Source: Bacteroidaceae bacterium (lineage in GTDB: Bacteria > Bacteroidota > Bacteroidia > Bacteroidales > Bacteroidaceae). Taken from it: a DNA stretch of 64,000 bases. The stretch lies in NCBI GenBank assembly GCA_017522915.1, contig JAFWXX010000034.1:1-64000 (forward strand), read 5' to 3'. A program made the translations under genes and the position numbers. This document shows positions 1-64,000 of the stretch, in pieces. Within the stretch, counting starts at the first letter, position 1. Each line of letters starts with the position of its first letter. Below the pieces are notes generated by a model. It was not told where the DNA came from. It made no database searches and saw only the letters and a list, made by a program, of their open reading frames with translations.

Positions 1-19
1 GAGCGACATCCCTCGGTTG

Positions 20-221
20 GCCGGGTGCTGAAGCACACTCCTTTGGGGAGCTAAAGCTCCCGTCGTCGCAAACATTGCTCGTCCGCAATGGTGCCATTCA
101 ATGCTAATCGTTGGAATTCATGCGCTCCGGAACTTGTGCGGCTCAGCGTTATAATAAAAAGATAACGCTGCCGCACTGCAGACATGTCCTCGCTTGCTCA
201 TGAATTCCCCCGGCATTGAAT
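20..221. other. Structured intergenic DNA with serial and nested inverted repeats
   Basis: No gene is visible here. Three small hairpins come first: GTGCT/AGCAC at 25-36, GGGAGCT/AGCTCCC at 46-61 and CATTGC/GCAATG at 73-90. They are followed by three nested stems: ATTCAATGC (96-104) with GCATTGAAT (213-221), GGAATTCATG (113-122) with CATGAATTCC (199-208), and an inner hairpin at 136-176. The inner hairpin has arms GTGCGG/CCGCAC, a 2-nt bulge and a 9-bp upper stem. This could be the 3' part of a structured RNA entering from outside the window, a 3' UTR, or a palindromic element. The pairing is seen directly; the function is inference. Confidence 0.5.
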
Positions 222-250
222 TGTGATTTAGACAGTGCCGGTTTTTCTTT
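210..250 (+). terminator. Probable intrinsic terminator, plus strand
   Basis: CCGGCATTG (210-218) pairs with CAGTGCCGG (233-241), nine pairs including one wobble, and is followed by TTTTTCTTT. It would end a transcript that enters from the left of the window. Its left arm overlaps the outer strand (213-221) of the nested stem beginning at 96, so the two foldings exclude each other. Confidence 0.55.
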
Positions 251-348
251 CAGAATTACCATTGCTGTACGACCGCCAAAGGTAATTTTATCATTGATTT
301 TATCATTCTTGCCGAAAAGTTAAACACCTGTTATTTTCTTTGTAAAAG

Positions 349-380
349 TTTGGTTAATAGATATTAAATGGGTAATTTTG
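349..380 (+). promoter_or_regulatory. Bacteroidetes-type promoter for the 542 gene
   Basis: A -33 TTTG at 349-352 and a -7 box TAATTTTG at 373-380 are separated by 20 nt, the spacing usual for the Bacteroidetes primary sigma factor. Transcription should start near 387, leaving a leader of about 155 nt. In that leader AATCCACC (416-423) can pair with GGTGGATT (466-473). Confidence 0.7.
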
Positions 381-541
381 CACCGCTTTTTGGAGAACCC
401 TGCAATCCCAATCCCAATCCACCCCGTATGGAACTGGAAAACTCCTCCACTCGCTGTCGAGGGGAGGTGGATTAAAAACCTGTTTTTGAAGACGGAGGGG
501 AGTGTGTAGAGAATTCACAAAACAAAATAAATCAAATTATT

Positions 542-2512
542 ATGAAAAAATTTTTACTTTCAATTTTTGCTGTGCTCTTTGCATTTGCTGGAGTGCAGGC
601 GGAGGAGGTGACAACAAAGTACACGTTCTCTAGTTATGCAGTGGGAACTCAGTACGCTCAAGGCGAAGAACATGCTTTGGATAGTGATGTCACTCTTATC
701 ATCAACGGCGCTCATCTGAACGGTAATGTTCGTCTTTATGATGGTTCAAATGCTGTGCTAAAAGTTAATGGTTCTGTATCGACGCTGGTTGCAAAGGCTG
801 GTAATAAAGCGGGAACACTTACCATTTATGGTAGCAATGATGGAGAAACTTGGAAGGAAATTGGAAGTACAACTACAACTTCTTCTTATAAAGAATATAC
901 TTTTACTATAGGCGGATATAGCCAAGTGAAAATGGAAAGTACTGGTGCACAGATTCGTGTTTCTGAAGCAACTCTTACTTATACAAAAAGCGGTGTTACA
1001 AAAGCTGCAGCTCCTACTGTAGTCGGTGGCGAGTTCGTTGGTTCTACAACAGTTGTTATAACAAACAACGATGATGATGCAACTCTCTACTATTCTGTTG
1101 ACGACGGAGCGTTTGAAGAGTATGATAGTGATTTTGTAATCAATAAAGATACAAAGGTTGCTGCATATGCGCAGATTGGCGATGATGAAGAGACACGCAG
1201 TGCAACCGTTACAGCAGAGTTTACTCGCGTAGCTGCTGACCCTGTGTTGCATTATGATGCAACTTCTTTTGATGATAAAATAACTGTTTCGGTTACATCT
1301 GAGGATGATGTTTACTACACTTTGGATGGTACAAAGCCTAATGCAGAAAGCACACCTTTTGAGACCGCATTGACCTTGAAGGCTACAGCAACACTTAAAG
1401 TTATTGCAATTGATGCAGAAGGTTATGCAAGTGCTGTAGTAGAGCAGAAGTTTACCAAGAACGAGAGTGCTTCAGGTGCGGGCTCTGGAACTGCTACTTT
1501 GGTAACAGATGCTTCTACTTTGGCTGTAGGTGACAAGGTGGTGATTTTGAACTCTGAAGGCACATATGCCCTTTCTACAACTCAGAATACAAATAATCGT
1601 AAGGCTGTAGAAGCTGAAGCGACAGATGGAGTGGTTTATTTGGCAAGTGATATTCAGATACTTACTTTGGAGAATGGTCTGAATGAGGGACAACTCGCAT
1701 TCCAGACAGGTTCTGGTTATTTGTATGCTGCTTCAACTTCAAGTAATTATTTGAAGACAAAAGCAACTTTAGATAATAAGGGTTCGTTTGATATCAGCAT
1801 TGATGCTGCTGGCATAGCTACTATAAAAGCTGATCAGTCTGCAAGAAACTGGTTGCGTTTTAATGAAAACAATGGTAGTCCAATATTCTCTTGCTATACA
1901 TCTGGCCAAACAGATGTAAGTATCTACAAGGTAAACGAGGCCTCTATTGAGGCATATACACTCTCTGTATCTGCTGCAGGTTGGGCTACATTGTGCTTGA
2001 ACTACGATGCTGAGATTCCTGCAGGTGTTACTTGTTATGCAGTTTCTGCTGTTGATGGCGAGTATGCAACACTTGCTGAGGTTGAAGGTGTTATCCCAGC
2101 AAATACAGGTGTAATTGTAGAGGCAGAAGCGGGCAATTATACATTTGAGGTTGCAACAGAAGCGGGCTCAGATGTTGCCAATGAACTTATTGGTACAATT
2201 GTAAATACATATATTACTAAGGAGGCTTATGTTCTCGGTATTGTAGATGGCAAGGTTGGTCTCTACAAGGCAGCAATGGCCGGTGGTGCTTGGTTGAACA
2301 ACGCCAACAAGGCATACTTGCCTGCAAGTGCAGTGCCTAACAAGTCTGTAGCATTCTACGGCTTCGATTGGGACGGCACAACAGGCATAGAGCAGATAAC
2401 AGATAACAGAGAACAGAGTACAGCTATCTACGACCTTACAGGTCGCCGTGTCGAGGCTATTACTGCTCCTGGAATCTATGTCGTTAACGGCAAAAAAATA
2501 CTTGTAAAGTAA
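542..2512 (+). CDS. Secreted multidomain protein with C-terminal sorting-like domain
   Basis: A 656-residue protein beginning with a signal peptide (about residues 1-20, ending VQAEE). Residues about 160-310 hold two modules resembling the chitobiase/hexosaminidase C-terminal fold, with the typical phrases LYYSVDDG and VYYTLDGTKP. A middle region of beta-rich sequence follows. The last 40 residues (IYDLTGRRVEAI ... NGKKILVK) match the type A carboxy-terminal sorting domain pattern of the type IX secretion system. About 150 C-terminal residues closely match the protein at 3181-4986. The domain types are recognised from family knowledge; ligand and role are unknown. It is probably exported and surface-attached or released. 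Confidence 0.75.
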   Translation: MKKFLLSIFAVLFAFAGVQAEEVTTKYTFSSYAVGTQYAQGEEHALDSDVTLIINGAHLNGNVRLYDGSNAVLKVNGSVSTLVAKAGNKAGTLTIYGSNDGETWKEIGSTTTTSSYKEYTFTIGGYSQVKMESTGAQIRVSEATLTYTKSGVTKAAAPTVVGGEFVGSTTVVITNNDDDATLYYSVDDGAFEEYDSDFVINKDTKVAAYAQIGDDEETRSATVTAEFTRVAADPVLHYDATSFDDKITVSVTSEDDVYYTLDGTKPNAESTPFETALTLKATATLKVIAIDAEGYASAVVEQKFTKNESASGAGSGTATLVTDASTLAVGDKVVILNSEGTYALSTTQNTNNRKAVEAEATDGVVYLASDIQILTLENGLNEGQLAFQTGSGYLYAASTSSNYLKTKATLDNKGSFDISIDAAGIATIKADQSARNWLRFNENNGSPIFSCYTSGQTDVSIYKVNEASIEAYTLSVSAAGWATLCLNYDAEIPAGVTCYAVSAVDGEYATLAEVEGVIPANTGVIVEAEAGNYTFEVATEAGSDVANELIGTIVNTYITKEAYVLGIVDGKVGLYKAAMAGGAWLNNANKAYLPASAVPNKSVAFYGFDWDGTTGIEQITDNREQSTAIYDLTGRRVEAITAPGIYVVNGKKILVK

Positions 2513-2526
2513 TTGAGATGATAAAA

Positions 2527-2562
2527 ACTGTAACTGCAAGGGTTTGCCCTTGCAGTTACAGT
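2527..2562. terminator. Perfect 16-bp hairpin after the 542 gene
   Basis: ACTGTAACTGCAAGGG (2527-2542) is perfectly repeated in reverse at 2547-2562 around the loop TTTG, 14 nt after the stop codon. There is no T-tract, so it may be an mRNA 3' end stabiliser or a weak terminator between the big gene and the small peptide gene. Confidence 0.5.
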
Positions 2563-2593
2563 AAACATAATAACGAGAAAAACGAAATTAGAT

Positions 2594-2761
2594 ATGAAGA
2601 AGACTTATGTATCACCTCTTATGACAGAGGTAAACGTAGAAGCAGAGCAGATGCTTGCAGCTTCATTGAAAATGGATAATGAAAAGACAGTAGATACCTC
2701 AACTCCTGGCAGCCAGCTTGGCGGCGGCCACAGAGGTGAGTGGGGTAACTTATGGAAGTAA
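2594..2761 (+). CDS. Small 55-residue peptide, MKKTY family, unknown function
   Basis: The frame runs ATG to TAA with 55 codons. It starts MKKTYVSPLMTEV and ends GGGHRGEWGNLWK. It has an acidic, Met-containing first half with no hydrophobic signal peptide and no cysteines. The middle is Thr/Ser-rich, and the tail is Gly-rich with Trp, Arg and His. Short proteins opening with MKK-[ST]-Y-x-x-P are common beside surface-protein genes in Bacteroidales and have no known function; that recollection is from general knowledge, not a search. It lies 81 nt after the sorting-domain gene in the same direction and ends inside a strong terminator hairpin. The leader-like first half and Gly-rich tail resemble a peptide precursor, but no modification enzyme is nearby. 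Confidence 0.65.
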   Translation: MKKTYVSPLMTEVNVEAEQMLAASLKMDNEKTVDTSTPGSQLGGGHRGEWGNLWK

Positions 2762-2809
2762 TAAAACAAGGAAACGGAAGCGATGCTTCCGTTTCCTTGT
2801 TTTATTACT
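2757..2809. terminator. 25-bp perfect inverted repeat enclosing the peptide stop codon
   Basis: The arms at 2757-2781 and 2785-2809 are perfectly complementary around the 3-nt loop GAT. The outer right arm reads CCTTGTTTTATTAC, so plus transcripts end in a T-rich strand. The TAA of the small peptide (2759-2761) lies within the left arm, so a ribosome finishing translation would cover the stem base. Confidence 0.7.
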
Positions 2810-2823
2810 CGACAATACCGCTA

Positions 2824-2871
2824 GCAATAGGTCAAGCGTAGCATCGCTGTAAGTGATGCCGCTTGGGTTGC
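2824..2871 (+). repeat. 48-nt stem-loop element, copy A
   Basis: The stem has GCAA/TTGC, a TAGGT/GG internal loop, CAAGCG/CGCTTG, a TA bulge on the left arm, GCATC/GATGC, a GCT/AGT top and a GTA loop. It has exactly the same length and layout as the copies at 2951, 5014, 5176 and 5309. See the finding on covariation. Confidence 0.7.
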
Positions 2872-2950
2872 GAAAAGGCGGTGTTGTCAAATAATAAGAA
2901 GAATCCGACATCACGAGCGGAACATCGTGTAGCGGAGGGAGTTGCTGTTC

Positions 2951-2998
2951 ACAATCCACGCGGTGCAACTTGCAGATATACTATGCTTGACTATTCGC
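2951..2998 (-). repeat. 48-nt stem-loop element, decayed copy E
   Basis: Read on the minus strand it keeps the same 48-nt layout: GCGA/TTGT, CAAGCA/CGCGTG, TA bulge, GTATA/TGCAC, TCT/AGT and loop GCA. It has four mismatched pairs, so it looks like a degenerate copy. It faces copy A with 79 nt between them, like the two halves of a REPIN doublet. Confidence 0.5.
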
Positions 2999-3073
2999 AG
3001 TTCGTGTTATCGAACCTTTCTCCTTTCTCCTTTCTCCTTTCCTCTGTACTCTCTCGTCTGGGTTGCGACTAAA

Positions 3074-3105
3074 TTTGCAATTTATGGATTAAGAGTGTAT
3101 TTTTG
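3074..3105 (+). promoter_or_regulatory. Bacteroidetes-type promoter for the 3181 gene
   Basis: A -33 TTTG at 3074-3077 and a -7 box TATTTTTG at 3098-3105 are spaced by 20 nt. The predicted start near 3112 gives a leader of about 70 nt. The remaining intergenic DNA from 2810 holds the two stem-loop elements and no gene. Confidence 0.7.
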
Positions 3106-3180
3106 CAATCAGTGGATTGCTGAATATTTCAATCAACTACAGAGATTCTGTCAACAAACAAAACACAAAATAAAAACGCT

Positions 3181-4986
3181 ATGAAAAATTTTACTCTTTT
3201 TCTGGCATTTGTGATGTCGATGCTGTCATTCACAAATGCAAAGGCTGACAAGCTGCAGATAAGACTTGCTGAGTCAACCATATACGCCTATCAAACTCAT
3301 TCAACAGAAAATGTCTTTGATGGTAAGTACGACACGAAATTTTGGACAAGTGATAGTCCCAAGGCTGGTTATACATTTACTGTCTATTTGAGCAGTTCAG
3401 CGAATGTGGGTGATATAAAGCTCTATTTTGACAATGGTGACCTGCCGTCTGATGGCACGGTTATTGAGGTCAACGAGAATAACAGCGGTAACTGGATTCA
3501 AGTAGGCGAACCATTGAATGGGGTTCAGGCGAATGATGTCGTTACACGCAATGCCGGTGGTGTATATACAAAACAGATTAGGCTAAGGTTTACACAGGCT
3601 TCAGCGTACTGGTTCCGGTTGCTGGAGTTTGAGGTATATGAGTATGAGGTTGCTATTCAGGAGCGTACAATTTCTGCTGTTGCAGGAGAGGGTGGCTCTG
3701 TAACAATCAACGGCGGCAGCGAGGCTGTCACAAGTACGGAGGAGATACAGCTTGTTGCGGCTCCCGATTACGGCTATAAGTTTGTCCGTTGGACAGTAGG
3801 CGGCGAAGAGGTTTCAACATCGGCTGAATATACCGACAATACCGATGGCAACAAAGAGTATGTTGCCGTGTTCAAGAAATTTGAAGATACCGACGAGTGG
3901 TATGCTGCTATCGACAAGCCTACATTTGGCAAGGCCGGTGGTACACACGTTATTTCGGCTGTGGAATTCAATGGCGAGAATCTTCCTGGTTTTACTTATA
4001 CCAAGGGAACCACATCCGCTTTCCAGAACGAAGCCTTTTCTGTTGTTCCCGGTGAGACATATTCTCTCACTTTGACATACGAACTGCATTGGGGCGATAT
4101 AGCTCTTTACCAGATTGACTGTGACGGTACAGAGAAGAAATATGGTTACTATACCTGCCAGTGGGAGGCTAATGGCGACCCTTACGAAATATTGGGCCGT
4201 AATGCAGATTTAATGTGCGAGGAGTTCGGTATCAACGATTTTGCAACTCTTGAGCACACATCGGGGGAGACAAACTATATCGAGTTGCCATATAAGGTTA
4301 CGGTGAGTGAGAACCACAAGCCTGGTGACCTCATCGTTGTACGTGCAATGATAGACAAAGGTGACAATGGAGCTTATGGTAAGGGTATAGAAGAGGGCGG
4401 ATGCTTTGATATCCTCTTTGTTGTTGCTGAAAAGGAGCCCGTCGAGGATACAAGTGAATGGTCAACATTCTATCAGCCTTATCCTGTGGCGCCTCCTGAA
4501 GGCGTAAATACTTATATTGTAACAGCCGCAGCAAGTGATTATGTGACTTTGACAAGATTTGAAGGAACAATTCCTGCTAATACAGCTGTGATTCTGAATA
4601 ACGGAGAGCCTAAGGGTGAAGCTGTCGATGTTGATTTCAGCACCAACTTGCTCAAGGGTACGACTGTTGATACATATCTTAATGAGGAAGCCTATGTCCT
4701 TTCAAAGGTTGACGGTGTTGTCGGTTTCTACAAGGCAGAAATGGTCGATGGCACCTGGTTGAACAACGCTGCCAAGGCATACTTGCCGGCAAGTGCAGTT
4801 CCTGCTGCAGCTCAGGGTGTTGCAAGCTTCAGTTTTCGTTTCGGGGATGGCACTACAGGCATAGAGAAGATAACAGATAACAGAGAACAGAGTACAGTTA
4901 TCTATGACCTTACAGGTCGCCGTATCGAGGCTATTACAGTTCCTGGCATCTACATTGTAGGTGGTAAGAAGGTTTTGGTCAAGTGA
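3181..4986 (+). CDS. Secreted discoidin-like/InlB-repeat protein with sorting-like C-terminus
   Basis: A 601-residue protein with a signal peptide (about 1-22, ending NAKAD). Residues about 30-155 look like an F5/8 type C (discoidin-like) carbohydrate-binding module, with NVFDGKYDTKFWTSD as the recognisable opening. Residues about 160-235 match the divergent InlB B-repeat type (AGEGGSVTINGG ... GYKFVRWTVGG). A long unassigned region follows. The C-terminus (IYDLTGRRIEAI ... GGKKVLVK) is the same sorting-like domain as in the 542 gene, and the preceding YLPASAVP module is also shared. It is likely exported and may bind glycans. It has its own promoter. Confidence 0.75.
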   Translation: MKNFTLFLAFVMSMLSFTNAKADKLQIRLAESTIYAYQTHSTENVFDGKYDTKFWTSDSPKAGYTFTVYLSSSANVGDIKLYFDNGDLPSDGTVIEVNENNSGNWIQVGEPLNGVQANDVVTRNAGGVYTKQIRLRFTQASAYWFRLLEFEVYEYEVAIQERTISAVAGEGGSVTINGGSEAVTSTEEIQLVAAPDYGYKFVRWTVGGEEVSTSAEYTDNTDGNKEYVAVFKKFEDTDEWYAAIDKPTFGKAGGTHVISAVEFNGENLPGFTYTKGTTSAFQNEAFSVVPGETYSLTLTYELHWGDIALYQIDCDGTEKKYGYYTCQWEANGDPYEILGRNADLMCEEFGINDFATLEHTSGETNYIELPYKVTVSENHKPGDLIVVRAMIDKGDNGAYGKGIEEGGCFDILFVVAEKEPVEDTSEWSTFYQPYPVAPPEGVNTYIVTAAASDYVTLTRFEGTIPANTAVILNNGEPKGEAVDVDFSTNLLKGTTVDTYLNEEAYVLSKVDGVVGFYKAEMVDGTWLNNAAKAYLPASAVPAAAQGVASFSFRFGDGTTGIEKITDNREQSTVIYDLTGRRIEAITVPGIYIVGGKKVLVK

Positions 4987-5013
4987 TTGGCCAAAAGCTC
5001 GACAGCATGAGCG

Positions 5014-5061
5014 GTGAAAGGTCACGCGAAGTGCGGACGTAGTTCGCACCGCGTGGGTCAC
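5014..5061 (+). repeat. 48-nt stem-loop element, copy C
   Basis: GTGA/TCAC, AAGGT/GG internal loop, CACGCG/CGCGTG, AA bulge, GTGCG/CGCAC, GAC/GTT top and GTA loop. It begins 27 nt after the 3181 gene. An additional outer stem GACAGCA (5001-5007) with TGCTGTC (5071-5077) lengthens the structure. Confidence 0.7.
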
Positions 5062-5101
5062 CAACAGCGAGTGCTGTCAAGGGGGAAATATAATCGCGTA
5101 C

Positions 5102-5278
5102 TTGTCATTTCGAACAGATGTGAGAAATCTCTTATTTTGCAATATTTTGAGATTCATTGATAATGCTGCCTTGCCGTAACCCACGCGGCACAAACTTCGT
5201 CTGTGCTTCGCGTGACCATTTACTACCAGCATTATCTAAACCTGCGGCTTTCGTCGCTTCGCTCCGTCGGAATGACAA
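5102..5278. repeat. MITE-like intergenic element with imperfect terminal inverted repeats
   Basis: TTGTCATTTCG (5102-5112) and CGGAATGACAA (5268-5278) are inverted with one mismatch. Inside, GATAATGCTG (5159-5168) and CAGCATTATC (5227-5236) are a perfect second inverted pair that frames stem-loop copy D. There is no transposase gene. The rest of 4987-5473 contains stem-loop copies C and B and a hairpin at 5392, with no gene. Confidence 0.5.
5176..5223 (-). repeat. 48-nt stem-loop element, copy D
   Basis: On the minus strand: GTAA/TTAC, ATGGT/GG internal loop, CACGCG/CGCGTG, AA bulge, GCACA/TGTGC, GAC/GTT top and GAA loop. It points opposite to its neighbours C and B. Confidence 0.7.
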
Positions 5279-5308
5279 AACACAGTTTTGTTATCGACGA
5301 GTTTTGCA

Positions 5309-5356
5309 GCAATATGTCAAACGTAGCATAGCCGTAGGTTATGCCGTTTGGGTTGC
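5309..5356 (+). repeat. 48-nt stem-loop element, copy B
   Basis: GCAA/TTGC, TATGT/GG internal loop, CAAACG/CGTTTG, TA bulge, GCATA/TATGC, GCC/GGT top and GTA loop. It is the closest relative of copy A: there are seven differences over 48-52 nt, and six of them make three compensated base pairs. Confidence 0.7.
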
Positions 5357-5391
5357 GAAAGGTAAAACGAGTCTATGGACTGATTTGTTAT

Positions 5392-5427
5392 GAGGCCGGG
5401 TCAAAATTACCCTTTTGACCCGACCTC
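5392..5427. terminator. Hairpin at the end of the S41 peptidase operon
   Basis: CGGGTCAAAA (5397-5406) pairs with TTTTGACCCG (5413-5422). GAGG/CCTC extends the stem beyond one C-A mismatch. The plus strand continues TTCTTCTTTCTG. It lies about 50 nt beyond the minus-strand peptidase stop and probably stops transcripts from both sides. Confidence 0.5.
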
Positions 5428-5473
5428 TTCTTCTTTCTGTTATTGGTTCACTTCGCTTTGCAAGCCTTGTGTC

Positions 5474-7066
5474 TTATTCCTTTATCAGCAACTTGTCGAA
5501 ATCCTTCTGCCTGATTAGCTCATATGCCTTGATGAAAAGGTCATTTGTATGGTTGTACATCATTATGAAGTCGTTCATGCTCCATAAATCCCTCGCTATG
5601 TATTGCTTTAGCTGACGCTTCAGCTCCGGCAATGAACGCTGGAACTCCTCTTCTCCTCCTTCGAGCTTTACGCTGTCCTTGACTCCCTGGTCGCGCAGCA
5701 TCTGTATGAAGCTCTCTTCGACCTCGAACTTCTTCTCGAACTCCTCGATATCCTTGTATCTCGCTGCAAGCTCTTCGCGGTGGGTGTCGAGGTAGTGGAG
5801 CGACGATTGTATGATTGAGCCTCTTGATGCCAGTGAACGGTGGTACTTGGTGTATTTGAGCGTGTCAACAGGCACGAAGTAGTCGGGCATGATACCTCCG
5901 CCGCCATATACCGCGCGCTTAAGACGTTTTGTGTATGTCTTGAGCGAGTCGGGGAAGTGTATGCTGTCGGCACTTGTCATCTCTCCGCTGTTATAGCGGT
6001 TCATCAGGTCATCTTCGTACTTTACGGAGTCGTTGTCGTACGGCTTCTGTATGCAGCGGCCCGAAGGCGTGTAGTAGCGCGATACTGTAAGTCGTATCAT
6101 AGAACCGTCGGGCAGCTCGAACGGGCGTTGTACAAGTCCTTTGCCGTAGCTGCGCCGTCCTACTACAATACCGCGGTCCCAATCCTGCACGGCTCCCGAA
6201 AGAATCTCCGATGCCGAGGCCGATGTCTCGTCAATGATTACGACAAGGTTGCCTTCGCGGAACTTGCCTGCTCCCATTGAACGGTATTCGAATTTCGGAA
6301 TCTTTGCACCTTCGGTATATACGAGCAGGTTCGACTCGTCAATCAGCTCGCTTGCAATCTTCACTGCTGCGTCAAGGAGTCCTCCGCCGTTGCCCTCAAG
6401 GTCGAGAATGAGGTTCTTCATGCCTCTTGCCTTCAAGGAGTCGAGTTTTGCCACGAACTCCTCATGTGTCTTTGCACCGAAGGATGTAATGCGTATGTAT
6501 CCGTTCCTTTTGTCTATCATGTAGGCCGCATCTACAGTCTCTGTAGATATGTCGTCGCGTACAAGAGCGAACTTGAGCTTGCGGTCTATTCCGCGGCGTA
6601 CAACCTCTATATTCACCTTGCTTCCCTTGGGGCCGCGAAGACGCGACATTATATCGCTGCGCTCCATCTTCACTCCTGCAATGGCTGTGTCGTTTACCGT
6701 TACAATCTTGTCTCCTGCAAGTATGCCGGCACGCTCCGAAGGTCCTTTCTTTGTGGTCTGTATCACATACAGGGTGTCCGAAACGATGTTGAACTGTATG
6801 CCTATACCGCCAAAGCTTCCTCGCATCTGCTCCATCAGCGATTTTGTCTCCTTGGGGTCGGTGTAGGTCGAATGGGGGTCAAGCTCCTTGAGCATTGCCT
6901 TTATGCCGGCTTCTGTAACCTTGTTCAGGTCGGTGTTGTCAACATAGAAGCGCGATATGATGTTGCTTGAGTACATCATCTTTATTACATTTGCAGGCAG
7001 CTCCTGTGCTGTTGCTGCAAAGACTGCAGCAATTGCTGCAATAAGTGAAAATAGTATCTTTCTCAT
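5474..7066 (-). CDS. S41 family C-terminal processing peptidase with PDZ domain
   Basis: A 530-residue exported serine peptidase of the CtpA/Prc family. A signal peptide covers about residues 1-20 (ends AATAQ). A PDZ domain follows at about 85-165 (GIGIQFNIV, AGDKIVTVND). The catalytic core has Ser284 in SASASE and Lys309 in SYGKG, the 25-residue Ser-Lys spacing expected for the dyad, and an LDLEGNGGG segment before it. It would trim or degrade envelope proteins in the periplasm. Its start overlaps the coaD stop by 4 nt (ATGA), so the two are translationally coupled at the end of the parE operon. Confidence 0.9.
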   Translation of the reverse strand: MRKILFSLIAAIAAVFAATAQELPANVIKMMYSSNIISRFYVDNTDLNKVTEAGIKAMLKELDPHSTYTDPKETKSLMEQMRGSFGGIGIQFNIVSDTLYVIQTTKKGPSERAGILAGDKIVTVNDTAIAGVKMERSDIMSRLRGPKGSKVNIEVVRRGIDRKLKFALVRDDISTETVDAAYMIDKRNGYIRITSFGAKTHEEFVAKLDSLKARGMKNLILDLEGNGGGLLDAAVKIASELIDESNLLVYTEGAKIPKFEYRSMGAGKFREGNLVVIIDETSASASEILSGAVQDWDRGIVVGRRSYGKGLVQRPFELPDGSMIRLTVSRYYTPSGRCIQKPYDNDSVKYEDDLMNRYNSGEMTSADSIHFPDSLKTYTKRLKRAVYGGGGIMPDYFVPVDTLKYTKYHRSLASRGSIIQSSLHYLDTHREELAARYKDIEEFEKKFEVEESFIQMLRDQGVKDSVKLEGGEEEFQRSLPELKRQLKQYIARDLWSMNDFIMMYNHTNDLFIKAYELIRQKDFDKLLIKE

Positions 7067-7515
7067 TCTTGCATGTTTGGGAGCAAGGCTGTTACGTCCT
7101 TGCCGTAGTTCATCAATTCACGTACAATGCTGCTGCTTATCGATGCGTGCTCAGGCTCGCTCATAAGCAACACTGTCTCTATGCCTCCTATGCGGAAGTT
7201 CACGTCGGCAATCTCACGCTCGTATTCGAAATCCTTGGTGTTGCGTACACCGCGGAGCAGTGCTGTCGCGCCAATCTCCTTGGCGAGGTCCATTGTCAGG
7301 CCGTCGTAGGCCATGACCTCTACGCGCTTGTCGGCAGCATATAGCTTCTCTATGGCCTCTACGCGCTGCTCGACGGTGAAGAGGCACTTCTTGCCCATGT
7401 TGCGCCCAACAGCTACAACCACCTTGTCGAATATTGCCAATGCACGGAGCACAAGCGCGTGATGCCCTTTGGTGAACGGGTCGAATGTGCCGGCAAAGAG
7501 TGCTGTACGTTCCAT
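7063..7515 (-). CDS. coaD: Pantetheine-phosphate adenylyltransferase
   Basis: A 150-residue cytoplasmic nucleotidyltransferase making dephospho-CoA from 4'-phosphopantetheine and ATP, the penultimate step of CoA synthesis. The nucleotidyltransferase signature is near the N-terminus (GTFDPFTKGHH, with the paired histidines). RGVRNTKDFEYE and the ISSSIVRE segment near the C-terminus are typical CoaD features, and the length is normal. It sits between parE (12-nt gap) and the S41 peptidase (4-nt overlap), which points to co-transcription. Confidence 0.95.
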   Translation of the reverse strand: MERTALFAGTFDPFTKGHHALVLRALAIFDKVVVAVGRNMGKKCLFTVEQRVEAIEKLYAADKRVEVMAYDGLTMDLAKEIGATALLRGVRNTKDFEYEREIADVNFRIGGIETVLLMSEPEHASISSSIVRELMNYGKDVTALLPNMQE

Positions 7516-7527
7516 ATTGTTCTCTCT

Positions 7528-9528
7528 TTACTCTTTTTCTTCGTTTGCCTTGTCCTCTTCGACAACAAGGTTGTCGATGATGAAGTTCTGGCGTTCCATG
7601 GTGTTCTTGCCCATGTAGTATGCCAGCAGTTCCTCTACCTTGTCGTCCTTGTGCAGCTCTACACGTTCGAGACGCATGTCGGGGCCTATGAAGTTGCGGA
7701 ACTCATCGGGCGAAATCTCTCCCAGTCCCTTGAATCGTGTTATCTCCGGGTTCGGCGACAGCTTCTCGATGGCGGCTATGCGCTCCTCCTCGCTGTAGCA
7801 GTATATGGTCTCGAAATCACCTTTGTGCTCCTTGCGTTCCTCGGCACCTTTCTTGCCGCGCGGCAGCTTGCGCTTGTTGCGCACACGGAACAGCGGTGTC
7901 TGCAATATATATACATGCCCTTTCTTGATAAGTTCCGGAAAGAACTGCAGGAAGAAGGTTATCATAAGCAGGCGGATGTGCATGCCGTCAACGTCGGCAT
8001 CGGTAGCTACTATCACCTTGTTGTAACGCAGTCCTTCGAGGCCGTCCTCAATGTTCAGGGCTGCCTGCAAAAGGTTGAACTCCTCGTTCTGATATACTAC
8101 GGCACGGCTCAGGCCAAAGCAGTTGAGTGGCTTTCCGCGCAGGCTGAACACGGCCTGCGTATTGGCATCGCGGCTCTTGGTTATTGAACCGCTGGCCGAA
8201 TCGCCCTCTGTGATGAAGATGCAGCTCTCGTCCATGCGGTCGCCCTTGGTGTCGTTGTAGTGTATGCGGCAGTCGCGCAGCTTGCGGTTATGCATGTTAA
8301 CCTTCTTTGCCTTCTCGCGCACCTGCTTCGTGAGTCCGGCCAGCTCCTTGCGCTCTTTCTCCGATGCCATTATCTTCGAAAGCATCACGTCGCTTATTTC
8401 CGGGTTCTTGTGCAGGAAGTTGTCGAGCTCCTCCTTTACAAAGTCGCTGATGAACTTCTTCACGCTCATGCTGCCGGGGTCGGGTGCTATGGTGGTGGAA
8501 CCGAGCCTTACCTTTGTCTGGCTCTCGAATACCGGCTCCTGTATGTTTATGGCTATGGCTGCGACAATTCCGTTACGTATGTCGCAGTACTCGAAGTTCT
8601 TTGCCGAGAAGAAGTCGTGTACGGTGAGTGCGACAAGCTCCTTGAACGCGCTCTGGTGTGTTCCGCCTTGTGAGGTGTGCTGTCCGTTCACGAATGAGTA
8701 GTACTCCTCGCCATACTGCTGGGCATGGGTGAATGCAATCTCAATGTCATCGCCCTTGAGGTGAATGATAGGGTAGAGCGCATCGGCTGTCATGCGGTCG
8801 CTGAGCAAGTCGGCAAGTCCGTTGCGTGACAGAATGCGCTTGCCGTTGAACATTATCGTGAGGCCTGTATTCAGGTATGTGTAGTTGCGCAGAAGGGTCT
8901 CGATGTATGCGTCACGGTACTCATAGTTGCGGAACAGGGTGTTGTCGGGCGTGAACGATACGTATGTGCCGTTCTCGTCGGCTGTCTTCTCTGTCGTGTC
9001 GCTTACAAGCACACCTTTCTCGAATATCGCCGAGCGTACCACGCCGTCGCGGTAGCTGCGTACCTCGAAACGTGTACTCAAGGCATTGGCTGCCTTAAGG
9101 CCGACACCGTTCAGTCCTACCGACTTCTTGAATACCTTGTCGTCGTACTTCGCGCCGGTGTTGAGCTTGCTCACTGCCTTTATCATCATGCCTTGCGGAA
9201 TGCCGCGTCCATAGTCGCGTACGGCAACGGTATGGTTCTCGATAATGTCAATTTCGAGACGCTTGCCGAATCCCATCTTGAATTCGTCGATACTGTTGTC
9301 GATAACCTCTTTCAGCAGTACGTATATGCCGTCGTCGTTCTGCGAGCCGTCACCCAGCTTGCCTATGTACATACCGGGGCGGAGACGTATGTGCTCCACG
9401 TCGCTGAGGTGGCGAATCGAATCGTCGGTATATTCGGCAGCTTCAACTTGCCGGGCATTGGAGTTGAATTCCAAATCTTTATCTTCGGACATTGTCTTTG
9501 TATTATAGTCTGTTTTGTCTGTATTCAT
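7528..9528 (-). CDS. parE: DNA topoisomerase IV subunit B (type IIA, ParE-like)
   Basis: A 666-residue ATPase subunit of topoisomerase IV or a closely related type IIA enzyme. The GHKL ATPase domain carries [19 protein letters not shown] and [11 protein letters not shown]. The Toprim part carries ITEGDSASG and the acidic [10 protein letters not shown], and the C-terminus has the RFKGLGE motif. An alternative ATG at 9492 (MSEDKD) would remove 12 weakly structured residues and is equally plausible. The partner ParC gene is not in the window downstream; coaD follows instead. The protein decatenates chromosomes after replication. Confidence 0.9.
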
Positions 9529-9537
9529 GAGAGCCTG

Positions 9538-10671
9538 TTATGCCAGCTCTTTCTTGTAGGCACGGCGACGTTTGTGCAGTTCCTTCTCGTAGTTCTCCCA
9601 TTGGCTGCGGACCTTGTCGTTGTCTTCCAGTTCGGGGTTGCTCTCGGCATCCTTGAATCCCATGCTTACATAGCTGTTCTGCAGTTCGTCGAAGACAATG
9701 GCGAAAGCTCCCTTGCTCTGGTATTCGGGCTTTACTGCAACCAGCAGCAAATCGACGCGCTTGGGGCGTTTGAAGAACATGGCCTTTGCAAGATGCCACC
9801 AGCCGAACGGGAATAGGCGGCCTTTGGCCTTCTGAAGGGCTTCGGACATGGAATAGATGCTTACGCCTAATGCTACAAGGTTGTCGTCCTTGTCAACGAC
9901 TAACGACACGAGTCTCAGGTCTATTACCGGAAGATAGGTCTTTATATAGGACTCTATCTGTTTCTCGCTCAGTGCTGAATAGCCGTAAAGGTCGGTATAG
10001 CATTCGTTTATGAGCTCGAAAAGTGCCTTGCCGTAGCGTTTGACAAGCTCGGAACGGGATTTGAAACGTGCAACCCTCAGGCCGAACTTGCGTTTCACGA
10101 TTGCTGCTATGCGCCCTGCTTTCTCATACTTTATTTCGGGTACTTTCAAAAGGTACTCTATCCAATCGACATCCTTTACATACCCCAAACGCTCCAAGTG
10201 TGCAGGATAGTAGGGATAGTTGTATATGGTTGCCATTGTTCCCAGGCGGTCGAAGCCTTCGACGAGCATTCCCTCGCGGTCGAAGTCGGTGAAGCCCAAC
10301 GGGCCGTGTATCTCTGTCGCGCCTCTCTCTCTCGCCCATGCCTCTGCTGCTGCGAAGAGTGCGTCCACGACCTCGGCATCATCAATGAAATCGACCCAGC
10401 CGAAACGTGCGGCATTCTGTTTCCATTTCTCGTTCGCACGTTTGTTGATGATGGCTGCAATGCGTCCTGCAAGCTTGCCGTCCTTGTATGCGAGAAAGTA
10501 GTCGGCATCGCAGAATTCAAATGCAGCGTTGCGCTCCTTGCTCAGTGTCGTGAGTGCGTCCTCGAAGAGTTCGGGAACGTAGTACGGGTTGTTCTTGTAT
10601 AGTTCGTAACCGAAACGTATGAACTGTTTCAGTTGCTTTTTGTTGTCTGCTTTAACGATTGTTACCGGCAT
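9538..10671 (-). CDS. GNAT-like N-acetyltransferase family protein
   Basis: A 377-residue cytoplasmic protein. Residues about 20-130 and 150-310 look like acyl-CoA N-acyltransferase folds: YFLAYKDGKLAGRIAAIIN resembles the central beta strands, and EIHGPLGFTDFDREGML is characteristic of a conserved bacterial family. Substrate unknown. It is the first gene of the run to parE, with a good promoter 26-58 nt before it. The fold call is by sequence impression, so the exact reaction should not be assumed. Confidence 0.65.
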   Translation of the reverse strand: MPVTIVKADNKKQLKQFIRFGYELYKNNPYYVPELFEDALTTLSKERNAAFEFCDADYFLAYKDGKLAGRIAAIINKRANEKWKQNAARFGWVDFIDDAEVVDALFAAAEAWARERGATEIHGPLGFTDFDREGMLVEGFDRLGTMATIYNYPYYPAHLERLGYVKDVDWIEYLLKVPEIKYEKAGRIAAIVKRKFGLRVARFKSRSELVKRYGKALFELINECYTDLYGYSALSEKQIESYIKTYLPVIDLRLVSLVVDKDDNLVALGVSIYSMSEALQKAKGRLFPFGWWHLAKAMFFKRPKRVDLLLVAVKPEYQSKGAFAIVFDELQNSYVSMGFKDAESNPELEDNDKVRSQWENYEKELHKRRRAYKKELA

Positions 10672-10697
10672 TGGTATATAATTATTCTAATATCGTG

Positions 10698-10729
10698 TAA
10701 AAATACGACATTATTCCGAAAAGAGCAAA
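10698..10729 (-). promoter_or_regulatory. Promoter for the GNAT-parE-coaD-S41 operon
   Basis: Read on the minus strand, -33 TTTG (10726-10729) and -7 TATTTTTA (10698-10705) have a 20-nt spacer. The -7 box differs from TAnnTTTG only in the last base. Nothing else is seen in 10672-10851. Confidence 0.6.
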
Positions 10730-10851
10730 CGGAATACCCATTTTAAGGCTGGTTAATGAGGGAAGGGACAAAAGGGAGGGGATTAAGGGTAAGATGCTTG
10801 CAAATAGAGGATATGTTGCTATGTCATGATTGTCAACAATCACCCGGAACT

Positions 10852-12042
10852 TTACTGGTGCAGCTGGAAATCCGCTTTCCTGCAAACTGCAAGCAGCTTG
10901 CTGCCGTCGGCTACAGTAGTTGCAAATATGTAATGCTCTCCGCCGTCGGAGATCTTGAGCCTCTTGCGTAGCTGCTGTACGCTTTCGGGGAAGTTGCGTA
11001 CCGTGATGTTCGCTTTTTTCAACGCCTGTATCTCCTTGATGTCGCTTTTGGAAAAGCCGCATACTTTCTCTACCTCGAAAATACGTCCGGGAAACTCCTC
11101 TATAAGAGTGTCGGCTGTGTATAGCTGGCTGTTCGGGTGCAGCTTGGATGTTCCCGTCCTGGCTGCAAGGCTGCGGTAGCAGCCGGCCTTCTGTATCGCC
11201 GCATTAGGCTCGTAAAGGAATCTCCCTATCACGTTGCTCAGTTCTGCCTTGCATTCCTGTTCCTCGGCTCTTGTGAAAGCAAAACTTATGGCTTTCTCCT
11301 TGTGCAGGTCGGTACAATGTACTGTTGCGTTGTCGCCTCTCTTCTCGCCAAGAATGATGAGCAGCTCCTTGCATTCGTTGTTCACGGCAACGACATGTAT
11401 CTCCTCGACGTTGCCGAGCTCTCTTGTTGCGGCTGCAATGTCGAGCATGGGCGAGCATTTTACCATTACTTTTCTGCTCCTTTTCAACAGCTCTTTCTCA
11501 AGCATTGTGATATCGGGCTCGCAGTCGCTGAGTGCTACCACCTTGCGCCCCTCTCCGTCGCGTCTTGCCGGGTCTATGAATATCCAGTCCTGCGCGGGTA
11601 GGGTGTGAAGAATCTCTTCGCTGTTGCCGTTGATTACGTTTATCTGTTCCAGGCCCAGCAGTGCAAAGTTCTCCTTTGCTATATTGCATAGCCTCTCGTT
11701 GCGTTCTATGTATGTTGCCTCACTGAAGCGGCGTGCCATGTAGCTGCAGTCGATGCCGAAGCCGCCTGTAAGGTCGGCTATCCTCTCTCCTTGCACCAAA
11801 CCGGCCTTGTAGAGCGCGGTTGCCTCGCTTGAGCACTGCTCCATCGATATCTTCGGCGGGTATATTATGCCCTCAGCAGCGGCCCAGCCGGGCAGTTTCT
11901 CTCTGGCAGCCTGCCAGCCCTCAATCTGCGTGACGGCCTCGCGCATGTCAACGGCGGGGTAACGCTTTGCCTGCAGGGCAAGCGTGCGTGGGTCCTCGTT
12001 TCTGTGGGCTGTTATGAACTCCTTTGTCTCCTGGTTCAGCAT
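10852..12042 (-). CDS. Class I SAM-dependent methyltransferase, THUMP-like type
   Basis: A 396-residue protein. Its Rossmann core has motif I as IADLTGGFGIDCSYMA and motif IV as DWIFIDPARRD, so SAM binding is very likely. The C-terminal third matches the THUMP-like domain of a conserved bacterial family related to RNA methyltransferases. An RNA substrate is therefore a reasonable inference, not shown. The gene follows the small YqaE gene by 20 nt in the same direction. Confidence 0.8.
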   Translation of the reverse strand: MLNQETKEFITAHRNEDPRTLALQAKRYPAVDMREAVTQIEGWQAAREKLPGWAAAEGIIYPPKISMEQCSSEATALYKAGLVQGERIADLTGGFGIDCSYMARRFSEATYIERNERLCNIAKENFALLGLEQINVINGNSEEILHTLPAQDWIFIDPARRDGEGRKVVALSDCEPDITMLEKELLKRSRKVMVKCSPMLDIAAATRELGNVEEIHVVAVNNECKELLIILGEKRGDNATVHCTDLHKEKAISFAFTRAEEQECKAELSNVIGRFLYEPNAAIQKAGCYRSLAARTGTSKLHPNSQLYTADTLIEEFPGRIFEVEKVCGFSKSDIKEIQALKKANITVRNFPESVQQLRKRLKISDGGEHYIFATTVADGSKLLAVCRKADFQLHQ

Positions 12043-12061
12043 GGCCTGTTTGTGTGTTGTC

Positions 12062-12214
12062 TCAGTTCTTGTTGAGGATTACAAGTGCGCCGATGACTCC
12101 CGGTACCCAGCCGCAAAGAGTGAGTATGAGCACTATAAGAAATGAACCGCAGCCTTTGTCAATTACAGCCAAAGGAGGAAAAAGAATCGCAAGTAATACT
12201 CTGATAAGTGACAT
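12062..12214 (-). CDS. YqaE/Pmp3 family membrane peptide
   Basis: A 50-residue hydrophobic protein starting MSLIRVLLAILFPPLAV with two membrane segments (about 4-20 and 26-47). The LFPPLAV and WVPGVIGALVIL phrases are typical of the Pmp3/YqaE proteolipid family, linked in other organisms to membrane potential and stress. The start at 12214 gives the normal family length; a longer upstream frame overlapping pckA lacks family sequence. Confidence 0.85.
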   Translation of the reverse strand: MSLIRVLLAILFPPLAVIDKGCGSFLIVLILTLCGWVPGVIGALVILNKN

Positions 12215-12235
12215 GTTGTATTTTTCTGTTTGCGG

Positions 12236-12243
12236 TAAAGATA
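12236..12243 (-). promoter_or_regulatory. Likely -7 box for the YqaE gene
   Basis: The minus strand reads TATCTTTA, one base from TAnnTTTG, about 22 nt before the ATG. No convincing -33 element is seen. Confidence 0.35.
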
Positions 12244-12266
12244 AGCATTTCTGCCGGATAATAAAA

Positions 12267-12292
12267 GCGTCTGCCCCGAAAGGAGCAGACGC
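12267..12292 (-). terminator. pckA intrinsic terminator
   Basis: GCGTCTGC (12267-12274) pairs with GCAGACGC (12285-12292), with two inner C-G pairs and a GAAA tetraloop. On the minus strand it is followed by TTTTATTAT. It lies 25 nt after the pckA stop. Confidence 0.75.
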
Positions 12293-12317
12293 CGTATTTT
12301 TCAGGTTCTGTATCTCA

Positions 12318-13919
12318 TTAGAGCTTTGGACCTGCTGCAACGAGAGCCTTGCCGGCCTCATTGCCTGTATATTTGGTGAAGTTCTTGATGAAGCGGCCTG
12401 CCAAATCAAGTGCCTTCTCCTCCCACTGTGAAGCGTCAGCGTATGTGTCGCGTGGGTCAAGGATTGCAGGGTCAACACCTGGCAACGCTGTAGGAACAAC
12501 GAAGTCGAAGTGTGGGATAACCTTTGTAGGAGCTGTATCGATTGAGCCATCGAGGATAGCGTCGATGATACCGCGTGTATCCTTGATAGAGATACGCTTG
12601 CCTGTACCGTTCCAGCCGGTGTTGACGAGGTATGCCTTAGCACCGTTCTTCTCCATCTTCTTAACGAGCTCCTCGCCGTACTTTGTCGGGTGGAGGCTCA
12701 AGAATGCTGCACCGAAGCAAGCTGAGAATGTTGGAGTAGGCTCTGTGATACCGCGCTCTGTACCTGCCAACTTAGCGGTAAAGCCGCTGAGGAAGTAGTA
12801 CTGAGTCTGCTCTGGGTTCAGGATAGAAACCGGAGGCAATACACCGAATGCGTCAGCTGAAAGGAAGATAACCTTCTTTGCAGGAGCTGCCATTGAACCC
12901 GGCTTGATGTTGTTGATGTGGTTGATTGGGTAAGAAACACGTGTGTTCTCGGTTACGCTCTTGTCAGCGAAGTCAATCTTGCCGTTTGCATCAACTGTAA
13001 CGTTCTCAAGAAGAGCGTCACGCTTGATTGCATTGAAGATGTCCGGCTCGCTCTCCTTGTCGAGGTTGATAACCTTAGCGTAGCAACCGCCCTCGAAGTT
13101 GAATACTGAGTCATCGTCCCAGCCGTGCTCGTCGTCACCGATAAGCATGCGCTTCGGGTCTGTAGAAAGAGTTGTCTTTCCTGTACCTGACAAACCGAAG
13201 AAGATTGCTGTCTCGCCCTTCTCGTTTGTGTTTGCAGAACAGTGCATTGAAGCGATGCCCTGAAGCGGCAGGTAGTAGTTCATCATAGAGAACATACCCT
13301 TCTTCATCTCACCGCCATACCATGTGTTGAGTATAATCTGCTCGCGTGATGTCAAGTTGAATACGACTGCTGTCTCAGAGTTCAATCCAAGCTCCTTATA
13401 GTTTGCTACAGCTGCCTTAGAAGCGTTGTAAACAACGAAATCGGGCTCGCCGAATGCCTCAAGCTCCTCAGCTGTAGGACGGATGAACATGTTTGTCACG
13501 AAGTGAGCCTGCCATGCAACCTCCATTATGAAGCGAACCTTCAGGCGTGTAGCAGGGTTGGCACCGCAGAATGCGTCAACAACGAACAGTCTCTTGTTTG
13601 AAAGTTCCTTTGTAGCAATCTCCTTGAGAGCGTTCCAAGCCTCTGTTGTAACAGGCTTGTTGTCGTTCTTGTACTCCTCAGATGTCCACCATACAGTGTT
13701 CTCTGATGTAGCGTCCTTAACGATGAACTTGTCCTTAGGTGAACGGCCGGTGTAAACACCTGTCATTACATTAACTGCGCCAAGCTCTGTAACCTGGCCA
13801 ACCTCGTAACCCTCAAGACCGGGCTTTGTCTCCTCAGCGAAAAGCTGATCGTAAGAGGGGTTGTGAAGAACCTCTACAGCACCGGTGATACCATACTTGG
13901 TAAGATCTATTGTTGCCAT
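12318..13919 (-). CDS. pckA: Phosphoenolpyruvate carboxykinase (ATP)
   Basis: A 533-residue cytoplasmic enzyme interconverting oxaloacetate and PEP with ATP/ADP. In Bacteroidales it typically fixes CO2 on PEP toward succinate. The P-loop (kinase-1a) is [13 protein letters not shown]. The metal/kinase-2 segment is [29 protein letters not shown] and [16 protein letters not shown] are family hallmarks. The start [10 protein letters not shown] at 13919 is chosen over an upstream ATG at 13964, which adds 15 residues not typical of the family. It has its own promoter and terminator. Confidence 0.95.
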
Positions 13920-14017
13920 AATTCTAAAAAATAAATTATTGATTAATATTTTTCTTTTTATCACTTTTGGTCTTCGGCGAAGCCTTTTTAGCGAAACTTG
14001 CCAAAGTTCTCCAAATG

Positions 14018-14025
14018 CAAATATA
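14018..14025 (-). promoter_or_regulatory. pckA -7 box
   Basis: The minus strand reads TATATTTG, an exact TAnnTTTG match, about 100 nt before the pckA start. A CTTTAG near 14044-14049 may serve as a poor -33 element. The leader is A/T-rich with one short hairpin. Confidence 0.55.
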
Positions 14026-14282
14026 TATCTTTTTATTTAATCTCTAAAGCTAATTAAAGAAATTTTTCTTTAATTGTTGCAAAAAAGACGAAAATAGCCT
14101 GTTTTTAGTCCAAAAAGGTGCGTTTTTGCAGTGTGATAATGATAAATTTCCTGGCAATTATCTTCTGATAATCTTCAAGAGTGCCTGAAATGCTCTCATT
14201 TTTCTTTTATAAAGTTGATATTTTTGACAAAATGATTTTTGAGCTTTCTGTAGGCTTTTTCTATCTCCTTTTTATATTAATG

Positions 14283-14312
14283 TTCGTTTTTTACGTAAAA
14301 TTATTATCTTCG
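14283..14312 (+). promoter_or_regulatory. upp promoter
   Basis: TATCTTCG (14305-14312) is a one-base variant of the -7 consensus, with TTCG at 14283-14286 in the -33 position (18-nt spacer). Transcription would begin about 20 nt before the upp ATG. Confidence 0.45.
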
Positions 14313-14340
14313 CGGAAGTAACGATTCAAAACACATTATC

Positions 14341-14991
14341 ATGAAAATAGTAAACCTGTCGGAGCAGAATACTCTGCTTAACCAGTTCATAACCGAAATA
14401 CGCGATGTGAATATACAGAAGGATTCAATGCGCTTCCGCCGTAACATCGAGCGTATCGGCGAGGTCATGGCATACGAGATAAGCAAGGAACTTTCCTACA
14501 AGAACATTACAATACAGACCCCCAACAGCGATGCTGTGCAGAGCGTTCCGTCCGATACTGTAGTGCTGGGCACCATTCTCCGTGCCGGCCTGCCTCTGCA
14601 TACCGGTTTCCATAACTATTTCGACCGTGCCGAGAACGCCTTTGTGTCGGCCTATCGCAAATATACAAGCGAGAACGAGTTTGACGTGATTGTGGAATAC
14701 CTTGCATCACCCTCTCTTGACAACAAGACTCTTCTTCTTGTCGATCCTATGCTTGCTACCGGAATTAGTGCAGACCTCTCCTATCGTGCGCTTCTTACAA
14801 AAGGAAAGCCCTCCAAGACTATTCTTGCATGTGTCATTGCAAGCCAGCAGGCTGTAGATTATGTAATATCACACTTCCCCGAAGATACAATCCTCTATTG
14901 TGCGGCTATCGACCCTATCCTCAATGAGCATGCTTATATTGTTCCTGGGTTGGGGGATGCGGGGGATTTGTGTTTTGGAACAAAAGAGTGA
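14341..14991 (+). CDS. upp: Uracil phosphoribosyltransferase
   Basis: A 216-residue pyrimidine-salvage enzyme making UMP from uracil and PRPP. The PRPP-binding motif is VDPMLATG (residues 134-141). GTILRAGLP precedes it, and the C-terminal PGLGDAGDLCFG segment binds uracil in characterised relatives. The length is normal. It is a single-gene unit with its own promoter and is separated from the next gene by a tandem repeat and a terminator. Confidence 0.95.
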   Translation: MKIVNLSEQNTLLNQFITEIRDVNIQKDSMRFRRNIERIGEVMAYEISKELSYKNITIQTPNSDAVQSVPSDTVVLGTILRAGLPLHTGFHNYFDRAENAFVSAYRKYTSENEFDVIVEYLASPSLDNKTLLLVDPMLATGISADLSYRALLTKGKPSKTILACVIASQQAVDYVISHFPEDTILYCAAIDPILNEHAYIVPGLGDAGDLCFGTKE

Positions 14992-15007
14992 TTTTCTGCT
15001 AAAAAGG

Positions 15008-15289
15008 CATCTGCTGCGTTATGCTTGTTCTTGTGAACAGTCATTTAGGCAACTAAACTCCTGTTCCCAAGAATTTCGCAAGCCTTGCATCTGCACTTTT
15101 TATCAGAAAATCATTGCTTGCTTTAAAGTCATCTGTTGCGTTATGCTTGTTCTTGTGAACGGTCATTTAGGCAACTAAACTCCTGTTCCCAAGAATTTCG
15201 CAAGCCTTGCATCTGCACTTTTTATCAGAAAATCATTGCTTGCTTTAAAGTCATCTGCTGCGTTATGCTTGTTCTTGTGAAGAGTCATT
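15008..15289. repeat. 122-bp tandem repeat, about 2.3 copies
   Basis: Units begin at 15008, 15130 and 15252 (each at CATCTG-YTGCG), and the third stops after 38 bp. The copies are nearly identical. In each full unit TTCTTGTGAACAG pairs with CTGTTCCCAAGAA, with one mismatch across a 20-nt loop; in unit 2 the A-to-G change leaves a wobble pair. A reading frame runs through but has no start signal or recognisable protein. Together with the terminator this fills 14992-15354. Confidence 0.85.
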
Positions 15290-15298
15290 AAAACAGAT

Positions 15299-15331
15299 AA
15301 AACCTATTGACGGGGCCCGTCAATAGGTTTT
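15299..15331. terminator. Terminator between upp and GH130
   Basis: AAAACCTATTGACGGG is followed almost immediately by its reverse complement around GGC. The flanks are A- and T-rich (GGTTTTTATTTA on the plus strand), so it can end transcription from both upp and the minus-strand GH130 gene. Confidence 0.8.
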
Positions 15332-15354
15332 TATTTAGTCATTTAAACAGCTTT

Positions 15355-16326
15355 TTACTTTGTGCTGTTGTTCTTTATGAACTCTATGATTTCCGGGATA
15401 TATCCGAATGCCATACCTACAACCGTGTCAGCTGCTCCGTAATACACGGCAACCTTGTCGCCGTCGTTGAGAGCAGCGCACGGGAACACCACATTGGGTA
15501 CGTCGCCGGCAAGCTCGTACGGGGCTGCCGGTGCAAGCAGATAGGGTTTAGTGCGGTACAGTACCTTTGAAGGGTCGTTCCGGTCGAGCAGTGCAGCACC
15601 CATTGAATAGCGGAATCCGTTGCATGTGGTAATTACGCCATGGTAGAAGAGCAACCAGCCCTCATCGGTAAGAATGGGCACAGAACCGGCACCTATCTTT
15701 GTACATTGCCATGCGCTCTCAGGGAACGGAGTGACCTTCATTACACAGCGGTGTTCACCCCAGTACTTCATATCGGGGCTGTAGCTTATATATATGTCGC
15801 CGAACGGTGTGTGTCCGTTGTCGCTGGGGCGGCTGAGCATTGCATATTTGCCGTCAATCTTCTGCGGAAAGAGGACGCCGTTGCGGTTGAATGGCAGGAA
15901 TGCGTTCTCGCACTGGAAGAACTCCTTGAAGTCGAATGTGTATCCGATGCCGATGGTAGGTCCGTGGTAGCCGTTGCACCATGTAATCCAGTAACGGTCC
16001 TCAATCCATGTGACACGCGGGTCGTACTTGTATTCCGATTCAATCATCTCGGTGTTGCCTGCCTTGAATACGATAGGCTCGTGCTCTATCTCCCAGTTTA
16101 TGCCGTCCTTGCTGAATCCTGCAAAGATGTTCATCTGTACAGCCTTGTTGTCGCAGCGGAACACTCCGGCATATCCATCCTTGAAAGGAACGACTGCGCT
16201 GTTGAATATGCTGTTCGATGTGGGTATGGCATAGCGGCCGATAACAGGATTCTTTGAGTAACGCCACATAACGTCGGTGCATCCTTCGGGACGCTCTTCC
16301 CATGGCATAGTAACTTTTTCGCTCAT
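15355..16326 (-). CDS. GH130 family mannoside phosphorylase
   Basis: A 323-residue cytoplasmic enzyme without a signal peptide. Five-bladed propeller family GH130 is indicated by NPVIGR, the [14 protein letters not shown] strand and [16 protein letters not shown]. Asp102 in YDPR is the expected proton donor. GH130 enzymes split beta-mannosides such as Man-GlcNAc or Man-Man with phosphate, giving mannose 1-phosphate. The ATG at 16326 is chosen because a -7 box at 16361-16368 would place the transcript start at or after the alternative ATG at 16353. The mannosidase cluster lies 6 kb upstream, separated by the efflux operon. Confidence 0.85.
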
Positions 16327-16360
16327 AGTGGTATTGTATTTCGGTTTGTACATTCTTCTG

Positions 16361-16368
16361 CGAAGATA
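16361..16368 (-). promoter_or_regulatory. GH130 -7 box
   Basis: The minus strand reads TATCTTCG, a one-base variant of TAnnTTTG, 35 nt before the chosen start. No clear -33 element is seen. Confidence 0.45.
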
Positions 16369-16380
16369 AATAAACAAAAC

Positions 16381-16410
16381 AAAAAATATCGGCATGAGCC
16401 GATATTTTTT
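16381..16410 (-). terminator. RND efflux operon terminator
   Basis: A 13-bp perfect stem (AAAAAATATCGGC with GCCGATATTTTTT) has an ATGA loop. On the minus strand it follows the pump gene stop by about 14 nt and continues into a T-rich stretch. Confidence 0.8.
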
Positions 16411-16424
16411 ATCAGGAGTTTCTT

Positions 16425-19400
16425 TTAAGTGCTCTTTTTTGCTTTGCCACGTTCTTCCAGCTTCTGCATCCATTCATACCAGTTGGGAATGTAGAGCGTT
16501 GCTACGACCGTGTTCAGCAACATTCCGAATACTACTGCTGCACCGAGCGAAAGCCTGGCACCGGCACCGGCTCCGCCGGCAAAGAGAAGCGGCATTACTC
16601 CTATTACAAAGGCAAGCGATGTCATGAGAATCGGCCTCAGACGCACATGCCCGGCTTCGGCTGCACTGTAGCGTATCTCCTTTCCTGCCGCACGGTAGTC
16701 GCGTGCGAACTCTACAATCAGAATGCCGTTCTTCGCACTCAACGCTATGAGCAGGATGATTCCTATTTCGGTGTATATGCTCACAGGTATGCCGGCTATC
16801 CAGCAGCCGGCAATGGCTCCTAACAGTGCAATCGGCACACCCATTATGGCTGCAACAGGGCTTGTCCAGCTCTCGTACTGTGCTGCAAGCACGAGGAACG
16901 CGACAAGTATCGCAAGGCCCAGTATTACCGAGGTGTTCTTACCGGCACTCTCCTCCTGGAAAGCGACACCGGTCCACTCATACCCGAACTCTTCTCCCAG
17001 CTGGGCTTTGAAGAGCTGTGCAACCTCGTCCATTACCTGGCTCGAACTGTAGCCGGGCGCGCTGTTGGCCGTTACGGTTGCGCTGTTGTACATGTTGTAG
17101 CGTATAAGCTGGTCGCTGCCTAGAATCTCTTCTGCGGTGACAAATGTGCTGAACGGAACCATTCTGCCGTTCTTGTTAGGCAGGCTTAACTGCATCACGC
17201 TCTCTATGGTCTTCTGGTTCAGCTCGCCTGCAGCCATCTTCACTTGCCATATACGTCCGAGCAGAACAAAGTCGTTCACATATATCGCACCCATGTAATA
17301 GCTCAGTGTAGATAGCACGGCACCCATGTCGAGCCCCATGGAGATAGCCTTCTCGCGGTCGATGTTGAGGAAGTACTGGGGCACATCGGCCTCGAACGAG
17401 CTGTTCATAGATGCAATGGCCTTCTCTCTCTCATAGTTGCCGATAAGTGCATCGACCGCTTTCTGCATCTCTGTCGTGCCGAGTGCCTTTCGGTCCTCCA
17501 GCTGCATCTGCAATCCGCCGACATTGCCTATTCCCGGTATCGCAGGGGGCACGAAAGCGAAGCATTGGGCCTCCTCTATCATAACATAGGCATCCTTGTT
17601 GAACCTGTCAACTATGGCGGCTGCCGACTCGCTTTTCTTCTTGCGCTCGCTCCAGTCCTTGAGCACGACGAAGATACTTGCCGCATTGCTCTGGTTTCCG
17701 CTGTTCATGATGCTGAAGCCGCTGATGCTGATGTTGGTCTTCACTTCGGGGTAGCCCGAAATGATGTTCTCTACCATAGCTGCAACCTTCTCGGTGCGTG
17801 CAAGCGAACTGGCTGGGGGCAACTGCACGCTGACAATGAAATAGCCGTCGTCCTCGTCGGGGATAAAGGTGGTGGGCCAGTTGCCGAACATGAATATGGC
17901 AAGCGCGACAAGTGCAACAAAGCTTATGGATGCAACCCATGCCTTGCGCAGCAAATATCCCACGGTGCGGTCGTAAAGACTCTGTACTGCATCATATCCC
18001 TTGTTGAACCAACGGAAGAAGCGTCCGTCGCTATCCTTTCTGGTCGGCCTAAGAAGTATGGCACTCAATGCAGGGGTGAGCGTCAGCGAGTTGAATCCGC
18101 TGAGCAGTGTCGCTGTAGCGATTGTAAGCGCGAACTGCTTGTACAGTTCTCCCGATATTCCTCCAATCATCGTTGTCGGTATGAACACCGCCATCATTAC
18201 GAGCACGACTCCTATGATAGGGCCTGTTATCTCCTCCATAGCCTTTTCGGTAGCCTCTCGTGCGCTCAGCTTGCCTTCGTCGATGATGCGTGTCGCGTTC
18301 TCTACTACAACAATGGCATCATCGACGACTATGGCTATGGCAAGTATAAGGCCGAACAGGGTCAGAGTGTTTATCGAGAATCCCAAAAGCTGCATCACGG
18401 CAAGCGTTCCTATAAGCGATACCGGAATGGTGAGGCAGGGGATGAGCGTTGCGCGCCAGTTCTGCAGGAAAAGGAATATCACAAGCACTACAAGCACCGT
18501 TGTCTCTACAAAGGTATATAGCACCTCATGTATTGAGCTGCGTACAACATCGGTTGTGTCGAGGGCTATCTGGTATTCCACTTCGGGAGGGAATGCCTCG
18601 GCAAGCTCTTCCATTTTTGCCTTCACGGCCTTTGAGACAGCGAGCGAGCTTGAGCCCGGCGACTGATATACTGCCAGTGCTGCTGTGGGCTTGCCTCTCA
18701 GCCTTGATGACGATGCATAGGTCTCGCTGCCAATCTCAATCGTGGCGATGTCGCCGAGGCGCAGCATCTCTGTCCCGTTGTTGCGTATGACAATATCATC
18801 GAACTGCGCTGCATCGCTCAAGCGGCCCTGTACGTTCAATGTATATTGGAAGGCATTGTCGGCATTGCTGTCGAGTGTCTGTCCCACGTATCCTGCCGAA
18901 ACGGCAAGGTTCTGCTTGCTTATTGCCTGATATACCTCGGCTGCCGATATTCCGCGTATGCGCATGGCTTCCGGGTCGAGCCATATTCGCATCGAATACT
19001 TTCCGGTACCCATAATCTGAACACCGCCTACTCCGGGTGTGCGCGTGAGCTGGTCAACGAGCTGCAGCTGAGCATAGTTCGACAGGTAGAGCTGGTCGTA
19101 ATCCTTGTCTCCTGTAAGGGTTATGAAAAGCACGATGTTGGTCGATTGCTTCTGCACGACGACACCTTGTTGCGTAACTTCGCTGGGCAACGAGTTCAGG
19201 GCTATGTTCACTCTGTTCTGTACCAGCACGGTTGCCATGTCGATGTCCGTGCCGACCTCGAATGTTACGGTGAGCCTATATGTGCCCGATGACGATGATG
19301 TAGAGCTCATGTACAGCATGCCGTCCACGCCGTTCACCTGCTGCTCGATCGGTATTCCCACAGTCTGGGCTATTGTCTCGGCATTCGCGCCGGGATAGAC

Positions 19401-19547
19401 AGCTGTCACCTGTACCGTAGGGGGTGTTATCGACGGGTACTGGTCTATCGGAAGCACGAAGAGCGCGACGCCTCCGGCAACAAGAAGCAGCAGGGAGAGT
19501 ACTGTCGCGAATATCGGGCGTTCTATGAAGAATTTAGAGAAGTTCAT
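16425..19547 (-). CDS. RND multidrug efflux pump, inner-membrane permease (HAE1 type)
   Basis: A 1040-residue AcrB/MexB-like proton-driven transporter. The opening [18 protein letters not shown] is the family hallmark. Twelve membrane segments are expected, in the usual 1 + 5 + 1 + 5 arrangement around two large periplasmic loops. The proton-relay acidic pair lies in [13 protein letters not shown], and the [10 protein letters not shown] segment precedes the second porter domain. Length is normal. It exports drugs, bile salts or similar amphiphiles with the adaptor and channel encoded just upstream (11-nt gap to the adaptor). Confidence 0.95.
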
Positions 19548-19558
19548 GGTTCTGCGTT

Positions 19559-20659
19559 TTAGGGTTTTTCCATTATCGGGGTTACCTCCATGCCGTTACG
19601 TACCTTGAGCAGTGCCTTTGTGACGTATCGTTCGTCGGGCTCAAGGCCGTCGGTTATGAGCCGCATAGTGTCGTTGACAAGCGACCCGGTCTCAATCCGG
19701 CGGTACTCTATTCTGTTGGAGTCGTTCACTACATAGATGTACTTGCCGAGCTGGTCGGTGCCGATAGAGGCATCGTGTATGAGAACGGCGTTCCTTATAT
19801 CTTCGTAGGGCAGATGTATGCTTATGTAGCTGCCCGGCTTGAAGAAACCGTCGGCGTTCTTCATTGTAGCGCGTACCTTCAATGTTCCGGTGCTGAGGTT
19901 CACGTCCGGTGCAAGATAGTCGATGACGGCATCCCATGTGAACTGCTTGCCTCCGGCCATGCTGAACGTGATACGGCTCTGGTCGATGCTGTTCTCTCCT
20001 TTTTCCAGCTTCTTGAGCCACTGCTTGTCGCTTATCTCAAAGTAGGCATACATAATGTCGTCCTTGTATATCCTGCAAAGCTCTACAGGGCTCATCTCGC
20101 CCTGTATGTATGCCCCGACAGGGTATTTTGTCAATCCTACAGTCCCGTTCTCCGGTGCTTTGACATAGCAGTAGCCAAGTTTGGTCTTCGATGTCTTGAG
20201 TGCGGCACGTGCATTGTCAACAGCCGCTTCGCAGCTCTCTACGCGGCTCTTTGCCTGCAACAGCTCTATCTGGCTCACGGCATTGCTGTTGATAGCCTTC
20301 TTCATGCGCTCGTAGTTGCTGTTGGCATATTCAAGCTCCGCCTGCGCGGTGTGCAGTGCGGCTTCGGCCTGTGCAACAGCATTTTCGTACAGTACGGGTT
20401 CAATCACGAACAGCTGTTCGCCTTTCTTTACACGGCCTCCCTCGACAAAACTTCTTTTGGTTATCGCGCCGTTCACCCGGCCGACAATGGGTATCGTGGC
20501 ATAGGCATCGAGATACCCCGGATAGTCGCGTTTGAGCGTTATGTCCTTTATCTCAGGCTTGGCAACCTCAATGGGCAGTGAGGCACTTCCGGCAGTGCTG
20601 CTCTTTTCGTGGCACGCTGACAATGCAAGCAGTGCCATTGCAAAAAATATCTTTCTCAT
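19559..20659 (-). CDS. RND efflux periplasmic adaptor lipoprotein
   Basis: A 366-residue membrane-fusion protein of the AcrA/MexA family. The N-terminus [19 protein letters not shown] carries a lipobox with Cys16. The barrel-sandwich half-motifs ([30 protein letters not shown] and [12 protein letters not shown]) flank an alpha-helical hairpin at about residues 85-155. It bridges the inner-membrane pump and the outer-membrane channel. Confidence 0.93.
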
Positions 20660-20695
20660 GATTCAGAAGCTGTTTTAATTTCTATAATGTATGTT

Positions 20696-22087
20696 TTACC
20701 AACCTCCGCCGAGGGCTTCGTATAATTGTACAAGGTAAATGAGAGAGCTGCCTTGTGCCTGGACAAGATAGTCCTGGTAGCTGAGCAACGAACGCTGTGC
20801 ATCGAGCACGTTCTGGAACTGCGTGAGCCCCTGCTTGTAGAGCTCAAGCGATAGGGCGAGCGTCTCCCTGTTCTGGTTGACAGCCTCCCTGAGCGACACG
20901 GTCTGCGCAATGGAACTCTTGTATTTTGTCATTGCGTCCTCTACCTCCTGAACGGCATTGAGCATAGTGCCGTTGAAAGACAATATGCTCTGGTCGAGCG
21001 TGGCACGCGCCTCGCGTGTGGCATTGATTCTCTCTCCGCCGCTGAATATGTTCCATGTTATTGCAGGGGCAATCTCCCATGTGAGGCTTTTTGAACGGGC
21101 CAGATGCTTCAGCTTGTCCGAAGCAAAGCCTATAGTGCCTGTGACAAGCACTTCGGGGAACCAGTCGCGCTTTGCAGCACCCAACAGGGCTGCGTTTGCC
21201 TCGACCTGCCTTTCGGCAGCACGTATGTCGGGCCTGCGGCGCAATAGCTCCATAGGCACTCCTACTGTTACCGGCTCTATGTACGACGGCAGTTCATACT
21301 CCTCTTCGAGCCATCCGTCAAGCTCCTGAGGATATATTCCCAACAGCACTGCCATTGCATTTCGGTAGTTGTCTATTGTTGCCTGCATTGCCGGTATCTG
21401 CGCCATGGTGCTGTAATAGACACTTCGCGACTGTGCTACGTCAAGTTTAGAGGCCAGTCCGCTTTCGTAGCGCGAGGTCACAATGTCCATTATCTCGCGC
21501 TGCGACTCCACGTTCCAGCGTATCACCTGCAGTTCTGCAAGCGACTGCCGTAACGAGAAGTAAGTGGTTGCGACATTGGCTACAAGCGATACCATCACTG
21601 CCTTGTACTCCTCTTCGGTTGCCATGAAGAGCATCTTCTGCGCCTTTGAACGCATGTATATGCTGCCGAAGATGTCGGCTTGCCACTTCATCGATACGGC
21701 AGTGCTGAAGTAGCCTTCCCACGATTCGTTGTACATTGTCTGTGCAGTGTTGCCGCTTGTCTTTGCACGTTGCCATCCGGCACTGAAGTCAATCGAAGGC
21801 ATCATTCGGCTCTGCGCAATGCGCCATGCTGCACGCGCTTTTCTTATGTTCTCCATTGCTCCGAGAACCGAAAAGTTACTCTTGCCGGCAACGGATATAA
21901 GCGAGTCGAGGACCGGGTCGTCGAAATTCTGCCACCATTCATCGTCGGGCGGCAGTGTCTGGTTGAAGTACTCGCCGTCGTTCCATTTCTGAGGCAACGG
22001 CTCTGCAAGAAGCTCCATGCCTTGCTGCGCCGCTGCGCGGCCAATGACGGCAAAGAGCAGAAGGGAAAGAATAGAAAACCTCATCAT
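20696..22087 (-). CDS. TolC-like outer-membrane efflux channel (NodT/OprM type)
   Basis: A 463-residue outer-membrane factor with a signal peptide (MMRFSILSLLLFAVIGRAAAQ). It has the two repeated coiled-coil halves of the family: LGAMENIRKARAAWRIAQSRMMPS, and LDQSILSFNGTMLNAVQEVEDAM in the second repeat. The first ATG is at 22087; a TTG further upstream adds seven unlikely residues. It is the first gene of the operon, whereas many RND operons put the channel last. Confidence 0.9.
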   Translation of the reverse strand: MMRFSILSLLLFAVIGRAAAQQGMELLAEPLPQKWNDGEYFNQTLPPDDEWWQNFDDPVLDSLISVAGKSNFSVLGAMENIRKARAAWRIAQSRMMPSIDFSAGWQRAKTSGNTAQTMYNESWEGYFSTAVSMKWQADIFGSIYMRSKAQKMLFMATEEEYKAVMVSLVANVATTYFSLRQSLAELQVIRWNVESQREIMDIVTSRYESGLASKLDVAQSRSVYYSTMAQIPAMQATIDNYRNAMAVLLGIYPQELDGWLEEEYELPSYIEPVTVGVPMELLRRRPDIRAAERQVEANAALLGAAKRDWFPEVLVTGTIGFASDKLKHLARSKSLTWEIAPAITWNIFSGGERINATREARATLDQSILSFNGTMLNAVQEVEDAMTKYKSSIAQTVSLREAVNQNRETLALSLELYKQGLTQFQNVLDAQRSLLSYQDYLVQAQGSSLIYLVQLYEALGGGW

Positions 22088-22177
22088 ATATGTTGTTACC
22101 TTTAGCAAGGTATAAACATACAGATGAGGCTTTTGGTTGAGAATGTCCTTATATTGTTTTCATGCAAGAACTCAAAG

Positions 22178-22224
22178 AAATGGCTTGACCATTGTTATAA
22201 TAAATAACAAGGTAGAAACCATTT
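22178..22224 (-). terminator. Hairpin after the GH92 operon
   Basis: AAATGG (22178-22183) pairs with CCATTT (22219-22224), and ACCATTGTTAT (22188-22198) pairs with ATAACAAGGT (22204-22213) across one bulge. It lies 29 nt past the GH92 stop. There is no T-tract, so the termination role is tentative. Confidence 0.4.
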
Positions 22225-22252
22225 CCTGGTTGTCTGTAGAATATTATCTGTT

Positions 22253-24448
22253 TTATTTTATAGTATTCTCATCATACCACTTTGCAGGTGTGTCGCTCAT
22301 CTCTATTGTAAGCGTGCCGCCTTTGGCAATGTCGCTGTGCTCGATGTACGGCAGCTTGTGCGGTTCGCCGTTGAGAGTGATGCTCTTTATGTAGATATTC
22401 TTCTCGCTGTTGTTTACTGTCTCTATGACAAACTTGCCGCCTTCGACTGTCAGCTCTGCGCGGTCAACCAGCGGTGAACCGAACCAGTAACGTGCCCCGG
22501 CCGGTTCTACCTGGTAGAATCCGAGTGCCGACATTATGTACCAGCCCGACATCTGGCCCATATCCTCGTTGCCCGACAGTCCGTCGAAATCATTGCGGTA
22601 CTGTGTGGTCATAACCTCGCGTACCCATTTGGCTGTCTTTTCGGGTTGCCCCATCATTGTATATAGGTAGAGTATGTGGTGGCTGGGCTCGTTGCCGTGT
22701 GCAAACTGTCCTATCATGCCCGATATGTCGGGTGAGGGGTCGCCTTCGACTGTCGATGGTGCAAGGAACAGGGAGTCGAGCCGTGCGATGCAGGCCTCCT
22801 TGCTGCCGAAGAGGCTTATATATCCGTTTATATCGTGCGGTACGAGCCAGGTGTACTGCCAGGCATTGCCCTCGCAGTAGTCGTCGGCACGGTGTGCCGA
22901 GAAGTAGGGGTTGAACGGTGTGTTGAACTTGCCGTTCTCGTCAACACCGCGTATGAAGCCTGTCTCCTTGTCAAAGAAGGTGCGGTAGCTGTGGCTCATC
23001 TTTGTGAAGTGCTCCTGCTCATCCTGCTTTCCAAGAGCCATTGCCGCATTGGCTGCAGCCGCATCGGCAATGGCGTATTCCATATCGAAGGCTACCGATT
23101 CGGTAAACAGGTTGCATGGTATATATCCGAACTTGTGGCGGAACTCTTTTCCTCTCTCTCCGCTTGCCGCAGTCTTCTTGATTGCCTCGAATGCTGCCTC
23201 GCGGTCGAAACCGCTTATGTTCTTCACAATGGCATCGGCAACAACCGGAATTCCGGGGTCTCCCACCATGCAGTCGGTCTCGTTGCCCCATAGGTGCCAT
23301 ACGGGCAGGTCGCCCTGCTTGTCGCAGATATCTACCATTGTCGCAACGAACTCGCCGGCCTTCTGGGGCTGTATGATTGTCATCAAAGGCTGCTTTGCCC
23401 TGTATGTGTCCCAAAGCGAGAAGCATGTGTAGCGTGGAGCAGGGCTGTTATAAACCTTGTCGTCAGCTCCACGATAGTCGCCGTTCACGTCGCTGAAGAG
23501 CATCGGGGCAATCATGGCATGGTACATTGCAGTGTAGAATATTGTCTTCTGCTCGTTGCACTTGCTCTCTATCCTGATGCGTGAAAGCTCGTTCTCCCAT
23601 GCTGCGTCTGCTGCTTCCTGCACTGCGGCGAAATCCCAGTCGGGAACCTCGCTCAAGGCAAGCTTCGCACCCTCGATGCTTACCGGTGATATGGCAACCT
23701 TCAGCAAAACCTCCTCACCGGCAACGGTGCTGAACGATGCACGGCCGTACAGGTCATTGTTTCCTTTGAGCTCAAAGCTGTCGAATGGTTTGGCGAACTC
23801 AGCCACAAAGTATATGCGCTGGTTCTTTGCCCATCCCTTTGAGTAGCGGTAGCCTACAATGCGGTTGTTGCCCTCGGCCTGCATTGAAGCCTCTGTAGTC
23901 TCGTCCCAGCATCCGCCGTTCTCCAGGTCGAAGACGAGCGCAGCGTCCTTGGCTTCGGGGAATGTGTAGCGGTGCATGCCCACACGTGCTGTGGCTGTTA
24001 TTTCGGCCTTTATCCCGTAACGTGTGAGAGGCACGGAGTAGTAGCCGGTCTTTGCAACCTCCTGAGTGCGGTCGGCCGGTGACCACATGCCGCTGTTCTG
24101 GTCTTCAATCACTCCGCGTGCATAGGTCACTTCGCCTGTAACCGGCATCACCGTCACGTCGAAGAGGTCGCCGATGCCGGTTCCGCTGAGGTGGGTGTGC
24201 GAGAATCCTATTACTGAGGCTTCGTCCTGATGATAGCCCGAACACCAGTCCCACTTCTCGTTGATGCTTGTTGGGCCGAGCTGTACCATACCGAAAGGTA
24301 TGCTTGCTCCAACAAATACATGGCCGTGTCCGCCGCTTCCGATAAGCGGGTTGACATAACCGGTCAGTTTCTCCTGCTCCTGAGCAGGCTGTGTGCATGA
24401 TGCTGCAAACAGCAGCAATAGTGCCAATATGCTCTCTCTTATTCTCAT
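22253..24448 (-). CDS. GH92 alpha-mannosidase, lipoprotein
   Basis: A 731-residue exo-alpha-mannosidase of calcium-dependent family GH92, inverting. The lipoprotein signal ends LFAASC (Cys18). The N-terminal beta-sandwich includes VNPLIGSGGHGHVFVGAS. The catalytic (alpha/alpha)6 part includes the acidic motif GNEDMGQMS at about 626-634, which supplies base carboxylates in characterised members. HLSGTGIGD is also typical. Linkage preference cannot be read safely. It overlaps the upstream GH92 stop by 4 nt and is the last gene of the cluster. Confidence 0.92.
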   Translation of the reverse strand: MRIRESILALLLLFAASCTQPAQEQEKLTGYVNPLIGSGGHGHVFVGASIPFGMVQLGPTSINEKWDWCSGYHQDEASVIGFSHTHLSGTGIGDLFDVTVMPVTGEVTYARGVIEDQNSGMWSPADRTQEVAKTGYYSVPLTRYGIKAEITATARVGMHRYTFPEAKDAALVFDLENGGCWDETTEASMQAEGNNRIVGYRYSKGWAKNQRIYFVAEFAKPFDSFELKGNNDLYGRASFSTVAGEEVLLKVAISPVSIEGAKLALSEVPDWDFAAVQEAADAAWENELSRIRIESKCNEQKTIFYTAMYHAMIAPMLFSDVNGDYRGADDKVYNSPAPRYTCFSLWDTYRAKQPLMTIIQPQKAGEFVATMVDICDKQGDLPVWHLWGNETDCMVGDPGIPVVADAIVKNISGFDREAAFEAIKKTAASGERGKEFRHKFGYIPCNLFTESVAFDMEYAIADAAAANAAMALGKQDEQEHFTKMSHSYRTFFDKETGFIRGVDENGKFNTPFNPYFSAHRADDYCEGNAWQYTWLVPHDINGYISLFGSKEACIARLDSLFLAPSTVEGDPSPDISGMIGQFAHGNEPSHHILYLYTMMGQPEKTAKWVREVMTTQYRNDFDGLSGNEDMGQMSGWYIMSALGFYQVEPAGARYWFGSPLVDRAELTVEGGKFVIETVNNSEKNIYIKSITLNGEPHKLPYIEHSDIAKGGTLTIEMSDTPAKWYDENTIK

Positions 24449-26700
24449 TTCGCTTCTTTCTTTAGGTTGAGTCTGATTCTTGCGTTGTCAAGCAACTGCT
24501 TGTGTGTTATGCGGTAACCGCTCTTCTTGCCGTTGAGGGTTATGTCGCTTATGTAGTGGCAATCCTCTGTCGGGCGGTTGCACTCTATCTCTATTTCGCC
24601 TTGCGGAGCAGCTATCTTCACCTTGTCGAATACAGGAGTTGTAATTGTGTAGTAAGGCTCTCCCGGGCAATCGGGGTAGAGGCCCATCATCGAGAATACA
24701 GCCCATGCCGACATTGTTCCGGTGTCGTCGTTGCCGGGTATGCCGTCGGGAGCATTCTTGTAGTGTTCATCGAGAATCTTCTTTACCTCTTTCTGGGTGC
24801 GCCACTCCTCGCCTTTTACACGGCTGAAGAGGTATGCATATACTATATCGGGCTCATTTGCCGGATCGTAGTGCCCGTTGTCGAACACCCCCTGTAGGCT
24901 TTTTATGAATCCTCTCTTTCCGCCCATGAGCCTTGTAAGCCCTTGTATGTCGTGCGGAACGGCAAAGGTATAGCACCATGCCGAAGCCTCGTGGAAGCCG
25001 GGTACATTCTCGAAGTTCTTGCCTGTTGCCGGGTCGAAGTCATCGAGGAACTCTCCCTCCTTCGTTATGGGGCGCAGTGTGCCGTGCTCCTTGCAGTAGT
25101 AACGGCGGTAGCTCTGCGAACGCTTGATGAACTCCTTTGCACGTGCCTTGTCGCCCAAGGAGTCGGCAAGCTGTGCTATTGCGTAGTCGGCCGAGCAGTA
25201 TTCCAGTGCGTGCGACACCGAATTGTCGCCCGAAAGGTCGCTTGAGAAGTACCATAATGGAATGTATCCGTCCTTCAGGTACGGGTCTATATCGCGGCGT
25301 ATCGGGTTGTTCGCACCCTCTGTTGTCGCCGACTTGAGCATAGCCTCGTATGCGGTCTTTATGTCAAAGTCACGCAGCCCCTTTATCCAGCTGTCGGCAA
25401 TGACAATCGCTGCCGGGTCGCCTTCCATTGTAAATGTCTCTTTGCCAAACAGCTCCCAACGGGGCAGCCAGCCCCAATCCTCGTACATTCCCACCATGGT
25501 GCGCAGCATGTCGGTCTGGCGTTCGGGATATACAAGCGTCAGCAGCTGGTGAAGGTTGCGGTATGTATCCCACAAGGAGAATACGGTGTAGCGGGTGTAG
25601 TCGCTCTTGCCGATCTCTCCATTCTCCATTTTGGGGTACTCTCCGTTCACGTCGCTTATGGTGCTTGGGTGAATGAGCGCGTGGTACAGAGCGGTATAGA
25701 ATATTGTCTGCTGGTCCTTGCTTCCGCCTTCAACCAGAATACGGCTCAGGTCACTGTTCCAGCGTTCTGCAGCCTGAGCGTGGATGCTGTCGAATTCCTT
25801 TCCGCTCTGCTCTGCTTCGAGGTTCGCCCTGGCATTCTCTATCGAAACGAACGAGACTCCCATCTGTACCGTTATCTGCTCTCCTTCAGAAAGGTTGTCG
25901 TAACAGAACCTGTAGCCGATATTGTCGCCGGCAACCTCCTTGAAGTAGTTTTCATAGAGCTTGTATGTTCCGTCGTCGGGAGTCCATTCGGCCTCCACGC
26001 CGCTGAGCTGCGGCTGGAACTTCCACGGGCCCTCGCTCTGCGGAGCCTTTGAGACACGCATCACGAAATATATCGGGAAAACAGCCTGCGTAGTGTAGCA
26101 GAACGTGCCAAGAAGCTTGAATCCTTCAATCTCGGTGCTGCTTACACGGCGTACCATTGCACCGCACTCGTTTGTGAGTCCCTGTCCCAGGTTAAGGATT
26201 ATGTTTCCTTTGCCGGCAGGGAATGTATAACGTTCGCACGCAGTGCGTGTGGTGGCTGTCACCTCTGTTTTTATTCCATATTTGGCAAGCCTGTTGCTGT
26301 AGTATCCGGGCGATGCCTTCTCGTCGGTATATTCTGTTCCGTAATTGAAGTAGTTGACATCAACTTCTCCGCTTGTAGGCATGACAAGCAGTGACGATGC
26401 CTCAGGGCATCCTACACCGCTGAGTGCCACATGTGCATATCCGGTGAAGAACTTGTTGTTGTACTCATACGGAGCCGACCACCAGCGGCTGTCCTTGTCG
26501 AACACATTAAGGTCCGACCCCATTACATTGAACGGAACGACCGACATCATACCGTTGGGTGTTACGGCTCCAGGGTTTGTCGTGCCGAAGTTTGTCGTGC
26601 CGATGAACGGGTTGACAAGTTCAACAGGCTTCTGGGCGTTGATGCCAATGACGGCCGCCAGCAACACTGTTATTATTGCAGTTACTCTTTTCATGCTCAT
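24445..26700 (-). CDS. GH92 alpha-mannosidase
   Basis: A 751-residue GH92 member with a cleavable signal peptide (MSMKRVTAIITVLLAAVIGINAQ) and no lipobox. VNPFIGTTNFGTTNPGA opens the sandwich domain, and the catalytic-base motif is GNDDTGTMS at about 656-664. Sequence around the active site differs from its neighbour (AHVALSGVGCPE instead of HTHLSGTGIGD), suggesting a different linkage or position specificity. Its start overlaps the ROK stop by 4 nt, so the genes are coupled. Confidence 0.92.
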   Translation of the reverse strand: MSMKRVTAIITVLLAAVIGINAQKPVELVNPFIGTTNFGTTNPGAVTPNGMMSVVPFNVMGSDLNVFDKDSRWWSAPYEYNNKFFTGYAHVALSGVGCPEASSLLVMPTSGEVDVNYFNYGTEYTDEKASPGYYSNRLAKYGIKTEVTATTRTACERYTFPAGKGNIILNLGQGLTNECGAMVRRVSSTEIEGFKLLGTFCYTTQAVFPIYFVMRVSKAPQSEGPWKFQPQLSGVEAEWTPDDGTYKLYENYFKEVAGDNIGYRFCYDNLSEGEQITVQMGVSFVSIENARANLEAEQSGKEFDSIHAQAAERWNSDLSRILVEGGSKDQQTIFYTALYHALIHPSTISDVNGEYPKMENGEIGKSDYTRYTVFSLWDTYRNLHQLLTLVYPERQTDMLRTMVGMYEDWGWLPRWELFGKETFTMEGDPAAIVIADSWIKGLRDFDIKTAYEAMLKSATTEGANNPIRRDIDPYLKDGYIPLWYFSSDLSGDNSVSHALEYCSADYAIAQLADSLGDKARAKEFIKRSQSYRRYYCKEHGTLRPITKEGEFLDDFDPATGKNFENVPGFHEASAWCYTFAVPHDIQGLTRLMGGKRGFIKSLQGVFDNGHYDPANEPDIVYAYLFSRVKGEEWRTQKEVKKILDEHYKNAPDGIPGNDDTGTMSAWAVFSMMGLYPDCPGEPYYTITTPVFDKVKIAAPQGEIEIECNRPTEDCHYISDITLNGKKSGYRITHKQLLDNARIRLNLKKEAK

Positions 26701-27800
26701 TCTCTTTTGTCGAGTTCACTTAATGCAAATGCGTAGGCTCCTACGGAAACGGCCTTGCTTGCGCCTAACTTCGAGATAGCTATTCCTACGCGTTTCTGGC
26801 TGTCGTAGTCAACATACCTCTCTTCGCCATAGACCTTTACTTTCTTTACCTCTCCCTTGGCAAAAAGTTCGAATTCATCGGGATTTTCGAGGTTATATAC
26901 CTTCATCTGGACAAGGTTTACCTCGTCGCCGCCCAGTGTGTGCAGCTTAGAGCGCATCTCCTCAAGGAGCGCGGGCATTATCCAATGGCTGGCTGCCGAT
27001 ACGCCTCCGCCAATGACAACAAGTCCGTCGATGATTGTAACCGCTGTAGAGATAGCGGCTCCGGCAACTCTTCCGAGTGATGCAAAGGCCTCTTTTGCTG
27101 CCTCTCTGTCACCCTCGCGTGTGCCGTCGGCAATCTCGCAGATATCCTTGGGAGTCAGCCCGTGGTCGGGGTTGCCGCTTTTCTCGCCATATACGCGGCA
27201 TACCGCGCGTATTGCTACACCGTCCTCGACAATGATGTCGGGCATCTCCTTGTGGCGTAGGCAGAATGTCTCTACACATGAGTTGTCGCCGCGGTTCAAA
27301 CGGTTGTCAATAACAACGCCGATACCGAATCCGGTACCCAAAGTATAGCCTATAAGGTTCTTGTACTGCTTTGTAGAGCCCAGACCTTTAAGGCGGCTGT
27401 TTATCTCAGGCAGGACACCGCAAAGGGCCTCGCCGTATGCGAACAGGTCACCGTCGTTGTTTATGAATACAGGAACACCGAACTGCTTTTCAAGGAATGC
27501 ACCCAATGCCACTCCTTCGCGGAACGAAGGGAAGTTCGGGAGGTATCCGCCGATGATGCCGTTAGGGTAGTCGGCCGGGCCGGGGAAAGCGAAGCTTATG
27601 GCTACAGGTTTTTCATCGAGCTTGTCGAATACCTGCCTGAAGCCGTTGACCATGTTCTGCAGGCATAGGTCGAGGTCATGCGATTGTGCAGGAACCGAAA
27701 CAGGGTCGATTATGAATTCACCGGCTCTCATTGCACCGAAAACGAAATTTGTACCACCTGCATCGAGTGTGGCTACAACGCGGTTGTCTCTCTTGTACAT
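26697..27800 (-). CDS. ROK family sugar kinase
   Basis: A 367-residue cytoplasmic protein. Phosphate-1 motif is DAGGTNFVFGA, and FINNDGDLFAYGEA carries the catalytic Asp. GYTLGTGFGIGVVI is the adenosine/phosphate-2 region. The usual Cys-rich zinc motif CxCGxxGCxE of many ROK proteins is absent. There is no N-terminal helix-turn-helix, so it is a kinase rather than a repressor. The genomic setting suggests it phosphorylates a hexose released by the neighbouring mannosidases; glucose or another hexose is also possible. Confidence 0.85.
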   Translation of the reverse strand: MYKRDNRVVATLDAGGTNFVFGAMRAGEFIIDPVSVPAQSHDLDLCLQNMVNGFRQVFDKLDEKPVAISFAFPGPADYPNGIIGGYLPNFPSFREGVALGAFLEKQFGVPVFINNDGDLFAYGEALCGVLPEINSRLKGLGSTKQYKNLIGYTLGTGFGIGVVIDNRLNRGDNSCVETFCLRHKEMPDIIVEDGVAIRAVCRVYGEKSGNPDHGLTPKDICEIADGTREGDREAAKEAFASLGRVAGAAISTAVTIIDGLVVIGGGVSAASHWIMPALLEEMRSKLHTLGGDEVNLVQMKVYNLENPDEFELFAKGEVKKVKVYGEERYVDYDSQKRVGIAISKLGASKAVSVGAYAFALSELDKRE

Positions 27801-27812
27801 AGTTATAAGTCT

Positions 27813-29141
27813 TTATTGTCTATTTATTGTTTTTGCATACTCCTTGATGATTCCGATTGTAGCAGTGTCGCTGTCGAATACCGAATACCACCCCTGCGGT
27901 TCATGCGGAGGGTCGCACAGGTAGTCGTCTCCGGCTTGCCATACGAGGTCACGGGGACGTCCGCTGCCGCCCCAGCCCCAGAAGTTGCAGCCGGCGATAG
28001 GGCCGCCTTTCTCAACGCTCTCCTTTACCTGAGAGAAGATGAACCCGTAGAAGATGTCACGGCTGCCGGTAGGTATGTCCGTGCCCGATACATTGCCCTG
28101 GCGCGAATATCCGAACTCCTCGATAACCAGCGGCTTGCCTATTCTCTCGGCCATGGCAATATGCTCCGCAATGTATTCTGCGCTCTTTGCACATGCGTTC
28201 TCTATTCCGCTGTCAGGGTTCGAGCGCGGAGCCCAGCCCCAGTTCACAGGCCATATATGTATCGTCAGGTAGTCGATGTTCTTGTCGGCATGTATGCGTT
28301 CGCATAGTTCTGCATCAACTTCACAGCCGATATATCCCTCGCTTCCTGTCGATACCATGTGGTTGCTGTCTATGCTTTTGATTAATGCCGCTGCTTTTGC
28401 TATCCACTCGGCGAACAGCTCCTTGTTCTCCTTTGAGAATGCACGCGGCTCATTGCATAGCTGCCATGCCATAATGGCCGGTTCGTCCTTGTAGAGGCGT
28501 CCCGTTATGCTGTTCTTGCGCGATACAATCTGTTTTATGTAGCTGTAGTACATATCAAGTGCCTTGGGCTCACGTGCGAAGTTGGCGCAGTAATCTACGT
28601 AGCGGTTATATCCGCCGTCTTCGTTTGTGTTGGGCGAATCGCCGTATCCGCACTCCTTGAGGTAGAAGCCGAATCCCCCGCTCCAGTCCCATGCGTTGTT
28701 GAGGTATATGACAGCGTCCATGCCTCTTTTTTCAAGTTCCGATATGGCGAAGTCCAGTCCTTGGAGAATTGTGTCGTTCAACTCTCCGGGCCGGTTTTGC
28801 AGATAGGGCTTTGCGGGGTTGGCAAGGTCGCTGCCGGCATCGGGCCCCGAAAGAATCCTCAGGTTGGTTATTCCGATGCTCTTCAGGTCGTCGAGCTCCT
28901 TGCAGAACCTCTCTCTGTTGCCTCCCTCGCCTTCCGATGCCAGAATGCTGGCATACCATAGGTTGGTGCCGATGTAGCTGTAGGGCTTTCCGTTCTTTAT
29001 GAATTTCGTTCCCTCAGTCTTGATGATGCCTGCACTCTCCTTTTGTCTGTTGTTTTCCTTGATGTTGCCTTGGCAACCGTTGCATGATATCATGAATATG
29101 CCGGCCATAGCCAAAAGGCTTGCCAATGTTATGTTTTTCAT
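27813..29141 (-). CDS. GH5-type endo-mannanase-like lipoprotein
   Basis: A 442-residue glycoside hydrolase. The lipoprotein signal ends MISC (Cys20). The (beta/alpha)8 barrel has the acid/base Glu231 in LCNEPR and the nucleophile Glu342 in VIEEFGY. IGTNLWYASILAS and LNNAWDWSGGFG resemble the subfamily of beta-mannanases (GH5_7). It would cut internal beta-mannosidic bonds at the cell surface. The start MKNITLASLL at 29141 gives a proper signal; the upstream 15 codons do not. It is the first gene of the cluster. Confidence 0.85.
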   Translation of the reverse strand: MKNITLASLLAMAGIFMISCNGCQGNIKENNRQKESAGIIKTEGTKFIKNGKPYSYIGTNLWYASILASEGEGGNRERFCKELDDLKSIGITNLRILSGPDAGSDLANPAKPYLQNRPGELNDTILQGLDFAISELEKRGMDAVIYLNNAWDWSGGFGFYLKECGYGDSPNTNEDGGYNRYVDYCANFAREPKALDMYYSYIKQIVSRKNSITGRLYKDEPAIMAWQLCNEPRAFSKENKELFAEWIAKAAALIKSIDSNHMVSTGSEGYIGCEVDAELCERIHADKNIDYLTIHIWPVNWGWAPRSNPDSGIENACAKSAEYIAEHIAMAERIGKPLVIEEFGYSRQGNVSGTDIPTGSRDIFYGFIFSQVKESVEKGGPIAGCNFWGWGGSGRPRDLVWQAGDDYLCDPPHEPQGWYSVFDSDTATIGIIKEYAKTINRQ

Positions 29142-29171
29142 CTTTAATGCTGTATGTTTTGCGGTTAATTG

Positions 29172-29179
29172 CAAATATA
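29172..29179 (-). promoter_or_regulatory. -7 box for the GH5-ROK-GH92-GH92 operon
   Basis: The minus strand reads TATATTTG, an exact -7 consensus, 30 nt before the GH5 ATG. It overlaps the edge of the tandem repeat starting at 29173, so the upstream promoter DNA is repeat sequence. Confidence 0.6.
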
Positions 29180-29350
29180 GCAACAAACGAGCGAGAAATA
29201 TGAAGCTTGCTTAAATATTTTTTCAAAGCGAGTGCAGAATATATTCGAGGTTTACCTCAAATATACGAACAAACGAGCGAGAAATATGAAGCTTGCTTGA
29301 ATATTTTTCAAAGCGAGTGCAGAATATATTCGGGATTTATCCCAAATATA
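29173..29350. repeat. 86/85-bp tandem repeat with compensated hairpin
   Basis: Two units start at AAATATA (29173 and 29259), with a third AAATATA at 29344. Each unit ends in a hairpin: copy 1 GAGGT-TT-ACCTC (29247-29258), copy 2 GGGAT-TT-ATCCC (29332-29343). Flanking ATATT/AATAT pairs lie across one C-A mismatch. The two copies differ at two stem pairs, and both changes are compensated. Apart from this repeat and the two promoters, 29142-29532 holds nothing recognisable. Confidence 0.85.
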
Positions 29351-29440
29351 ATGGGAACTACGCAAGCAGGCAATAGGTTTAAATGGTATTCAGTGCTTTT
29401 TATTTATAATGTATAAAGTTGTATTTTTTTTGCTTTGTTG

Positions 29441-29470
29441 TTTGCTTTTGGTGAACAATTTATATCTTTG
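29441..29470 (+). promoter_or_regulatory. Promoter for the etfB operon
   Basis: The -7 box TATCTTTG (29463-29470) matches TAnnTTTG exactly. A TTTG at 29441-29444 gives an 18-nt spacer. The start of transcription would be about 55 nt before etfB. Confidence 0.6.
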
Positions 29471-29532
29471 CAAATTGATTTGCTGTTGTCAGTAACCTTT
29501 TGCGGCAGTGTGCCGCAGTAAAGAAAAAGATT

Positions 29533-30405
29533 ATGGAATTGAATATAATAGTTCTGGCCAAACAGGTCCCCGACACCCGCAATGTGGGCGAACAGGCAAT
29601 GAACGCCGACGGAACAATAAACCGTGCAGCATTGCCGGCAGTGTTCAATCCTGAGGATTTGAATGCTTTGGAACAGGCTCTGTTGCTTAAGGACAGCAAC
29701 CCCGGAAGCAAGGTGACAGTGCTTACAATGGGTCCTGCACGTGCAGCCGACATACTGCGAGAGGCCCTTTATCGCGGTGCCGATGAAGGTGTGCTTCTTA
29801 CCGACCGTGCATTTGCCGGTGCCGATACTCTGGCCACCTCCTATGCCCTTTCCACGGCTGTACGCAAGATAGGGAAATTCGATATTGTGCTATGCGGCCG
29901 TCAGGCTATAGACGGCGATACGGCCCAGGTGGGCCCTCAGGTCGCGCAGATGCTCGGATTGCCGCAGATTACATGTGTCCGCAAGGTGCTTTCTATGAAC
30001 GATGGTGTTCTTGTGGCCGAGAGAGGAATAGAGAACGGTGTGGAGGTCGTTAAGGCTTCTCTTCCGTTGCTGCTTACTGTCGAGGGCGTGGCTGCCCCTT
30101 GCCGTCCGCGCAATGCATACCGCATGCTGCGTTTCCATAGGGCTGCGACACCTTCGGAACAGGCTTCCGAGGGTTACAGGTATTCTTCCCAGGCAAAGAG
30201 CGATGAGGCTCTATGCCTTAAGGAATGGAGTCTTGAGTATATCGGCGGCGATGCATCGCGTTGTGGTCTGTCCGGTTCTCCTACAAAGGTCAAGAAGGTT
30301 GAGAATATTGTCTTCAGAGCTAAGGAGAGCAAGAGGTACAGTTCTTCCGACTGCGACTTGAAGGCTCTGGTTGCAGAGCTTGTTGAAAACCATACAATAG
30401 GATAA
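29533..30405 (+). CDS. etfB: Electron transfer flavoprotein beta subunit
   Basis: A 290-residue ETF beta subunit that forms the FAD/AMP-binding heterodimer with EtfA. Family phrases: IIVLAKQVPDTRN, DLNALEQALLLKD, VLCGRQAIDGDTAQVGP and LPLLLTVEG. The start MELNIIV at 29533 follows a purine-rich AAGAAAAAGA; an earlier in-frame start adds 11 non-family residues. It passes electrons between acyl-CoA dehydrogenase and a redox partner. There is a 4-nt gap to etfA. Confidence 0.95.
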   Translation: MELNIIVLAKQVPDTRNVGEQAMNADGTINRAALPAVFNPEDLNALEQALLLKDSNPGSKVTVLTMGPARAADILREALYRGADEGVLLTDRAFAGADTLATSYALSTAVRKIGKFDIVLCGRQAIDGDTAQVGPQVAQMLGLPQITCVRKVLSMNDGVLVAERGIENGVEVVKASLPLLLTVEGVAAPCRPRNAYRMLRFHRAATPSEQASEGYRYSSQAKSDEALCLKEWSLEYIGGDASRCGLSGSPTKVKKVENIVFRAKESKRYSSSDCDLKALVAELVENHTIG

Positions 30406-30409
30406 TTTC

Positions 30410-31429
30410 ATGGATAATATATTAGTATATTGCGAACTGGACGGAACTAGGGTTGTCGATGTAAGTCTCGAACTCTTGAGCGAGGGCCGTCGTCTCGCCG
30501 ACAAGCTCGGTGTCGGTCTTGAGGCTGTGGCTGCGGGAAAGGGCCTCTCTTCTGTTCCGGAGCAGGTGTTCAAGTATGGAGTGGATAAATTGCATCTCTT
30601 TGATGATGAACGCCTTGAATATTATATGACGCTGCCGCATGCATCACTGCTATGCAAACTCGTAAAGGAGAATTCATATCAGATATTCCTGTTGGGTGCA
30701 ACTGTTGTAGGCCGTGACCTGGCTCCGCGAATAACAGCTGAACTGCATTGCGGCCTTACAGCCGACTGTACATCTCTTGAAATAGGGCCTTACGAAGACA
30801 AGAAGAACGGAAAGGTGATAGAGAATCTGCTCTATCAGGTGCGTCCGGCTTTCGGCGGCAATATTGTGGCTACTATAGTCAATCCCTATAACCGTCCGCA
30901 GATGGCAACGGTGCGCGAGGGTGTCATGCCACTGTCTGTGGTAAAGGAAGAGGGATATGCCGGAACCGTTGTGGAGCATGCTGTTTCCGACTATCTCTCC
31001 GATGCCGATTTTGTCATAGAGATTCTGGAACGCAGGGTAAAGCCTGCAGAAAACAATCTTAAGAATGCTTCACTTGTCATTGCCGGCGGTTACGGAATGG
31101 GCAGCAAGGAGAACTTTGACCAGCTCTACGTACTGGCACATCTGCTTCATGGCGAGGTGGGTGCTACACGTGCGGCTATAGATGCCGGTTATGCTACGGC
31201 CGACCGCCAGATTGGATCGACAGGCCTTACGGTGCGTCCGAAAGTCTATTTTGCATGCGGAATATCGGGGCAGGTACAGCATGTGTCCGGAATGCAGGAG
31301 AGCGGAATAATAATCTCCATAAACAGCGACCCTGACGCTCCTATAAATGCCATTGCCGACTATGTCATAACAGGCAAGGTTGAGGAGGTCGTGCCTAAAC
31401 TAATAACTTTTTATCAGCAGAAACAATGA
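30410..31429 (+). CDS. etfA: Electron transfer flavoprotein alpha subunit
   Basis: A 339-residue ETF alpha subunit. The C-terminal FAD domain shows GSTGLTVRPKVYFACGISGQ and the loop to SDPDAPINAIADY, and ASLVIAGGYGMG starts the nucleotide fold. Length is normal. Its stop overlaps the acyl-CoA dehydrogenase start by 4 nt. Whether this ETF bifurcates electrons (a second FAD in the beta/alpha base) cannot be decided by eye. Confidence 0.95.
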   Translation: MDNILVYCELDGTRVVDVSLELLSEGRRLADKLGVGLEAVAAGKGLSSVPEQVFKYGVDKLHLFDDERLEYYMTLPHASLLCKLVKENSYQIFLLGATVVGRDLAPRITAELHCGLTADCTSLEIGPYEDKKNGKVIENLLYQVRPAFGGNIVATIVNPYNRPQMATVREGVMPLSVVKEEGYAGTVVEHAVSDYLSDADFVIEILERRVKPAENNLKNASLVIAGGYGMGSKENFDQLYVLAHLLHGEVGATRAAIDAGYATADRQIGSTGLTVRPKVYFACGISGQVQHVSGMQESGIIISINSDPDAPINAIADYVITGKVEEVVPKLITFYQQKQ

Positions 31430-33126
31430 ACTATTATAGCGAAAACAGAGAGTTACAGCATTTCCTGAAGCATCCTCTTCTGCAACGCATCGTTGCAATG
31501 AAGGAGCGGGATTACAGCCAGGCCGGAGAGTTCGCCTATGCTCCGATAGATTTCAGCGAGGCAATGGAGGGCTACGAAGGAGTCCTGCAGCTTGTAGGCG
31601 AAATGTGTGCCGATGTTGTTGCTCCTAATGCAGCGAGGATAGAGGAGGATGGCCCCAAGGTGGTGGACGGGCGTGTTGTCTATGCTCCGGCTACTGAGGA
31701 GAACCTCGACCTGTTCAAGAAGGCCGGTCTTATGGGTGTTTCGCTCCCAAGACGTTTCGGCGGTCTGAACTTTCCTGTTGCCGTGTTCACGATGATGCAG
31801 GAACTGGTGTGCCGTGCCGATGCCGGGTTCGGCAATCTCTGGGGCTTGCAGGATTGTGCGGCTACAATAAACAATTTCGGCAATGACGGGCAGCGTGAAC
31901 GGTATCTGCCGATGGTCAGTGCCGGTGCGACGATGTCTATGGACCTTACGGAGCCCGATGCCGGAAGCGACCTCCAGAGTGCGCGTCTCAAGGCGACGTA
32001 CAGCGAGGAGGAGGGCTGCTGGTATCTTGACGGAGTAAAACGCTTCATAACGAATGGCGACAGCGATATACACCTTGTGCTTGCACGCAGCGAGGAGGGC
32101 AGTGTCGATGGCCGAGGTCTTTCGCTCTTCATCTGCGAGAAGAGTTGCGGTAGGGTGAAGACCCGCCGTATTGAGGATAAGATGGGCATTCATGGTTCTC
32201 CTACATGCGAGGTGGTCTTTGACCATGCTCCGGCAGAATTGTGCGGAAGCCGCAAAATGGGCCTTATAAAGTATGTGATGTCGCTCATGAACGGAGCACG
32301 TTTAGGAATAGCTACGCAGAGCGTGGCAATTGCCCAGGCTGCATATAGCGAGGCTGCAGACTATGCCCGCTCACGCAAGCAGTTCGGCAAGACTATCATA
32401 AACCTGCCCCCGGTATATGAAATGGTAGGTACCATGAAGGCGCGTCTTGATGCTGCACGCAGCCTTCTGTACGAGACTGCACGCAATGTCGATATGAGCT
32501 ATCAGTTTGCCGACCTTGCAAGGGAGCGTACCCTTGCCCCCGAAGAGCGTACCGAATCGAAGTTCTTCTCCAAGAAGGCCGATGCCCTTACACCTTTAAT
32601 AAAAGGCATGGGCAGCGAGATAGCTAATATGAATGCCTATGATGCCGTGCAGGTACATGGAGGTTCGGGTTATATGCGCGATTATCTATGTGAACGTCTG
32701 TACCGCGATGCACGTATAACATCGATATATGAAGGAACGACACAGCTGCAGGTGGTGGCGGCGATAAGATATGCTGCAAGCGGCTACTATAAGGAACTGC
32801 TTGATGAGTATCTTGCAATAGACGTCCCGGAACAGCTTAAACCGTTGCGCGAGCGTATAATCTCTATGGCCGAGAGCTACAAGGCTGCTCTTGAAAAGGT
32901 GCAGGCACTTGAAAGCCAGGAGGCATTGGATTTTCTTGCACGCCGTATATACGAAATAGCTGCATACAGCATTATGGCCTCTTTGCTGATGCGTGATGCT
33001 GTTGCCGACGAGGCTCTTTTCTCGGCTTCGTTGCATCGCTTTGTGGCTGTCGCGGAATCTGTGCTTGCGGCACACACTGCATATATAGGAAACTTTACTA
33101 TGGAACTTTTAAACCAATATAAATAA
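31426..33126 (+). CDS. Acyl-CoA dehydrogenase
   Basis: A 566-residue FAD enzyme. The flavin-binding segments are MDLTEPDAGSDLQSARLKA and FITNGDSDIH. ARSRKQFGKTI is the C-terminal domain signature, and IYEGTTQLQ carries the position of the usual catalytic Glu. About 100 residues after that signature form an extra helical tail, making it longer than the roughly 380-residue short-chain enzymes. It oxidises an acyl-CoA (or works in reverse) with the EtfAB pair just upstream. Confidence 0.92.
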   Translation: MNYYSENRELQHFLKHPLLQRIVAMKERDYSQAGEFAYAPIDFSEAMEGYEGVLQLVGEMCADVVAPNAARIEEDGPKVVDGRVVYAPATEENLDLFKKAGLMGVSLPRRFGGLNFPVAVFTMMQELVCRADAGFGNLWGLQDCAATINNFGNDGQRERYLPMVSAGATMSMDLTEPDAGSDLQSARLKATYSEEEGCWYLDGVKRFITNGDSDIHLVLARSEEGSVDGRGLSLFICEKSCGRVKTRRIEDKMGIHGSPTCEVVFDHAPAELCGSRKMGLIKYVMSLMNGARLGIATQSVAIAQAAYSEAADYARSRKQFGKTIINLPPVYEMVGTMKARLDAARSLLYETARNVDMSYQFADLARERTLAPEERTESKFFSKKADALTPLIKGMGSEIANMNAYDAVQVHGGSGYMRDYLCERLYRDARITSIYEGTTQLQVVAAIRYAASGYYKELLDEYLAIDVPEQLKPLRERIISMAESYKAALEKVQALESQEALDFLARRIYEIAAYSIMASLLMRDAVADEALFSASLHRFVAVAESVLAAHTAYIGNFTMELLNQYK

Positions 33127-33127
33127 A

Positions 33128-33703
33128 ATGGAAATTACAAATAAATACATGCGCGTGGCATATACATTGCTGTCGCATCGTGACGGAGAGTGTGAAGAAG
33201 TTGAAAAGACAACACGTGAACAGCCTTTCGGCTTCCTTACAGGTGTCGGTTATACACTTGATGCATTCGAGGAGAATCTTAAGGAACTCAAGAAGGGTGA
33301 CAAGTTCGACTTTACAATCACTTCGGCCGATGCATACGGAGAGTATGACCCCGACCATGTGCAGGATTTTGACCGTGAGGTCTTTACGATTGACGGCAAG
33401 TTCGATTCTGCACATATATTTGCCGGCAATGTCGTTGAAATGATGCGTGCCGACGGCTCTCCTATTCTGGGCACAGTAAAGGAAGTTACTCCTCTTAAGG
33501 TGACGATGGATTTCAATCACCCCCTGGCCGGCTGCGACTTGCAGTTTGTAGGCAGCGTGGTGGAATCGCGTCAGGCAACAGATGCTGAACTCAAGAAGTT
33601 CTACGACTCTTTGAAGGCTTCCTGCAGCTGCGGAGGCGGATGCAGCGGATGCAATAGCGGAAGCTGCGGCGACGGCGGTTGCGAAGGTGGCTGCTGTCAT
33701 TAA
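33128..33703 (+). CDS. slyD: SlyD-like FKBP-type peptidyl-prolyl isomerase with metal-binding tail
   Basis: A 191-residue cytoplasmic PPIase/chaperone. The FKBP fold is split by an insert-in-flap domain (about residues 70-125), as in SlyD: EITNKYMRVAYTL at the start, DFTITSADAYGEYDP in the flap and MDFNHPLAGCDLQF after it. The last 27 residues contain eight Cys and a terminal His, consistent with nickel or other metal binding. It lies 1 nt after the acyl-CoA dehydrogenase stop. Confidence 0.9.
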   Translation: MEITNKYMRVAYTLLSHRDGECEEVEKTTREQPFGFLTGVGYTLDAFEENLKELKKGDKFDFTITSADAYGEYDPDHVQDFDREVFTIDGKFDSAHIFAGNVVEMMRADGSPILGTVKEVTPLKVTMDFNHPLAGCDLQFVGSVVESRQATDAELKKFYDSLKASCSCGGGCSGCNSGSCGDGGCEGGCCH

Positions 33704-33719
33704 TATATAAACCGTTATC

Positions 33720-34793
33720 ATGAACAGTATAGGTCAGTTGTTGCGTCTTACGACATTCGGTGAGTCGCACGGAACAGCGATAGGCGGAGTGCTCGATGGT
33801 TTTCCTGCCGGAATTGTCATTGACGAGGATTTCGTCCGCGCAGAGATGTGCCGCCGTCGTCCGGGGCAGAGTGCCATAACCACACAGCGCAATGAACAGG
33901 ACGAGGTGCAATTTCTCTCCGGTATCTTCGAGGGGCGTTCTACAGGCACTCCGATAGCGTTCATGATTGCCAATTGCAATAGCCGCAGCAACGACTACGG
34001 AAATTTGCGAGAGGCATACCGCCCTTCACATGCCGATTATGTCTATGACTGCAAGTACGGAATACGCGACCATCGCGGAGGAGGCCGTTCCTCTGCACGT
34101 GAGACTGCTGTAAGAGTGTGTGCAGGAGCATTGGCCAAGCTGGCATTAAGGCAGCTCGGAATAAGCGTGCTGGCATATACGTCACAGGTAGGCGAGATAA
34201 GTCTGGATGATAATTATACGGCCTATGACCTCTCTCTTGTCGAGAATAATGCAGTAAGGTGTCCCGATGCCGTCAAGGCTGCTGAAATGGAAAAGCTTAT
34301 ACTTGATGTGAAACGACAGGGGGATACAGTAGGCGGTGTCGTCACTTGTGTGGCAAAAGGTGTCCCAGCGGGGCTGGGAGAGCCGTTATATGACAAACTT
34401 TCGGCTTCGTTGGCCGGAGCAATGCTCTCAATCAATGCCGTCAAGGGCTTTGAGTACGGCAATGGTTTTGCGGCAGCTGCAGGAAGGGGCTCTGAGCAGA
34501 ATGACATATTCTTCAACAATGGCGGAAAGATTGCCACAAGAAGCAATAACAGCGGCGGAATACAGGGCGGTATCTCAAATGGCAATGATATATATTTCCG
34601 TGTTGCATTCAAGCCTGTAGCAACCGTTTTGAAGGAGCAACCGACAGTGACAAAGGAGGGTGAAGAGATATTGCTTCTGGCACGAGGAAGGCACGACCCG
34701 TGTGTGGTCCCGCGTGCAGTCCCGGTCGTTGAGGCCATGACCGCTTTGGTACTGCTCGACCATTATATGCTTGACAAGGCAAAGAGATTTTGA
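33720..34793 (+). CDS. aroC: Chorismate synthase
   Basis: A 357-residue FMN-dependent enzyme making chorismate from EPSP, the last step of the shikimate pathway. Signatures: [17 protein letters not shown] near the N-terminus, CRRRPGQS and [13 protein letters not shown] in the middle, and [13 protein letters not shown] further on. Length is normal. Other shikimate genes are not adjacent. Confidence 0.96.
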
Positions 34794-34852
34794 TTATACA
34801 GCCTGCATTGTGCAGGAACCGATTGGCACATTGCCATATAGCACAGACCATT

Positions 34853-36796
34853 ATGAACAAAACCACCAGACAACAACCAGCCGGGCCTATGGATTCCGGC
34901 AATACGAAGGCTGTAGGTAACGGCTTCGTTGTAAAGTACGGGGCAATTATTGCGGCTCTCTTCTTTCTTGTAGAGTGGGGGATGCTGGCGATATATGACT
35001 CTTCGACACTGGAACGCATAGAACAGCTTTCGATATTTTTCTTCGATGGTATATATTTCAAGGAGATGATGTCTGCACCGGCCGGCTTTCTCTCATACAT
35101 AGGCAGTTTCCTTGTGCAGTTCTTCTATTATCCGGCATTGGGTGCCACTATCTACGTGGTGCTTCTTTATCTGGCTTTTCATCTTACAATCAAAGCATTT
35201 GATATCCCTAAGCATCTGCACCTTGTGGCTTTGGTGCCAGTGATACTTCTGCTGGCAACAAACACCCAGCTCGGTTACTGGATATTCTACCTTAAGATGC
35301 CGGGCTACTATTTCATGGCATTACTTGCTGTTATATTCTCTCTGCTGGCGATAATGGCAGTCAAGAGGCTCTCTCCTGTATTGAGAATCGTGTTTGTCGT
35401 TGCATGGGTATTTGCCGGTTATCCACTTATGGGAGTATATGCACTGGCATCGGCATTGATTATCGGTATGTACCTTGTATGCAAGCGGGAGAACATGTTG
35501 CTTTCGGCACTTGCTCTTGTTGCTGCGGTTGCATCGGTCTATTTTGCACCTAAGATATATTACAGCTATTATACGACGGTACCCCTTGAGCATCTCTACT
35601 TTGCAGGTGTGCCGTGCGTACAGTGGCGCGACGTGATGGTTGCCAAGGTGGAGCATCTCACTCCATCGTATTGGCATAATATAATCATATACTGGGTGCC
35701 GTTCTTCATGCTTGCAGCTTTCTATGCAATAGCCGCACTTCTGGCCTCTCTCAGGCCGAAGTTGCGCATCAAGGAGAAGAATGCATCTGTTGCCGCATTA
35801 TTGCTCGCGATTCTCTTTGCCGTTCTTCTGCATTGCTTCTACTGGTTCAATGACAACAACTTCCGCATAGAGAACAAGCAGAACAATGCCATGTGGGAAC
35901 AGGATTGGCAAAAGGTTGCCGATTATGCCAGAGATGCAACCGTTCCTACCCGTCAGGTCGTAATAAACAAAAATATAGCGTTGCTGAAGATGGGAACACT
36001 GGGCTCCGAGATATTCTCTTATCCCGATGGCAGTAGCGATATACTCGCTCCAATGGCTGTGCGTCTTACCCAAACAGGCGGTATGATGGCATACTTCCAG
36101 TTGGGAAAACTGAATTTCTGCTATCGCTGGTGTGTGGAGAATGCTGTAGAGTATGGCTGGAGAGTAGAGTATCTCAAGCATGCCGTGCGTTCAATGATTC
36201 TGTCGGGTGAATACAGGGTTGCACAAAGGTATATAGATATTCTAAAGAAAACGCTTTTCCACTCTTCATGGGCCGAAGAGATGGAGCAGTTCGTAAAGAA
36301 TCCAGAGCTTATAAAGAAGGAAGGTGAATTTGCACTTCCTTTAGATCTCTCTTGTTATCCCGATGCCCTTGAGGTTGATGACTCTTTTGTCGAGATGTAT
36401 CTTATGAACGGTTTCAAGAATATATATCCCGAAGTTTCGGCCAACTATCTTGAGATGGCACTTGCTCTTGCAATGACCCGCAAGGATTCAAAAAGTTTCT
36501 GGTATATATTCAACTTGTACTTGAATAAGGTTAATCCGAAGAATATACCACGACACTTCCAGGAAGCCTTCCTGTTGTTCTATAATCTCGACAAAGGACA
36601 GAACGTACAGGTAAACAAGGAGTTTTTCGACAGGTTCATTTCCAAGCAATCAAGCCGCAGGTTCGATGCTTTCCTGAAGAAGACTGCCAAATATAAGGGC
36701 ATGAAAGAGGCTGATATGGCACAGTATTTCAAGGAAGAATACGGAGACACATACTTCTATTTCTACTTTTTTGTCCGTAAGATAAGAACTAACTGA
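34853..36796 (+). CDS. Polytopic membrane protein with soluble C-terminal half (DUF6057-like)
   Basis: A 647-residue protein. From about residue 25 to 350 there are roughly ten hydrophobic segments. The C-terminal 290 residues are soluble and alpha-helical, with ARDATVPTRQVVINKN suggesting a tetratricopeptide-like repeat region. It resembles a conserved Bacteroidales family I recall as DUF6057, function unknown. The start at 34853 (MNKTTRQ) is preferred because a small hairpin (CCTGCA/TGCAGG, 34802-34816) lies in the gap after aroC. The next gene, a haem-motif lipoprotein, starts 27 nt later. Confidence 0.65.
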   Translation: MNKTTRQQPAGPMDSGNTKAVGNGFVVKYGAIIAALFFLVEWGMLAIYDSSTLERIEQLSIFFFDGIYFKEMMSAPAGFLSYIGSFLVQFFYYPALGATIYVVLLYLAFHLTIKAFDIPKHLHLVALVPVILLLATNTQLGYWIFYLKMPGYYFMALLAVIFSLLAIMAVKRLSPVLRIVFVVAWVFAGYPLMGVYALASALIIGMYLVCKRENMLLSALALVAAVASVYFAPKIYYSYYTTVPLEHLYFAGVPCVQWRDVMVAKVEHLTPSYWHNIIIYWVPFFMLAAFYAIAALLASLRPKLRIKEKNASVAALLLAILFAVLLHCFYWFNDNNFRIENKQNNAMWEQDWQKVADYARDATVPTRQVVINKNIALLKMGTLGSEIFSYPDGSSDILAPMAVRLTQTGGMMAYFQLGKLNFCYRWCVENAVEYGWRVEYLKHAVRSMILSGEYRVAQRYIDILKKTLFHSSWAEEMEQFVKNPELIKKEGEFALPLDLSCYPDALEVDDSFVEMYLMNGFKNIYPEVSANYLEMALALAMTRKDSKSFWYIFNLYLNKVNPKNIPRHFQEAFLLFYNLDKGQNVQVNKEFFDRFISKQSSRRFDAFLKKTAKYKGMKEADMAQYFKEEYGDTYFYFYFFVRKIRTN

Positions 36797-36823
36797 TAAC
36801 CTAATGCATAATCATAATCCGAA

Positions 36824-38326
36824 ATGAAAAGAATTATTATATATATACTGTCATTGCCGCTGATTGTTCTGACAGCCTGCACTCCATCCATTCCGTCGGA
36901 ATATGGCAAGACGAGTACTCCCCCTGTTATCTATCCCGACTATACTGATGTTACTGTTCCATGCAATATTGCACCCTTGACGTTCAGAATAGAGAATGAT
37001 GCGGACGAATTTGTTACCCGTTTCAGTTCGGGCGTGAATGAATTTCTGGCAGCAGGGCGGGAGGTCTCTCTTCCTATGGATGACTGGAGCAATCTGATCT
37101 CTTCTGCTTCGGGCGGAGATGTCAAGGTCGAAGTGTTTTCGTGCAAGGCGGGAAAATGGAGCGCATTCATGCCGTTCAATATCCATGTGTCACCCGATTC
37201 CATAGACCGCTACATCTCATATCGCTTGATTCCCCCTTCGTATGTGGCCTATGAAAAACTGGCAATATGCCAAAGGGATGTGACGACCTATGACGAAAAA
37301 GTGATATACAGCAATATGCTTGTCAGTGCAGAGCCTACCGGACAGTGCATAAACTGCCATGCCTACAAGAACTACCGTACCGACAACATGCAGTTCCATG
37401 TAAGGCAGCATCTGGGAGGCACCATATTCGTGCATGACGGCAAGGTGAAGAAAGTGAACCTTAAGACCGATTCCACAATATCTGCAGGCGTCTATCCCTC
37501 TTTCAATCCGAAGTATGATGTGGTCGCCTATTCTGTCAACAATACCGGTCAGATATTCCATACAAAGAATTCGAATAAGGTAGAGGTGCAGGACAAGGCC
37601 AGTGATGTGATTGTGTATAATCCTTTAAAGGAAATTGTTACCCACGTGGCCAACTCTCCCGATGACTTGGAAGTATTCCCATGCTGGTCACCTGACGGAA
37701 AGACGCTCTATTACTGTTCGGCTCATTTCGAGCATACCGATACGTCAAGGAGCATAGAGGCGGAAATGATAGCCCGATACAAGGATGTGAAATATGATGT
37801 TCTGCGCCGTTCATGGAACCCTGAAACAGGTGAGTTCGGGGCAGTGGATACAGTATTTGCAGCGACTGCATTGGGCAAGAGCGCGACCTTTCCCCGTATA
37901 TCTCCTAACGGCAAGTATCTTCTGTTCGCCTTGGCTGAATACGGCTGTTTCCATATCTGGCACAAGGATGCCGACCTTTATGTCCTGAATCTTGAAACAG
38001 ATGAACTTCGTCCTTTGGAAAAGGCTAATTCGCCATTCCCGGAGAGCTATCATGCATGGAGCAGTACAGGACGTTGGATATTGTTTGCGAGCCGTAGGGA
38101 CGATACAAACTACAGCCGTCTTTACATCGCACACATGAATGATGACGGAACAAGCGATAAGGCATTCCTCTTGCCTCAGTCCTCTTCTGCTTTCTATGAT
38201 TTTTTTGACCGTTCCTATAATGTTCCGGAATTTATGGTAGAGAGTGTAAAGTTCTCGCCTCAGGAGTTTGCCGAGATTGTCAAGGGCGAAAGTGTTAGCG
38301 TTAAATACTCTACAGATATAAAGTAA
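36824..38326 (+). CDS. Beta-propeller (PD40/TolB-like) lipoprotein with CxxCH motif
   Basis: A 500-residue lipoprotein (lipobox LTAC, Cys19). C175-INCH (Cys175, Cys178, His179) is a c-type haem attachment motif; Met189 and His192 are possible distal ligands. Four to five PD40-type propeller strands follow, with phrases such as CWSPDGKTLYYCSA, FPRISPNGKYLLFA and WSSTGRWILFASR. Covalent haem would make it a periplasmic or surface electron-transfer or peroxidase-like protein; this is inference. It ends a tight plus-strand run and is followed by a terminator. Confidence 0.75.
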   Translation: MKRIIIYILSLPLIVLTACTPSIPSEYGKTSTPPVIYPDYTDVTVPCNIAPLTFRIENDADEFVTRFSSGVNEFLAAGREVSLPMDDWSNLISSASGGDVKVEVFSCKAGKWSAFMPFNIHVSPDSIDRYISYRLIPPSYVAYEKLAICQRDVTTYDEKVIYSNMLVSAEPTGQCINCHAYKNYRTDNMQFHVRQHLGGTIFVHDGKVKKVNLKTDSTISAGVYPSFNPKYDVVAYSVNNTGQIFHTKNSNKVEVQDKASDVIVYNPLKEIVTHVANSPDDLEVFPCWSPDGKTLYYCSAHFEHTDTSRSIEAEMIARYKDVKYDVLRRSWNPETGEFGAVDTVFAATALGKSATFPRISPNGKYLLFALAEYGCFHIWHKDADLYVLNLETDELRPLEKANSPFPESYHAWSSTGRWILFASRRDDTNYSRLYIAHMNDDGTSDKAFLLPQSSSAFYDFFDRSYNVPEFMVESVKFSPQEFAEIVKGESVSVKYSTDIK

Positions 38327-38362
38327 ATTTTAACACTGTATTGTTAAATAATTCAAAATGAT

Positions 38363-38409
38363 AAAAGCTCTCGAATTCTGCTTCAACAGCACGGTCCGAG
38401 AGCTTTTTT
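38363..38409 (+). terminator. Intrinsic terminator after the propeller gene
   Basis: AAAAGCTCTCG (38363-38373) pairs with CGAGAGCTTTT (38397-38407), followed by further T residues. It separates the etfB-to-propeller run from the FAS1/Sus operon. Confidence 0.8.
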
Positions 38410-38483
38410 GTGCATCAAATGTGAAAAAAAGGCCTGGGGACGAAAAAAAAAACGGATTTATGCGAATATTTATTTAAAAGTCT

Positions 38484-38491
38484 TATTTTTG
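38484..38491 (+). promoter_or_regulatory. -7 box for the FAS1-SusC-SusD operon
   Basis: TTATTTTTGC contains an exact TAnnTTTG (38484-38491), about 80 nt before the first FAS1 gene. A TATG at 38459 may be a weak -33. No other strong promoter is seen in the gaps as far as 54.1 kb, which favours one long transcript. Confidence 0.55.
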
Positions 38492-38571
38492 CACGATACG
38501 AAAGGGTGTATTGTGCCTTTTCGGTTTATGCTTAAAAAAACAAAAAAATAATAATTAATAAATTTGTACTT

Positions 38572-41500
38572 ATGTTTAAACACCGTTTAAGTAAATTCGG
38601 CAAGGCGTCGCTCTTCGCGATGTGTTTGCTTCTTGTGAGCGGTTCAATGAACTCATGTCAGGACAAACTTGATGACTACAAGTATGACGATGAGGAACCG
38701 ACATGGTTGGGCGCAAGTATTTACGACTTCCTAAAGGAAGGCTCACCCGGCCATACGTACAATAACTTTGTTGCACTTATTGACAGTTTGGGCGAGACCG
38801 AAACGCTTGCACACACTGGTAGCAAGACTCTTTTTGTGGCTGACGATGCTGCTTTTGAGGAGTTCTACAAGAACAATCCATGGGGTGTTACAAGTGTTAG
38901 CGAAATGAGCAGAGCGCAGATGAAGATTCTTCTCTACAGTGCGATGCTTGACAATACTCTGCAGCTTGACATGCTCTCAAGTACAGGCTCTTCTGCCGGT
39001 TCTGAGGGTACATGTCTTCGCCGTACGACATCTGCTTCAATAATTGACTCGATTCCATACATCGACCGTGACTTCGGCAAGAGCATCAAGACCTACAACA
39101 AGTACTGGGATGCTTTGCGAGGAAAGGGCAATACGGAGAAAATGCGTTTGGCTCTCGACGGAACCGATGCCATGATGGTGCACATCCTCGGCGATTTCCT
39201 CAAGAACAATGCTATTGAGGCTGCAGATATCGAGTTCCTGTTTACCAAGAACGGTGTCCAGACAAAGACTTTTGATATGGATGAGGTTCTTATATTCGGC
39301 AATAAGCTTGTCGCTAGCGACATTGAGACAGACGGTTTCTCCGATGATACAATGACCATAACATGTAAGAACGGTTCGGTATTCCGTATGGATGCTGTTC
39401 TTCTGCCGCCTTCAAACATGGCTCAGGAGTTGCGTACACGCGAGGATACAAGAATATTCAGCCATCTTCTTGACCGTTTCTGTATTCCTGTTTACGACGA
39501 GGCTCTTACAGCAGAGTACCGTAGCTATTACAAGACAGATGACAGTATCTTCCGTCTCCGCTATTTCGTAAAGGACAATTTTACAAGTCATTCTCTTCTT
39601 CAGCCTTCTAATTCTAACCCGATAGTAGAGGAGCTGCTCAGTATTGATCCGGGATGCAATACTATTGCAAATTCTCTTTCTAAAGAGCGCGATATGGCAG
39701 CAATGTTCGTTCCAAAGGATGATGTATTGTTCGATTACTTTGTTAATCCTAATGCAGAGGGTCACTTCCTTCTTGAGCAGTTCGCCGATAATCCAAATCC
39801 TACTGATATCGAATCGCTTATTGTTGCATTGGATTCAGTGCCGGAGAAGAATATCGCTCCATTCCTGAACAACATGATGAAATCTTCTTTCATAGGTACA
39901 GTTCCTAGCAAGTTTGACAGGGTAACTGATACAGCGAACGATCCTATAGGTATTGAGAAGAAGCATGTTGACGAGTGTGTCATAGCAAACAACGGTGTTA
40001 TATATATATTAAATAATGTATTCGGTCCTCCTGAATATGTAGCTGTGTCCGGTCCTACTCTCGTGTTTGAAAACATGATGTTGACCGGAAAGATCATCGA
40101 GCAGTTAAGATACGACTACTATCTTCTTGCGATGGATGCCGATTATAGCCTTATCGTTCCCGATGACAGTCACTTCGTATATTACGATCCGATTACATTC
40201 GGAACAGAAGAACCTAAGATGTATGCGTTCCACTACAACTCTGAACGCCCGGACAACCGTACAGGTGCAGTGGAGTTCTGGGCCGAAGTGTTCAAGTTCG
40301 ATCCTAAGTCATACAGCATTACAGATACCCTTACAGCCAAGGGTCCTGTAACTCTTAGCAATACTTTTGGTGGTGATGCATTCATGAAGAACCGTATGAC
40401 CGACCTTCTTGAGTACCTTATCGTGGTTCATGGTGAAGAGGGTCAGTTTGTTCCTGAGAAGAAATACTATCAGACAAAGGGTTACGGCTACATAAAGGTT
40501 GATGCAAGTGACGAAGCCAACCTTAAGATCTATGGTGGCGAGCAGATAGAAAACGGTTCTGTTGTAACAATAGGTAGCCGTCATACACAGAAGAACGGTT
40601 ATACATACTGTACTGTTCCGGGAAATGAAGATACCGAGTACCGCAAATATTCAGGTATCCCGACTCCTCCGACAAAGAACGTATATACCAGAATGCTTGA
40701 GAATGCAGCTGATGAGTTTGCACCATACTACGAATTCTTTGAATTGTGTAATCCTGACGGTTTCTCCGATTTGCTGAAGACAATCTATCCTAAGGCTTCA
40801 ACAGTAGCAATGAGAGATACAACAGAGTTGTACTCAATATTCTATACAAGCAGTGACGGTAAGATGCAGAACGTAGTTCCGTTCTTCAATATCTTCCACT
40901 ATACAGTATATGTTCCTAGCAACAATTCCCTCCAGGAGCTCTACAATCAGGGTATGCCTACATGGGATGATGTTAAGGAATTTGCTTCTTCACAGCCAGG
41001 AAAGGCGATGTCAATGCTTCGTCAGATAAACAATCTTATCCGTTATCACTTCCAGGATAACTCTGTATTCTATGAGTCTGGAATGCCGTTCTCTATTCCA
41101 TCAACAGAGCCCGGTAATCCATATCTTGAGGCAAACTTCTCAACAGCTCTTATAAACGACCGTACAGGACGTTTCTATGAGACAACTGTCAAGAGCGATG
41201 CCGGCAATTCGACAATTGTCGTTACCGACCAGTTGGGCAACGATGCAAGAGTTGTCAACAGCGGTGTTGAGGGCAAGGATTACAACGTTATGGCGCGTGA
41301 TATCATTTACACTGTAAACAATGCAGCCCAGAAGATTCCTAATTCAATCTATTCATCTTCATTCGCTGTGATACAGCCAATAGACCGTGTTCTGCTGAAT
41401 GATGGCTTGTATGGATATGACGGACGTTTCCGCCGATTCGTCTCAACCGGCGAGCTTGTCGATACTATGACAGTATCGGGTTCGCAGTATCTGGTTGCAA

Positions 41501-41802
41501 ATGCCGGTAATGTGACAATCAAGTCGGTTTATTCCGGTGCAGAGAAGTCTATGCGTGCCGCTTACATTCTTGCTCCTATAGATGAAAGCAACAGCATGTG
41601 GGATCCGAATTTCACAAGAGAGGATTTCGTTCTTAAGGGAGAGAATACTCTTCTTATAACAAATGAGGGTTTCCTTATTGAGAGAGACAGCAGAGGCGAT
41701 GTCAGCTATATTACCGAGACTGGTGACGATGGCAACAAGTACATGGTCAAGCTCGACAAGAACGGCGAGATTATTGACAGAGTACAATACGTCGAAGAGT
41801 AA
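38572..41802 (+). CDS. Multi-FAS1 (fasciclin) domain lipoprotein
   Basis: A 1076-residue lipoprotein (lipobox near GSMNSC, Cys29). H1-type FAS1 boxes are visible at residues 86-95 (TLFVADDAAF), about 373 (AAMFVPKDDVLF) and about 776 (YTVYVPSNNS). An H2-like box NGVIYILNNVF lies near 474. Three or four FAS1 domains are therefore likely. FAS1 domains are adhesion modules in other proteins; here the gene stands first in a Sus-type operon, so it is probably a surface binding accessory. No enzymatic motif is seen. Confidence 0.75.
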   Translation: MFKHRLSKFGKASLFAMCLLLVSGSMNSCQDKLDDYKYDDEEPTWLGASIYDFLKEGSPGHTYNNFVALIDSLGETETLAHTGSKTLFVADDAAFEEFYKNNPWGVTSVSEMSRAQMKILLYSAMLDNTLQLDMLSSTGSSAGSEGTCLRRTTSASIIDSIPYIDRDFGKSIKTYNKYWDALRGKGNTEKMRLALDGTDAMMVHILGDFLKNNAIEAADIEFLFTKNGVQTKTFDMDEVLIFGNKLVASDIETDGFSDDTMTITCKNGSVFRMDAVLLPPSNMAQELRTREDTRIFSHLLDRFCIPVYDEALTAEYRSYYKTDDSIFRLRYFVKDNFTSHSLLQPSNSNPIVEELLSIDPGCNTIANSLSKERDMAAMFVPKDDVLFDYFVNPNAEGHFLLEQFADNPNPTDIESLIVALDSVPEKNIAPFLNNMMKSSFIGTVPSKFDRVTDTANDPIGIEKKHVDECVIANNGVIYILNNVFGPPEYVAVSGPTLVFENMMLTGKIIEQLRYDYYLLAMDADYSLIVPDDSHFVYYDPITFGTEEPKMYAFHYNSERPDNRTGAVEFWAEVFKFDPKSYSITDTLTAKGPVTLSNTFGGDAFMKNRMTDLLEYLIVVHGEEGQFVPEKKYYQTKGYGYIKVDASDEANLKIYGGEQIENGSVVTIGSRHTQKNGYTYCTVPGNEDTEYRKYSGIPTPPTKNVYTRMLENAADEFAPYYEFFELCNPDGFSDLLKTIYPKASTVAMRDTTELYSIFYTSSDGKMQNVVPFFNIFHYTVYVPSNNSLQELYNQGMPTWDDVKEFASSQPGKAMSMLRQINNLIRYHFQDNSVFYESGMPFSIPSTEPGNPYLEANFSTALINDRTGRFYETTVKSDAGNSTIVVTDQLGNDARVVNSGVEGKDYNVMARDIIYTVNNAAQKIPNSIYSSSFAVIQPIDRVLLNDGLYGYDGRFRRFVSTGELVDTMTVSGSQYLVANAGNVTIKSVYSGAEKSMRAAYILAPIDESNSMWDPNFTREDFVLKGENTLLITNEGFLIERDSRGDVSYITETGDDGNKYMVKLDKNGEIIDRVQYVEE

Positions 41803-41870
41803 TCATAATCTGTTGCAAAGACTGTTTTATGATGTCTAGAATTAATGTGAAGCAGATAAACTTAATAGCC

Positions 41871-44800
41871 ATGATAAAAATAAAGCATTTATTATTGCTC
41901 GTGCTTTTCGCCAGTGCTTGCAGCATGGTCTCAGCACAAAGAAGCGCGAGAATTTCAGGTACTGTCAGCAGTGACGCCGAGGGTCCACTGATTATGGTGA
42001 ACATTACAGAGCGTGACAAGAGCAACCGTATCATTGAGGCTTGTGCAACCGATTTCGAAGGTAACTTCTCTATGGTTGTAAAGAACACAAGCAACGTTCT
42101 TGAGATTTCTTATATCGGTTACAAGACACAGCGTCTTGAAATTGGCGACCGTACGGTTTTCAATGTCAAGATGGTAGAGGACAATGTGTTGACAGAAGTC
42201 GAGATTGTTGCTAAACAGCAGACACGCTCCGGCGGTCTTGACATTCTTGAGCGCGAAATGACTCATGCAACACAGAAGATCAGCATGGACGAGATGGAGG
42301 GTCTTTCATTTGCCTCTGTCGATGAAGCCCTTCAGGGACAGATTGCCGGTCTTGATATCGTCTTCAATTCCGGTAACGTAGGTTCAGGAACACAGATGCG
42401 TCTGCGCGGTAACTCAATGCTTGAGGGTGATGCCCAGCCACTTATCGTTGTCGATGAAAATATCCTTGAGGTTGATACCCAGACATTCGACTTCGAGTCG
42501 GCAACAGAGGAGAGTTTCGCATCGCTTCTTATGGTCAATCCTGAGGATATCGCAGAAATTGAGGTTCTCAAGGACGCAGCATCATGTGCTGCTTGGGGTT
42601 CAAGAGGTGCGAATGGTGTCATCAAGATCAAGACAAAGCGCGGTAAGCGTGGTCCGGCCCGTGTGAACTTTACATATAAGTTCAAGGACAAATGGTCACC
42701 CGAAGGCCGTAAACTCCTCAATGGTGACGACTACACAATGCTTATCAAGCAGGCTCTTTTCAATCAGAACCATGTAGGTGTCGATGTCCCTGAACTTAAC
42801 TATGACAAGACTTTCCCTGAGTATGAGAACTTCAACAACAATACCGATTGGGTAGATGCAGTTTCAAAACATGGATATAGCCATGACTACTCAATGAACA
42901 TAAGCGGTGGTGGCGAGAAGGCGACATTCCGTATTTCCGGCGGTTATACTCATGAGACCGGTCAGGTGATAGGTCAGTACCTCAAGAGATTTACATCACG
43001 TCTTGCACTTGACTACTACGTTTCTCAGCGAATCAAGGTTATTGCAGACTTCTCATTCTCTTATACAAAGCAGAGAAGAAATACAGGCAATATCCTCGGC
43101 GATGCGTTGACAATGATGCCTAACATGAGTATATATAAACAGGACAGCGAGGGCAACAACACGGATGAGTACTACAGTATGCTCAACTACGACAACAAGA
43201 ATGTGTTCGAGAGTTCTGTATATGGCAGGAAGAATCCTGTTGCTGTAGCAAACTTGGCTGAGTACTTTACAGAGGATTACAGCATTAATCCTCAGATTAC
43301 GTTCGAATACAATCTACTCGGGCTTGAGGACAATGAAAGCCAGTTGAAGTATCGTGGTGTAGTAAATCTAGGTGCTTCAACATCATCGGGTACCGTATAT
43401 ACTCCTGCAGCATTGTCAATGGATAACTGGACTGCAGCAGAGAAGAACAAGTCGGAGGCTAATGACAGCAAGAGCTTTAACTTTACAACACGTCATGAGC
43501 TGGTATATACACCATATCTTGGCAGCAAGAACCACTATCTTACAATGAGCGGACGTTTTGAGCTCCATACCAATAGCGGTAACTCACAGAGTTCAACAGC
43601 AGTGGGTCTTCCTACAGGAAGTATCGGAAGTTCAACAGTAGGTTCAAAACTGAACGGTGCAGGAACTAGCAAGTGGGAAGGCCGTGGTCTTAACTTCGTG
43701 TTCGACTCTCACTACTCATACAAGTCAAAGTATTCTTTGCGTTTCACACTACGTGCCGAGGGTAATACAGCGATGGGTGACGACCAGAAATGGGGATTCT
43801 TCCCTGCGGTTTCAGGACGTTGGAATATTATTGACGAGAACTGGATGGATTGGGCAAGAGACTTCATGCCAATGCTCTCTTTGCGTGCAGGCTTCGGTAT
43901 TGACGGTCACGCTCCACAAGAGAACAAGACATTCAACAGTTATTCTACACTTAACAGGAGCTACCTCGGAATGGCAGGCTTCAAGATGGACGGTATCCGT
44001 TTGACCGACCTGCGCCGTTCTGAGAAACGCGAGTGGAATATCGGTACTGATATTGAAATCTTCAAGGGCATGATCAAAGGTGCATTCAACTACTATAGCG
44101 GTACTACATACGATCAGTTGATTTCAAACTATAAGATTCCTTCTTCAACCGGTTATTCAAGTCTGGCATATAGGAACTCCGGTACTGTACGTAACTCTGG
44201 TTGGGAGGTGAATATCAGCAGCGGTAATATCAAGCTGTACAAGGACCTTACAATGACAATGTATTTCAATATCGGTAAGAACTACAACGAGATTCTTGAA
44301 CTTGAGGAGGCTTATCTTGAGGAACGTAACGGAAAGTATGAGGCTCCTGAGAACGGCAAGTATCTTCCACGAATTCAGGTAGGCAATCCGAGCGGTGCTA
44401 TCTATGGTTTCCGTTACCAGGGTGTATATCGCTATAGCTACAAGAATTGGGAAAAGGCTCTTGCAGAAGAGGCTGCCGGACGTAACGGTACTTGTCCTAT
44501 CGTACGCGATGCCAATGGTGATGTAATATACGAGGCTGACGGTAATCCAAAGAAGATGTCGCTCTTCTTCGACAACGAGGAGCTTACAAGCTACGGTAAC
44601 TATGAATTCAAAGGTGGTGATGCCATCTATGAGGACGTAAACCATGACGGTACAATCAACCAGCTTGATATTGTATATCTTGGAAACTCAAATCCTGTAG
44701 CACAGGGTGGTTTCGGTTTCAACTTCAGATATAAGAAGTGGGGTTTGAGAACTTCATTCACATACCGTTGGGATGTTGACGTGGTGAACAGGGCACGTAT

Positions 44801-45188
44801 GGACTACGAGAACATGTCTTCATTCAACAACCAGAGTATTGCAGTTAACTGGCGTTGGCGCAAGGAAGGTGATATCACCGAAATCCCCCGTGCCGTATTT
44901 GGCGGCATTTCGGCATACAACTACTTGGGCAGTGACCGCTTCGTTGAGGACGCATCGTATCTTCGCCTCTCATACGTACAGTTGTCATACTCTTTCGAGC
45001 CCGATTGGTTGAAGAAATTCGGTCTGAGGTCATTGACATTCTATGCATCTGCCGACAATGTATGTTTCTGGACAAAGTACTCAGGTCTTGATCCGGAGGT
45101 TTCAAGCGATAGCGACGGAATTGCCTATGACAGGTCAAATACACCGCGTCCGCGTTCATATACAATATCAGTATCTGTTGGTTTCTAA
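41871..45188 (+). CDS. SusC/RagA family TonB-linked outer-membrane protein (cassette 1)
   Basis: A 1105-residue transporter with a signal peptide (MIKIKHLLLLVLFASACSMVSAQ). Residues about 25-105 are the carboxypeptidase-regulatory-like domain (ISGTVSSDAEG ... ISYIGYKTQ). The TonB plug signature is VLKDAASCAAWGSRGANGVIKIKTKRG, split here only to name it. A 22-strand barrel follows, ending in YTISVSVGF with the usual terminal Phe. The start at 41871 gives the cleanest signal peptide; an upstream ATG exists at 41829. It works with the SusD partner that follows by only 6 nt. Confidence 0.93.
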   Translation: MIKIKHLLLLVLFASACSMVSAQRSARISGTVSSDAEGPLIMVNITERDKSNRIIEACATDFEGNFSMVVKNTSNVLEISYIGYKTQRLEIGDRTVFNVKMVEDNVLTEVEIVAKQQTRSGGLDILEREMTHATQKISMDEMEGLSFASVDEALQGQIAGLDIVFNSGNVGSGTQMRLRGNSMLEGDAQPLIVVDENILEVDTQTFDFESATEESFASLLMVNPEDIAEIEVLKDAASCAAWGSRGANGVIKIKTKRGKRGPARVNFTYKFKDKWSPEGRKLLNGDDYTMLIKQALFNQNHVGVDVPELNYDKTFPEYENFNNNTDWVDAVSKHGYSHDYSMNISGGGEKATFRISGGYTHETGQVIGQYLKRFTSRLALDYYVSQRIKVIADFSFSYTKQRRNTGNILGDALTMMPNMSIYKQDSEGNNTDEYYSMLNYDNKNVFESSVYGRKNPVAVANLAEYFTEDYSINPQITFEYNLLGLEDNESQLKYRGVVNLGASTSSGTVYTPAALSMDNWTAAEKNKSEANDSKSFNFTTRHELVYTPYLGSKNHYLTMSGRFELHTNSGNSQSSTAVGLPTGSIGSSTVGSKLNGAGTSKWEGRGLNFVFDSHYSYKSKYSLRFTLRAEGNTAMGDDQKWGFFPAVSGRWNIIDENWMDWARDFMPMLSLRAGFGIDGHAPQENKTFNSYSTLNRSYLGMAGFKMDGIRLTDLRRSEKREWNIGTDIEIFKGMIKGAFNYYSGTTYDQLISNYKIPSSTGYSSLAYRNSGTVRNSGWEVNISSGNIKLYKDLTMTMYFNIGKNYNEILELEEAYLEERNGKYEAPENGKYLPRIQVGNPSGAIYGFRYQGVYRYSYKNWEKALAEEAAGRNGTCPIVRDANGDVIYEADGNPKKMSLFFDNEELTSYGNYEFKGGDAIYEDVNHDGTINQLDIVYLGNSNPVAQGGFGFNFRYKKWGLRTSFTYRWDVDVVNRARMDYENMSSFNNQSIAVNWRWRKEGDITEIPRAVFGGISAYNYLGSDRFVEDASYLRLSYVQLSYSFEPDWLKKFGLRSLTFYASADNVCFWTKYSGLDPEVSSDSDGIAYDRSNTPRPRSYTISVSVGF

Positions 45189-45194
45189 AAGTTG

Positions 45195-46934
45195 ATGAAT
45201 ATGAAAAGAATAGTAAAAATATATAATAAGCTCGTCCTTGTGGCGATAGCTGCCGTTGCCGGCATATCGTCATCATGTACCGATTATCTGACAATCATTC
45301 CGCCTGATGTTGTGGTACAGGAGAACTTCTGGCATACAAAGGACGAGGTGAACGGTATGCTTGCAACATCATACATTAAGCTTATCAGTACAGATGCAAT
45401 CCAGAAAGCAATAGTATGGGGTGAATTGCGTGCCGATAACATGACATATCCTGCAAGCTACAATAGGGACATCAAGTATATTGTAGAGGCAAGTATCCTT
45501 GATGACAACTCTTTCTGCCGTTGGGGTATCTTCTATGAGGCTATAAATAACGCTAATCTTGTGTTAGAGTATGCTCCTCTGGTTATAGACCGTGACCCGG
45601 ACTTCTCCGAAGGTGACCTTCAGATAGTTACCGGAGAGATGCTTGCAATGCGTGCATTGTGCCACTTCTATCTTGTACGTTCGTTCCGCGACATACCTTT
45701 GGCTTACAGGCCGGCAGTAAATGATTCAGAGCTCCCTGATTACGCTCAGGTGCATCCTCTTGTAGCACTTGACAGTATCATGTCCGACCTTGACCGTGCC
45801 GAAAGAATGGTTATGCCTTCGGGTAACTTCACTAACAGGGACCACAATTTCGGACGTATAACAAAGAATGCTGTATTGGCATTGAAGGCTGATGTTAACT
45901 TGTGGCGTGCTGCTTTCGCTACATACTATGAAGGTGAAAGCGAACTGGTACAGCCCGGTGACGCCCAGAGATATTACGACCTCTGTGTACAGAACTGTCA
46001 GGATGCTATTGACAATATGGACCGTAAACTCGAAGAGGAGTGGGATAAGAACAATCGCCCCAATGTAAGATATGCATATAATCTTTTGCAGAACTATCGT
46101 GACGAAGATGACAGAACTTCAAAATTAAGTACTGTTTATAACGAGATCTTCGGCTTCCAGAATTCAGAGGAATCTATATTCGAGTTGCAGATTAAGGATG
46201 ACAACAGTACTAATGGCGAGAACAAGGGTATTGTAAACATGTACGGTACAGAAGGCCGTTCAGGTTCTGTTGTTGTACCTTCGGGCTTCCTCAGCAAGAA
46301 CTATACTACAGATGACTTGCGTGCGTACTCTTATACCAATGCCAAGACTCTTTCAGGTACAGGCGGTTCTTCTTCAAGTTCAGAGCCTACTGACATCTGT
46401 ATTGCAAAGTACTCGGCAAAGGAGTCACCTGCAACGAACTACAGGTCTAGAGATGAGTTTGATGCTAACTGGATAATATACCGCAGAACTGATGTCCTGC
46501 TTATGATGGCCGAGGCTATGGTTGCACGTCCGTCAGCTGGTGTCGAGGACTTTACCAAGGCTTTCGATATTGTAAAAGCGATAAACACACGCTCAAGGAT
46601 GGATACTACCAATATCGTGAAGCCATTGCAGATGAACAGTTATCTTACAAAGGATGCATCATTGGAACTGGTTATGAAGGAGCGTCTTCTCGAACTCTCA
46701 TTCGAGGGTAAGCGTTGGTACGACCTTGTACGCAAGGCTCTGCGTGAAAAGAATACAAACGGCATACTGTTTGTAGCCGACAAGCTCTCAAGCAATGCCA
46801 GTGTCGTGAAGACCAAGATGGCGACAATTGACGGTCTGTTCTTCCCGATACATATTGACGAACTCCGTTACAATAAGTTGTTGAAGCAGAATCCTGCTTA
46901 TGAAAAGGAGGATTCATCAACAGAGATGAATTAA
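45195..46934 (+). CDS. SusD/RagB family lipoprotein (cassette 1)
   Basis: A 579-residue surface lipoprotein (Cys28 in ISSSC). SusD features: TIIPPDVVVQENFWHTKDE at the N-terminus, ALCHFYLVRSFRDIPL in the helical repeat region and LLELSFEGKRWYDLVRK near the C-terminus. It forms the substrate-capturing lid on the upstream SusC. A second ATG at 45201 is possible. Substrate unknown. Confidence 0.93.
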   Translation: MNMKRIVKIYNKLVLVAIAAVAGISSSCTDYLTIIPPDVVVQENFWHTKDEVNGMLATSYIKLISTDAIQKAIVWGELRADNMTYPASYNRDIKYIVEASILDDNSFCRWGIFYEAINNANLVLEYAPLVIDRDPDFSEGDLQIVTGEMLAMRALCHFYLVRSFRDIPLAYRPAVNDSELPDYAQVHPLVALDSIMSDLDRAERMVMPSGNFTNRDHNFGRITKNAVLALKADVNLWRAAFATYYEGESELVQPGDAQRYYDLCVQNCQDAIDNMDRKLEEEWDKNNRPNVRYAYNLLQNYRDEDDRTSKLSTVYNEIFGFQNSEESIFELQIKDDNSTNGENKGIVNMYGTEGRSGSVVVPSGFLSKNYTTDDLRAYSYTNAKTLSGTGGSSSSSEPTDICIAKYSAKESPATNYRSRDEFDANWIIYRRTDVLLMMAEAMVARPSAGVEDFTKAFDIVKAINTRSRMDTTNIVKPLQMNSYLTKDASLELVMKERLLELSFEGKRWYDLVRKALREKNTNGILFVADKLSSNASVVKTKMATIDGLFFPIHIDELRYNKLLKQNPAYEKEDSSTEMN

Positions 46935-46958
46935 CTAAGGTGAACGTTTTTTGCAAAT

Positions 46959-46995
46959 GACTCCCTGGGGATTGTATGATTCCCCTAGGGAAGTC
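46959..46995 (+). other. Bulged hairpin between SusD-1 and FAS1-2
   Basis: GACTCCCTGGGGA (46959-46971) pairs with TCCCCTAGGGAAGTC (46981-46995), leaving two single-nt bulges on the right arm and a 9-nt loop. It has no T-tract. It could slow transcription, set mRNA stability or separate the two cassettes. Confidence 0.5.
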
Positions 46996-47021
46996 TCCTG
47001 AATAAAGAAAAAACATCATAT

Positions 47022-48689
47022 ATGAATACAAGTTTGAAAAATAAGATTCTAGCAGGTGCAATGCTGTTTTCTGCTATGTTTTATGGGGTTTCGTGTGACG
47101 ATAGCGTTGAAGGCTTGAAGGTTACTCCTGAAACTCCCTATGCAGACAAGACTTTATACGAAGTCATGGTCAACGATCCCGACCTCACTGATTTCATGGA
47201 GGTTATCAACAGTTGCGGTGCTGAGTGTGCCGATTCTCTGTTCAATCATTCAAGAGTTTATACTGTATGGGCTCCGGTCAACAACACTTTCAATAAGGAT
47301 TCGTTGATTGAAGAGGTGAATGTCGGAAATAGGGACATTGTCTTCAAAACTTTTGTGATGGCTCATGTCTCTAACTTCCTAAAACCTGCTGTCGGTAGTC
47401 TTGAGGACAATTACGTAATGCTTCTCAATGACAAGATGGCTAAGTTCGAGGGCAGTTATACAAAAGGATATACATTTGCCGGGTGTGCAGTAGATTATGC
47501 GAATATCCGTGTTCTTAACGGTATTCTCCATAAGATTGCCAAGGCATCCGAATACAGGTATAATATCTGGGAATACATAAATCTTGCCGAAGGTCTTGAT
47601 TCTGTAGCCAGCTATCTATACTCTTTCAATGAGTACAGGTTCAATGAGGGACAAAGCATTAAGGGTCCTATCATTGAAGGTGAGCAGACATATCTTGACT
47701 CTATATTCGACTTCAACAACCAGTGGCTCACCCCTTGGGGCGGTATCGGTAATCTGAATGTGGAGGATTCTTCCTATACAGTATATTTCCCGACCAATGA
47801 TGTCTGGGAAGAGCAGTTGCAGAAGATTGACAAGTACTATAATTACAATAGAACTTCAAAGAATCCGGTTAGTATGGACAGTACATACCGCGACTCTCTG
47901 CGTCTCTATTATCCGCACTTGAATCTTCTCAAATATCTGACATACAGCAATGTTGAGCAGAGATTCGTTGACAGTCCCGATTCAATAATGCCGGTTCACC
48001 GTTCAGGCAAGCGTGTCGAGTTCTTGAAGGCACAGCTTGAAAGGAATGTGATATATACAAAGGAACTCTCTAATGGTGAGTTCAAGATCGTTGACCAATA
48101 TCCGTTCAGTCCGCTTGAGATATGCCACGATACAGTCTTCATGGAGGCTGAGAATACCAATATGCTTACAGATCAGGATGAGGGTATTATAGCTCAGATG
48201 AAAACTGCATACAAGAATCAGATAAACAAGGACTCTACATTCAATGGTGTTGAGATTTCCGGTGGAGCATATTATCAGTTCGGTGACGAGAACACAAAGA
48301 GTGCTGTAAAGGCAGAATATACAATACCTGATATCCTCTCTGCAAAGTACAAACTCGCACTTATTCTTGTTCCACGTAACATTACAAACAGTGATATCAA
48401 GAAAGAGGACCTCTTGCCGGTAGTGCTGCGTGTAACTCTGTCTCAGAATGGCAAACAGATAAAGAATGTGAATAACATTTCTATAGATCAGACACGTGTG
48501 GATACGGTATTCTTGTCTGACAACAAAGGTCCGTTGGTTCTGGATATGCCTACTTGTGAATACTACAAGACATGGGACAATAAGGACTATACTACAAAGG
48601 TTGAGATCAGAACAGTCCGCGGATCAAAACGTGATATGTCGTTGCGTCTTGACAAGATCATGTTTATACCGGTACTCGATGAAGAATAG
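47022..48689 (+). CDS. FAS1 (fasciclin) domain lipoprotein (cassette 2)
   Basis: A 555-residue lipoprotein (Cys25 in FYGVSC). H1-type box VYTVWAPVNNTF lies at residues 79-90, with VLNGILHKIA as the H2-like end of the first FAS1 domain near 165. A second domain begins around 255 (YTVYFPTNDVWEE). The last third is a beta-rich module unlike FAS1. It is shorter than the cassette-1 FAS1 protein. SusC-2 begins 8 nt after it. Confidence 0.8.
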   Translation: MNTSLKNKILAGAMLFSAMFYGVSCDDSVEGLKVTPETPYADKTLYEVMVNDPDLTDFMEVINSCGAECADSLFNHSRVYTVWAPVNNTFNKDSLIEEVNVGNRDIVFKTFVMAHVSNFLKPAVGSLEDNYVMLLNDKMAKFEGSYTKGYTFAGCAVDYANIRVLNGILHKIAKASEYRYNIWEYINLAEGLDSVASYLYSFNEYRFNEGQSIKGPIIEGEQTYLDSIFDFNNQWLTPWGGIGNLNVEDSSYTVYFPTNDVWEEQLQKIDKYYNYNRTSKNPVSMDSTYRDSLRLYYPHLNLLKYLTYSNVEQRFVDSPDSIMPVHRSGKRVEFLKAQLERNVIYTKELSNGEFKIVDQYPFSPLEICHDTVFMEAENTNMLTDQDEGIIAQMKTAYKNQINKDSTFNGVEISGGAYYQFGDENTKSAVKAEYTIPDILSAKYKLALILVPRNITNSDIKKEDLLPVVLRVTLSQNGKQIKNVNNISIDQTRVDTVFLSDNKGPLVLDMPTCEYYKTWDNKDYTTKVEIRTVRGSKRDMSLRLDKIMFIPVLDEE

Positions 48690-48697
48690 TTAGTAAG

Positions 48698-51600
48698 ATG
48701 AAAAAAAGGAATTTAACTATGTATATGCGACAATTTATGCAAATTTCGGTGGCATTGATGATGTTGGTGCCATCGGCCGCCATAGCGTCAGGCGTGAAAC
48801 ATGACGGTTTTCTGGCTGGCGATTCTGTTAAGGTCGAGGAAAAGGCTGTAGCTGCAGTAGAGATGCGTACAATAACAGGTACTGTATATGATGCTGCAAC
48901 AAACATTCCTATGGCCGGTGTTCGTGTTCAGGCTACAGGTCATAAGAAGATTACAACTATGACAAATGCCGAAGGTAAGTTTACCTTGAATGTACCTGAG
49001 TATGCGACTCTTTTGAGCTTCTCAACTCAAGAATATCTTCTTGTGCAGCGTCCTATCGGCAATAGCGACATTATAAATGTACGTCTCTATTCCGATAAAT
49101 TCCAGGATAACTACAGTGACGACATGCTGGTTACTGCAGATAAGAATTATAAGCCAGGAACGACTACTGCATTTACAATTGACGAGGATATCCAGAACAA
49201 GCTGGGTGCCGATGTCCGCGCTATAAACCGTTCTGGAACAACCGGAATGGGTGCCGTAATGTTCATTCGCGGTCTTAACTCAATCAATGCCAACACGCAG
49301 CCTCTCTTTGTAGTGGATGGTGTCATTTGGGATATGCAGGAGGGCAATGAGACAATCCACATGGGTGCATACAACAATGTTCTTTCTGCCATTGATGTCA
49401 ATGATATCCGCGAAGTGAAGGTGCTTAAGAACGGTGCCGCAATATATGGCGCACGTGCTGCCAACGGTGTTGTCATTATAAACACAAAGCGTGGTGAGAG
49501 CATGGCTACACGTATTACAGCCAACATCTATGCCAACATGACCATGGTTCCAAAGACACCTGATATGTTGGGCGCAGATGCTTATCGCCGTTATGCCAAT
49601 GACATTATCGGTACAATGGATGTCAATCCGAACCGTAAAATACCGTTCCTGCGCGAGGATAAGGATTTTGTATATTACAACAAGTTCCATAACAATACAG
49701 ACTGGACCGACCTTGTATATAGCAATGCTGTTACACAGAACTACCAGTTGAATGTAGAGGGTGGTGACGATATTGCCATGTACAACTTCTCATTCGGTTA
49801 TGGAATGGGTGAAGACCCGACGGAAGGCAACTCTTTTGACCGAATGACAGTACGTCTTAATTCAGATATCTTCCTGACAGAAAACTTCAAGACACGCATT
49901 GACATTGCATATTCGCGTTTTGCAAGAGAATTGCTTGATGACGGTTTCCGTGAAGACCAGTCGGCATTCCCGTTGACTTCAGTCGGTGTGCTTTCTGCAA
50001 TCAAGGCTCCTTTCCTGAGCCCATACCGCTATGCGTCAACAGGTGAGATAAGCAGTATCCTTGATGTCAGCGACGACTTTGCCTTTGATGTTGCAAGGTC
50101 TGCCGGAATTCTTCATCCGAACAATTCATACTACAACCCGATGACAATTCTCAGCAAGGCTTCTGATCCTCACAAGAATGAACTGGAATATACCAATATG
50201 GGTATTACCGTTGCTCCCGAACTGAAACTCGGTGACTTTACCATTACCGAGACTTTCAACTATTCGCTCTACCGTGTAAGTGAGAAGTACTATCTTCCAT
50301 ATCCTACTTCTGCCGACAGCAACTATTACCATTTCTATGTATCTTCATTGAACGGCAAGATCGGTAACTACATATCTTCATTCTTCGGTAAGGAAACCGC
50401 GCTATCCAGTGATACCCGTGTTTCCTGGAGCAAGGTATTAGGTGCACATAGTCTTGATCTGTTCGGCGGTTTCCGTTATACGAACTTCAACTTCGACTCC
50501 AGCTCAATTGCCGGTGCAAACTCAGGTAACGACAATTCATTCAATATCAATACCAGTCTTGACCATCTGAGCAGTGACGGTGACAAGAATGTATGGAGCA
50601 ATATGGCATGGTATCTCTCTGCAGACTATTCATACAAGACACGTTATTTCCTGCAGTTGGCTGCGTCTCTTGAGACCTCTTCACGCTTCGGTAGCAATGC
50701 CGACGGCGCGCTTAAGCTCGGCGGTGTTGCCTGGGGACTATTCCCGTCTGTTCAGGCTGCATGGCTCGTCTCTTCAGAATCCTGGTTCAAGTTCAAGCCG
50801 ATCAATATGTTGAAGTTGCGCGTAGGATACGACATTACCGGTAACGATGCCATCGACTATTTTGCTGCGCGCAGTTATTTGCAGGCTGTCAAGTTCTATG
50901 ACCAGTCAATGGGTCTCCAACTCGGAAACGTTGAGAATGACGGTGTGAAATGGGAGACAACGGCACGTCTTAACGTGGGCTTTGATGCAATGCTGTTCGA
51001 TAACCGTTTGGCAGTTTCATTCGATTGGTACAAGGCAAAGACAAGCGACCTTCTTGTTCAGAAGCAATACTCTTTCGTGACAGGTATGGACCGTTATTGG
51101 GCTAATGGCGGCGAACTTGAGAATATGGGTTTTGAGGCTACAGTAAACGCGAAGGTAATAGCAAAAAAGAATTTCCAATGGGAACTCGGTGCATCTGTAG
51201 GCCATTATAAGAACGAGATTACAGCTCTCGATGAAAATATAGCACCAAGTAAGGTATATGGTGGTGAGGTTGCAACCATGGTAGGTAATCCTGTAGGTGT
51301 TTTCTGGGGCTACAAGACCGACGGTGTCATTGCAAGTGCGCAGGAGGCTGATGAACTCGGTCTCTTCCAGCGTGATGCGACAAACGAGAGAATCGACTTC
51401 AAGGCCGGTGACGTGAAGTTCGTGGACCTTAACCCAGGCAATGACCCTGGTTGCATCGACGAGAATGACAAGACCATTATCGGTAACCCGAACCCCGATT
51501 TCTACGGTAACGTGTTCACAAGACTCTCATACAAGGGAATACGACTTGATGTCCTTTGCAACTATTCTGTTGGCAATGATGTTTACAACTTCTATCGTCA

Positions 51601-51982
51601 GCAGCTTGAGAGCGGCTCAAACTTCTTCAACCAGACTGTGGCAATGGCTAACCGCTGGTCTATTGATGGTCAGAAGACAGATATGCCGGCTGTCGCTTAT
51701 GGTGACCCTATGGGCAATTCACGTTTCTCAGACCGTTGGATAGAGGACGGTTCATACTTCAGGGTAAAGTCAATCAAGCTTTCTTATGACGTGCCTCTTA
51801 ACTTGAACTGGTTGCAGGGTCTCACAGTGTGGTGTGCCGCAGAGAATGTATATACATTTACCGATTACAAGGGTATGGATCCTGAGTTCTCTGTAAGCAA
51901 CAATGTAATGTATCAGGGAGTGGATGCCGGTCTGTTGCCGCAGTCACGCAGTTTCCACCTTGGTGTTAAGGTTAATCTCTAA
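48698..51982 (+). CDS. SusC/RagA family TonB-linked outer-membrane protein (cassette 2)
   Basis: A 1094-residue transporter. Signal peptide about residues 1-32 (ending AAIASG). The carboxypeptidase-regulatory-like domain is TVYDAATNIPMAGVRVQA and on. The plug region has VLKNGAAIYGARAANGVVIINTKRG, divided only for naming, and the barrel ends FHLGVKVNL. The long stretch (about 50 residues) before the first domain is unusual. It is clearly diverged from SusC-1, so the cassettes are not a recent duplication. Confidence 0.93.
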   Translation: MKKRNLTMYMRQFMQISVALMMLVPSAAIASGVKHDGFLAGDSVKVEEKAVAAVEMRTITGTVYDAATNIPMAGVRVQATGHKKITTMTNAEGKFTLNVPEYATLLSFSTQEYLLVQRPIGNSDIINVRLYSDKFQDNYSDDMLVTADKNYKPGTTTAFTIDEDIQNKLGADVRAINRSGTTGMGAVMFIRGLNSINANTQPLFVVDGVIWDMQEGNETIHMGAYNNVLSAIDVNDIREVKVLKNGAAIYGARAANGVVIINTKRGESMATRITANIYANMTMVPKTPDMLGADAYRRYANDIIGTMDVNPNRKIPFLREDKDFVYYNKFHNNTDWTDLVYSNAVTQNYQLNVEGGDDIAMYNFSFGYGMGEDPTEGNSFDRMTVRLNSDIFLTENFKTRIDIAYSRFARELLDDGFREDQSAFPLTSVGVLSAIKAPFLSPYRYASTGEISSILDVSDDFAFDVARSAGILHPNNSYYNPMTILSKASDPHKNELEYTNMGITVAPELKLGDFTITETFNYSLYRVSEKYYLPYPTSADSNYYHFYVSSLNGKIGNYISSFFGKETALSSDTRVSWSKVLGAHSLDLFGGFRYTNFNFDSSSIAGANSGNDNSFNINTSLDHLSSDGDKNVWSNMAWYLSADYSYKTRYFLQLAASLETSSRFGSNADGALKLGGVAWGLFPSVQAAWLVSSESWFKFKPINMLKLRVGYDITGNDAIDYFAARSYLQAVKFYDQSMGLQLGNVENDGVKWETTARLNVGFDAMLFDNRLAVSFDWYKAKTSDLLVQKQYSFVTGMDRYWANGGELENMGFEATVNAKVIAKKNFQWELGASVGHYKNEITALDENIAPSKVYGGEVATMVGNPVGVFWGYKTDGVIASAQEADELGLFQRDATNERIDFKAGDVKFVDLNPGNDPGCIDENDKTIIGNPNPDFYGNVFTRLSYKGIRLDVLCNYSVGNDVYNFYRQQLESGSNFFNQTVAMANRWSIDGQKTDMPAVAYGDPMGNSRFSDRWIEDGSYFRVKSIKLSYDVPLNLNWLQGLTVWCAAENVYTFTDYKGMDPEFSVSNNVMYQGVDAGLLPQSRSFHLGVKVNL

Positions 51983-51992
51983 TGAACGAATA

Positions 51993-52028
51993 CTCTTCGG
52001 GTGCTCATGAATATGGGCATCCGAGGAG
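51993..52028 (+). other. 16-bp RNA-type hairpin between SusC-2 and SusD-2
   Basis: CTCTTCGGGTGCTCAT (51993-52008) pairs with ATGGGCATCCGAGGAG (52013-52028) around GAAT. Thirteen pairs are Watson-Crick and three are G-U or U-G, so the stem is perfect only as RNA. It lies 11 nt after the SusC stop and 17 nt before the SusD start. Confidence 0.6.
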
Positions 52029-52045
52029 ACAAACAATATAAAAAG

Positions 52046-54112
52046 ATGAAAAAGAATTTTATTTATACAGTGACATTCCTGCTTTGCGGTGTTCTCTCTT
52101 TCAGTTCATGCGAAGACATGCTGAATGTCGAGTCGAACCGTGTTGAATATGAGTTCGAAGATTGGACCTTGAACGACTCTGTATATTCTGTACTAGGTAT
52201 CTTAAAGTCTGTTCAGGCTGTAGGTGACCGTCAAATACTCCTTAACGAGCTTCGTGCCGACTTGGTTACAGCCAGTGAAAACAAGGCGGTGGTCGATGTC
52301 AAACAGTTGTGTAACTTCATATACGATGTTGAGAACAACCCGTATCTTGACGTAAAGGATTATTATGCAATAATAAATAACTGTAACATTTATCTTGCGC
52401 GTGTTGATACGACACTGGAGAAGAACCATGTAAAACTGATGTTGCCAGAGTATGTTGCAGTGAAGAGTGTGCGTGCATGGACTTACCTCCAGCTTGCTAT
52501 AAACTACGACAATGTTCCGTACTTTACAGAGCCGATTCTGACACACAGTGCCGCAGAGGATGTAATGAACAGGCCTACACTTAGCCGTGAGCAGTTGATG
52601 ACAAACCTTATCAATGATATATTGCCTTATGAGAACCCGGCTATCTATCCTATGCCGGCATGGGACAAGGACGGTAAGGTTTTGAAGTTCGGTTACGGCA
52701 GCAGTGGCGTTGATGTCGATACCAAGAAACTTTTCATGCCGGTACGCATGTTGCTGGGTGAACTCTATTTATGGCGTGGCATGAACGGTGACTATATTAA
52801 GGCAGCCCAGTGTTTCTATAACCAGATTACAGGTGCAGGGACAAATGCTACAGCTCCAAAGTATAATGACAAGAGTTTCAGTATCAGGTACACTTCGGAG
52901 AACGGCAAGATTATGAATGACTCGTACTCAAGAAGATTTTCGCTTAAGGACTTCACTGCGAACAGTGATGCAGGTGTTTTGATGCTTATTCCGTACGCAA
53001 ACAGCGAACTTATAGGTACAACCTCCAATCTGGCTTCTGTATTCTCTCCTGAGAATGAGAACGGCGGAGCGCAGGTATTGGCTTCTCCTGGTATGATTTC
53101 ATTGGCTCGCCGCCAGGTTTACCGTTACTATCAGGGCGAGGATCCCAAGAAGCCCGACCTTGTAGAGTACAGTACAAATTATGAATATCCAGGTGACTTG
53201 CGTATAAAGGCTACGACCTATTCACAGTTGGGCACGGATGATGCAATGACAGAGTACAACAATGTCATCGCAAAGTTCAACCTTGAGAATGGCGGTATCG
53301 GTTCGCTGAAGACATTCTATACCCCTGGCGTACGTACTACATGTATCGTTCTGCAGCGTCCCGAACATGCCTACTTGCGTTTTGCAGAGGCTCTTCTTGG
53401 CATGGCGCGTGAAGGTTATGCAGGTGCTTTGGAACTTGCAATGGAGGTTCTTAAGGTTGGTGTAAAGGACAACTATACAGTACTGAAGAACCCTGTATAT
53501 GCAGAGCGTAACAAGCTTAATGCAAATGGGGAACCCATTAAGAGCGGATATGAGATTGCAGATAATGGCATAGATACTATTTTTACATATGTAAAGGAAA
53601 AATATCTTGCGCAGTTTGATGACTCTTTGGGCTACAACTTTACCGATCAGGCGTTCGATGGCAACCTCGGTATCCACTCACGCGGCTCCGGCGACAGCGA
53701 GCGCAACATCTATTATGCTCTCAGCGATACTTGTATTGCACGTTACATAGGTGTACTTGAAGAGGGTGTCATAACCAGAACCCTTACAAGAGAGGATTCA
53801 ATTACATACGTATCAGACCTTGTAATTGACGAGCTTGCTCTTGAGTTTGCATGGGAGGGTACACGCTATGGCGACTTGATGCGTTTTGCCAGGGCTATGA
53901 ATGACAATGATGTCATTGCAAAACGCATTGCAGGCCGTGATTTCAGCAATGATGTTTCATATCGTCATCATGAGTTCCAGTTCGACCAGGCACTCTATAC
54001 GAAGTTCAGCAATGAAGCGAACTGGTATCTTCCGTTGCCGGCGGATGTAGTCGCACCGGTAAACCCGGACGATCTCCCGGTTGAGGATCTTCCTACTGTA
54101 GAAGGTGAATAA
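52046..54112 (+). CDS. SusD/RagB family lipoprotein (cassette 2)
   Basis: A 688-residue surface lipoprotein (Cys22 in LSFSSC), longer than typical SusD (about 550). SusD-like features: VRAWTYLQLAINYDNVPYF, FMPVRMLLGELYLWRG and LALEFAWEGTRYGDLMRFARA. The extra length lies around residues 440-560. The start at 52046 follows an AAAAG, and the frame further upstream runs through the hairpin. Together with SusC-2 it would bind and import the unknown ligand. Confidence 0.9.
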   Translation: MKKNFIYTVTFLLCGVLSFSSCEDMLNVESNRVEYEFEDWTLNDSVYSVLGILKSVQAVGDRQILLNELRADLVTASENKAVVDVKQLCNFIYDVENNPYLDVKDYYAIINNCNIYLARVDTTLEKNHVKLMLPEYVAVKSVRAWTYLQLAINYDNVPYFTEPILTHSAAEDVMNRPTLSREQLMTNLINDILPYENPAIYPMPAWDKDGKVLKFGYGSSGVDVDTKKLFMPVRMLLGELYLWRGMNGDYIKAAQCFYNQITGAGTNATAPKYNDKSFSIRYTSENGKIMNDSYSRRFSLKDFTANSDAGVLMLIPYANSELIGTTSNLASVFSPENENGGAQVLASPGMISLARRQVYRYYQGEDPKKPDLVEYSTNYEYPGDLRIKATTYSQLGTDDAMTEYNNVIAKFNLENGGIGSLKTFYTPGVRTTCIVLQRPEHAYLRFAEALLGMAREGYAGALELAMEVLKVGVKDNYTVLKNPVYAERNKLNANGEPIKSGYEIADNGIDTIFTYVKEKYLAQFDDSLGYNFTDQAFDGNLGIHSRGSGDSERNIYYALSDTCIARYIGVLEEGVITRTLTREDSITYVSDLVIDELALEFAWEGTRYGDLMRFARAMNDNDVIAKRIAGRDFSNDVSYRHHEFQFDQALYTKFSNEANWYLPLPADVVAPVNPDDLPVEDLPTVEGE

Positions 54113-54125
54113 ATTCTTAACATAG

Positions 54126-54157
54126 AAGATTGGGAGTCTCTCCCAATCTTTTTTTAT
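54126..54157 (+). terminator. Intrinsic terminator of the Sus-type operon
   Basis: AGATTGGGAG (54127-54136) pairs with CTCCCAATCT (54140-54149) around a 3-nt loop, followed by seven T residues. It ends 9 nt before the sirtuin ATG. Confidence 0.85.
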
Positions 54158-54165
54158 TTTATATT

Positions 54166-54873
54166 ATGAAAAAGATTGTTGTATTGACAGGTGCCGGCAT
54201 GAGTGTCGAAAGCGGGCTTAGTACCTTTAGAGGCGGTGGAGGACTATGGGATGAATACCCGGTAGAAGCTGTAGCGACTCCCGAAGGCTATTCTGCTAAT
54301 CCCGGTCTGGTACTTGAATTCTATAATAAGAGAAGGCGTGAGCTTGCGGGCATTAAACCCAATAAAGGTCATGAACTTTTAGCCTCTCTTGAGAAGAGTT
54401 ACGATGTAACAGTTGTTACTCAGAATGTTGACAACCTTCATGAACGTGCAGGTTCAACAAAGGTAATTCATCTTCATGGTGAACTTATGAAGGCATGTTC
54501 ATCACGCCAGCCCAATAACCTTGAATATGTCAAGAGCTTCTCATCGCCCCTTGACGAGATAAATGTCGGTGATCTTGCCGCCGACGGTTCGCAACTGCGT
54601 CCCTACATTGTGTGGTTCGGCGAGGCCGTTCCCTTGATGAACGATGCAATTGCTGCAATACGTGATATTGATGCTTTTGTAATAATAGGTACATCGTTGA
54701 ATGTATATCCTGCTGCCGGCCTGCTGAACTATGTGCCTTACGGGGTTCCTGTATATCTTATTGACCCGAACGAGGTACAGGTCAATGGAGTACGTGACGT
54801 TGTACATATACGTAGAGGTGCTTCCGAGGGTGTGCAACACCTTATTGACAATTTTCTGGGAGAAGGAAAATAA
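54166..54873 (+). CDS. Sir2 family NAD-dependent protein deacylase
   Basis: A 235-residue sirtuin. NAD-binding motifs are VVLTGAGMSVESGLSTFR and TQNVDNLHERAG; the catalytic His is in HLHGEL. The zinc module lacks the usual four Cys: only one Cys occurs in the segment between the catalytic His and VWFGEAVP. This matches a zinc-less type I recall from Bacteroides sirtuins. The chosen ATG (54166) lies just after the terminator; a longer frame (54130) would read through the hairpin. Confidence 0.9.
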   Translation: MKKIVVLTGAGMSVESGLSTFRGGGGLWDEYPVEAVATPEGYSANPGLVLEFYNKRRRELAGIKPNKGHELLASLEKSYDVTVVTQNVDNLHERAGSTKVIHLHGELMKACSSRQPNNLEYVKSFSSPLDEINVGDLAADGSQLRPYIVWFGEAVPLMNDAIAAIRDIDAFVIIGTSLNVYPAAGLLNYVPYGVPVYLIDPNEVQVNGVRDVVHIRRGASEGVQHLIDNFLGEGK

Positions 54874-54903
54874 ACAGGCTTTGTAAAAATTAACATATCT
54901 TGC

Positions 54904-54934
54904 TTTGTCTGCTCCCGGTTAAATGTTAAATTTG
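54904..54934 (+). promoter_or_regulatory. Rubredoxin promoter
   Basis: A -33 TTTG (54904-54907) and -7 TAAATTTG (54927-54934) are spaced by 19 nt. The leader would be about 85 nt. Confidence 0.7.
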
Positions 54935-55024
54935 TAATGCGAGGTACAGGAATTTTGTTCCGCTTTGAATCTTACTGCGAACAAAGGTCTGTTGCCCAAT
55001 GTTTAACATTTAAAACGAACAATT

Positions 55025-55186
55025 ATGAAAAAGTATATTTGTACAGTATGTCAGTGGGTATATGACCCCGAAATTGGTGATCCTGAGCAGGGTATTGAAC
55101 CGGGAACACCGTTTGAATCACTCCCGGATGATTATGTATGTCCATTGTGCGGAGTAGGTAAGGAGGATTTCGAAGAGGAGAACTGA
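55025..55186 (+). CDS. Rubredoxin
   Basis: A 53-residue iron protein. It starts [15 protein letters not shown] and ends at TGA (55184-55186). The four iron ligands are Cys6, Cys9 (CTVC), Cys39 and Cys42 (CPLC), with the conserved DDYVCPLCG in between. It transfers single electrons at low potential, often in peroxide or superoxide defence. It stands alone between its own promoter and a strong terminator. Confidence 0.97.
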
Positions 55187-55194
55187 TTAGTTCC

Positions 55195-55240
55195 AACAGA
55201 CAATAAAGGCCGGTGCATGCACCGGCCTTTATTGTCTGTT
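55195..55240. terminator. 46-bp perfect palindrome, bidirectional terminator
   Basis: The block is its own reverse complement (centre GCATGC), with A- and T-rich flanks of AACAGACAATAAA and TTTATTGTCTGTT. It separates rubredoxin (plus) from YgiQ (minus), 9 and 14 nt away. Confidence 0.8.
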
Positions 55241-55254
55241 CTGCTGTTCCGCTC

Positions 55255-57111
55255 TTATATGCCAAGTTTCCTTATAAGGTCTGTCCGGTTCATCCGGCGC
55301 AGTATCTGAACTATCTGTTTCCTCTCCTCAGGTTTGTACCAGAAGAAGAAACGGCGTTGTGATTCCTTATCCCTCATGCTTCGTGCCACGTAAATCTCCT
55401 CCCCTGTTTCCGGGTTTATGCCGGTATAGTACATCTCAGTGGCCATTGTCATCGGGGTAGGAGTGAAGTCCTGTACCTGTTCAAGGTGAAAATTCAGCTG
55501 TTTGGTCTCTGCTGCCAGTTCTGCCATATTCTCCAATGTGCTTCCAGGATGGCTGCTTATGAAGTAAGGTATAATCTGCTGCTTGAGACCTTCTCTGCTG
55601 TTTATCTTGTCGAATATGCGTTTGAATTCATGGAACTGCCTGAATGGCGGCTTGCGCATAAGTCTCAGTACATTGTCGCATGTGTGCTCCGGAGCGACCT
55701 TCAAACGGCCGCTGACGTGTTTTCTTATAAGTTCCTCGGTATATCTGTCTGCGGCTTCGTCGAGCCTCTTGTCACCGCTTCTATGCAACAGCATGTCATA
55801 CCGTACTCCGCTTCCGATAAAGCTCTTTTTGATGCATGGAAGCGAATCCACTTTCTTGTACAGCTCCAGCAGCGGTGTGTGGTCGATATTCATATTAGGA
55901 CATATCTTTGGCTGTATGCACGAGGGACGTGAGCATTTTGCACATAATTCGCTTTTGCGCCCTTTCATCATGTACATGTTTGCCGACGGCCCGCCAAGGT
56001 CCGAAAGATACCCTTTGAAGTCGTCCATTCTTGCAATCTCGTTTATTTCGTGGAGTATGCTCTCTTCGCTGCGGTTCACGATGAACTTGCCCTGATGCGC
56101 CGAGATTGTGCAAAATGCGCATCCGCCGAAGCATCCGCGGTGAATGTTCACGGAGTGCTTTATCATGTCGTATGCCGGTATGCGTTTGCCGTTGTATTTC
56201 GGGTGTGGCAGTCTGGTATATGGCAAGTCAAAGCTATGGTCAAGCTGTTCTGTACTCATGGTCGGGAAGGGCGGGTTGACTACTACTGTCATTTCGCCGT
56301 TCTCTTGCAGCACTCTTCTGGCATTGACTCTGTTCGACTCCTTTTCTATGGCAAGGAAGTTGGCTGCCTGTTTCTTCTTGCTCTCAAGGCACTCCGAATG
56401 GCTGGCAAGGAGTTTGTCATTCTCTTCATCTGTGACAATTTCACTCCTGTGTGCAAGATATCCGGTCTGTCTTGTTGACTTCGCAATATCCCTTGCCTCC
56501 TTTGCAGTTATGTATCTGTCATTGCTGCCATCCAGCTTTTCAAGCATTGAATGTGCCAATGCTGTTATCGGTTGCTCACCCATGCCATATACAAGCACAT
56601 CGGCTTTGCTGTCAACAAGGATGCTGTTCATCAGCTTGTCCTGCCAGTAGTCGTAGTGAGTGAAACGGCGCATTGATGCTTCTATTCCGCCAATTACAAT
56701 GGCCGAATCGGGGTATAGTTCACGGAGTATCCTGGAGTATGTTACAGTTGCATATTCCGGTCTCATGCTGTGCTTGCCGTTCGGTGAATAGGCATCTTCG
56801 CTCCTGAATCTCTTGGCAGCAGTGTATTTGTTGACCATAGAGTCCATGCATCCTGCCGATATGCCGAAGAAGAGCCTGGGACGTCCCATCTTCTTGAAGT
56901 CACGCAGGTCGTCCTGCCAGTTGGGCTGCGGAACAATCGCTACGCGTAGCCCTTCTGCCTCAAGCAACCGTCCGATAACTGCTGCACCGAACGAGGGGTG
57001 GTCAACATAGGCGTCGCCACTGAAAATGACCACGTCCATCTGTTCCCATCCGCGCATAGCTGCTTCCTTGCGCGTGGTAGGGAGCCAATCAGTTATTTTC
57101 CTGTTCTGCAT
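55255..57111 (-). CDS. ygiQ: YgiQ family radical SAM protein
   Basis: A 618-residue protein. The radical SAM cluster motif is HRGCFGGCAFCTISAHQGK (Cys-x3-Cys-x2-Cys), in the middle, with an N-terminal extension typical of YgiQ (DVVIFSGDAYVDHPSFGAAVIGRLLE, split here for naming). YgiQ lacks an established reaction. The ATG at 57111 overlaps the upstream small gene by 23 nt; only a TTG is available farther out (57138). Confidence 0.9.
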   Translation of the reverse strand: MQNRKITDWLPTTRKEAAMRGWEQMDVVIFSGDAYVDHPSFGAAVIGRLLEAEGLRVAIVPQPNWQDDLRDFKKMGRPRLFFGISAGCMDSMVNKYTAAKRFRSEDAYSPNGKHSMRPEYATVTYSRILRELYPDSAIVIGGIEASMRRFTHYDYWQDKLMNSILVDSKADVLVYGMGEQPITALAHSMLEKLDGSNDRYITAKEARDIAKSTRQTGYLAHRSEIVTDEENDKLLASHSECLESKKKQAANFLAIEKESNRVNARRVLQENGEMTVVVNPPFPTMSTEQLDHSFDLPYTRLPHPKYNGKRIPAYDMIKHSVNIHRGCFGGCAFCTISAHQGKFIVNRSEESILHEINEIARMDDFKGYLSDLGGPSANMYMMKGRKSELCAKCSRPSCIQPKICPNMNIDHTPLLELYKKVDSLPCIKKSFIGSGVRYDMLLHRSGDKRLDEAADRYTEELIRKHVSGRLKVAPEHTCDNVLRLMRKPPFRQFHEFKRIFDKINSREGLKQQIIPYFISSHPGSTLENMAELAAETKQLNFHLEQVQDFTPTPMTMATEMYYTGINPETGEEIYVARSMRDKESQRRFFFWYKPEERKQIVQILRRMNRTDLIRKLGI

Positions 57112-57427
57112 TATCCTTCTCCTCAGCTTCTGCTGCAACCTCCTTGTTCAGCCATTCTGTATATAATTTAGCAAGGTTGTTCAGCCCCACAGCCTTCATG
57201 TCTTCATGGTAGAGTACCATGCAAAGCTCAAGCAACTCCTTGGATGCCATAGTCTGTGAGGCAATCAGAGAGCGTACCGTAAGGCGCAACTTGTTCAAAG
57301 AGTCCTCGTCAATGATACCCATGCTGTTCGCAATTCGGTCAAGCAGTGAATACTTCCTTATTATCTGCAACTGTACCTCATTTACTTCAATCGTTCTGGT
57401 ACCCGATACGTTTGCGTTTATTTTCAT
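57089..57427 (-). CDS. Conserved hypothetical protein
   Basis: A 112-residue, mostly alpha-helical, acidic protein. It begins MKINANVSGTRTIEVNEVQ and has a very acidic tail (AEAEEKDNAEQENN). No signal peptide, membrane segment or known motif is seen. It lies between tsaE (47 nt upstream) and ygiQ (overlapping) in the same direction. The start at 57427 gives the cleaner N-terminus. Confidence 0.6.
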   Translation of the reverse strand: MKINANVSGTRTIEVNEVQLQIIRKYSLLDRIANSMGIIDEDSLNKLRLTVRSLIASQTMASKELLELCMVLYHEDMKAVGLNNLAKLYTEWLNKEVAAEAEEKDNAEQENN

Positions 57428-57474
57428 ATAGCAGTTCGTTTGTTTTGTTTTATCCTTTCTCGTGTAATCCGTGC

Positions 57475-57906
57475 TCACTCTTCCTCTACAACCCTTATCG
57501 TTCGTGAGCCATCGGCATTTTCATTGATATATACTTTTATACACCCTTCAGGGAGCAGCTCCTCTATAAGCTCCGGCCACTCCATGAAGCATATTGCATC
57601 GCTGTATATATACTCTTCATATCCCATATTATAGACCTCTTCAACCGATTTTATACGGTAGAAATCAAAATGGTATATGGTTCTCTTTTCCTTGTCTTCG
57701 TATTCGTTTACAATGGCAAATGTGGGGGAGTTTATGGAATCTTCCACACCCAGCTCCTCACAGATGCTCTTTATGAATGTTGTCTTTCCGCTTCCCATCT
57801 TGCCATAGAAAGCGAAGATGTTCCCTTTGTCAAGGAAACCGGTGAATCTTCTGGCAGCTTCGGGGTACTCCTCAAGCCTATTTACTATAATTGTCTCTTC
57901 TTTCAT
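57475..57906 (-). CDS. tsaE: tRNA threonylcarbamoyladenosine biosynthesis ATPase
   Basis: A 143-residue P-loop protein of the TsaE family, which works with TsaB/TsaD to make t6A at position 37 of ANN-decoding tRNAs. Walker A is GKMGSGKTTF. NSPTFAIVNEYED and HFDFYRIKSVEE are typical TsaE segments. The ATG at 57906 gives the normal length; an upstream extension adds eight residues. Confidence 0.93.
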   Translation of the reverse strand: MKEETIIVNRLEEYPEAARRFTGFLDKGNIFAFYGKMGSGKTTFIKSICEELGVEDSINSPTFAIVNEYEDKEKRTIYHFDFYRIKSVEEVYNMGYEEYIYSDAICFMEWPELIEELLPEGCIKVYINENADGSRTIRVVEEE

Positions 57907-57935
57907 CTTATTTGTGTTGCATTGCAGCAATGCTT

Positions 57936-59492
57936 CTATTTGTTCATGTTCTTAGGTCTTAGCTTAATGATGGGTACAAGCATCTCTTCCATTGAAATGC
58001 CGCCATGCTGGAATGTATCCTTATAGTAAGATACGTAGTAGTTGTAGTTGTTCGGGTATGCGAAGAAGTTGTCTCCAGTCGCGAAAACATAGCTTGTGCT
58101 CAAGTTCGGTGATGGCAGGAAGGCCTTGGCCGGCTCCTTTATTTCGAAGACATCCTTTCCGCTATAGTTCAAAGCCTTGCCTAACTTATACCTGAGATTG
58201 GTGTTGGTGTTCTTGTCTCCAATGACCTTTGTCGGGTTGTTTACCTGAATGCTGCCGTGGTCGGTTGTAATCACTACGGTGTATTTGCTTTCGGCAAGCT
58301 GCTCAAACAACTTCTTTATAGCTGAGTGTCTCAGCCATGACAATGTAATTGAGCGGTATGCAGCTTCGTTGGAGGCAAGTTCCCTTACCATCATCGATTC
58401 GGTACGGGCATGCGACAGCATATCGATGAAGTTTATCACCAATACGTTTATATCATTCTTTGCAAGATTGTTGATGTTCTCGATGTATTTCTCGGCAGCT
58501 GAAGACGTAAGCACCTTGCCATAGGAGAAACTGTCCTTGCGGCGGTAACGTGCAATCTGCGTCTCTATGAGTGCCTCTTCATTCAGGTTCTTTCCTTCAT
58601 CCTCTTCCTCATCGACCCATAGCTTCGGGAACATCTCCTTTATCTGGCTAGGCATAAGCCCTGCGAAGATTGCATTGCGGGCATACTGTGTCGCAGTGGG
58701 CAGAATGCTTGTGTACATGCCTTCTTCAATGGCAAAACTGCTTCCAATCTCGTCTGCAAGCACACGCCACTGGTCGTAACGGAAATTGTCAATGATAATG
58801 AGAAAGACTTTCTCGCCATTGTCAACCAAAGGGAAAATGTGCTCGCGGAACAGGTCGTTGCTCATTACCGGACGTTCCTCGCGTGGCGATGACATCCAGT
58901 TCATGTAGTTCTTTTTCACGAACCTGCCGAACATGTTGTTTGCCTCATCCTTCTGCGACTTCAGCATCTCGTGCATCTGCGTGTCGGCACTCTCAAGCTG
59001 CAGTTCCCAATATACGATTTTTCTATAGACCTCCTGCCACTCTTCAATGCTTCTTGCATCATTTATCATCAATGACAGTTTCCCGAAGTTCTGTTGGTAT
59101 GCATTGTTCGCCTTTTCTGCGACAATTTCCTTGCGGTGTATGTTCTTCTTCAGTGTCAGCAGTATCTGGTTCGGGTTCACGGGTTTTATCAGGTAATCGG
59201 CAATCTTGGAGCCGATAGCCTGTTCCATTATATCCTCTTCCTCGCTCTTGGTAACCATTACGACAGGAGTCGAGGGTTGTATCTCCTTGATTCTTGTCAA
59301 GGTTTCGAGTCCTGTAAGTCCCGGCATGTTCTCGTCAAGCAGCACAAGGTCGAAGAGACTGCTTCTGCATGCCTCTATCGCATCATGACCGTTGGTAACT
59401 TTAGTCACCTCATATCCTTTGCTCTGCAAAAATATCACATGGGCGTTGAGCAGTTCTATCTCGTCATCGGCCCATAACAACTGGTATGCCAT
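57936..59492 (-). CDS. porX: PorX-like response regulator with PglZ domain
   Basis: A 518-residue protein. The receiver domain (1-120) has an acidic pair Asp9/Asp10, phospho-acceptor Asp53 in LLDENMPG, Thr81 and Lys103. A helical linker leads to a PglZ domain of the alkaline phosphatase superfamily (about 200-515): IIIDNFRYDQW, YTSILPTATQYARN and VVITTDHGS. This matches PorX, which in Porphyromonas and Flavobacterium controls type IX secretion. It precedes tsaE by 29 nt and follows porW by 3 nt. Confidence 0.9.
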   Translation of the reverse strand: MAYQLLWADDEIELLNAHVIFLQSKGYEVTKVTNGHDAIEACRSSLFDLVLLDENMPGLTGLETLTRIKEIQPSTPVVMVTKSEEEDIMEQAIGSKIADYLIKPVNPNQILLTLKKNIHRKEIVAEKANNAYQQNFGKLSLMINDARSIEEWQEVYRKIVYWELQLESADTQMHEMLKSQKDEANNMFGRFVKKNYMNWMSSPREERPVMSNDLFREHIFPLVDNGEKVFLIIIDNFRYDQWRVLADEIGSSFAIEEGMYTSILPTATQYARNAIFAGLMPSQIKEMFPKLWVDEEEDEGKNLNEEALIETQIARYRRKDSFSYGKVLTSSAAEKYIENINNLAKNDINVLVINFIDMLSHARTESMMVRELASNEAAYRSITLSWLRHSAIKKLFEQLAESKYTVVITTDHGSIQVNNPTKVIGDKNTNTNLRYKLGKALNYSGKDVFEIKEPAKAFLPSPNLSTSYVFATGDNFFAYPNNYNYYVSYYKDTFQHGGISMEEMLVPIIKLRPKNMNK

Positions 59493-59495
59493 ATG

Positions 59496-62372
59496 CTATT
59501 CTACGTAGTTTTCTTCATCTTTTTCTTCACTATCTCCGCTCTCTTCATCATCCCCGAAGTCCGGCTCGTCAAGCGTATAGCCGTCGATGTCAACCTCCGG
59601 TATAGCTTGCAGGTTCTCCTCGTAGAACTTCTGGTAGTCGTCGAAACTGTAGTACTGTAATAACAAATCAAGGTTCGTTTTTGATATGATGAACGAGTTT
59701 ATGCCTTGAAGTATCTTAGCAGTCTCCTTGCTTGCATAGAGCCTTTTCCTGTAGAGGAACACTTCGTCGAAGTTCAGGAACGTCTTTACCTCCAGCAGTG
59801 TTACCTGAGCCAGCCTTTCAAATGACATCTCGAAACTTCGTACCATATATCTTGAGAAGTTGTAGCGTGCCATCTCGAACAGCAGGCGGTTCTCGTCAAG
59901 CGAGTCATTAGGGAATGCCAGCACAAAGCAGTACGGCTCGTTACGTTCTGTACTGAACTCCGGAATACTGTCCATGCCCTCTCGTATCTCTCCGTTTGCC
60001 ATACGGCTCCAGATAGATGTCGAGATGCCGCTTCTAAGCAGGCGTCCCTCCTTGAGCCCGGTTGAGATTTCTCCTGCTATTCTGCTTATGCTGTCGCTGG
60101 GGAAACTCCCGACCAGCTCTGCAAGAACCTCCATCGCCTCTTTATGTTTGCCGCTGTACATCTTTGCCATTGCATTTATGAACATGAAGCGTGCACGGTG
60201 GTTGCCTTTGGGGTACCTCTTTCCGGCAATGCTGTCCTCGGCTTCAACGTCGGCATATTCAAGATTCTTGTAGTGTGTATAAGCCTTTACATACATTGAA
60301 TCCTCATTATGCTTGCGTGTCGCTGCTGTCTCAAAGAAATCGGGTTCCTGTATTCTCTTTGTTATAGAGCTGTCCGGATAGTTGCTCATGAGAAGAGTCT
60401 TGTAGTAGTCGGCTTTCTCTGGCTCTTCCCAGCGGGAACATGCAACGAACAGCTGGTAATATGTGTCGGCCAGTTTTTCGTGCTCCTTGTACTCGTTGGC
60501 AAGACGTTCAAGGTATGAAAGTGTAAGTCTCTTGTCATTTACCTTGTCCTTGAAACGTACTCCGGCCTCATATAAGGCATCGCTGAGTGCCTTGTGGGCT
60601 TTCTCCTTCTGCTCTTCGGTAACAGGAATCTGCTGTATGTAATATTCGCGTGTTGTAGGGTCGGTTGACAATGAATCGTTTACGGCAATGTCAATGCTGT
60701 CACCGACTGCAATGCTGTCGTTCATCAGTGAGTCAACAACCAAAGAGTCTGCAGCGATGCTGTCTTCTGTTTCATGCGATGTCATCAGTGATGCAATCTC
60801 ATGACTGAATCTCCAATAGTCTTTCAGTTGTCTGTTCCCCCATTTCTGTTTAAAACTGCGTATTCCTTGTGCTACTGTCTGCGGGTTATAGAAGTACCAT
60901 TGCTGTTTTTCGTTCTGGTCAACAATTGTCATGCCGGCTTGTGTAGTCGCTTTGTCAAGCTCATTGCTGTTCTCCCTTTCCAGTTTCTTTTCGGCTTTTT
61001 TACGCAGTTCTTCTTTCCGCTTTTCCTCTTCTATCAGTTTGTCAATTATAGGGTTGAGTTTTTCAGGAGGCAATGTTGCCCAATACAGCAGTTCACTCTG
61101 TTTCTCGACAACATCGGTGTACTTGACAAGGTCTCCCAATACATCGTTTCGGAATTTCATCTCGTCATATCCGGGAGTCTCTTCGTTAAGCATCGGGATT
61201 GCCTTGCTGTAGTTCTCGTACGATTTGGAGAACTTCTCCTGTTCCCAGAAAATCTTTGCCAAAGAGAGATGCAACATTCCTGTCCCGTAACCTGATGACG
61301 CTCCCTCGACAACGCCGGTCTCGTATGCTTTTATAGCCTCAGCGGTGTCTTTCTGGCTCATGTGTATGTTTCCTATGGCATAATATATCTGTGCCAAATA
61401 CTCCTTGTTCTTCGGCGATTTCGACATTCTTTTCAGTTTGCTCAGAATCTTCTTGTGGTTCTCGTCTGTTGCCGTTTCGGTCTGTCGTATGCGTGCGTTG
61501 AACTCAAGCTCATAGGGCGGGCTCTTTGAAATAACCTTTCCGAAGCTCTTGTATGCGGCTTTCTTGTTCCCGCTCTTTGCGTGTAGCTGGCCGATGAGGT
61601 AGTGCTCCCTTGCCTTCTCAAGGCTTGAAATCTCCTTTCGCTTCAATCCTTTGGAAATCTCTTCTACAGCATCCTTGTATTTCTCCTGCTTTATAAGAAG
61701 GTTGCCTTTGGCATGTGCAAATTCTTCCTTTAGGGAGGATGGTACAGTGTCGCGTTGTATTCGCTGCAATAGGTCTTCGGCTTCGTAAAGCCAATCCATC
61801 TCTACATAACAGTGCGCAAGGCCTATTCTTGCCATGGCAACAAGTTTGCGGTCCTCCTCGTACAGTCGCGAAATGTATATATATGTGCTGGCGGCCTCGG
61901 TGAATTCACCTTTATGGAACTGAGAATTGGCCATCATGAACCATGCACGCCAAAGGAACGGGTTGAATTCTTTCTTTGAATAGAAACGTTTCTGCTTCGG
62001 TGTAAGTTTCTTGCCAACCGGGCGTTTGGGCTTCCTTTTGATGGAGTGGGTCTTTATGGCTTTCTGTGATTTCTCTATTGCCCGGTCAAAGTCGCTTTTA
62101 CCTATTCCCTGGGTGTTTTTATTGCTGACAATCAGCAACGGCAGCTGCTCCAGATAGTTGTCCTTGTGGCTTCCTATTTGCGAGGTCACCCCTTTCTGAT
62201 AGGCAACGTCGCCGTTGTAGAATGTGTTGTACCGTGCAAAGAAAGAGTGATATGCGCGTGTTGTTGCGGTATTCTTCCTCTTTTTGGATGAGCATCCCGG
62301 CAATGTCGCAGCCAAGGCAAGCAGAAGAATATATCCTATTATTTTTCTATACGTTCTTGCTGTCATGTTCAT
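59496..62372 (-). CDS. porW: PorW/SprE-like tetratricopeptide lipoprotein
   Basis: A 958-residue lipoprotein (lipobox LPGC, Cys27) with tetratricopeptide-like helical repeats in the first 400 residues (FLWRAWFMMANSQFHKGEFTEA, divided for naming). A long charged linker and a C-terminal segment ending in a strongly acidic tail follow. It resembles PorW/SprE, a periplasmic lipoprotein needed for type IX secretion. An ATG further upstream (62480) would overlap the next gene by 79 nt and place the signal internally, so 62372 is used; 62366 is also possible. Confidence 0.85.
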   Translation of the reverse strand: MNMTARTYRKIIGYILLLALAATLPGCSSKKRKNTATTRAYHSFFARYNTFYNGDVAYQKGVTSQIGSHKDNYLEQLPLLIVSNKNTQGIGKSDFDRAIEKSQKAIKTHSIKRKPKRPVGKKLTPKQKRFYSKKEFNPFLWRAWFMMANSQFHKGEFTEAASTYIYISRLYEEDRKLVAMARIGLAHCYVEMDWLYEAEDLLQRIQRDTVPSSLKEEFAHAKGNLLIKQEKYKDAVEEISKGLKRKEISSLEKAREHYLIGQLHAKSGNKKAAYKSFGKVISKSPPYELEFNARIRQTETATDENHKKILSKLKRMSKSPKNKEYLAQIYYAIGNIHMSQKDTAEAIKAYETGVVEGASSGYGTGMLHLSLAKIFWEQEKFSKSYENYSKAIPMLNEETPGYDEMKFRNDVLGDLVKYTDVVEKQSELLYWATLPPEKLNPIIDKLIEEEKRKEELRKKAEKKLERENSNELDKATTQAGMTIVDQNEKQQWYFYNPQTVAQGIRSFKQKWGNRQLKDYWRFSHEIASLMTSHETEDSIAADSLVVDSLMNDSIAVGDSIDIAVNDSLSTDPTTREYYIQQIPVTEEQKEKAHKALSDALYEAGVRFKDKVNDKRLTLSYLERLANEYKEHEKLADTYYQLFVACSRWEEPEKADYYKTLLMSNYPDSSITKRIQEPDFFETAATRKHNEDSMYVKAYTHYKNLEYADVEAEDSIAGKRYPKGNHRARFMFINAMAKMYSGKHKEAMEVLAELVGSFPSDSISRIAGEISTGLKEGRLLRSGISTSIWSRMANGEIREGMDSIPEFSTERNEPYCFVLAFPNDSLDENRLLFEMARYNFSRYMVRSFEMSFERLAQVTLLEVKTFLNFDEVFLYRKRLYASKETAKILQGINSFIISKTNLDLLLQYYSFDDYQKFYEENLQAIPEVDIDGYTLDEPDFGDDEESGDSEEKDEENYVE

Positions 62373-62401
62373 GTCTTGTATGTTCCTGATTCCTGACTCT
62401 C

Positions 62402-62779
62402 TTACTGCAACATAAGCAGAATCTCGTCCTTGACTTCCTGCGGTATCTCTATTCCGCGTGTCTGAAGGCAGTGTACCCATGTGTCAACTTCGTCGCTGCG
62501 CATAGTATAAAGCACGTTCCTGAACTCTTCGGTCTCTTCATCGGTGTATTCCTCCTGTTTCTTGCCTTTGAAACGGTCTAGCTCCTCGTCATCGAAATAG
62601 AGATTGCTGTTGTCGTATCCTTTTGCACAGTTAGTATGCTTGCCGCAGCAAACGCCATCTTCTGCTCCATGCTCGTGGTGGTCATCAACAGCAGGCTTGT
62701 TGCGGTTGAACTTCTGCAGGATGAAAAAGCCTGCAACTATTAACAAGAGGATGCTTCCCAATATAATTGTATCTTCCAT
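62402..62779 (-). CDS. Membrane-anchored protein with CCGxHxxC motif
   Basis: A 125-residue protein. One N-terminal membrane helix (about 4-21), then a His-rich stretch (DDHHEHG) and the Cys motif Cys44-Cys45-Gly-Lys-His48-Thr-Asn-Cys51. A conserved acidic part follows (FDDEELDRFKGK, YTDEETEEFRNVLYTM). I recall relatives in the same position before porW in other Bacteroidales, which suggests a link with type IX secretion. The motif suggests metal or cluster binding. Confidence 0.65.
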   Translation of the reverse strand: MEDTIILGSILLLIVAGFFILQKFNRNKPAVDDHHEHGAEDGVCCGKHTNCAKGYDNSNLYFDDEELDRFKGKKQEEYTDEETEEFRNVLYTMRSDEVDTWVHCLQTRGIEIPQEVKDEILLMLQ

Positions 62780-62814
62780 AATCTCACTATCAGGTCAATA
62801 GTAGCCCTATTCTG

Positions 62815-62822
62815 CAAAGTTA
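62815..62822 (-). promoter_or_regulatory. -7 box for the 62402-porW-porX run
   Basis: The minus strand reads TAACTTTG, an exact TAnnTTTG match, 36 nt before the ATG. No clear -33 element is seen. Confidence 0.55.
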
Positions 62823-63014
62823 TGTATTTAAATTGAGCTTTTGCTTTAATGAACGATAAAATTATAGTTATATTATATATAATAAAGAACTTCTTGATGC
62901 TGCCTGACAAAATGATATTATGTGTAACGATGTCTGTTTTTGTGATGTTATTCGCTTTTTTTAATCTTTTGCTAAAAAAATGCCAATATTATGCTTGTTG
63001 TAAATATAAAATTG

Positions 63015-63022
63015 TATCTTCG
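63015..63022 (+). promoter_or_regulatory. -7 box for the FKBP pair
   Basis: TATCTTCG is a one-base variant of the consensus, 84 nt before the first FKBP gene. CTTG at 62994-62997 may act as -33 (17-nt spacer). Confidence 0.45.
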
Positions 63023-63106
63023 CCAGTCACTGTTTAGGTTTTTTGTCAAATGGTTTGTTTGGCAAAATGACAGCAAATAAAGTTAAATCATTAAAAATAA
63101 AGAGAA

Positions 63107-63691
63107 ATGGATAAATTCAGTTATGGTCTTGGCATGGGAATTGGCCAAAACTTGCTTTCGATGGGAGTGAAGAATATGAGTGTGGAGGATTTTATCAAGG
63201 GCATTAACGATGTGCTCAAGGGCGAGAAGCTCGAAATGACACATGCCGAGGCCCAGAAGGTAGTGAACGAGCATTTCAAGCAACTGGCCGAAGAGGCTTA
63301 CGCCCAGAACAAGGCAAGCGGTGAGTCGTTCCTTGCTGCAAACGCGAAGAAAGAGGGTGTGACAACATTGCCCAGCGGTCTTCAGTATGAGATTATAACA
63401 GAGGGTACAGGAAAGCAACCGTCTGCTGCCGACCGTGTACAGTGCCATTACGAAGGAACACTTATCGACGGTACGGTATTCGACAGTTCAATCAAGCGTG
63501 GCGAGCCTGCTGTTTTCGGTGTGAACCAGGTTATCAAAGGTTGGGTAGAGGCTCTGCAACTTATGAAAGAGGGTTCTAAATGGCGTTTGTATATTCCGTA
63601 CGATATGGCATACGGTGAGCATGGTGCTGGAGAAATGATACCTCCATACAGTGCGTTGGTGTTCGATGTGGAACTCATAAAGGTACTCTAA
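63107..63691 (+). CDS. FKBP-type peptidyl-prolyl isomerase (FkpA/Mip-like)
   Basis: A 194-residue protein. The N-terminal half (1-95) is an alpha-helical dimerisation domain (FSYGLGMGIGQNLLS ...). The C-terminal FKBP domain shows VQCHYEGTLIDGTVFDSS, VIKGWVEALQLMKEG and the YGEHGAGEMIPPYSALVFDVEL ending (divided for naming). No signal peptide is present, so it may be cytoplasmic, unlike FkpA. It precedes a second FKBP gene by 7 nt. Confidence 0.92.
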   Translation: MDKFSYGLGMGIGQNLLSMGVKNMSVEDFIKGINDVLKGEKLEMTHAEAQKVVNEHFKQLAEEAYAQNKASGESFLAANAKKEGVTTLPSGLQYEIITEGTGKQPSAADRVQCHYEGTLIDGTVFDSSIKRGEPAVFGVNQVIKGWVEALQLMKEGSKWRLYIPYDMAYGEHGAGEMIPPYSALVFDVELIKVL

Positions 63692-63698
63692 AAATCCG

Positions 63699-64000
63699 AT
63701 GAAAAGGACTATTTGTGCATTTGTAGCAGGTGTGTTGGCAACACTTGCGGCGAACAGCCTTTTGGGCGGCTCCGATATCTCAGACAAGAAAGTTGAACTG
63801 AAAAGCATGGGCGATTCGCTATCTTTTGCTGTCAGTATGATGATTGGCGAGGATATCCCGCTTAAGATGCAGGATGTAGGCATAGATTCAGCAAATATCG
63901 ACGACTTTGTGCGCGGTTTGTGCGATGCCTTCCCGTTGGATGAGACTCCGGAATCAAGGGCATACGCCAACGGAGTGCTTGTGGCATCCTCTGCAATGGA
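63699..64000 (+). CDS. FKBP-type isomerase, N-terminal part (cut by window end)
   Basis: The gene begins at 63699 and runs past the window edge. The visible 100 residues have a signal peptide (MKRTICAFVAGVLATLAANS), followed by a helical FKBP_N-like segment (GDSLSFAVSMMIGEDI). The catalytic domain is not yet reached. It is probably the exported partner of the cytoplasmic copy upstream. Confidence 0.75.
   Translation, partial: MKRTICAFVAGVLATLAANSLLGGSDISDKKVELKSMGDSLSFAVSMMIGEDIPLKMQDVGIDSANIDDFVRGLCDAFPLDETPESRAYANGVLVASSAM

Follow-up and report, generated by a model that had tools for sequence, protein, structure and literature searches.

Paired-hairpin repeats of a Bacteroidaceae genome, best read as a new REP/IS200-IS605-like family

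The hairpin repeats described here are best read as a new family resembling REP sequences and IS200/IS605 ends, one without the enzyme, the tag and the doublets by which REPINs are defined. The mobile unit, roughly 95 nt long, consists of hairpin H followed by the larger hairpin E, and we consider it fairly probable that the copies belong to a non-autonomous family moving as folded single-stranded DNA, like REP sequences and IS200/IS605 ends, with a guide that varies. Structure, covariation, spread, insertions at empty sites, a junction rule, guide–target complementarity and head-to-tail arrays can all be read from the DNA itself and together suggest this view.

An earlier, sequence-only reading of the window (the whole stretch of 64,000 nucleotides analysed) had described five copies, A to E, of a 48-nt stem-loop. 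Re-reading the sequence recovered all five at their positions and on their strands. Copies A, B, C and D form the fold proposed for them (−19.7 to −22.4 kcal/mol, z of about −3.8 to −4.4, equalled by no shuffle), and copy E is decayed, as claimed, with no fold found. The 48-nt limit had to be given up, as the motif is only the inner part of a hairpin of ~82 nt, hairpin E (in copy A, the earlier-noted 2824-2871 is this inner part); the stem runs outward for 11 bp beyond the motif and is followed by a C.A mismatch and then about 4 locus-specific bp (Table 1).

Table 1. Hairpins H and E of the five window copies (the caret marks a junction)
Feature	Position	Strand	Remarks
Copy A, hairpin H	2757..2809	+	25-bp perfect palindrome; 3' foot abuts the large hairpin exactly; GGA^A before
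Copy A, hairpin E	2810..2889	+	C-GACA...TGTC-A; 98 bits; followed by A (TCA^A)
Copy E, decayed hairpin E	2951..3012	-	24 bits; 3' side swapped for another repeat (AACTCCCTCCGC..)
Copy C, hairpin H	4970..4999	+	5' arm formed by the coding end (KKVLVK-stop) of gene 3181-4986
Copy C, hairpin E	5000..5079	+	85 bits
Copy D, hairpin E	5158..5237	-	91 bits; mid-way in a larger MITE-like repeat
Copy D, hairpin H	5238..5250	-	AAGCC GCA GGTTT, 13 nt
Copy B, hairpin H	5272..5294	+	ATGACAAAAC ACA GTTTTGTTAT; sister copies have the same hairpin
Copy B, hairpin E	5295..5374	+	86 bits; decayed right end, GTCTA in place of GTCAA

The surroundings of these copies hold several other elements. The copy A palindrome doubles as the terminator of a small upstream gene. 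A small gene of about 55 aa at 2595-2762, whose stop codon overlaps the hairpin before E, belongs to a family ending in GEWGNLWK or GQWGDLWQ that is also found in L111, L096, L120, L100 and L005, several members carrying an E unit at the 3' end. The MITE-like repeat around copy D spans about 5107-5282, with the ends TTGTCATTTCGA...TCGGAATGACAA, and exists in versions without the D unit in L129, L059 and L109. A second palindromic repeat (ACTCCCTCC...GGGAGT) lies at about 2908-2950, taking the place of the right side of copy E, and elsewhere, in about a dozen E hairpins, occupies the apical loop with the stem intact (L049:3888-4018, L041:4135-4258, L038:1529-1653, L162:3441, L131:6256, L108:4934 and 2287, and L151:658).

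Hairpin E is irregular; its internal loops are conserved, and two G-T wobbles are fixed. From 5' to 3' it reads C-GACAnnnnnnn, 2 nt, GCAA, 4 nt, T C R C R C G, WA, G nnnn G nn and the loop, and its 3' half reads ... CC GCGTG G, G, TTGC, 6 nt and nnnnnnnTGTC-A. The compensatory changes seen by the sequence-only reading in the four good copies were borne out, with 76 of 76 stem cells paired and both partners altered in 10 of 19 pairs (slid controls, 0-2). Among 45 different copies of this genome, 93.4% of 1340 cells are paired and 23 of 30 pairs show double changes. Double-change cells numbered 282, compared with 89 in shuffled and 23-61 in slid controls, raw counts that the kinship of the copies inflates. 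Because of this inflation, we built a tree-aware null from 106 thinned copies, which were aligned without structure and had their substitutions re-dealt along the tree; with our own R-scape-like script (not R-scape itself), 19 pairs reached E<=0.05, of which 16 fall within the drawn structure, corresponding to 16 of its 30 structural pairs. The search that supplied the copies used a structural model and so favours the structure, but the first four copies display the pattern already. The G-T wobbles also proved to be fixed in strand, at columns 25-59 in 45/45 copies and at columns 39-47 in 44/45, and this fixation of T.G and G.T indicates that the fold of hairpin E is under selection as a single strand.

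A covariance model built from the four window copies yielded 72 matches in the genome, at least 71 of them at E<=3e-4, so the family is not limited to five copies; the 71 are a lower bound for this 2.4-Mb, 92%-complete MAG. About 10 of the copies across the genome are identical or near-identical 84-nt copies of the D type, and contigs C26, C29, C50 and C52 of this assembly (G000) break off in or next to D-type copies, which probably makes the count too low. With the full-length model, copies were present in 37/37 genomes of the genus (1 to >70 each) and in 0/24 genomes of other families. Outside the genus, three members of one other genus of the same family have one copy each, and two members of one genus in another family have 2-3 copies each. 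An exact-pattern scan of 85,000 species genomes assigned 78 of 80 loci, among the matches listed, to Bacteroidaceae/Bacteroidales MAGs, mostly from ruminant gut; a match in Rhodanobacter was discarded as chance, having no covariance-model match. None of 2.9 million viral contigs matched the exact pattern, and a phage origin was rejected on this basis. An E copy of 68 bits also lies on a contig binned as Lachnospiraceae (L139:717-801), for which misbinning is likelier than transfer, since other stretches of the contig match repeats of Bacteroidaceae loci. The earlier view of a repeat family held by compensatory changes, folding as a single strand and REP-like in location and copy number is thus supported, and neither outcome named as refuting it, confinement to these copies or lack of significant covariation, was observed.

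The second component of the unit emerged from a scan of the flanks. Upstream hairpins peaked exactly at the base before E, where a score >=9 ended in 51/193 copies, and stems scoring >=8 ended at E's foot in 22% of copies versus 0.7% of shuffled flanks; in the downstream-flank scan, symmetric hairpins did not rise above background. Hairpin H often has 5 bp and a 3-nt loop and reaches up to 25 bp, and in many copies it measures just 13 nt (ATGCC GCA GGTAT, AAGCT GAA AGCTT). Neighbouring copies <400 nt apart were head to tail in 70 cases and opposite in 8, with a spacing peak at 95-96 nt and many units ~96 nt apart. The alternating orientation noted by the sequence-only reading is therefore real within the window but, across the family, a local accident.

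Comparison with sister loci revealed how the units are inserted. The filled site L130 reads GCCGTCA, the unit AAGCTAGTAGTTT CGATAAAGCC...GGCATTACTCA, then ATGAGCAGG, and the empty site L172 reads GCCGTCAATGAGCAGG, corresponding to a single clean insertion without duplication and with H inside the unit. In L146 the unit lies within a serine-recombinase remnant (CATTTGA^AAGTTT) at a point that is uninterrupted in L245 and L248, and the insertion relative to L245 is exact, without target-site duplication. For D-type copies, window copy D included, the MITE-like empty site (compared in L129, L059 and L109) differs by one or two junction bases. A MITE of a DDE transposon was rejected as an identity for the unit, the empty sites showing no duplication and neither target-site duplications nor terminal inverted repeats being found. 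On the left, the unit enters after N(G/C)A, giving N(G/C)A^A, and (G/C)A^A occurs in 44 of 71 unique units compared with 18% of background positions followed by A. The right end is TCA^A in nearly all copies tested, which had been selected for CAA at the end.

Immediately 5' of E, a variable NNN and then the T of the T-C foot (NNNT) constitute a putative guide, complementary both to the first bases of H and to the right-flank target bases, which start with A (ANNN). For 53 units whose right flanks are unique and not followed by another unit, Watson-Crick complementarity between guide and target exceeded that of re-dealt flanks at positions 1-3 (p<=0.0005 each), counted beyond the initial T-A pair, which hardly varies and is in part a product of the selection; no excess was detected at positions 5 and 6. 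Since the guide can pair with both the start of H and the right target, both junctions can be written N(G/C)A^ANN, in which ANN is the part that pairs with the guide. At a minority of loci (L049, L111 and terminators), complementarity between the 5' foot and the host extends over 16-25 nt. In L049, the 25 nt next to E match the coding end of the gene perfectly in inverted orientation, and E is followed by a further version of that gene end; L111 has gene-end copies of a small peptide gene on both sides of E. Unlike the clean events, both loci therefore contain a longer duplication of a gene end. In L033 and L203 the long complement lies in the loop of a tRNA-Leu terminator, and in L112 and L033 the 5' foot is an inverted copy of 13-17 bp. 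At such loci, either the units ferry gene ends from one related gene to another or some step copies sequence.

These features fit a mechanism in which the H+E unit would move as folded single-stranded DNA. The guide NNNT at E's 5' foot would pair leftwards with the beginning of H and rightwards with the target ANNN, and a Y1-HUH-type enzyme, or a functional equivalent, would recognise E and cut these sites on single-stranded DNA. The TCA^ANNN at the end of a unit would then offer a new target to a further unit carrying the same guide, which could explain the head-to-tail arrays at ~96 nt. Where the units of an array are nearly identical, as in L201, recombination may instead have duplicated them in tandem. 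The mobiliser would act in trans and may now be lost, sporadic or of an unrecognised kind, the genomes being draft MAGs. The single-strand chemistry, the trans-acting enzyme and the growth of arrays are steps that we infer. Three observations speak against this mechanism: Y1_Tnp is missing from the genome itself and from most congeners, including copy-rich ones; the complementarity that varies is found 3' of the apparent junction, whose position is ambiguous by one base; and a short guide alone fails to explain host complementarity over 16-25 nt.

The search for a mobilising enzyme covered the genome, the genus and the surroundings of the copies. The 92%-complete MAG contains 0 Y1_Tnp genes and no RAYT, contrary to what a REPIN family would lead one to expect. 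Within the genus, PF01797 (Y1_Tnp) is present in 3/37 genomes and absent in 34/37, and a RAYT ortholog is present in 2/37 (congeners G004 and G019, each with a RAYT-type protein) and absent in 35/37. The copy-rich G011 and G020 lack Y1_Tnp, as far as draft MAGs, which can miss genes, allow, and no copy adjoins any congener Y1 or RAYT gene whose surroundings were checked. Clustering of 706 neighbouring ORFs revealed no recurrent mobiliser beside the copies: the clusters comprised secreted or surface proteins, guaA and orthologous neighbours, with no transposase. Reverse transcriptase and IS110 were rejected as mobilisers, as the presence of neither tracks copy number. The serine-recombinase remnant near guaA copies was likewise rejected, being patchy (17/61 genomes) and serving as an insertion target. 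Serine recombinases, mostly a C-terminal helix-turn-helix remnant, lie near the guaA 3' end with E copies in L240, L165, L268, L137, L146 and L045; most of these loci adjoin guaA, a feature common to the genus of another family. A different hairpin repeat (CACGAACCCACT..CTCGGCAAAG..CTTTGCGCTCG; L193:6680-6760 and L194:880-1040, tandem in L194) occupies the insertion point that the L146 E unit has in the remnant, and the two families may hence share one mobiliser.

Among known systems, IS200/IS605 ends mobilised by TnpA-Y1, such as IS608, are alike in having a hairpin on one strand, at whose 5' foot a short guide can pair with the junction, no target duplication (in our cleanest events), a short fixed target and strand-biased placement. 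The right end of IS608 is TCAA, as in the H+E units. The units differ in that hairpin E has ~82 nt compared with 20-25 nt, one guide seems to serve both ends, and a transposase gene lies neither within nor near the element. The register also differs from that of IS608: the IS200/IS605 guide pairs 5' of the cut, whereas the varying complementarity of the H+E units lies 3' of the junction. Group IIC introns sit directly behind terminator hairpins, a placement that the units share, but the units are too short for intron domains and occur without a linked reverse transcriptase. In IS200/IS605 ends and REPs, where cleavage takes place is set by a guide tetranucleotide immediately 5' to the foot of the hairpin (PMC6006769). 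One TnpA-REP cuts CT and CA, and a single guide-base change redirects it to GA (PMC8266576), which may be compared with the CA and GA of the H+E junctions. BrickBuilt of Porphyromonas gingivalis, a MITE with 23-nt tandem units (PMC4596501), represents short, non-autonomous intergenic repeats of Bacteroidales that sometimes have internal tandem units, as here; unlike MITEs, the H+E units show no target-site duplication in clean events, no transposon-type terminal repeats and a conserved single-strand fold. A literature search on Bacteroidales REPs returned nothing relevant.

Several other explanations were weighed against this mechanism. A true REP/REPIN family whose RAYT was missed by the draft genome would account for high-copy, extragenic, imperfect hairpins with bulges near gene 3' ends, for their compensatory changes and for the RAYT-type protein of G004 and G019. 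We regard it as very improbable, because the ortholog is missing even from copy-rich congeners, no copies surround the two RAYT genes, and the hairpin is two to four times longer than most REPs. The REPIN-doublet reading fell on similar grounds: inverted doublets are lacking, neighbours being mostly head to tail (70:8), and in place of a fixed GTAG/GTGG or CGTC tag the foot is NNN-T-C, with a variable NNN that changes by subfamily along with the target. An attC-like site for a tyrosine recombinase, in an integron-like array without genes, shares with the units an imperfect hairpin with fixed bulges, variable ends and head-to-tail arrays of diverse units. It is hardly credible, however, as the consensus ends show no RYYYAAC...GTTRRRY R boxes, the units are not separated by cassettes, and junction complementarity is locus-specific.

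Hairpin E might instead act as a structured RNA in transcripts at gene 3' ends, through terminator read-through, RNA stability or protein binding, and be spread by other repeats. Consistent with this, the upstream gene is on the same strand in 138/170 scorable copies, the G-U wobbles are fixed, many copies sit right behind a terminator, and copies lie 3' of guaA in several congeners and in the genus of another family. Yet the strand bias counts copies rather than independent events and would also fit insertion at DNA hairpins, copies also lie inside pseudogenes and MITEs, their flanks and any promoter are not conserved, and the precise clean insertions, the junction rule and the target complementarity are signs of mobility. 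An Rfam RNA family was rejected, with no match at gathering score; the low-E-value matches fell far under gathering scores and lay mostly on the terminator palindrome. We therefore judge an RNA role rather improbable. Quite improbable, in our estimation, is template copying, in which snap-back synthesis, template switching during replication or a reverse transcriptase would insert E and copy the host into the adjacent inverted repeat. The inverted host copies at L049, L112 and L033, the gene ends flanking E in both L049 and L111 and a reverse-transcriptase ORF in this genome (G000:C43:1055-1882, 609 aa) favour it, but the target is not the source of H in the cleanest event (L130/L172), and some congeners with many copies, such as G011 and G020, yielded no reverse transcriptase. 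A possible, if unlikely, reading is a self-targeting single-strand element with a non-Y1 enzyme, in which one guide would set both unit ends and the target; guides grown to 16-25 nt, as inverted copies of a host gene end, would let units home to the same site in related genes.

Movement of the H+E unit as folded single-stranded DNA thus remains our preferred reading. Guide complementarity that depends on the landing site provides a natural series of retargeted hairpin elements, useful for studies of site choice in single-strand transposition. Since 37/37 relatives carry copies and at most three a Y1 enzyme, the missing mobiliser can be sought directly, which bears on how REP-like repeats persist without a resident RAYT. 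In this ruminant-gut lineage, the repeats break assemblies and alter the 3' ends of genes.
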